This document shows, one piece after another, positions 1-32,110 of a stretch of DNA of 32,110 bases (its first letter is position 1; each line of letters begins with the position of its first letter). Both the position numbers and the translations under genes were made by a program. The stretch is from Thermotoga sp. (GTDB lineage: Bacteria > Bipolaricaulota > Bipolaricaulia > Bipolaricaulales > Bipolaricaulaceae), in assembly GCA_020724765.1 (NCBI GenBank), contig DYGJ01000004.1:1-32110 (forward strand), read 5' to 3'. The notes under the pieces are model-generated. The model had not been told where the DNA came from. It saw only the letters and a program-made list of their open reading frames with translations, and made no database searches.

Positions 1-198
1 CACCTCACGCTCGTGGGTGGCGTACCCCTTGACCGTCTCCACCAGGTTCGGGATGAGGTCGAACCGCTTGCGCAGGAGGGTGTCGATCCCCCGCCACGCC
101 TCCTCGGCCCTCACCCCGAGGCGGACGAGCTTGTTGTACGTGCCCGCGATCCACAAGAACAGGAGTACGAAGACCCCTAGGATGATCCATCCGATCAT
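1..198 (-). CDS. lemA: LemA family protein (N-terminal part, runs off window start)
   Basis: Reverse-strand frame from ATG at 198: [66 protein letters not shown]..., the LemA signature (YN.LV..R...[24 protein letters not shown]). GAGGAGG RBS upstream. Open to window edge. Confidence 0.9.
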
Positions 199-287
199 GG
201 CTGCCTCCTCAGGATGCATTCTAGTCGAACCGCCCCTGCCCGGCGAACCGTGGCTGCGTCGGCTGGGAGCGGCTAGACTCGGAGGCG

Positions 288-929
288 ATGCAGCTCTACC
301 TGGACACGGCGAACGTGGCGGAGATCCGCGAGCTGGCGTGGCTCGTGGATGGGGTGACGACGAACCCATCCCTTGTCGCACGGGAGAAGCGACCATTCCG
401 CGACGTGCTGCAGGAGATCTGTGCGATCGTAGCTGGCCCCGTATCTGCGGAGGTCGTGGCCCTCGATCAAGAGGGGATCGTGCGCGAGGCGCGCGAGCTG
501 GCCAAGGTCGCCGCGAACGTGGTGATCAAGGTTCCGATGACGGAGACTGGGATGCAGGCGGTCCAGACCCTGTCGCGGGAGGGGATCCATACCAACGTGA
601 CCCTCGTCTTCTCCGCGAACCAGGCGTTGCTGGCGGCCAAGTGCGGGGCGACCTACGTCTCCCCGTTCGTGGGGAGGATCGACGACGCCGGTGGGGACGG
701 AATGGCTCTTGTGGAGGAGATCCTGAGCGTGTATGACCTGCACGACTTGCCCACCGAGGTCATCGTGGCCAGCGTCCGCCATCCCGGGCACGTCTTGCAG
801 GCGGCGCTTCTCGGCGCGCACATCGCCACGGTCCCATGCGATGTCCTGAAGAAGCTGTTCGGGCATCCCCTCACCGACGCTGGGATCGCCCGGTTCCTCA
901 AGGACTGGCAGCAGGTTCCGCAGGGCTAA
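288..929 (+). CDS. Transaldolase / fructose-6-phosphate aldolase-like protein
   Basis: [15 protein letters not shown]...GVTTNPSL...[14 protein letters not shown]...[32 protein letters not shown]...[12 protein letters not shown]; transaldolase motifs including the Schiff-base Lys region (IKVPMT). Confidence 0.93.
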
Positions 930-1021
930 AAGCCTTTGCGGGACGGCCCGCGGAGCCTCGGGCCACGCGGAGAAGGTCGGGGCCCCGCCGCAAGGCTCAC
1001 CCCAGAGGCATCGAGAACACC

Positions 1022-1362
1022 CGGCCGACTGAAGGCCCCACCACAATGGGCACCAAGGGCACGAAGAACGGCCAGCAAGAACCCCAGGGTTGGAGCCCCG
1101 AATTCCGTTGTGCTCTTTGTGCCAGCCTTCGTGTCCTCCGTGGTGCAGTCTGGGGTTCTCTACCGCAAGGCGCGGCGGCCCCCTGGCCGACCAAAGGGTT
1201 CACCACAACGGACACCAGGGGCACAAAGGAGAGAGCAGGACCAGCCGCTCGGAGGCTGGTCTAGAAACAGAAGACCCCTTGGTGTTCTTCGTGCCCGTTG
1301 TGGTAGAGGGGTTTGTCTCCGTTCTCTCCGCCTTGGTGGTGTAGTCTGGGGTTCCCTCTGCG
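1022..1362. repeat. Degenerate inverted/direct intergenic repeat tract (two copies of a unit plus extra inverted arms)
   Basis: CACCACAAtGGgCACCAaGGGCACgAAG (1039-1066) is repeated as CACCACAAcGGaCACCAgGGGCACaAAG (1201-1228), offset 162. Inverted counterparts include TTGTGCTCTTTGTGCCAGCCTTCGTGTCCTCCGTGGTG (about 1108-1145) and GGTGTTCTTCGTGCCCGTTGTGGTAG (1281-1306). GTGGTGcAGTCTGGGGTTCtCT (about 1140-1161) recurs as GTGGTGtAGTCTGGGGTTCcCT (about 1336-1357). Confidence 0.7.
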
Positions 1363-1429
1363 ATTTCGGGGGCCTCTGCGGTAAGATGGGCCGGCACGTA
1401 GAGCGAACCCACACATCAGGAGGAGACGG

Positions 1430-1678
1430 ATGAAGCTTCCCCCCAAGCCACAGGAAAAGGTGCTCACCCGTGAGGGGTACGAGCGTTTCCAGAAGGAACT
1501 GGAAGAGCTGCTGCGCGTGCGTCGGCCGAAGGTCATCGAGCGGCTGCGGGCGGCGCGGGAGCTGGGGGATCTGCGGGAGAACTCCGAATACCACGCAGCC
1601 AAGGAAGAGCAGGGCTACGTTGAGAACAGGATTCTCGAGCTAGAGCGCCTCCTCCGTGGGGTCCGCATCATCGAGTAG
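1430..1678 (+). CDS. Stand-alone GreA/GreB N-terminal (coiled-coil) domain protein
   Basis: 82 aa: ...LTREGYERFQKELEELLRVRRPKVIERLRAARELGDLRENSEYHAAKEEQGYVENRILELERLLRGVRIIE; matches the GreA N-terminal domain including the GDLxENxEYHAAxxxQG tip. Stops (TAG 1676-1678) where the C-terminal FKBP-like domain would begin. AGGAGG RBS upstream. Confidence 0.88.
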   Translation: MKLPPKPQEKVLTREGYERFQKELEELLRVRRPKVIERLRAARELGDLRENSEYHAAKEEQGYVENRILELERLLRGVRIIE

Positions 1679-1749
1679 GCCGCGTGGAGCCTGAAGGGGC
1701 CGCAGTTCCGTGCGGCATCAGGTTTGGCGCGGGAGGAGAAGATCAGCCG

Positions 1750-2643
1750 TTGAACAGAACCCGCCTGGATAGCCGGCTTATCCTCGCCGTCGCGGCGATG
1801 CTCGTCATGTGGGCGTCGGCGTTCGCGGCGATCCGCAGCGCCCTCCCGGCATTCCCTCCGGGAGCGCTGGCCCTGCTGAGATTCCTGTTCGCCTCGGTCA
1901 CGCTGGGCGCGCTGAGCCTCGCGCGAGGGATGCCCCGGCCCGCTCGGCGCGACCTGCCGACCCTCCTCAGTCTGGGGGTCCTCGGGATCACGATCTACCA
2001 CCTGAGCCTGAACTGGGGGCAGCAGACGGTGACAGCAGGAGCGGCGAGCCTGCTCATCGCATCGGCGCCGATGGTCACCGCGCTGCTGGCGCGGCTCCTC
2101 CTCAAGGAAGCGCTCGGTCGGTGGGCGTGGGACGGGATCCTTCTTGGGTTCGGGGGGATCGCCCTCATCACCCTGGGCGAGGGTAAGGCGTTGCGCATCG
2201 AGCCGGGGGCGCTCGTCATCCTTCTCGCCGCCGTGTCGGCGAGCCTGTACAGCGTCCTGCAGAAGAAGCACGTCGACCGCTACCCCCCGCTCGCGTTCAC
2301 GACCTACGTCGTGTGGGCGGGGACGGTCCCGATGCTCATCTTCCTCCCCCAGCTCCTGGAGGCCCTGAAGACGGCCCCGGCAGGCGCGATCGCGGCCGTG
2401 GCCTACCTAGGCGCGTTCCCGGGCGGCCTGGCCTACGTCCTGTGGGTGTATGGCCTTTCTCGGACCACGGCGTCCCGCCTGTCGAGCTTTCTCTACCTGA
2501 GCCCAGTGCTGGCGATCGCCATTGCCTGGGTCTGGCTCCGCGAGATCCCGAGCTGGCTCTCCCTCATCGGCGGACTGGTGACAATCGGGGGCGTAGCGCT
2601 CGCCAACCTGCGCCGGGGTTCCGCAATTCGTCCGTCAGCCTGA
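1750..2643 (+). CDS. EamA/DMT-family permease
   Basis: Multi-TM; MWASAFAAIRSALPAFPPGALALLRFLFA and the second EamA repeat ASLYSVLQKKHVDRYPPLAFTTYVVWAGTVPML. TTG start at 1750 chosen because of upstream GGGAGGAG; an upstream ATG at 1684 is in frame. Confidence 0.88.
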   Translation: MNRTRLDSRLILAVAAMLVMWASAFAAIRSALPAFPPGALALLRFLFASVTLGALSLARGMPRPARRDLPTLLSLGVLGITIYHLSLNWGQQTVTAGAASLLIASAPMVTALLARLLLKEALGRWAWDGILLGFGGIALITLGEGKALRIEPGALVILLAAVSASLYSVLQKKHVDRYPPLAFTTYVVWAGTVPMLIFLPQLLEALKTAPAGAIAAVAYLGAFPGGLAYVLWVYGLSRTTASRLSSFLYLSPVLAIAIAWVWLREIPSWLSLIGGLVTIGGVALANLRRGSAIRPSA

Positions 2644-3930
2644 CGGCGAGAGCGGCGGCGCGTGGAGGATCACCTCGATCCCCTCCCCGATCAGGTACAC
2701 AGGTTCGACCCCCAGGGTGAGGGAGCGGACGCCCTCGAACTCGAAAAGCAGTGTCCCGTAGATGTCAACTACTTCTACCCGTGATGGCGCCCGCAGCCAA
2801 ACCGGACCCCGTCGCTCCCAGGGGTCCTGCCACAAGACGGCCACGGTCTTCCCGTCCAGGCTGAACCTGGCTGTGGTGACTCCTCTCTCCGTGTGGATGC
2901 CCGTTGGCACGGCTCCCCGCAGCCGCGCGATGAGGTGCTGGTAGGCGAAGAACGCCCTCTTCTTCACCCCGGCTCCGCGGTCGGCCGGGCCGAACCCGTC
3001 GTACACCAGGCCCGCCTGGTCGAAGAACCCCTCGCCCGTGCCCTCGTACTTGGGCTCAGTGACGTAGGTCCAGAAGACCTTCTCCACGCCGAGCTGTCCC
3101 AGGAGGACGAACCGCTTGACGAGGTCGGCCGCCTGTTCCTCTTCCAACTGGACAAGGTCGCCCATGCGGCCGGAGAACGTGGACGTCTCGCTGACCCAGA
3201 TCGGCCGATCCCCGTACCCAAACCGGTCGAGCACGAGGCGCATCCGGCCGAGGATGTCCTCACCCGTGCGGTAGTTCTGGACGCCGGAGGCGCCGGTGGG
3301 CCGAGCCACGCCGTAGTAGTGGAAGTTGTAGACGTCGATCCACTCTCCCCCGCCGGCATCCAGGAACCGTCCGAGATACGGTTCCAGCGCCAGGTCACCC
3401 ATCTCCGGCCCATCGAGCAGGCCCCCCATGAGGATAGTGCAGTCGGGGCAGGCCGCTCGAATGCCCGCGGCGATGATCCCCGCCCGGCGGGCGAACTCGT
3501 CGGGAGGGCACGATGTGGCCCACCCCCAGTTGGGCTCGTTCCCGATCTGCCAGTAGCGGATGGGGATCCCGACGTGGGTCACGCCCTCGCCGGTTGTGTA
3601 GTACCGGACGATCTCCGCCACGCGCGCGGTGACATCGGGTTCCACCGCTGGAGCGAAGAACGCCGGGATCGGTGTGACCCCTTGGGCGACGAGGTCCCGC
3701 ATCTGCCGTGTGTCGCGGGTGTCCGGACCGGGCACGGAATTCGGGCCCAGGTAGAACCCGTACACCGCGCAGTCCACCCCGAGCTCACCCAAGAGCGACT
3801 TGTCCGGGAAGATCCCGGATGCGCCGAAGAACCCATCGCGAACCCTTACCTCCCCGCCGCCCGGCCATGCCGGGCTCCCTGTCAATGCGAGCATGGCCAC
3901 GACTACAACTGCCCCGTGATGTCGTCTCAT
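2635..3930 (-). CDS. Secreted glycoside hydrolase-like protein (clan GH-A fold)
   Basis: Signal peptide MRRHHGAVVVVAMLALTGSPAWPGG; RYWQIGNEPNWGW (candidate acid/base Glu in N-E-P), DVYNFHYYG, PIWVSETSTFSG (candidate nucleophile Glu). Start set at internal Met (3930). 9-bp tail-to-tail overlap with the EamA gene. Confidence 0.75.
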   Translation of the reverse strand: MRRHHGAVVVVAMLALTGSPAWPGGGEVRVRDGFFGASGIFPDKSLLGELGVDCAVYGFYLGPNSVPGPDTRDTRQMRDLVAQGVTPIPAFFAPAVEPDVTARVAEIVRYYTTGEGVTHVGIPIRYWQIGNEPNWGWATSCPPDEFARRAGIIAAGIRAACPDCTILMGGLLDGPEMGDLALEPYLGRFLDAGGGEWIDVYNFHYYGVARPTGASGVQNYRTGEDILGRMRLVLDRFGYGDRPIWVSETSTFSGRMGDLVQLEEEQAADLVKRFVLLGQLGVEKVFWTYVTEPKYEGTGEGFFDQAGLVYDGFGPADRGAGVKKRAFFAYQHLIARLRGAVPTGIHTERGVTTARFSLDGKTVAVLWQDPWERRGPVWLRAPSRVEVVDIYGTLLFEFEGVRSLTLGVEPVYLIGEGIEVILHAPPLSPSG

Positions 3931-4027
3931 CCCGCCCCCTTGTCCACAAGATACACCGACACAACGGGAGCGGTTCTCCATGAAGGGAGATGCTCAGGCG
4001 CGGTCTCCCAAGAGAGTGGAAGTCGGT

Positions 4028-5026
4028 TCAGGTGAGGGTGGGGAGGCACAGCCCGTCTCGCCCGACGAGGGGCGTGGCGGCGAGGAGGGCGGAGTAGATC
4101 GCCTCCTCGGTGGCCTCTGCGGCTGCCCGATACAGGTTGTCCATTGCCGGTGAGCGATCGGCGATGAACTCCACCGGGTTGCGATCCTGCCCGCGGGGGA
4201 TCCGCCAGCCGGTGGAGAAGGCGACGAAGAAGTCGCCGCTTCCCGTGGTGGCGGGGGCTCCGGTTCGCGCGGCGCCGAGCGCCGCCCGCCGGGCGAGGCG
4301 CGCCAGCTGCTCGGGAAGGAGCGGGGCGTCGGTGGCCAGGACGACGACGAGCGATCCCTTGTCCTCGCTCTCACCCAGCGGTCCCGCCGTTGAGGAGACG
4401 TGGAGGCCGGGCGGGGGGCGGAAGTCCTCCCGACGGCCCATGTTGGGCAGGGCAAGGGCACCCACAATAGACGACCCCACGGCGCGGGAGGCGGTTCCGA
4501 TGCCGGACTTGAACCCGAAGGTCACCGTGCCGGTCCCGGCCCCCACGCACCCTTCGACCACGACCTCCCCAGCCCCGTCCAGGGCCGCCAAAGCATCAGC
4601 CTCGGACACTGGCCGGGTCTCGATCGCCGACAACCGCGCGTCATTGCACTCCAGTACAACCGGGTTCACGGACTTCGCCGCGGGGTAGCGGGCGAGGGTC
4701 CAGGTGATCAGGGCGTCCGCACACCGGGGGACGGCGAGGGTGTTCGTGAGGAGAATTGGCGTCTCCAGCTCCCCGAGGTGGAGGAGCTGCCACAGCCCGA
4801 CTGCCTTCCCGTGACCGTGCAGGACGAACGCCCCGGCGGGGAGCGGTTCTGCGTACAGATCGCCGGGGGGGAGAACCGAGGTGATCCCGGTGCGAACCGC
4901 ACCATTGCCTTCTCCGCGGATGATCGTGGTGTGGCCCACACGAACGCCGGGAACGTCAGCGACTGTTCCCCGCGGCCCAGGAGTGAGCCGACCCACGGAG
5001 TGCCCGGCCTGGCGGAACGCGTTCAC
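4028..5026 (-). CDS. P1 family (DmpA/BapA-type) peptidase
   Basis: DVPGVRVGHTTI...GVTFGFKSGIGTASRAVGSSIVGALALPNMGRREDFR...; typical P1 aminopeptidase layout with GFK.GIGTASR and the candidate self-processing/nucleophile region. Confidence 0.88.
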   Translation of the reverse strand: MNAFRQAGHSVGRLTPGPRGTVADVPGVRVGHTTIIRGEGNGAVRTGITSVLPPGDLYAEPLPAGAFVLHGHGKAVGLWQLLHLGELETPILLTNTLAVPRCADALITWTLARYPAAKSVNPVVLECNDARLSAIETRPVSEADALAALDGAGEVVVEGCVGAGTGTVTFGFKSGIGTASRAVGSSIVGALALPNMGRREDFRPPPGLHVSSTAGPLGESEDKGSLVVVLATDAPLLPEQLARLARRAALGAARTGAPATTGSGDFFVAFSTGWRIPRGQDRNPVEFIADRSPAMDNLYRAAAEATEEAIYSALLAATPLVGRDGLCLPTLT

Positions 5027-6387
5027 CCGTAGAGGAGGAACTCATACGGATGCGGCCGAGCCGCAACCTCGCGGATCTCGGCCTCCTTGACCGCGATCCA
5101 TCGCGCGATGAGCTCGTCGGGGAACACCCCGCCCAACGTGAGGAAGTCGTGGTCCCGCTCCAGGGCGGCGACGGCCTCGCTCAAGCTGCCGGGGAGGGAG
5201 ACGATCTTCCGTCTCCTGTTGGTCCGTGCGTTGAGGCTGTCTTCGACCGGCCCCCAGCCTTTGGCCACCGGGTCCAGTCCCTGACGGATCCCATCCACCC
5301 CGGCCATCGCACACGCGGCCAGCGCGAGGTACGGGTTGCAGGTGGGGTCGGGCGGTCGGTACTCGATCCGGGCTTGGGCAGGGTCGGTGATGTAGCCGGG
5401 GATGCGCACCGCGGCGGTGCGGTTCGCCCGGCCGAACGCGAGGTGGACCGGAGCCTCGAAGCCCGGGCCCAGCCTCCGGTAGGAGTTCGTGGATGGCGAC
5501 ACGAGGGCGGATAGGGCCTGGCCGTGGGCGAGGATCCCTCCCACGTAGTGAAATGCCGTCTCGGAGAGCCCTCCCTCGCTAGAGAACAGGTTCTCGCCCT
5601 TGGCCACGAGGTGCTGGTGGAAGTGGAGGCCGTTCCCGGCTTGGTTGTGCATCGGTTTGGGGAGGAAACAGGCCACGAGCCCTTCCTCGGCGGCGAGGCG
5701 CGAAATCAGATCCATCGCCATGGCGGTCCAATCCGCGGCTTCGAGGAGTCTTCCCAGCCCGAGCTCGATCTCCATCTGTCCGAGCGGGCCTCCCTCGTGG
5801 TGGTGGTAGCGCACTGGGATCCCCCACCGGCTGAGGACTTCCACCACGTACTGGCGCAGGCTGCGGCCGTGATCCTCTGGCCCCCCGGCGTGGTAGCCGG
5901 AGCGGGGCCCCGGCACTGCCCGGGGCCCGATCATCCCCAGCGGGCTCACCTCGACGTGTTGGCCGAGCGGCGTGTCCTCGGTCCACACCGCGTCGAACAG
6001 GTAGAACTCGAGCTCCACTCCGAACCGCGCCTCATCCGCGATTCCCGCACTGGAGAGAAACGCCTCCGTTGCCTTGGAAACGGTCCGCGGGGCCATGGAA
6101 TGAGGCCCTTCGTCCGGACGGGCGAGGTCGCACAGAAGGACCACCGATGGCGGATCACGGGTCGCGTCCACGCGGGCCGTGGCGAGATCCGGCAGGAGGA
6201 CGAGGTCCCCGCTCCCCAGTCCGTAGTGCGAAGCAGCAACTCCTACGCCCTTGGCGAACGTAGCTGGGGTGAGCTCGCCCGCGGGCAGGGTCAAGCAGCG
6301 TAGCCGGCCGAGGAGGTCCGCTGTCCGCAGGTCCACCCAGCGGAGGTCCTCCGCCTGAATCAGGGCGACGAGCTCGCTGAACGTCAT
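5023..6387 (-). CDS. Type I glutamine synthetase homolog (probable glutamine synthetase-like gamma-glutamyl ligase)
   Basis: 454 aa with GVELEFYLFD, HHHEGGPLGQMEIEL, MHNQAGNGLHFHQHL, PSTNSYRRLGPGFEAPV, NRTAAVRIPGY, ARIEYRPPDPTCNPYLALAA, HPYEFLLYG. The 4-bp ATGA overlap with the P1 peptidase gene suggests translational coupling. Confidence 0.92.
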   Translation of the reverse strand: MTFSELVALIQAEDLRWVDLRTADLLGRLRCLTLPAGELTPATFAKGVGVAASHYGLGSGDLVLLPDLATARVDATRDPPSVVLLCDLARPDEGPHSMAPRTVSKATEAFLSSAGIADEARFGVELEFYLFDAVWTEDTPLGQHVEVSPLGMIGPRAVPGPRSGYHAGGPEDHGRSLRQYVVEVLSRWGIPVRYHHHEGGPLGQMEIELGLGRLLEAADWTAMAMDLISRLAAEEGLVACFLPKPMHNQAGNGLHFHQHLVAKGENLFSSEGGLSETAFHYVGGILAHGQALSALVSPSTNSYRRLGPGFEAPVHLAFGRANRTAAVRIPGYITDPAQARIEYRPPDPTCNPYLALAACAMAGVDGIRQGLDPVAKGWGPVEDSLNARTNRRRKIVSLPGSLSEAVAALERDHDFLTLGGVFPDELIARWIAVKEAEIREVAARPHPYEFLLYG

Positions 6388-6396
6388 CTCCTCTCC

Positions 6397-7347
6397 TTAC
6401 GGCTTGGGCAGGGCGAGGTCCGCTGGGCCCCAATCGGACAGCTTGGCTCCGGGGAGCGATGCCTGGACGAGCTCGTGGATGATCTCGGCGTGCTTCACCT
6501 TCTCCCGTCCCCAGTCCGCGAGCATCGCGCCCGGGACCCACGGCTTGTAGAGCGCGCCCGGTCCGACCACACATGCCGGCCCCGGTTCGAGCTTGAAGTA
6601 GCACGGGGAGCAGACCCGGACCATCTCCGGCCCGTCGTAGAACCGGTTGAACCCGCCGAACGAGTCGGTGAGGAAGATATGGAGGTCCATCGGCAGGCGG
6701 ACCGCCTGACGGATCGAGGCCAGCTCCGGCAGGTCGAGGTCCCCCACCGGGTTGAACGTGTTCGCCCCGAGCTGCTCCAGGACTTTGGCCCCGGCAGCGT
6801 TCCCGTGTCCGGCGAACACCGACACCTTGAACACCACGTCCTTCGGCAGATCGCCCTTGGCCCGCATCTGGGACAAGAGCCACAGCAGCCCCTCGTCGAG
6901 GACGAGGAACCCGCGGAATCCGACCTCGACCGCGCGCAGGATGTCGGCGATCACGTAGCGGAGCTGGTCCGAGCCGCGGAACCGCAGGCCGGAGAGGCCT
7001 CCCTCCGGCGTGACGAGCTGGCGGCCCGTGTCCCACCCCGAGCGGGGTCCCGGGGTGAGGATGACCTCTACCTTGGACTCGGCCGCGATCTGGGCGAACT
7101 GCTTCAGCTCCGACCGAGTGAGGAGCGTCGCCCCCATCACCGTGGAGATCATGCGGTGCACGGGGATCTTCCGCTTCTGCGCCTCGTTCACCGTTGCCTC
7201 GAGGACCTCGGGCCGTTCGATCCCGGAGATCTCCATCCGGTACTGTGCCCCATCCGGGAACCGGTGAGGGCTGGCCGGTAGATCGTAGGCATCCCGGCCG
7301 GGAATCCCGTGCTTCTCCATGAGTTCCGCTACCTTTCGCTGATCCAT
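6397..7347 (-). CDS. U32-peptidase-like / TIM-barrel conserved protein
   Basis: MDQRKVAELMEKHGIPGRDAYDLPASPHRFPDGAQYRMEISGIERPEVLEATVNEAQKRKIPVHRMIS...; LVLDEGLLWLLSQM, NPVGDLDLPELASIRQAV. Start at Met 7347 (upstream RBS). 9-nt gap to the GS gene implies an operon. Confidence 0.6.
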   Translation of the reverse strand: MDQRKVAELMEKHGIPGRDAYDLPASPHRFPDGAQYRMEISGIERPEVLEATVNEAQKRKIPVHRMISTVMGATLLTRSELKQFAQIAAESKVEVILTPGPRSGWDTGRQLVTPEGGLSGLRFRGSDQLRYVIADILRAVEVGFRGFLVLDEGLLWLLSQMRAKGDLPKDVVFKVSVFAGHGNAAGAKVLEQLGANTFNPVGDLDLPELASIRQAVRLPMDLHIFLTDSFGGFNRFYDGPEMVRVCSPCYFKLEPGPACVVGPGALYKPWVPGAMLADWGREKVKHAEIIHELVQASLPGAKLSDWGPADLALPKP

Positions 7348-7472
7348 CGCGCCTCCTGGCCGATTGGGAAGTAACTCGATGATACCCGCAACCCGGGTCG
7401 GGAGGCTCGGAGGAGTTGGGGGCATGGTTCAGGTGGGGCACTTCTGTCGCAGCGAAACGACGATCCAGAAGC

Positions 7473-7478
7473 TATACT
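7473..7478 (+). promoter_or_regulatory. Possible -10 element (TATACT) upstream of the 7559 operon
   Basis: GCTATACTCC in the divergent intergenic region 7348-7558; the -35 region is weak, so this rests on the -10 alone. Confidence 0.3.
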
Positions 7479-7558
7479 CCTGGAGGTTCCTCAGGACCGT
7501 TGGGATCTCTGGCCTCGTCCATGAATCACGGATGACGCGGGTTCGAAGGAGGTAAACG

Positions 7559-7903
7559 ATGGGCAACATTCAGTGGGCCGACCTGCCGCCATGGGCGCTG
7601 GCGGGCATCGTGGTGTTGGGTCTCGCCCAGCTTTCCCTGCAGGTTTTCGCGGTCGTGAACGTGTTCCGCACGCCGGAAGAACGGCTGGTCACCGGACGGC
7701 GGTGGGTGTGGGTTCTCGTCATCGTGTTGGGCTGGATCGGGCTGATCGTGTACTTCACTGCTGCCCGACGGCCGACGGTGGAGCAAGACCCGCTCCATGC
7801 CACTCCCGACTCAGACGGTTCTGCCAGCGCGAAGGCGCGGCAGGCGGCCGACCTCCTGTACGGAAAACCCTCCACCACGAACGTCCGTCGCGACGAACGA
7901 TGA
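7559..7903 (+). CDS. PLDc_N-type two-TM membrane protein preceding ABC transporter
   Basis: WADLPPWALAGIVVLGLAQLSLQVFAVVNVFRTPEERLVTGRRWVWVLVIVLGWIGLIVYFTAARRP; two TM helices with RRWVW.LVI.LGWIG.I.YF, as in PLDc_N proteins. AGGAGGT RBS. Confidence 0.8.
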   Translation: MGNIQWADLPPWALAGIVVLGLAQLSLQVFAVVNVFRTPEERLVTGRRWVWVLVIVLGWIGLIVYFTAARRPTVEQDPLHATPDSDGSASAKARQAADLLYGKPSTTNVRRDER

Positions 7904-8829
7904 CGCCCGCCATCGCGCTCCACGATCTGGCGAAGCACTACGGCCCTGTGCGCGCGCTGGATGGCGTCTCGCTCGACGTGCCGTCGGGCTCCGTGTTCGG
8001 GTTCCTCGGGCCCAACGGTGCGGGGAAGACGACCACCCTTCGCATCCTCACGGGGCTCGCCCGGCCGAGTTCAGGAAGCGCTCGCGTGCTTGGGCACGAT
8101 GTCGTGATGTCTCCTCATGCGGTGCGGTCTGCGGTGGGCTACCTTCCCGACGTGCCGGGGTTCTACCCATGGATGACCGGGGCGGAGCTGCTACGGTTCG
8201 CGGGCCGTCTGTTCGGCTTGTCCGGCCGCGTGCTCCGCACCCGCGTGGACGCCCTCCTCGACCTCGCCGGCCTCGCCGGGGTCAAGACGCGCGTAGGGGG
8301 GTACTCACGGGGGATGAAGCAACGGTTGGGCGTGGCCCAGGCCTTGATCAATGCTCCATCCGTGCTCATGCTCGACGAGCCGACGTCGGCCCTCGATCCG
8401 ATCGGGAGGAAAGCTGTGCTGGACATGATCGCCTCCCTCGCCAGCCGAACGACGGTGTTCTTCTCGACCCACATCCTGTCCGACGTGGAGCGGGTGTGCG
8501 ACACAGTGGCGATCCTTCACCGGGGGAGGGTCGCGGCCCAGGCCCGGATCGGGGAGCTGAAGTCCCGTTACGGGATGCAGAAGATCGCCGTCGAGGCGAC
8601 TCCGTCGGCCGAACCTCTCGCAGCGGCGCTTGCCCATGCACCGTGGGTATCGGCGGTCGAGCGCCCGTCGGACGACCGGGTCGTGCTCGCTGTCAACGAT
8701 GTGCAGCGCGCCCAGCGGGAGATCCCCGCTGCGGCTGTGGCGCAGGGCGTGGGGATCCGGCGCCTGGAGACAGTCGAGGTGAGTCTGGAGGACGTGTTCG
8801 TGGATCTGGTGGGGGAGGGGGGGCGATGA
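7900..8829 (+). CDS. ABC transporter ATP-binding protein
   Basis: MTPAIALHDLAKHYGPVRALDGVSLDV...GFLGPNGAGKTTTLRILTGL (Walker A), GGYSRGMKQRLGVAQAL (signature), VLMLDEPTSALDP (Walker B). ATGA overlap with the upstream gene. Confidence 0.95.
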   Translation: MTPAIALHDLAKHYGPVRALDGVSLDVPSGSVFGFLGPNGAGKTTTLRILTGLARPSSGSARVLGHDVVMSPHAVRSAVGYLPDVPGFYPWMTGAELLRFAGRLFGLSGRVLRTRVDALLDLAGLAGVKTRVGGYSRGMKQRLGVAQALINAPSVLMLDEPTSALDPIGRKAVLDMIASLASRTTVFFSTHILSDVERVCDTVAILHRGRVAAQARIGELKSRYGMQKIAVEATPSAEPLAAALAHAPWVSAVERPSDDRVVLAVNDVQRAQREIPAAAVAQGVGIRRLETVEVSLEDVFVDLVGEGGR

Positions 8830-9587
8830 GCGGGTTCCGGGCGTTCCTCGGGAAGGAGCTTCGGGAGATCGTGAAGACGTGGCGGATCTGGGTCCTCCCT
8901 GGGATAGTCCTCTTCTTCGCCGTCACCGGACCGGTGATCGCCCGGTTCGCTCCGCAGCTCGTCCAGGCCCTGGCGCCGGACACGGGCCTCGTGATCCAGA
9001 TCCCGGATCCGACGTTCCTCGACGCCTACCTTCAGTGGACGAAGAACCTCGTGCAGATCGTCACGTTTGCGATCATCATCATTTTCGCGGGAGCGGTGTC
9101 GGCGGAACGCAGGTCGGGCACGGCCGTGCTTGTGCTCACGAAACCCTTGAGCCGCACTGCGTTCATCGTCGCCAAGTACCTCGCTCAAGGTGCGCTCCTC
9201 GTGGGGACCGTGGCGGTGGGCGCCGCGATCACCTGGGCCCTCACCTACGCCGTGTTCGGCGAGGCCCCGCTCTTGTCCCTCGCCCAAGCGACTGGGGTGT
9301 GGCTTGTCTGGGCGCTGATGATCCTCGGGATCATGGTCTTCCTATCGTCCCTCGTGGGCTCTCAGGCTGGGGCAGCCGGCCTCGGTCTGGGCGCGTTCGT
9401 GCTCTTGTCCATCGCCTCGATCTGGGCGCCGGCTGTGCGGTACAGCCCGGTCGGGCTCCTCAACCTCTCCGACGAGATCGTGGCTGGTCGGGCTGGGTCG
9501 CTCTTGTGGCCGGTCGTCACGGGGTTCGCCCTCACCGGGGTTGCCCTCGCCAAAGCGGTGTGGGCCTTTTCCCGCAAGGAGCTGTAG
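8826..9587 (+). CDS. ABC-2 type transporter permease
   Basis: MSGFRAFLGKELREIVKTWRIWVLPGIVLFFAVTGPVIARFAPQLVQAL...SAERRSGTAVLVLTKPLSRTAFIVAKYLAQ; ABC-2 permease features. ATG at 8826 overlaps the ATPase stop. Confidence 0.9.
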   Translation: MSGFRAFLGKELREIVKTWRIWVLPGIVLFFAVTGPVIARFAPQLVQALAPDTGLVIQIPDPTFLDAYLQWTKNLVQIVTFAIIIIFAGAVSAERRSGTAVLVLTKPLSRTAFIVAKYLAQGALLVGTVAVGAAITWALTYAVFGEAPLLSLAQATGVWLVWALMILGIMVFLSSLVGSQAGAAGLGLGAFVLLSIASIWAPAVRYSPVGLLNLSDEIVAGRAGSLLWPVVTGFALTGVALAKAVWAFSRKEL

Positions 9588-9620
9588 GAGCGTTCCGTGC
9601 TATGGGATCGCCGCTCGACC

Positions 9621-11465
9621 TTAGAGCGGCCACACCCGCAGGAGGAGCGGGACCGCCACCGCCACCGCGATCACCTGAAGCGGGAGGCCGAGGGGCCAGT
9701 AGTCGCCGAACCGGAACCCGCCTGGTCCGAGGATGAGGGTGTTGTTCTGGTGGGCGATGGGCGTGATGAACGAGGACGAGGCCCCAACCGCGACGGCCAT
9801 CAGGAACGGGTCCGCTTTCAACCCAAGCTGCGCGGCGGCGCCGAGGGCGATCGGGCACATCACCGCCGCGGTAGCCGCGTTGTTGAGCACTGCGGACAGA
9901 AGCATCGTCACGACGAGGACCAGCGCCAGGGCCACAGCCGGGTTCCCCGGACCCGCGATTCCCAATAGAGACTTGGCGATCAGCCCTGCCGCGCCCGTGC
10001 TCTCCATCGCCCCCGCTACCGGGATCAGCGCTCCCAGGAGCACGATCACCGGCCAGTCGATCGCGTCGTAGACCGCGCGCGTGGACACGGTGCGCAGCGC
10101 CAGCGAGGCAAGGACGCCGGCGGCGAACGCCACCGCGGCAGGAAGAAGGCCGACCGCGGCGATGAAGACCGCCAGGCCCATGATGAGGGACGCGGTGAGC
10201 GCCTTGCGCTTGTCCGGGATGCGCAGCGAGCGCCCTGCAAGAGGCACGCAGCCGAACTGGTTTGCGAAGTCGGCCAAGGCATCCGCAGGTCCCTGCAGAA
10301 GGAGCACATCGCCCGCCTTGAGCGCCATCGTGCGCAGCCGAGCGAGCGACCTGCGTCCCTGGCGCGACACGGCGAGGAGGTTGATCCCGTACCGGGTACG
10401 GAGGAGGAGGTCCCGGGCCGAGCGGCCCTCCAAACCTGAATCAGGGAGGACCGCGTGCTCCACGAGCACGATCTCCTCCGCTGAAGCCGTCCTCTCGTCT
10501 TCTTCCGCGCTCCCCGCCTTGGAGGCCTTCGCGCTGCCCTGTACAGGTGCTGTCGCTCCTTTCGCGGCTTCGTCCCGCTTCGCTTCCTCGAGTTTCAGGC
10601 CGAGGCTGGCCAGCACGTTTGCCAGGGCTTCCGCCTGGGCCTCGATGAGCAGGATGTCCCCCGCGCGGACGACCCACCGCCGGTTGGGGGCGGTGACGCG
10701 CACCCCGTTCCGCACGAAGCTGACGATCTGGGCGTCCGCATCCTCCAGCACCTCCTCCACCTGGCGCAGCGTCATGCCCGCGATCTTGCTCCCCTCCTCC
10801 ACGCGGGCTTCGGTGAGGTAGGCCGCGAGGTCGAACCCCTCGGAGGAGGCCCCCTTGCGTGCCGGGACGAGCCGCCACCCCACGAGCGCGATGAAGAGCA
10901 CTCCCGCTCCCGCCACCGCCAACCCGACCGGGGCGAAGTCGAACATCGCGAACCCGCCGGCGCCGCTTTGGGCACGGAACGCGGACACGATGAGGTTGGG
11001 CGGGGTTCCGATGAGGGTCGTCATCCCGCCGAGGATTGAGCCGAACGCGAGCGGCATCAGCACCCGTCCCGGAGGGATCTCCTGCCGGGTTGCGATCTGA
11101 AGGGAGACGGGTATGAGGAGGGCGAGCGCGCCTACGTTGTTCATCACGCTCGACAGGAGCGCAGCCAGCCCGGTCAGGGCACCGATCATCAGCGTGGGAC
11201 CGACCTTGAGCTTGAGGATGCGCCGGGTGAGGACGTCCACTGCGCCCGAGGACTGAAGGCTGCTGCTGAGGACGAGCACACAGGCCACCGTGATCACCGC
11301 CGGGTGACCGAACCCGGCGAAGGCATCCCCCGCCGGCACCACGCCCACGAGGACACAGGCGAGGAGGGCTCCCAGGGCGACCATGTCGTGGCGCCAGCGG
11401 CCCCACAGGAACCCGCCCAAGGTGGCGGCCAGGATGCCCATGATGAGGAACTGGTGAACGGTCAT
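9621..11465 (-). CDS. SLC13/DASS-type permease with two RCK_C (TrkA-C) domains
   Basis: 614 aa; SVMNNVGALALLIPVSLQIA, GSILGGMTTLIGTPPNLIVSAFR and VLNNAATAAVMCPIALGAAAQLG membrane halves flank a cytosolic region with two RCK_C-like segments (ARVEEGSKIAGMTLRQVEE... and AVLPDSGLEGRSARDLLLRTRYGINLLAV...). Confidence 0.9.
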   Translation of the reverse strand: MTVHQFLIMGILAATLGGFLWGRWRHDMVALGALLACVLVGVVPAGDAFAGFGHPAVITVACVLVLSSSLQSSGAVDVLTRRILKLKVGPTLMIGALTGLAALLSSVMNNVGALALLIPVSLQIATRQEIPPGRVLMPLAFGSILGGMTTLIGTPPNLIVSAFRAQSGAGGFAMFDFAPVGLAVAGAGVLFIALVGWRLVPARKGASSEGFDLAAYLTEARVEEGSKIAGMTLRQVEEVLEDADAQIVSFVRNGVRVTAPNRRWVVRAGDILLIEAQAEALANVLASLGLKLEEAKRDEAAKGATAPVQGSAKASKAGSAEEDERTASAEEIVLVEHAVLPDSGLEGRSARDLLLRTRYGINLLAVSRQGRRSLARLRTMALKAGDVLLLQGPADALADFANQFGCVPLAGRSLRIPDKRKALTASLIMGLAVFIAAVGLLPAAVAFAAGVLASLALRTVSTRAVYDAIDWPVIVLLGALIPVAGAMESTGAAGLIAKSLLGIAGPGNPAVALALVLVVTMLLSAVLNNAATAAVMCPIALGAAAQLGLKADPFLMAVAVGASSSFITPIAHQNNTLILGPGGFRFGDYWPLGLPLQVIAVAVAVPLLLRVWPL

Positions 11466-11528
11466 CGTCTGCTCCTCCTTCGCACGGGGACAGCCGATTG
11501 TAGCAACTGGACTGCGCAGGGGCCGGAG

Positions 11529-12878
11529 CTACTGCGCGGAGGTCGCAGCGTCTTCACGCACGAACCGCTTGAACTTCCGGTTGTCCGGGGGGAGCGGGAT
11601 CCTCTCGAACCGAACCTGCACCGGGGCAGCGATCCCGAACGCGGAGAGTTCCGTACGGAACCGGCCCGGGAGAGCAGCCCGTATGGGATCCGGATCCGCC
11701 CCCTCTTCAACCTCGATCGTGATCGCCACGGTTCCGTCCCTCTCCTGGACGACGCGGAACTCGCGGATCGCGTCGCCCGAGGTGATGATCCAGCGGCTGA
11801 TGAGGTCCGGGAACACGGGGCGCGTCATCCCTTCGCGCGTTCGGAACACGAACACGTCGTCGTTCCGCCCGATCACCTTGGCGATAGACCGGAAGCGGCT
11901 CCCGCAGGGACAAGGCCCGCCCAGCTCCACAAGGTCGTTCATCTCGTACCGAATGAGCGGCTGAACGGTGTTGAGGAGGTTCGTGACGATCATCCTTCGC
12001 GCTGTCTCCCCCGGCTCCGTGACTGGATCTCCGCCCTCGTTGAACAGCTCGACGTACACAAGGTCCTCATTGAGGTGGAGGGTCCCGCGGCGACAAGCGC
12101 TCCCGATCGGACCCTCGCTCGCCTGGTAGATCTCGACCACCGGGCACCCGAACGCCCGCTGGAGTCGCTCCTTCTCTTCGCGTTCCAGAACCTCGGCGTA
12201 GGACACGACGCGCTTCGGCATGACGCGGATCTCTTCCACGTGTGGGAGGAGGAGCCGCAGGAGCGACGGCGGGGCCATGAGGACATTGATCCGGTCTGCG
12301 TTCACCCGCTCCACGATCTCTTTCGGGTCGGACATCGTACTCATGTAGGCCAGGGAGATGAGCGGCACGCGGATGTCCGCGAACCCCTGGCTGAACACGC
12401 GGAGAAGGAACAGGATCCTGAACGGAAGCAGACGGAGCGGGATTCCTCCCCGGGCGAGAAACACCGCGGGCAACCGTTCTGTCAGGGACTTGGGTGTGAC
12501 GTAGATCCCCTTCGCTCCGCTCGTCCCGCTCGACAGCCCCACCACGTACTCCCCCGCGTAGTAGCCGAGGTAGTCCCCGGCGAGTTCCTTCTCCACCGCG
12601 TACTTGACCAGCTCATCTTTTTTCAGGCCCGCCGTGTTGAGGCGGTCGAAGTTCTCCATCATCACGGCCTTGTTGATCGTGGGGAGCTGGGCGAACTCGG
12701 CGAGCGACCGGACCTCGCGATCGCGGTAGCGGTCCTGGTAGAACGGGCTCTTCTCCCGCACGACGGCGAGGAGCGCTTCGACCGCCCGCCACTGTTGCTG
12801 ATGGATGTTCTCCCTGGTGTACCCGTAGAACCGTCGCTGAAGGGTGACGTAGTCGGCGAGGGAGCGGAAGGGGTTCAT
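11529..12878 (-). CDS. Adenylate-forming ligase (phenylacetate-CoA ligase / F390 synthetase-related)
   Basis: MNPFRSLADYVTLQRRFYGYTRENIHQQQWRAVEALLAVVREKSPFYQDRY...VVGLSSGTSGAKGIYVTPKSL (AMP-binding loop), VEIYQASEGPIG, PLIRYEMNDLVEL. The longer ORF to 13271 is a stop-free extension through the neighbouring gene; start chosen at 12878. Confidence 0.85.
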   Translation of the reverse strand: MNPFRSLADYVTLQRRFYGYTRENIHQQQWRAVEALLAVVREKSPFYQDRYRDREVRSLAEFAQLPTINKAVMMENFDRLNTAGLKKDELVKYAVEKELAGDYLGYYAGEYVVGLSSGTSGAKGIYVTPKSLTERLPAVFLARGGIPLRLLPFRILFLLRVFSQGFADIRVPLISLAYMSTMSDPKEIVERVNADRINVLMAPPSLLRLLLPHVEEIRVMPKRVVSYAEVLEREEKERLQRAFGCPVVEIYQASEGPIGSACRRGTLHLNEDLVYVELFNEGGDPVTEPGETARRMIVTNLLNTVQPLIRYEMNDLVELGGPCPCGSRFRSIAKVIGRNDDVFVFRTREGMTRPVFPDLISRWIITSGDAIREFRVVQERDGTVAITIEVEEGADPDPIRAALPGRFRTELSAFGIAAPVQVRFERIPLPPDNRKFKRFVREDAATSAQ

Positions 12879-14101
12879 CGGCGGGGTGCCCGGAGCTTCG
12901 TTCGCTTCGCCGATCCACCGACGGGTTCCATGATCCAGCAGTAGAAGCGTTCGAGGCCGTACCGGTAGCCCGTGCGCTCCCATAGGACGAGGAGGAGTCC
13001 CCACCCCACCGCGAACAACAGGCCCGCCAGGAGGGCGGGGTACATGCCGAGGTAGAGCCCCGGCCACATCGCCCGCACGAGCCGGAAGACGCCCGCTGAG
13101 ACCACGCTCTCCACGAAGTACACGGACAAGCTGACCGTGCCCAGTCGGTGGAAGAACCGGGTGATGATGCCCGGATGCCGGTCTGTGTCCGTTCGCAGGT
13201 CTAACACCCGCACGGTGAGAGCCAGCAGGAGGAGGAACAACCCCACCTGGAACACCATGATCGCGTACCACTGGAGGTCGATCGCCCGTTGCAGCATCGT
13301 ATTGGGGAGGAGGACGTACAGGGCGAGGCCAGCAGTAAGGAACAGCGTTCCCACCGGCACCACTCTTCGCACCGCTCGTGCTCCGTCACGCATGAACCGC
13401 AGTCCGGCCCAGACCCCGAACAGGCCAAACGCGAGGTAGGGGAGGAGAGGGTTGTTCTTGTTCACGAGCCAGTTCAGCCCGAGGGCGACGAGGCGGTCCC
13501 TCCCGTCCACCGCGTTCAGATAGGTCTCGTAGAGCGGGATGCGGAGGAGCGAGAGGATTAACACCACCACGGCCGCGCCGAGGGCGATCGCGGGCGGAAC
13601 GCGCTTGCGGAGCCTCCAGACGAGCGACAGGAACAGCCCGACGAGGATCGCGTTCGACCCGATCATGACCAGGCTGTCCACGTACAGCAGCCGCTCCGCG
13701 CTGAACCCCGGGAAGCGGCCTGTCCTGATGAGCTCGACGAGCACGCTATTGTCGAACGATCGGCTCTCGAAGTCGACGAGGCCGGGGCCGGTGAACACGA
13801 AGTAGGCGTAGGCCACGGCGAGCACGAACAGGCCAGCCACAACCCGCGACAGCAGGACCCTACGCCTGCGCTCTTCGTGCGCGAGCCGCTGCGAAATGCG
13901 TACCGTGTGGGCGAACCCGCTGATCATGGCGAACAGCCCGGCGCACATGAGCAGGAACCCGATGACGGTGATCACGAGCGGTGGGCTCTCGAAGTCGATC
14001 TCCCACACCCCGTCGAAGTGGTAGAACGCCGTGTGCATGAGGAGAACGGCGAAGATGCCGATCCCGCGTATGACGTCCAGCCCTCGGTAGTCCTTGATCA
14101 T
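12875..14101 (-). CDS. Polytopic membrane protein, HgsNAT/DUF1624-like acyltransferase family
   Basis: MIKDYRGLDVIRGIGIFAVLLMHTAFYHFDGVW... (RG.DV.RG...LL.H..F.F motif) plus about 10 TM segments. 4-bp overlap with the adenylate-forming ligase. Confidence 0.75.
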   Translation of the reverse strand: MIKDYRGLDVIRGIGIFAVLLMHTAFYHFDGVWEIDFESPPLVITVIGFLLMCAGLFAMISGFAHTVRISQRLAHEERRRRVLLSRVVAGLFVLAVAYAYFVFTGPGLVDFESRSFDNSVLVELIRTGRFPGFSAERLLYVDSLVMIGSNAILVGLFLSLVWRLRKRVPPAIALGAAVVVLILSLLRIPLYETYLNAVDGRDRLVALGLNWLVNKNNPLLPYLAFGLFGVWAGLRFMRDGARAVRRVVPVGTLFLTAGLALYVLLPNTMLQRAIDLQWYAIMVFQVGLFLLLLALTVRVLDLRTDTDRHPGIITRFFHRLGTVSLSVYFVESVVSAGVFRLVRAMWPGLYLGMYPALLAGLLFAVGWGLLLVLWERTGYRYGLERFYCWIMEPVGGSAKRTKLRAPRR

Positions 14102-14183
14102 CGGATGTTCCTCGGAATGACCCTTGGCTGGCCAGACTACTGCCTACACGATCCGCGAGGCAAGTAGATCTCACCACCCAGGC

Positions 14184-14630
14184 TCAGGCCAGCGGCTCGT
14201 CCGCCCTCAGTTGCTCATAGGCAGTCCGAATCTGCGCGGCGATGCGATCGAGCTCCTCCCGTGGCGGTTTCGCGCTCCAGTCCGTGATCAGCCTGAACGG
14301 ATCGCCCCGGTACCGTGGGAAGACGTGTAAGTGGACGTGAAACACCTCCTGGAACGCGGCCTCGCCGTCAGCGAGGAACAGGTTCACCCCCTCGCATTTC
14401 ACCCCCGAGCGGCGGAGGGCAGCGGCGGTGCGCTGGGCAATCGTCCACATGTGGCGGCCCGTCGCCTCATCAAGGTCAGCGAGCGAGGCCACGTGGCGCT
14501 TGGGGATGACCATCGCGTGGCCCGGGTTCACGGGCCCGATCGTGAGCAGCCCCAGCACGCGGTCGTCTTCGTAGAACGCGCTCACCGGGCTCTCCCTCGT
14601 TACGATCCGACAGAACACGCAGTCGTGCAC
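14184..14630 (-). CDS. HIT family (histidine triad) protein
   Basis: From GTG at 14630: (M)HDCVFCRIVTRESPVSAFYEDDRVLGLL...NPGHAMVIPKRH...FQEVFHVHLHVFPRY; HxHxH triad and CxxC. GGGGAGG RBS upstream. Confidence 0.92.
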   Translation of the reverse strand: MHDCVFCRIVTRESPVSAFYEDDRVLGLLTIGPVNPGHAMVIPKRHVASLADLDEATGRHMWTIAQRTAAALRRSGVKCEGVNLFLADGEAAFQEVFHVHLHVFPRYRGDPFRLITDWSAKPPREELDRIAAQIRTAYEQLRADEPLA

Positions 14631-14779
14631 GGACCACCTCCCCTGGATGACGCCTCTGGCCAAACCCGCCCTGTAGGGTCTGGAGCATACTATCCAGGGC
14701 AGAGACTCGGGGCTACTCTGCAACTGGGCTATCTGCGCGGCCGGCTGGAACGCATCTCCCCCTGCGGTACCATGAGTTC

Positions 14780-15928
14780 ATGGACCCATTGTCGCGAGAA
14801 GACCTGAGAGACCTTGTGGAAGGAGCATCCCCCCACTGCGTGTCGCTCTTCTTGCCCACGGGCCGCGCAGGGCCGGCTGCTCGCGAGGGAGCGATCCGTC
14901 TCAAGAACCTCCTTCGCCAAGCAGAGGAACGGCTGGTGGCTCTCGGGATGAGGGCCCCCGAGGCCCAGGAGTTGCTCACGCCGGCGTGGAACCTCGTTGG
15001 CGATAGCCTGTTCTGGTCGTATCAGAGCGATGGGCTGGCTATCTTTGTAGCGCCAGGCGAGCTGCGGAAGTGGCGTCTTCCTTTGCGGTTCGAGGAGCTG
15101 GCGGTGGTGGCCGGGCGATTCCATGTGAAACCGCTCCTCCCTCTGTTCACCGGCGATGGCCGGTTCGAGGTGCTGGCCCTGAGCCAGAATCAGGTCCGCC
15201 TGCTGTTGGGGACGCGGCACAGCGTGAGTGAGATCCCCGTAGAGGAAGTGCCCACGGCCCTCGCCGACATCATGCGTGCAGATCTCGTTCAGAAGCACCT
15301 CCAGTTCCGCACCGCGGCGGCCAGCGGGCCAGGGAAGCAAGCCGCGGCGTACCACGGCCATGGTGGGGCCGATGCCGGGCGCAAGGACGACATCTTGCGG
15401 TTCTTCCGCCGGCTCGACGACGGCCTGAAGGCGTACCTCACATCGGAACCCGTTCCCCTTGTGCTGGCAGGAGTGGATTACCTCCTTCCGTTGTACCGCG
15501 AGGCGAGCTCCTACGCGCACTTGGTGGACGAAGGGGTCACGGGGAGCCCCGATCGGCTGAGCTCGGAACAGCTTCACGCTCAAGCGTGGGCGTTGGTTGA
15601 GCCTCACTTCCGTCGGGCTCAGGAGAAGGCTGCGGACAGGTTCGCCGAGCGCCTTGGCACGGGGCTGGCTTCGGCCCAACTCCCCGAAGTCCTCCGCGCC
15701 GCCCGGGAGGGCCGCGTGGAAGACCTGTTTGTAGCCGTGGGCGTGCAACGTTGGGGGAGGATAACCCCCACGGGCGGGGTCGAGGTCCACGAATCGGCCC
15801 AGCCGGGAGATCAGGACCTTCTCGACCTCATCGCGGTGGAGACCCTGCTTCGGAAGGGTACGGTGTACGCCGTATCGCCCGACAGGGTCCCCGGAGGGGA
15901 CTGCCTGGCCGCGGTGTTCCGCTACTAG
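14780..15928 (+). CDS. Bacterial archaeo-eukaryotic release factor-like protein (baeRF family 7-like)
   Basis: PHCVSLFLPTGRAGPAAREGAIRLKNLLRQAEERLVALGMRAPEAQELL...DSLFWSYQSDGLAIFVAPG...FHVKPLLPLFTGDGRFEVLALSQNQVRLL...LVLAGVDYLLPLYREASSYAHLVDEGV...EVHESAQPGDQDLLDLIAVETLLRKGTVYAV; matches the remembered baeRF7 pattern. Confidence 0.78.
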   Translation: MDPLSREDLRDLVEGASPHCVSLFLPTGRAGPAAREGAIRLKNLLRQAEERLVALGMRAPEAQELLTPAWNLVGDSLFWSYQSDGLAIFVAPGELRKWRLPLRFEELAVVAGRFHVKPLLPLFTGDGRFEVLALSQNQVRLLLGTRHSVSEIPVEEVPTALADIMRADLVQKHLQFRTAAASGPGKQAAAYHGHGGADAGRKDDILRFFRRLDDGLKAYLTSEPVPLVLAGVDYLLPLYREASSYAHLVDEGVTGSPDRLSSEQLHAQAWALVEPHFRRAQEKAADRFAERLGTGLASAQLPEVLRAAREGRVEDLFVAVGVQRWGRITPTGGVEVHESAQPGDQDLLDLIAVETLLRKGTVYAVSPDRVPGGDCLAAVFRY

Positions 15929-15936
15929 GGGGAGAG

Positions 15937-17175
15937 GTGCACGGGAAGCTCCTATCCCTTGACGACTACCGCCCGCTGGTGGGGGATCCGGTGGTGGACC
16001 GGATTCGGGACAAGGCCCGCCCTCTTCGGGGTTTGCATGTAACGCACATCAACTCCACCTACTACGGAGGAGGGGTCGCTGTCCTCCTTTCCCCCCTCGC
16101 CCTCCTCATGAACGATGTCGGGATCCAAACCGGATGGAGGGTGATCCAGGGGTCCCCCGACTTCTTCAGCGTGACGAAGAAGTTTCACAACGCGCTTCAG
16201 GGCGGGGACGTCAACCTGAGCCCCCGCAAGAAGCAGATCTACGAGGACACGGTGTACGAGAACGCCGTTCGCAATCATCTTGACCACGACGTGGTCATCA
16301 TCCACGACCCCCAGCCCCTCCCCCTTGTGGAGCACTACCGCAAGCGCGGGCCCTGGGTCTGGCGGTGCCACATCGACCTCACGGATCCGCACCCTGGGCT
16401 ATGGGCCTACCTTGCCCCGTTCATCGAGCGGTACGACGCGGTGATCGTATCCATGCCCGAGTACCGGCAGGAGCTGCGCACCCCTCAGGTCGTGTTCCCT
16501 CCGGCGATCGATGCCTTCGCCAATCAGAACCGGGACCTCTCTCCAGCCGAGGTCGACGAACGGCTCGCCCACTACGGGATCCCCACCGATCTTCCGCTGG
16601 TGGTTCAGATTTCCCGGTTCGACCCCTGGAAGGACCCTCAGGGAGTGATCGAGGCGTTCAAACTGGCGCGGAAGGAGATCCCGGCGACGTTGGTCCTCCT
16701 GGGGAACGTGGCCACCGACGATCCCGAGGGCGAGGAAGTCTACCGGTCGCTTCTCGACCAACGGGAGGAGCGGATCATCATCCTCAGCCGCCAGGACGGG
16801 GCCCTGGTGAACGCGCTCCAGCGCCGGGCGGCGGTGGTCCTCCAGAAGTCGACGCGGGAGGGGTTTGGCCTCACCGTGGCCGAGGCGATGTGGAAGGGGA
16901 CGCCCGTGGTCGGTGGAGACGTAGGTGGGATCAAGCATCAGATCACAGATGAGGTGAACGGGTTCCTCGTCGCTTCCGTGGAGGAGGCTGCCCAGCGGAT
17001 GGTAGAGCTTCTGCGGGACGACGATCTGCGGCGGGAGATGGGATCCAGGGCCCGGGAGACGGTGCGGGAGCAGTTTCTGATGGCAGTGCTCCTCGAGCGT
17101 TACCTGGACCTGTTCAACGCGTTCGAGCCCGACTTCCGCTTGCGGGAGCTGGGGAGCTCAGCACCGCAGGAGTGA
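15937..17175 (+). CDS. treT: Trehalose synthase TreT-like GT4 glycosyltransferase
   Basis: LRGLHVTHINSTYYGGGVAVLLSPLALLMNDVGIQTGWRVIQGSPDFFSVTKKFHNALQG...WRCHIDLT...QISRFDPWKDPQGVIEAF...LQKSTREGFGLTVAEAMWKGTPVVGGDVGGIKHQI; TreT/GT-B signatures. GTG start at 15937, 8 nt after the baeRF stop. Confidence 0.85.
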   Translation: MHGKLLSLDDYRPLVGDPVVDRIRDKARPLRGLHVTHINSTYYGGGVAVLLSPLALLMNDVGIQTGWRVIQGSPDFFSVTKKFHNALQGGDVNLSPRKKQIYEDTVYENAVRNHLDHDVVIIHDPQPLPLVEHYRKRGPWVWRCHIDLTDPHPGLWAYLAPFIERYDAVIVSMPEYRQELRTPQVVFPPAIDAFANQNRDLSPAEVDERLAHYGIPTDLPLVVQISRFDPWKDPQGVIEAFKLARKEIPATLVLLGNVATDDPEGEEVYRSLLDQREERIIILSRQDGALVNALQRRAAVVLQKSTREGFGLTVAEAMWKGTPVVGGDVGGIKHQITDEVNGFLVASVEEAAQRMVELLRDDDLRREMGSRARETVREQFLMAVLLERYLDLFNAFEPDFRLRELGSSAPQE

Positions 17176-17371
17176 GCGAGAGGGGCACGGCCAGTTGCCT
17201 GGCGGTCGGCCACCGCTACACCTCCGGTTGCGGTGAGCACTGGCGCACCCGCCACAGGTCAGCGGTGATCGAAGAGATCAGGGTGAGAGAAGTGCGCGCC
17301 GTCGTCTCGATCGGAACCGACCCGCAGGGCGGGTTCTCATTGGGCAGGACTGGGTAGCGAGGGGAAGAGCG

Positions 17372-17641
17372 ATGGAGACGTGGTGGAACGTGCTCAAATG
17401 GGTCTTGATCGTCTTGGCGACCGGGTTCGTCGGGTACGTGGGCCGGTTCGGAGCGCAGTGGCTGATCGAGCGGGCCCGTGCGCGGCGCCAGGCTGAGCAG
17501 AAGAGTGTGCCGGGGAGTTCACCTCCCGCCGAAGGCTCTCCTGGCCCGCAGTCGGAGCTCAAGGACGCACAAAAGGCCGAGAAGAAGCGGGCCAAGGCCC
17601 AGTCCAAGGCCGCGAAGAAGAGGGTGAAGGGCGGCACTTGA
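17372..17641 (+). CDS. Small single-TM protein with Lys/Ala-rich cytosolic tail
   Basis: METWWNVLKWVLIVLATGFVGYVGRFGAQWLIERARARRQAEQKS...KDAQKAEKKRAKAQSKAAKKRVKGGT; one TM helix and a basic tail; no family recognised. Confidence 0.6.
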   Translation: METWWNVLKWVLIVLATGFVGYVGRFGAQWLIERARARRQAEQKSVPGSSPPAEGSPGPQSELKDAQKAEKKRAKAQSKAAKKRVKGGT

Positions 17642-17777
17642 CCTCAGCGGACAGCATGTAAGGTCGCCGAGCGTATCAGCCGATATACAGAAGAGCATAT
17701 GATCCTGAAGCACACATATATCAGGTTGCGAGACGGAGAGTCAGCGAACGAAGGGTTCGATTGCTCTGGCACCCTGC

Positions 17778-18533
17778 TTACGGTATGTCCAGGGCAGGCG
17801 GTATCTTGAGATGAAGGAAGAACTCGCGGTTGCCGGCCGGACCGAGGAGGGGTGAGGGGGAGGTCCCCCGAACCGTCCAACCCAGTTCCTGGTTTGCGAA
17901 CGCCGCGATTCCATCCACAACCGCCTGATGCACGGCGGGATCCCGCACCACACCTCGCCGCACAGCCTGGCGTCCTGCCTCAAACTGGGGCTTGACGAGG
18001 GCGATCACGTCGCCCCCTGACTTCACGATCGCCGCAAGCGGGGGGAGGACGAGCCGAAGCGAGATGAACGACACGTCCACCGTCGCCAGGTCTACCCGCT
18101 CCCCAATGTCCTCGGGTCGAAGATAGCGGGCGTTCAGCCCCTCGCGCACGACCACCCGTGGGTCGTTCCGGAGATTCCAGTCGAGTTGGCCCCGTCCGAC
18201 GTCCACGGCGTGCACCCGCCGCGCCCCGTGGTGAAGCAGGCAGCCGGTGAACCCGCCGGTGGAGGCGCCTACGTCCACACACACGTTGTCCTGAGGATCC
18301 ACCCCGAACGCCGCGAGCGCGGCTTCGAGCTTGTCCCCGCCGCGGGATACATGGCGAGGAGGAACAGTTACCTCGATCACGACATCGGTCGAGACCTGCG
18401 TGCCGGGCTTATCAACGAGGGCCCCCGCCACGTGCACCCGGCCGGCGCGGATCAAAGCTTGGGCCTGAGCCCGCGACGGGGCATGTCCACGCTCGAAGAG
18501 GAGGACGTCCAGCCTCTCTTTCTCTCCCGTCAT
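17778..18533 (-). CDS. tlyA: TlyA family rRNA (cytidine-2'-O)-methyltransferase / hemolysin-like
   Basis: MTGEKERLDVLLFERGHAPSRAQAQALIRAGRVHVAG (S4-like domain), RHVSRGGDKLEAALAAFGVD, CVDVGASTGGFTGCLLHHGARRVHAVDVGRGQLDWNLRNDPRV, ATVDVSFISLRLVLP, LVKPQFEAGR. Confidence 0.95.
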   Translation of the reverse strand: MTGEKERLDVLLFERGHAPSRAQAQALIRAGRVHVAGALVDKPGTQVSTDVVIEVTVPPRHVSRGGDKLEAALAAFGVDPQDNVCVDVGASTGGFTGCLLHHGARRVHAVDVGRGQLDWNLRNDPRVVVREGLNARYLRPEDIGERVDLATVDVSFISLRLVLPPLAAIVKSGGDVIALVKPQFEAGRQAVRRGVVRDPAVHQAVVDGIAAFANQELGWTVRGTSPSPLLGPAGNREFFLHLKIPPALDIP

Positions 18534-19753
18534 CCCCTCTCGCCGACGGCCTCCCCAGCCAGCGCGCGGTTGAACATCGAGAGCCCATCCGCGAGGACCG
18601 CGCACGCCCGGCGCAGGTGCGCGGTCTGGAGCACGTATGCCGCGCGGGCTTCATCCTTCCCCAAGCCAGGGGTCACGTAGAACCCGGCTCCGGGGGAGAG
18701 CATGACCGTCTCCTGGCCGGGGTAATCGGTGAGCATCCAGCGGACGAACGCCTCGGAGTCCTCCACGGGAAGGCCCATCATCACGTAGAACGCCCCTTCC
18801 GGCACGCGGAACGTGACCCCAGGGATGTCGAGCAGCTCTCTGCAGAACAGATCGCGCCGTCTCTGGTACTCGCCGATCATCTCCTCGACCACGCTGCGGT
18901 GACCTGGATCAGCCATGAAAGCGGCGAGACCAAGCTGTTCGAACGTCGGGGCGGAGAGGCGGATTGTGGCGCACTTCGTCGCCGCTGTCATCACGTCCTT
19001 GTTGTGCGAGATCAGGGCCCCGATCCGGGCCCCGCAGGCCGAGAGGCGCTTCGAGATCGAGTCCACGAGGATCGCCCGATCACGGACCTCGGGGAACGTG
19101 AGGAGGCTGGTGTGCTTCCCGTCGTAGACGAACTCTCGGTACACCTCGTCGGAGATAATGAACAGGTCGTTCTTGAGGGCGATGTCCACCAGCATCTCCA
19201 TCTCCGCCTTCGTGTACACAACCCCGGTCGGGTTCCCAGGGTGGGAGAACAGGATCGCCTTCGTGCGCGGGCCGATGAGGGCTTCGATCTCCGCTCGCGG
19301 CGGAAGATGGAACCCGTCGTCCCGGGACGTGGTGATGGGCACGATCTCGACGTTGGTGAGCCGGGCGTACCCGAGGTAGTTGGGGTAGAACGGCTCTGGG
19401 ACGAGAACCTGGTCTCCCGGATCGCAGGCGATGGTGAGGGCGAACGTGATCCCCTCCGATCCACCGACGGTGATCAGAATCTCCTCGCGGGCCACGGGCA
19501 GTCCACACTCCCCGTAGTAGCGGACGAGGGCTTCGAGGGCCTCCGGAATCCCTGGAGATGGGGCGTAGTCTAGAACCTCGACCTTCGCCTCCCGCACCCC
19601 GCGCATGAACGCTGCCGGGGTGGAAATGTCGGGTTGGCCGATGTTCAGGTGGTAGACCTTCTTGCCCCGCCGTTTCGCCTCGACGGAGAGGGGATACAGG
19701 CGGCGGATGGGCGAGGCGGGAGCTGCAGCACTGCGCGCAGAGGGCTTAGGCAT
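18530..19753 (-). CDS. Pyridoxal-phosphate aminotransferase, class I/II
   Basis: LNIGQPDISTPAAF, GGSEGITFAL, PEPFYPNYLGYARL, FSHPGNPTGVVYT, ISDEVYREFVYDG, DSISKRLSACGARIG (PLP Lys). Start at Met 19753, an alternative to the ORF-track ATG at 19792; overlaps tlyA by 4 bp. Confidence 0.92.
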   Translation of the reverse strand: MPKPSARSAAAPASPIRRLYPLSVEAKRRGKKVYHLNIGQPDISTPAAFMRGVREAKVEVLDYAPSPGIPEALEALVRYYGECGLPVAREEILITVGGSEGITFALTIACDPGDQVLVPEPFYPNYLGYARLTNVEIVPITTSRDDGFHLPPRAEIEALIGPRTKAILFSHPGNPTGVVYTKAEMEMLVDIALKNDLFIISDEVYREFVYDGKHTSLLTFPEVRDRAILVDSISKRLSACGARIGALISHNKDVMTAATKCATIRLSAPTFEQLGLAAFMADPGHRSVVEEMIGEYQRRRDLFCRELLDIPGVTFRVPEGAFYVMMGLPVEDSEAFVRWMLTDYPGQETVMLSPGAGFYVTPGLGKDEARAAYVLQTAHLRRACAVLADGLSMFNRALAGEAVGERG

Positions 19754-20402
19754 AGTCGAGAACCCACACCTCCTTCTTGGTGGGGAGAGCATCGGGGGTG
19801 ATCTTCACCTCAGACTTCTTGATCCGCTTCGCAGGGATGCCGACCTCGTCCAGAAACTCGTCCACAGGGCGGATCGGCCAGTCCTTCACCGCCTCGGTGC
19901 GGTAGTGCATGGGAATCACGATGCGCAGTCTCGGGAGCGACCGCACGACCTCGCTCGCCTCCTTGGCTCCGACCGTGAAGTGGCCGCCCACCGGGAGCAG
20001 TGCCACCTCCACATCTTGAAGCGGGCGGAGCTGCTCGGCGTTCAGGGTGTGGCCGAGGTCCCCAAAGTGGGCGAGGGTTACCCCGTCCACCGTGAGCTTG
20101 AAGATCACATCCTGACCGCGGTCACGTCCTCCCTTGGTGTCGTGGAACGCCGAGACACCGCGGAACGTGATCCCCCGCACCGTCTGCTCGCCGATCCCGC
20201 GGACGACCTCCGGCGATCCCTCCACCCGATCCACCGCGTTGTGGTCGAAGTGGTCGTGGGACACGGTCACGATGTGGGCCGGGCCCTTCGGAGCTTTGTA
20301 CGGGACCTTCTCCTCGTAGGGGTCGGTGATGATCACCGTGCCATCGCCCGCCTCGATGCGGAAGCAGGCGTGGCCAATCCACTTGAGCTTCACACTCGCC
20401 AC
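19746..20402 (-). CDS. MBL-fold metal-dependent hydrolase (UPF0173-like)
   Basis: MASVKLKWIGHACFRIEAGDGTVIITDPYEEKVPY...VTVSHDHFDHNAV...AFHDTKGGRDRGQDVIFKLTVDGVTLAHFGDLGHTL; HxHxDH motif. Confidence 0.92.
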   Translation of the reverse strand: MASVKLKWIGHACFRIEAGDGTVIITDPYEEKVPYKAPKGPAHIVTVSHDHFDHNAVDRVEGSPEVVRGIGEQTVRGITFRGVSAFHDTKGGRDRGQDVIFKLTVDGVTLAHFGDLGHTLNAEQLRPLQDVEVALLPVGGHFTVGAKEASEVVRSLPRLRIVIPMHYRTEAVKDWPIRPVDEFLDEVGIPAKRIKKSEVKITPDALPTKKEVWVLDYA

Positions 20403-20419
20403 CTCCTCGCAGAGCTACT

Positions 20420-21373
20420 CTATCCGAGTGAGGCGGGGGCGGGCAACCGAGCGAGGGCCCGGTTCAGCAGGTGCACCACAAGATCGTCGTAGGACATCCC
20501 GATTGCCCGGGCGGCGCGGGGAACGAGGGACATCTCGGTGAAGCCGGGGAGGGTGTTCACTTCGAGGAGGTACGGCGTCCCGTCCGGGGCGAGGCGGAAG
20601 TCGGCCCGCGACAGGTCGCGACATCCGAGCACCTCGTGGGCTTGGCGCGCGACGTTCTGGATCCGAGCAGCGATCTCGGGGGCGATCTCGGCCGGGCAGG
20701 AGACGGTGCACTCCCCGGGGGTGTACTTCGCCGTCCAGTCGAAGAGATCACCCTTCTTCGGTTGCAGCTCGACCAGGGGTAGCGCCTCTACCTCCCCGTT
20801 TCGCTCGAGGAGGGAAGCGGTGATTTCCCGGCCGGGGATGAACCGCTCGGCGAGGAACTCCCCGTACCGGTCAGCTAGCTCCTCGGCTGCGGGCATGAAC
20901 TCCTCGCGGCTGGCGACGATGCGTACGCCTACGCTGGATCCCTCGCGCCGCGGCTTGAGGACGAGCGGATAACCCAGCTCCTCTGCTCTAGAGGCGAACG
21001 TCGCGAGGTCGCCTCTCGTGTAGTGCAGCCAGTCCGGGACAGGAAGGCCCTTCGCCTGGAACGTCTTGCGCGACTCGACCTTGTCCAGCGCCAGCGCCGA
21101 GGCCAGCGGCTCCGAGCCGACGTACGGTTTGCCCATTAGATCGAGAAGGAGCTGCACCGTGCCGTCCTCGCCCTCCCCACCGTGGAGGATGTTGAACACA
21201 GCGGCAAACGGGGCCAGCCGCTGCGGGAGGCCATCGTAGGTGTCGAACTCCACCAACTCTGCATTCCACCTGTTGCGGACAAGCGCAGCGTACACGCCGC
21301 GGCCCGAGCGGAGCGAGATCTCCCGCTCCGCAGAGGTACCCCCACACAGCACCGCGACCCGAGGTGTGTTCAT
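20420..21373 (-). CDS. ddl: D-alanine--D-alanine ligase
   Basis: VAVLCGGTSAEREISLRSG, FNILHGGEGEDGTVQLLLDLMGKPYVGS, LVLKPRREGSSVGV, FIPGREITASLL, LLEVNTLPGFTEMSLVPRAARAIGMSY. Confidence 0.96.
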   Translation of the reverse strand: MNTPRVAVLCGGTSAEREISLRSGRGVYAALVRNRWNAELVEFDTYDGLPQRLAPFAAVFNILHGGEGEDGTVQLLLDLMGKPYVGSEPLASALALDKVESRKTFQAKGLPVPDWLHYTRGDLATFASRAEELGYPLVLKPRREGSSVGVRIVASREEFMPAAEELADRYGEFLAERFIPGREITASLLERNGEVEALPLVELQPKKGDLFDWTAKYTPGECTVSCPAEIAPEIAARIQNVARQAHEVLGCRDLSRADFRLAPDGTPYLLEVNTLPGFTEMSLVPRAARAIGMSYDDLVVHLLNRALARLPAPASLG

Positions 21374-21481
21374 CGAGCGATCCTCAACCTGGCTGAGGAG
21401 TGAGTCAAGAGCGTCGGTCCCTGACGCGGGTATTCCAGGTCACTGCGCGCATCTTCTCTCCGGGTGACGGTGTTGGGCTTG

Positions 21482-21523
21482 TCTCCCTCGCTCCTTGCGG
21501 GAGAGAGGGTCGAGGTGAGGGGG
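21482..21523. repeat. Short palindromic intergenic element (CTCTCC/GGGAGAG type)
   Basis: TCTCCCTCGCTCCTTGCGGGAGAGAGGGTCGAGGTGAGGGG: TCTCCC (21482-21487) pairs with GGGAGA (21499-21504), followed by a G-rich GAGGTGAGGGG tail, between ddl and xth. Confidence 0.5.
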
Positions 21524-21526
21524 GAT

Positions 21527-22306
21527 CTACAGGTCAAACTCGGCGACGAGGAACGTGTGATCCGACGGTTTCTCGGCCCGGCGTGCCTCGCGATCGATCC
21601 ACGACCGCACCGACTTCTCGGCGAGGGGCCGCGTGGCCCAGATGTGATCTACCCGCCACCCCACGTTCCGATCGAGCGCCCCCGCCACGCGGTAATCCCA
21701 AAACGTGTACTGCCCTGGTTCCCCCGGGTGGTGGTTGCGGAACACGTCCACGAACCCCCACGCCCGGACCCGCTCCAGGGCGGCGCGGGCCTCAGGGTGG
21801 AAGTCCACATGGTCTTTGAGCCGCTTCGGGTCGTGGACGTCGATCTCCTCCGGGGCCACGTTGAGATCCCCGCACCAGAGGAGGGGCTCCTCTGGCGAGA
21901 AGTGGCGCGCGAAGTGGTCGCGCATCCGCGCGAGCCATTCCAGCTTGTACGCGAACATCGGAGAGTCCGCAGACTGACCTTGGGGGACATAGGTGTTCAC
22001 GATCGCGATTCCGGCCACCGTGGCCTGGATCAGGCGTGGTTCGTCAGGAGAACCTCCGTCATCGAGCCCGTAGCGGACGTCCGTCGGCTCGGCGAGGCTT
22101 GCCAGGGCGACCCCGGCGTGCGCCTTCTGCCCGCGGAAGGTGACCTGGTAGCCTCTCTTCCGAAAGAACTCGGTCGGGAACTCGTGGTCCTGGACCTTCG
22201 TCTCTTGAAGGCAGAGAACGTCGGGCCTCTCCTGCGAGAGCCAGTCGGCGAGGACGGGGAGCCGGGAGCGCACCGAGTTCGTGTTGAACGTCGCCACCTT
22301 GAACAT
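21527..22306 (-). CDS. xthA: Exodeoxyribonuclease III
   Basis: MFKVATFNTNSVRSRLPVLADWLSQERPDVLCLQETKVQDHEFP...GVALASL...WCGDLNVAPEEIDVHDPKR...YTFWDYR...RVDHIWATRPLA...SDHTFLVAEFDL; EEP nuclease motifs. Alternative start at 22315. Confidence 0.95.
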   Translation of the reverse strand: MFKVATFNTNSVRSRLPVLADWLSQERPDVLCLQETKVQDHEFPTEFFRKRGYQVTFRGQKAHAGVALASLAEPTDVRYGLDDGGSPDEPRLIQATVAGIAIVNTYVPQGQSADSPMFAYKLEWLARMRDHFARHFSPEEPLLWCGDLNVAPEEIDVHDPKRLKDHVDFHPEARAALERVRAWGFVDVFRNHHPGEPGQYTFWDYRVAGALDRNVGWRVDHIWATRPLAEKSVRSWIDREARRAEKPSDHTFLVAEFDL

Positions 22307-22316
22307 GAACTCCATC

Positions 22317-23117
22317 CTACCTTACGAGGCGACCATAGAACTCGGGGCGGCGGTCGGCGAGCACATCGTTGAGCTGGGTGAGGTGCTTGTCTCGGGCTTG
22401 GGCGGGGTCGATCTCTACCACCTGCGCTTCCTCCCCATCCTGCGGAGCTTGCACAAGCACGTCGCCATTGGGGGCCACGACCTGAGAGAGGCCGGTGAAG
22501 CGCAGTGTCTCCCCCGTGCGCGCCTCGACCCCGATCCGGTTTGCGGTCACGGTGAACACGCGGTTCTCCATCGCCCGCACCCGCATCGTCAGTTGCGCGA
22601 GCCCTGGCATGACCAAGTTCGCCGGGTGGGCGATCACCTCCGCCCCCTGAAGGGCGAGCGACCGCGCCGCCTCGGGGAAGAAGTGGTCGTAGCACACGAG
22701 GAGCCCGACCTTGGCCAGGCCTACATCTGCGACGGGGAACGGGAGGTCCCCCGGAGCGAACAGGTTCTTCTCCTCGTAGAACAGGTGAACCTTACGGTAC
22801 CGGACGACGAGGCCGGATGGGCCGACGAGGACCGCCGAGTTGTAGACACGCTTGTCTGCCCTCTCAGGGAGGCCAGCGACGAGGTGGCAATTCGATTCGC
22901 GGGCGAGGGCGATGAGACGGGCCGTCGTCGGTCCTTCCGGCACCGGCTCGGCGAGCTCCGCGAGTTCCTGGGCTGTGGCGAACTGGTAGCCGGTAGCGAA
23001 CAGCTCGGGGAGCACCCACAGGTCGGCCCGGTCACGGGCCAGGAGATCCGCGACCCTGTCCAGGTTCCGTTCGACCTCGCCGAATTCCGGTGCGACCTGC
23101 ACATATCCCACGCGCAT
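22317..23117 (-). CDS. Carbon-nitrogen hydrolase (nitrilase superfamily)
   Basis: MRVGYVQVAPEFGEVERNLDRV...LWVLPELFATGY (Glu), VRYRKVHLFYEEKNLF (Lys), LLVCYDHFFPEAARSLALQGAEVIAHPANLV (Cys). Start at Met 23117. Confidence 0.93.
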   Translation of the reverse strand: MRVGYVQVAPEFGEVERNLDRVADLLARDRADLWVLPELFATGYQFATAQELAELAEPVPEGPTTARLIALARESNCHLVAGLPERADKRVYNSAVLVGPSGLVVRYRKVHLFYEEKNLFAPGDLPFPVADVGLAKVGLLVCYDHFFPEAARSLALQGAEVIAHPANLVMPGLAQLTMRVRAMENRVFTVTANRIGVEARTGETLRFTGLSQVVAPNGDVLVQAPQDGEEAQVVEIDPAQARDKHLTQLNDVLADRRPEFYGRLVR

Positions 23118-23428
23118 GAGGGGAACTGTAGCGACGAGAACCTGCTCTTCAACCACCGCTCCTTCTAAGGTTCTGACTGAAACGTATTGGGGCTGCCTGC
23201 TCCAACTGCGGTCGTCCTCTGGTTGATCGATCCCGGGCTCGACTCTGAGCGGAAGCTTGAGACCTGCTCGAAAGCGAGGACGAGTGCTCCGCAAGTGGGG
23301 ACGAACGACGGCTGGGGCCTGGTGCCCACGGTTCGGCGAGATGTGTTGGCCTTCCTCTTTGCGTGGCCCAGCCAGGCGTTCTGCCAGCTAGAGATCGTCC
23401 ACGCCGCGGGGGGCGGCAGGGGCGGGTG

Positions 23429-24541
23429 CTACGGCGATGGAATCTCGGGGAATCCCTTGAAGATGGACAAGCGATAATCCCCGCTCCCACCCCGCCAGAC
23501 CACCCGGATGAAGAACCGACACTCCCCGTCCAGGAAGCATTCTCCGAGAGGCGGGCACTCCACCCCCGCATAGCACGGGACATGCATCGCCGTAGCAGCT
23601 TCTACTGACAGGCATTCGGCAAGCACGTCGCCACACGGGTCGTGAACGAGGTAGAGATCAACAACGAGGCTACCCGGGTCAAGCCAGACGACGAACGCAT
23701 CACCGTACGTGGCGCGGATTCTGTGCCAGTCATGCCAATCACCTTCACCGAGTGCCCCTGTGTAATGGCCGGCTGGGAGGAGGATCGCATCGTCCCCGGG
23801 GCCGGACGAATCGGGAAGCTGTTCGCGCGGCAATGTGGCGATGTCCGCTTCCTTGGGAAGGCATCCCTGATGCAGTTCGCCGGAGGCGCATCGGAACTCG
23901 GGGCCCACCGCACAGGTATTCACAAGCAGCGATGGCGGGGACGGGGCGGGGGCGGCCGCTGGCAGCGCAGGTGCGGAGTTGAAGACACAGATAGAGACGG
24001 CACATTCGACACCTCGTGTCTGCAGATCGACGACCTTCCTAGCGAGAAACAGGGCGAACCCTTCTTGATCGCCGGTCCGATACGCATACTCGCTGGCATC
24101 ATAGGCGCGGAAATAGGAGACCAGATCCGTCTGCTCGCTGGGAATCACCAAGCCCAATACCGCCTCTCTACCCAACGGGGGCGCTATGGCCAGAGAGATC
24201 CTCGCGCCATCAGGGGGAATGGTGAGAAGCGTGTCTGCAGCGACAACAACCGGGAAATCTTCCCAGAAGTGGCGGCACGGAAACAGCATCATCGTCACTT
24301 CGCCATCGGCACGAAAGTAGAAGAGGTAGAGATACCCGTCAATGGGAGACTTCACCGAGATCACCATCTGCTCAGCTGCGTAATACGTTCTTGAGCAGCC
24401 CCCATTCACCGATAGCTCCAGAGGCCGAGCGGCGACTAGAGTCGCTCCCTGAAGCCGCTGCAGCGTGAGATCAGATAACTGAGCGTTGCACGTCACCGTG
24501 CAGAGAGACACAAGGATGACGCTTGCCGTTCTAGCATTCAT
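23429..24541 (-). CDS. Secreted DUF4384-like protein with a Cys-rich, PPC-like C-terminal domain
   Basis: Signal peptide MNARTASVILVSLCTVTCNAQ; LSVNGGCSRTYYAAEQMVISVKSPIDGYLYLFYFRADGEVTMMLFPCRHF (DUF4384-like); C-terminal GDWHDWHRIRATYGDAFVVWLDPGSLVVDLYLVHDPCGDVLAEC...CRFFIRVVWRGGSGDYRLSIFKG (PPC-like beta-sandwich). Confidence 0.72.
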   Translation of the reverse strand: MNARTASVILVSLCTVTCNAQLSDLTLQRLQGATLVAARPLELSVNGGCSRTYYAAEQMVISVKSPIDGYLYLFYFRADGEVTMMLFPCRHFWEDFPVVVAADTLLTIPPDGARISLAIAPPLGREAVLGLVIPSEQTDLVSYFRAYDASEYAYRTGDQEGFALFLARKVVDLQTRGVECAVSICVFNSAPALPAAAPAPSPPSLLVNTCAVGPEFRCASGELHQGCLPKEADIATLPREQLPDSSGPGDDAILLPAGHYTGALGEGDWHDWHRIRATYGDAFVVWLDPGSLVVDLYLVHDPCGDVLAECLSVEAATAMHVPCYAGVECPPLGECFLDGECRFFIRVVWRGGSGDYRLSIFKGFPEIPSP

Positions 24542-24858
24542 CTCACCACCATCCCCAGACTCCACGCAGTGTAGCGAGGGCGGCTATCGGGATCAAACAC
24601 CAGGATCTGGTTCTCCAGGACACCGCTTGCAGAGAGAGGGGACGCTACCGGTCGGGCTTTCTACTCGACGACGGTGCGGGGATGCTGCTTGGACCCAGCT
24701 GCGCGAATACGAGGCTCCCGCGAACGCAGATCCACAAGCCCATCATCGGTGCCATGACTGGCCAAACATTCGGGCACGCGTTGTAATGTGATCCGCGAAT
24801 TCCCATTAACAACACAGCGAATCCGTTTATAGTGGTTGCCGGCAGGACATAGTGTCCC

Positions 24859-24887
24859 TTGACGCGGTTCAGATCCCGTTGTATACA
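24859..24887 (+). promoter_or_regulatory. Sigma70-type promoter for the beta-helix gene
   Basis: TTGACG (24859-24864), 17-bp spacer, TATACA (24882-24887); located 151 nt upstream of the preferred start at 25039. Confidence 0.6.
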
Positions 24888-24894
24888 GAATCTA

Positions 24895-25038
24895 TAGTGT
24901 TGGTGGGGTCGCCACTACAGATGGCGGATCTTTGCTAGGGGGTGGCATTCGGAGGCAAAGAAGGCGGTCGGTCAGCTGGGTGTTCGGGTCCCGGGAATGG
25001 CAAGCCTTACAAGCACAGATAAGGGAGAGGAGGGCAGG
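24895..25038 (+). other. Candidate structured 5' leader of the beta-helix gene
   Basis: About 144-nt predicted leader with CGCCA/TGGCG (24910-24914/24922-24926) and TCTTTGC/GCAAAGA (24929-24935/24955-24961) inverted repeats, then GGGAGAGGAGG RBS before ATG 25039. Confidence 0.35.
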
Positions 25039-28000
25039 ATGGCAGGAACAGCGCGATTTGGGTGGCTACTGGCAGGGCTCGCCCTGCTGGTTTCGATCGG
25101 AGGGCTGGCAGCGACATGGCATGTGAACCCTGGGGATGATATCCAGGCCGTAATTGACACCGCGGCGGCGGGGGACACGATTGTCGTCGCCGCAGGGACG
25201 TACAACCTGACCGGAACGATCAACGTAACCAAGATGCTCACCATTCTTGGGGCGCAGGCGAACGTGGATCCGCGGCCCAGCGCGGGTGGGCGAACAGGCC
25301 CAGAGACGTTGTTGACGAGCACCACTACGGTGTTCGACATTCAGGCCCACGACGTTGTGATCAACGGGTTCTCCATCGAGACGAATATCAACAATGCCAA
25401 CACGAACATCATCCACGACAGCAGCACGTCGTTCACCTCTGAGAACGCAACGATCGCCTACAACATCATCACGAACACGGGCTCGACGATGAACGAGGCG
25501 GTCAAGATCCGTTGCGGTGAGGCTCCCGTGATTGCGTACAACTACATCTACAACATCCCGTCGCCCGGCGATGCGATCAACTTCGATCGGGTCACGAATG
25601 GTCGGATCGAATACAACGAGATCTTCAACAGCGGCAGCGAGAATGCTGCTATCTACATCTATGATTCCCAGTACACGTGGATCGTCGGGAACATCGTGGA
25701 TACGACGACGAAGAACGACGGCATCAAGCTGGGGCGGAAGTCCAGCGGCAATGCGACCCTGAGCGGCGGTTGGATTATCGGCAACCTGGTGATGAACACA
25801 GCTCAGGATGGGATCACCGTTTACGCAAGCGACGTGGTGGTTGAAGGCAACACAGTGATGGGCGCAACCACCGAGAACGGTGCGATCTACTTGGCATTTG
25901 GGATCAGCAACATCGTCATCCGCTACAACACGATCGTGGACAACGCGTTGGCCACCGGGAAGTGGGGAACCCCCGGCGGCATCACGATCGGCTCTGCCGT
26001 GAACGCCTCTACGGTGGAGATCTACGGCAACACGATCACAGGGAACTACCCAGTGGACGTGGCCAACATGGCCAGCGGAGCACCGCTCCTCGACGCTACT
26101 GGCAACTGGTGGGGGCAGGACACGGGGCCTCTCGCGGGTCAGATCGCGGGGAACGTGGCCTACAGCCCGTGGCTTGGCAACGAGCCGTCGGAGCCCACGT
26201 GGACGTTCATCGTCGCTCAAGCGGGGCCTGAGCCTAGCCCCGGCTACATCCAGAGGGCAGTCGACCTTGCGCGCGATGGCGACGTAGTCTTTGTGCAGGC
26301 AGGTACGTACGCAGAGAACGTCCAGGTGTACAAGGCGCTCAATCTAATCGGCGACAATGCCAGTATCTCCCCAGCTGCTGGGGCGGCGATCACCCTGCGA
26401 TCGCCAGGCAGCGATGCCTTGGAGGACATGCTGATCTCCATCAACACCTCGGGCGGAGCCTACGGTGTCCTCATCGATGGGGGGCTGTGGGCTCACATCC
26501 CTGGCGAGGACGTTGTGATCGAGAATCTCACGCTTGCTGGGGTTTCGTTGAGCGGCCATGGGCAAGAGGGCTTGGTGATCATGAACGGCGCACAGGTCAC
26601 GGGTCTGTTTGTTGTAGACAGCGCGTTCCTGTATAACCGGGTAGGTTTGGGCATCAGCGGCACGGGCACTGCTGTCGCTGATGCGTCCGTGACCTCCTCC
26701 TTGTTCGTTGAGAACACGCTGCACGGTATTCAGATCCTCGCCGGAGCGGCCGTTGACGGCCTTCTCGTTGCTGGGAGCGTATTCCTCCTTAGCGGAAACG
26801 AGGGCATCAATGTCTCAGGTGGAGCCCAGGTGGACGATCTGGCGGTTCGAGACTCAGCGTTCCTTCTGAATAAGATCGGCATCGGCATCACCGGCGCTGC
26901 AACGCGGGTCGAGGGATTCACCGTGCGAGACAGCGGCTTCGTCGGGCAGGGGCAACACGGGATCTACATCCACGGGGCAACGGTCTCGGATCTCGAGATC
27001 CGCGATACCCAGTTCGCAGGTAGCGTCTACCAGGGCATTCACATTCAGAATGCCACGGTTGACGGAGCTGTCATCGCTGACTCAGTGTTTGAGTTCAGCC
27101 GGTGGGGCCTGCTCATCCGGGGGAGCTCGAACGTAACCGGTCTTCACGTGGTCGGCAACGTCTTCTCGGATCACTCCGAGACAGCCCTCGGACTCTCCTC
27201 GGGCAGTATTTCGGGCGCGCTGATCGACAGCAACACGTTCGTCAACAGCGGCTGGGAGCACATCGATGTCGGCCTTTATTGGATGGGCACGCTAACAGCT
27301 AGTGACATAGAGATCCTCCGAAACTTCTTCGGGCCTGGCACCCAGTGGGCCGCAATCTACGTAGACGGTGACGCAGTGTTTGGCCTGGGCGACGTTGTTG
27401 CTCATTACAACGCATTCAGCACCGGAGCGTGGGGCGTGTTCAACGCTAACGCTGTCACTGTCGACGCAGCCCTGAACTGGTGGGGTGACCCCGATGGACC
27501 GATGCACGCGAGCAATCCCGCCGGAGCAGGAGATCTGGTGAGCGACAGCGTGATCTTCAGCCCGTGGCTGGGGACGAGCCCGGATGGTGACCCGCTCGCG
27601 CCGGGCGTGCAGATCACGGGGCCGATGCTGATCATCGTTGCCCCGGTAGGTCCCGAGCCTGCGGGTGGCTACCTGAACACCGCCATCGCCGGCGCCAACA
27701 CGCTCCCGTTTGCTGACACCATCAGGGTCCGCGAGGGAACGTACGACGCCAGTACGCCGATCACCGGCCCGGTGAGCATCCTCAGTTGCACGAGCTGTCC
27801 GAACCCGACAACCCTTACAGGCGACATGACGTTCGATGCGGCGGGGATCCTCATCGGCCGGATGGGCCAGGGGTTCACGATCCTCGGGGACATCACTGTG
27901 GGTGCAGGGGCGGACGCCTCGACGATCCACATCAACTGGAACGACCTCTTCGGCACAGTCACCAACGACGGAGTGGGCATGCTCGATGCCACCTACAACT

Positions 28001-28677
28001 GGTGGGGCGGCGCCCACCCCAGCGCTCGAACGTTCGGGAGTGTGAACTACGACCCATACCTTCCCAAGCCGGTGTGCGAAGTCTTGGCGTTCATGGAGAA
28101 GCACGGACTGAATCCTGATGAGGCAATCATTGCATTGGGATCCGGGGCACCTAACCATCTTCTGTTCCTTATGTGGCTTGCGGGACGGCTCGGGGTCAGT
28201 GTGACGGATGCCGAGGATCTCGTTGAGGAGTACGGCTCCTCTGCTATCTTGAGCGCTCTGGATCGAACCACAGACTTCGATGACTTCGTGCGACTGCTCC
28301 TCGGGTACGGGGCAGCTCCGGCCGGTGGAGCGGGGATGTTCGTGGATCTCGGTGTGGCGGGTGGCGCGGGATCGTTCCAGGGCCAGACTGTGGATGCCGT
28401 GTATGAGATCGGGCAATCGATCCTCGTTTCGTTCGAGCTTCTGGACTTCCAAGGCAACCCGGTTCTCGGGATCGGTGCCTGGGTTACCTTGATTCAGCTC
28501 CACGAGGACGGCCACCAGACGATCTGGTACTGGGGTGCCACTTACTACAACCCGGAGACCGGCCTGCAGGAGATCTCGATCCCCACAGCAGGACTCCCGG
28601 CGGGCTACTACAACCTGGGCATCGGCTTCAGGGACGGGACCCAGGAACAGATCCTGATTCAGATCGTCGTCGAGTAG
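25039..28677 (+). CDS. Large secreted right-handed parallel beta-helix (NosD/pectate lyase-like) modular protein
   Basis: Signal peptide MAGTARFGWLLAGLALLVSIGGLAATW; three VNPGDDIQAVIDTAAAGDTIVVAAGTY-like openings; many SxFxxNxxGIxI beta-helix coils; three NWWG motifs; C-terminal helical plus Ig-like segments. Preferred start at 25039 (strong RBS) over 24997. Confidence 0.85.
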   Translation: MAGTARFGWLLAGLALLVSIGGLAATWHVNPGDDIQAVIDTAAAGDTIVVAAGTYNLTGTINVTKMLTILGAQANVDPRPSAGGRTGPETLLTSTTTVFDIQAHDVVINGFSIETNINNANTNIIHDSSTSFTSENATIAYNIITNTGSTMNEAVKIRCGEAPVIAYNYIYNIPSPGDAINFDRVTNGRIEYNEIFNSGSENAAIYIYDSQYTWIVGNIVDTTTKNDGIKLGRKSSGNATLSGGWIIGNLVMNTAQDGITVYASDVVVEGNTVMGATTENGAIYLAFGISNIVIRYNTIVDNALATGKWGTPGGITIGSAVNASTVEIYGNTITGNYPVDVANMASGAPLLDATGNWWGQDTGPLAGQIAGNVAYSPWLGNEPSEPTWTFIVAQAGPEPSPGYIQRAVDLARDGDVVFVQAGTYAENVQVYKALNLIGDNASISPAAGAAITLRSPGSDALEDMLISINTSGGAYGVLIDGGLWAHIPGEDVVIENLTLAGVSLSGHGQEGLVIMNGAQVTGLFVVDSAFLYNRVGLGISGTGTAVADASVTSSLFVENTLHGIQILAGAAVDGLLVAGSVFLLSGNEGINVSGGAQVDDLAVRDSAFLLNKIGIGITGAATRVEGFTVRDSGFVGQGQHGIYIHGATVSDLEIRDTQFAGSVYQGIHIQNATVDGAVIADSVFEFSRWGLLIRGSSNVTGLHVVGNVFSDHSETALGLSSGSISGALIDSNTFVNSGWEHIDVGLYWMGTLTASDIEILRNFFGPGTQWAAIYVDGDAVFGLGDVVAHYNAFSTGAWGVFNANAVTVDAALNWWGDPDGPMHASNPAGAGDLVSDSVIFSPWLGTSPDGDPLAPGVQITGPMLIIVAPVGPEPAGGYLNTAIAGANTLPFADTIRVREGTYDASTPITGPVSILSCTSCPNPTTLTGDMTFDAAGILIGRMGQGFTILGDITVGAGADASTIHINWNDLFGTVTNDGVGMLDATYNWWGGAHPSARTFGSVNYDPYLPKPVCEVLAFMEKHGLNPDEAIIALGSGAPNHLLFLMWLAGRLGVSVTDAEDLVEEYGSSAILSALDRTTDFDDFVRLLLGYGAAPAGGAGMFVDLGVAGGAGSFQGQTVDAVYEIGQSILVSFELLDFQGNPVLGIGAWVTLIQLHEDGHQTIWYWGATYYNPETGLQEISIPTAGLPAGYYNLGIGFRDGTQEQILIQIVVE

Positions 28678-28701
28678 GTCGCCACTCCCTTCATAACGAT
28701 G

Positions 28702-28733
28702 CCGGGGCGCCCCAGCGGCGCCCCGGTTTCTTC
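28702..28733. terminator. Rho-independent terminator-like hairpin
   Basis: CCGGGGCGCC (28702-28711), loop CCAGC, GGCGCCCCGG (28717-28726), then TTTCTTCC; perfect 10-bp stem between convergent genes. Confidence 0.85.
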
Positions 28734-28760
28734 CCCCTAACTAAGCAGGGCCGGAGGGTG

Positions 28761-29999
28761 CTACGGTGTGATCGTGAACCCGAGGACGAGGTTCCGCCGG
28801 GAGTGCCAGAGGAGGTAGGCCCTCCACCCTGACCCGCTCACCCCCAGGCCGACCCCCCACGTGATCCGCACCTCGGTCCGTGTCTCCGGTTCGATGACCA
28901 CCTGGGGAGCGAGCGTTCCGGAGGGAAACCACGGCGGGACCCACGCCATCTCCTGGCCCGAGAGTCCGAGGAGGATCACTGCGCCAACCCGCCCGAGGGC
29001 TAGCCAGCCGACGAGGTACCCTTCCACCTCCGGCCCCCAGGCGAACCAGCCGCCGGGCCCCGGCTCGTTCAGATTCGGTATCGGGGGAGAGGGGCGAAGC
29101 GATACGCCGCACCCCAACCCCTCGATCCAGAGATCCGCGGCGATGGAAAGAGAGGTTAGGCCTGCCGCCAACCCGATCCCGGGCGCGGGGAGATCTCCCT
29201 CCGCGATCCACGTGGGGGGAGCGACAGGTGACCACAGGACGGGCCGTGCTGGAGAGAGGGCCACGGCCAGGGTGACTTCTTCCCTGTCGGCCATGGTTAG
29301 GTCAATGGATTGGGTCTCGTAGCCGCTTCTTTCGATCCGGACTCGGATCCGTCCCGGAGCGACCGCGGTGGACACGGGCGACACACCGACGTAGTGCCCT
29401 CCCACCCACACCGCGGCCCCGCTTGGGCTTGTGGTCACGCTGAGGGTTGCCCGGGGGCGGTACACGCGGAACCCTGTCCAGGCCGTGCCCCACCTGCTGC
29501 CGGGGAGCAACGTCTGAAGCTGCGCGGAGAACGCGACGGGGTTGACAAACTGGAGGAACGCGTCCTTCTCGAACGCCTTTACCTCGTAGAACGACAGCGG
29601 CCCCTCCGAGGCGACGAGTTGCAGGTACTCAAACCCTTCGGGCTCGGTCACGCGCAGGGACCACCCCGTCGTGGGAAGGGTGTGCTTGCCGGCCGGGAAG
29701 CGCGGGTCCTGCAGGTACCGGTTTGGGACGAGGAGCTTGACCTTGCCGTCCGACGTCAGGTTGTAGAGGTACACATAGGCGTCGCGGTTCAGGGTGAAGG
29801 TCAGCTTCAGGGCATCGCCCGGGACGTAGGTAGCTTTGTCCGTGGTGAGGGAGACGACGATCCCCGGCTCCGCCGGGACGGGGATGATCCCCTGGGGAAC
29901 GACGGGGATCTCTCCTTGCCCCATGGCGACGACACCCGTCACCACGGTGAACCCGAGACACCACCCGAGCAGACTGCTACGCAGCAAACGACGAACCAT
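28761..29999 (-). CDS. Secreted DUF4384 + PEGA domain protein
   Basis: Signal peptide; VVSLTTDKATYVPGDALKLTFTLNRDAYVYLYNLTSDGKVKLLVPNRYLQDPRFPAGKHTLP (DUF4384); ATLSVTTSPSGAAVWVGGHYVGVSPVSTAVAPGRIRVRIERSGYETQSIDLTM (PEGA); C-terminal beta-rich segment. Confidence 0.85.
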   Translation of the reverse strand: MVRRLLRSSLLGWCLGFTVVTGVVAMGQGEIPVVPQGIIPVPAEPGIVVSLTTDKATYVPGDALKLTFTLNRDAYVYLYNLTSDGKVKLLVPNRYLQDPRFPAGKHTLPTTGWSLRVTEPEGFEYLQLVASEGPLSFYEVKAFEKDAFLQFVNPVAFSAQLQTLLPGSRWGTAWTGFRVYRPRATLSVTTSPSGAAVWVGGHYVGVSPVSTAVAPGRIRVRIERSGYETQSIDLTMADREEVTLAVALSPARPVLWSPVAPPTWIAEGDLPAPGIGLAAGLTSLSIAADLWIEGLGCGVSLRPSPPIPNLNEPGPGGWFAWGPEVEGYLVGWLALGRVGAVILLGLSGQEMAWVPPWFPSGTLAPQVVIEPETRTEVRITWGVGLGVSGSGWRAYLLWHSRRNLVLGFTITP

Positions 30000-30053
30000 G
30001 GCTAAGCACCTCCAGCCGTATCTACACCGGACCCAGGGCCCGGGTTCGGGCGA

Positions 30054-30422
30054 TCAGGCACCGGGTGCGCCCGATCCCAACGCCTTGCGCAGGGCACGCA
30101 GGGGAAGAAGGGCGCACGTGAGGCGGGTCCGCACCACCCCTCCCAGGGCGGAGAGTAGCTCCTCGTCGGCCATCCGCGTCGCTTCCGGCACGGGCTTCCC
30201 TTGAACGAGCTCGGTCAACAACGAGGCAGAGGCCAAGGAGATCGCGCACCCCTCTCCCTCGAACCGGATGTTCTGGATGGTCTGATCCTTGATCCCGAGC
30301 TCAATCCGCACGACATCGCCGCACAGGGGGTTCGCCTCGACGGCCGCGGCGTCGGGATGGGGGAGCCGTCCCTTGTTGCGGGGGTGGCGCCAGTGGTCGA
30401 GGATGATCTCTTCGTAGCTCAT
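30054..30422 (-). CDS. sufU: SufU-type Fe-S assembly protein
   Basis: MSYEEIILDHWRHPRNKGRLPHPDAAAVEANPLCGDVVRIELGIKDQTIQNIRFEGEGCAISLASASLLTELVQGK...RTRLTCALLPLRALRKAL; NPLCGD, GEGCAIS and C-terminal Cys conserved. Confidence 0.94.
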   Translation of the reverse strand: MSYEEIILDHWRHPRNKGRLPHPDAAAVEANPLCGDVVRIELGIKDQTIQNIRFEGEGCAISLASASLLTELVQGKPVPEATRMADEELLSALGGVVRTRLTCALLPLRALRKALGSGAPGA

Positions 30423-31633
30423 CCCAACGCCTTCCACACGCCGTCGAGCGCCTCCAGGAACAACCCCACTTCGTCGATCGTGTTGTACACGTGGAACGAG
30501 ACCCGACATGACGCCGGAATCCCCAACTTTCGGTGGAGGGGCTGGGCGCAGTGGTGCCCACCTCGGATCGCGATCCCCTCCTGGTCGAGGAGGGTCGCGA
30601 CGTCGTGGGGGTGGATGCCTGCAAGAGAGAACGAGACCAGTGCCCCGCGTGTTGTTGGGTCCTTAGGTCCGTACACGGTCACGTGGGAGCGTCGGAGGAG
30701 CCCGTCGAGAGCGAGCGCGGTCAGCTCCTCCCCATGACGACGCACCTGATCCAGCCCGATCTTCTGCAGGTAAGCCACCGCAGTCCCGAGCCCGACCGCC
30801 TGAGCGATCGGCGGGGTCCCTCCCTCGAACCGGGCCGGCGGGTCGTCCCACGTTGCCCGGTCCAGCCACACCTCGCGCACCATTTCCCCACCCACGAGGA
30901 GGGGAGGTAGGTTCTTCAGGATCTCCCGCCGGCCCCACAGGACGCCGATTCCCGTTGGTCCGAGCATCTTGTGCCCGGAGAACGCGACGAGGTCGGCCCC
31001 CAGCTCCCGCACGTCCACCGGCATGTGGGGCACCGATTGGGCAGCATCCGCCACCACGATCGCCCCAACTTGATGAGCCTCAGCAGCGATCTCCGCCACC
31101 GGGTTCACCGTCCCCAGGGCGTTCGAGACGTGCACCAGGGTTACAACCTTTGTCTGTGGGGAGAGCTTTCTCCGCAGGTCGTCCCGATCCAGTTCTCCGG
31201 CTGGTGTCACGGCCACTGCGCGGAGGTGCGCGCCCCGTCGGCGCGCCGTCTCCTGCCACGGGAGGAGGTTCGCGTGGTGCTCCATCTCTGTGACGAGGAT
31301 CTCGTCCTCCTGCTCGATCACCGTCTCCCCGAGCGCCCACGCCGCGAGGTTGAGGGCCTCCGTCGTGCCCCTTGTAAACACGATCTCCTCCGGGCTCGCC
31401 CCGATGAGGGACGCGACCGCGGCCCGCGCTCCCTCGTAGCAGTCGGTGGCCTCGGCGGCGAGTTCGTACACCCCGCGCCGCACGTTGGCGTACGACTCCC
31501 GGTAGAAGCGAGCCTCGGCCTCGATCACCGCGGTCGGCTTCATGCTCGTGGCGGCGGAGTCGAGGTACACGAGGGGTTTTCCGTGCACGGTGCGGCGGAG
31601 GATCGGGAAGTCGTCGCGAACGCGCGCGTCCAT
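30419..31633 (-). CDS. sufS: Cysteine desulfurase SufS
   Basis: VRDDFPILRRTVHGKPLVYLDSAATSMKP...VFTRGTTEALNLAAWAL...EMEHHANLLPWQ...VVADAAQSVPHMPVDVRELGADLVAFSGHKMLGPTGIGVLWGR...RGGHHCAQPLHR. Confidence 0.96.
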   Translation of the reverse strand: MDARVRDDFPILRRTVHGKPLVYLDSAATSMKPTAVIEAEARFYRESYANVRRGVYELAAEATDCYEGARAAVASLIGASPEEIVFTRGTTEALNLAAWALGETVIEQEDEILVTEMEHHANLLPWQETARRRGAHLRAVAVTPAGELDRDDLRRKLSPQTKVVTLVHVSNALGTVNPVAEIAAEAHQVGAIVVADAAQSVPHMPVDVRELGADLVAFSGHKMLGPTGIGVLWGRREILKNLPPLLVGGEMVREVWLDRATWDDPPARFEGGTPPIAQAVGLGTAVAYLQKIGLDQVRRHGEELTALALDGLLRRSHVTVYGPKDPTTRGALVSFSLAGIHPHDVATLLDQEGIAIRGGHHCAQPLHRKLGIPASCRVSFHVYNTIDEVGLFLEALDGVWKALG

Positions 31634-32110
31634 CAGCCGATGGCCTTCTCGAAGCTCATCTCGAGGAGCCCCTTGAGCTCGATCGAGTACTCAAGCGGGA
31701 TCTCCTTGAGGATGGGGGACACGAACCCGTTTACGATGAGGCTCATCGCCTGAGCCTGGGACAGCCCACGGCTCATGAGGTAGAACAGCTGGTCCTGGGA
31801 CACCCGCCCCACCGTCGCCTCGTGGCCGAGCTCGACGTCGTCGGTCTCCGCGTTGAGGATGGGAATGGTCTCTGTCTTCGCGTCTGGGGTGAGGAGGAGG
31901 GTCGAGCACTCGACGTGGGCCTTGGATCCTTTGGCGTGGGGGAACACGTGGACCGTGCCGCGGAACACGGACCGGCCGCTTCCCTGAACCACGGACCGGG
32001 AGACGAGCCGCGACGTGGTGTCCGGTGCGCGGTGGAGCGCCCGTGCCCCGCTGTCGAGCCACATCCCGTCCTGGGAGAACGTGAACGAGAGGTTTTCCGT
32101 CCGCGCTCCA
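31633..32110 (-). CDS. sufB: SufB/SufD-family Fe-S assembly protein (C-terminal part; 5' end beyond window)
   Basis: Frame continues past the window edge (GARTENLSFTFSQDGMWLDSGARALHRAPDTTSRLVSRSVVQGSGRSVFRG...); ...DDVELGHEATVGRVSQDQLFYLMSRGLSQAQAMSLIVNGFVSPILKEIPLEYSIELKGLLEM. SufB favoured over SufD from the C-terminal pattern. Confidence 0.88.
   Translation of the reverse strand, partial: GARTENLSFTFSQDGMWLDSGARALHRAPDTTSRLVSRSVVQGSGRSVFRGTVHVFPHAKGSKAHVECSTLLLTPDAKTETIPILNAETDDVELGHEATVGRVSQDQLFYLMSRGLSQAQAMSLIVNGFVSPILKEIPLEYSIELKGLLEMSFEKAIG

Follow-up and report, generated by a model that had tools for sequence, protein, structure and literature searches.

The window, by which we denote the whole stretch of 32,110 nucleotides of DNA analysed here, is part of a 1.70 Mb MAG (84% complete) and encodes a glutamine synthetase (GS) homolog with an altered ammonium site. 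The question raised by this locus is whether the enzyme of this genus joins glutamate to another amine, or makes glutamine although it lacks a residue considered necessary for this reaction. With a confidence slightly short of even, we favour a gamma-glutamyl ligase acting on a small amine, in a genus that would scavenge its glutamine, over a glutamine synthetase that does without Asp50.

The GS-like gene, its operon and its active site

The GS open reading frame was located on the minus strand at 5023..6387, with its ATG at 6387 and its stop codon at 5023-5025; the first-pass annotation had the position right and lacked the strand. A Shine-Dalgarno-like GGAGAGGAG (6388..6396, minus strand) was recognized in the sequence immediately 5' of the start. 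The 454-aa product is a full-length type-I GS homolog: Pfam Gln-synt_C (PF00120) matches over the full length with 317 bits, a beta-grasp N-domain is discernible at a score under its Pfam cut-off, and the closest solved structures are those of bacterial GlnA. Of 449 residues aligned with E. coli GlnA, 164 are identical. With the GlnA equivalog model TIGR00653 the protein scored 357 bits (cut-off 429), compared to 360-400 bits for the Asp-bearing operon orthologs, 438-494 bits for the sister clade discussed below and 729 bits for E. coli GlnA; the scores with TIGR03105 (GmaS; 179 bits, cut-off 470) and NF045547 (PuuA; 201 bits, cut-off 650) were also too low. As judged by these curated cut-offs, the protein is neither a GlnA nor a GmaS nor a PuuA.

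The gene is the second of three on the minus strand. The first, encoding a TIM-barrel protein of 316 aa (U32L, 6397..7347), ends 9 nt upstream of the GS start, and the third, encoding a peptidase S58 (family P1, DmpA/BapA type; 4028..5026), overlaps the GS stop with its start by 4 nt (GTGA). The order U32L-GS-S58 is maintained across the family. S58 was assigned by PF03576 (310 bits) and the structures 2drh, 1b65 and 3n2w (PDB), and matches beta-peptidyl aminopeptidases and, weakly, ThnT. In two orthologs of the genus (L054, L011), its self-cleavage motif TGSGDF reads TESGDF or AESGDF, which alters the residue preceding the nucleophilic Ser. Among the operon genes, none was recognised as encoding an amine-specific transporter, oxidase or regulator. 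Elsewhere in the window, positions 24997-28677 (plus strand) encode a protein of 1226 aa whose repeated, right-handed-helix-like sequence resembles NosD on visual inspection; no Pfam match was obtained for it at 1e-5.

For the assignment of active-site residues, the GS protein was aligned with E. coli GlnA, whose numbering is used throughout, and 50 homologs. The motif KGVGVAASHYGL...GDLVLLPD aligns unambiguously with EGKMFDGSSIGGW...SDMVLMPD of E. coli GlnA and places Ala51 (codon 6235..6237, minus strand) at the position of the ammonium-binding Asp50, confirming the substitution that the first-pass annotation had proposed. The second ammonium-site residue, Ser53, which is provided by the neighbouring subunit, is replaced by His54 (6226..6228, minus strand), and Asn264 by Ala250 (5638..5640, minus strand). 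Further replacements are Ser63 to Gly60, Glu207 to Arg193, Ser273 to His, and the adenylylation tyrosine Tyr397 to Asn386, and fewer residues lie between position 50 and Asp64 than in GlnA and in the other operon orthologs. Aligned ATP, metal and glutamate residues are all kept, as had been proposed for the glutamate- and ATP-site motifs, and are invariant across the orthologs of the genus; retained are Glu129, Glu131, Tyr179 (Tyr165; 5893..5895, minus strand), Glu212 (Glu198), Glu220, His269, His271, Arg321, the catalytic flap residue Glu327 (Glu311; 5455..5457, minus strand), Arg339, Arg344, Arg355, Glu357 and Arg359. The GlnA signature is thus missing at the ammonium site and present at the flap, at Tyr179 and at Glu212.

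Within the window's genus (g1), position 50 is Ala in 10 of 11 orthologs, including that of the window, and Pro in one. Pairwise dN/dS values within the genus range from 0.08 to 0.20 and therefore indicate that the protein is under constraint; the value for an Asp-bearing g5 pair is comparable (0.24). As the ten other orthologs of the genus carry Ala (9) or Pro (1) and dN/dS is low, the replacement is neither a chance event nor a sequencing error. Genus g10 also carries Ala; Asp50 is kept in the other intact operon orthologs (g4, g5, g6, g9, g12), in the sister clade and in the canonical GS of the class, and the decayed operon GS of G017 has Glu. The change of Ser63 to Gly likewise sets g1 and g10 apart from the remaining orthologs. 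The GS tree groups g10 with g1 (support 87/90), corresponding to a single loss of Asp50, whereas the tree of U32L and S58 groups g10 with g12 (support 99/96), a grouping that is not rejected for GS in an AU test (p 0.31). Because of this conflict, Asp50 may have been lost once or twice.

Glutamine supply in a genus with a single GS

A PF00120 profile search was performed on the window genome and 59 relatives, with 12 genomes, including that of the window, representing the genus. Exactly one GS was found in 11 of these, among them two single-contig genomes (99% and 96% complete), and none in the twelfth (73% complete). The search revealed no canonical glnA in any of the 12 genomes, the two single-contig ones included. 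This outcome counts against the inference of the first-pass annotation that the protein is not a housekeeping GlnA, as do the roughly complementary distribution of operon and canonical GS described below, as if the two had replaced each other, and the intact Glu327 and Tyr179, two residues that several characterised amine ligases no longer have.

GOGAT (PF01645) is missing from all 12 genomes of the genus and almost entirely from the family. GatB is absent from all 12 and present in 26 of the 28 others of the family; GlnRS is encoded at full length, and in the 73% complete genome split over two contigs. The loss of GatB with GlnRS present constitutes a genus-level switch in making Gln-tRNA. 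A tie between the losses of Asp50 and GatB was ruled out, as g10 has Ala50 yet keeps GatB. GlmS was found in 8/8 genomes of the genus tested, together with one to three class-I glutamine amidotransferase domains per genome tested. As GlnRS and GlmS are present, the genus needs glutamine. GDH domains were detected in 11 of 12 genomes, the exception being the incomplete genome of the window, and all 12 encode polar amino-acid binding proteins.

For Ca. Bipolaricaulis anaerobius, a peptide- and amino-acid-fermenting metabolism without an ammonia importer has been modelled, and amino-acid import with limited amino-acid synthesis described; the model assumes that ammonia enters via the glutamine/glutamate synthase pathway (PMC6092417). 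With almost no GOGAT in the family and the sole GS of the genus lacking the ammonium Asp, this assignment is called into question. GlnRS without GatB or GOGAT, the polar amino-acid binding proteins, and the amino-acid import described for Bipolaricaulis fit the ligase reading, under which the genus would cover its need for glutamine by importing peptides and amino acids.

Where a canonical GS is encoded, U32L and S58 are mostly found without a GS gene between them (L104, L105, L109, L111). In two further genomes with a canonical GS, the operon GS is either reduced to fragments (L107 of G023, 4548-4956) or present as an apparently frameshifted frame in which most catalytic residues are missing (L026 of G017); in G019, operon GS and canonical GS are both intact. 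U32L and S58 without GS were also found in L110 and L112, in incomplete genomes in which no GS was found at all. Only 2-3 independent changes underlie this pattern, which lacks statistical significance: an independent-pairs test had just 2 supported pairs, too few to reach significance, so the distribution is no more than suggestive of mutual replacement of operon and canonical GS.

A close rival, only somewhat less probable than the ligase, is that the operon GS is still the glutamine synthetase of the cell, having replaced the canonical enzyme, with Asp50 lost later because ammonia is abundant in a peptide-fermenting life and with His54, another group or free NH3 compensating. Such an enzyme would explain why it is the only GS in 11 of 12 genomes, why genomes with a canonical GS usually have no operon copy or a decayed one, and why Tyr179, Glu212 and Glu327 are intact; it would supply the glutamine required by GlnRS and GlmS, and GDH indicates that ammonia metabolism exists. 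However, Asp50, which binds and deprotonates ammonium, has been described as strictly conserved in GS (PMC7948447), Ser53 and Asn264 are gone as well, as in amine ligases, and the complementarity is weakened by the few changes underlying it and by G019.

U32L, PanB and the sister clade

U32L matched no Pfam or NCBIfam family at E<=0.001, and its profile no PDB sequences. An AlphaFold2 model built from 52 sequences reached a pLDDT of 88.9 (50 only with 17 close sequences), and Foldseek identified it as a TIM barrel like class II aldolases, U32 peptidase and PanB, with a TM of about 0.5. A contig scan yielded 524 relatives, of which the best 80 are mainly from Bipolaricaulota and Chloroflexota. 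U32L is more conserved than its operon partners.

PanB, at scores over the curated cut-off, flanks U32L(-GS)-S58 in many members of the family outside the genus, and adjoins U32L in many other lineages. As the operon partners are thereby tied to PanB, and as beta-peptidyl and pantetheine hydrolases share the S58 fold, the GS protein could function in pantothenate/CoA-related metabolism as a specialised amide ligase, with a beta-alanine or pantoate-like partner. In addition to the matches of S58 noted above, the order PanB - distant U32L homolog - GS in two f2 genomes would fit such a role. We nevertheless consider it quite improbable: the neighbourhood in the genus is without PanB, the PanB-U32L-S58 cluster can do without GS, the glutamate-site residues are conserved, and no PanC or PanD homologs occur within the extracted loci. 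Least probable of all is a catalytically impaired relic or regulatory pseudoenzyme, as might be suspected from the lost Asp50 and Ser53, the shortened loop, and the decay of orthologs in G017 and G023, given that the remaining catalytic residues are invariant in 11 genus orthologs under the constraint described above and that the decayed copies of other genera look very different from these.

Outside the operon, the most closely related GS clade has kept Asp50 and often misses Asn264. Its members lie near MttB-type methyltransferases in f5, G026 and G037 (L033, L035, L068, L069), in f5 and G026 together with a glycine-betaine importer and in G037 with corrinoid and pterin-binding proteins; these neighbourhoods suggest a GS-like enzyme in quaternary-amine demethylation. 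In several f2 genomes, the sister-clade GS is preceded by a distant U32L homolog of 421 aa (BLAST E 2e-5; L034, L037, L029, L030) that belongs to no Pfam family; it is this protein that stands between PanB and GS in the two f2 genomes mentioned. Separately, a GS of another type directly adjoins panB and panE in G058 (L042, 2007-5458). Many sister-clade genomes also carry a canonical GS, which, together with the neighbourhoods, speaks for descent of the operon GS from a second, amine-related GS.

Comparison with characterised ligases

For the gamma-glutamyl ligase that we prefer, the following course is the most likely. The protein would act as an ATP-dependent ligase of the type-I GS fold from which the ammonium clamp of the neighbouring subunit has been removed, by the replacement of Asp50 and Ser53 with Ala and His and by the shortening of the loop. 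The gamma-carboxyl group of glutamate would be phosphorylated first, as in GS, and then coupled to a small amine, either one different from ammonium or one that arrives without charge, to yield a gamma-glutamyl amide; S58, a P1-type hydrolase, and U32L would process or release the product, in a ligase-hydrolase logic resembling that of PuuA and PuuD.

This reading is based on the replacement of Asp50, Ser53 and Asn264 with the ATP, metal and glutamate residues kept under purifying selection, on comparable site changes in GmaS, PauA7, GlnA4 and GlnA2, and on the operon with an S58 amide hydrolase and the sister clade in MttB/glycine-betaine loci. Several points speak against it: the protein is the only GS-family member in the genus genomes, the operon GS tends to be missing where a lineage has a canonical one, and Tyr179, Glu212 and Glu327 are kept, unlike in PauA7 and GlnA4, with Glu327 missing also from GmaS; the negative result for amine-specific genes in the operon counts against it as well. 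The gamma-glutamyl-amine ligase of the first-pass annotation is therefore upheld in part, by the three replacements, the score below the GlnA cut-off, the hydrolase in the operon, the partial association of the sister clade with quaternary-amine loci and the precedent of Ala in GmaS; the denial of a housekeeping role is unsupported for the sole GS of a genus. For polyamines, which had been suggested as substrates, there is no more support than for other small amines.

The protein resembles E. coli and Salmonella GlnA in fold, length, the ATP, metal and glutamate residues, and in Tyr179, Glu212 and Glu327; it differs in Asp50 (Ala), Ser53 (His), Asn264 (Ala), Tyr397 (Asn) and the shortened Asp50 loop, in scoring under the GlnA cut-off, and in its operon with S58 and U32L. 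A literature search for D50A kinetics yielded nothing usable; enzymes of the same operon with (g5, g12) and without (g1, g10) the Asp form a natural series that bears on the role of Asp50, and on how a GS turns into an amine ligase.

The replacement of Asp50 by Ala has, on its own, a precedent in GmaS of Rhodovulum (PDB 7CQL), where the corresponding residue is Ala48 and methylamine is the preferred amine (PMC7948447); in GmaS, however, Trp takes the place of Glu327, kept here as Glu311. PauA7 and GlnA4 also have no conserved Asp50 (PMC6529630), but lose Glu327 and Tyr179, both of which the window GS keeps. In PuuA of E. coli, Asp50 is replaced by Pro and Asn264 by Ala, and the enzyme works with the hydrolase PuuD, much as the window GS gene sits with that of S58; in the alignment, PuuA has Tyr for Glu327 and no Tyr179, unlike the window GS. 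The gamma-glutamylpolyamine synthetase GlnA2 of Streptomyces has Glu for Ser53 and Pro for Asn264 (PMC8998196), and shares with the window GS the replacement of these two residues and the retained Glu327; it retains Asp50, which the window GS has lost, and its model shows Asp at the position of Tyr179, retained here, although the text of the same paper lists Tyr179 as present (PMC8998196). By alignment, the combination of absent Asp50, Ser53 and Asn264 with present Tyr179 and Glu327 is that of none of GmaS, PauA7, GlnA4, PuuA and GlnA2. It could represent, as we tentatively propose with some doubt, either a sole, essential GS that lacks Asp50 and Ser53 and has rebuilt its ammonia site, perhaps with His54, while keeping Glu327 and Tyr179, or an undescribed gamma-glutamyl-amide pathway of GS, U32L and S58.
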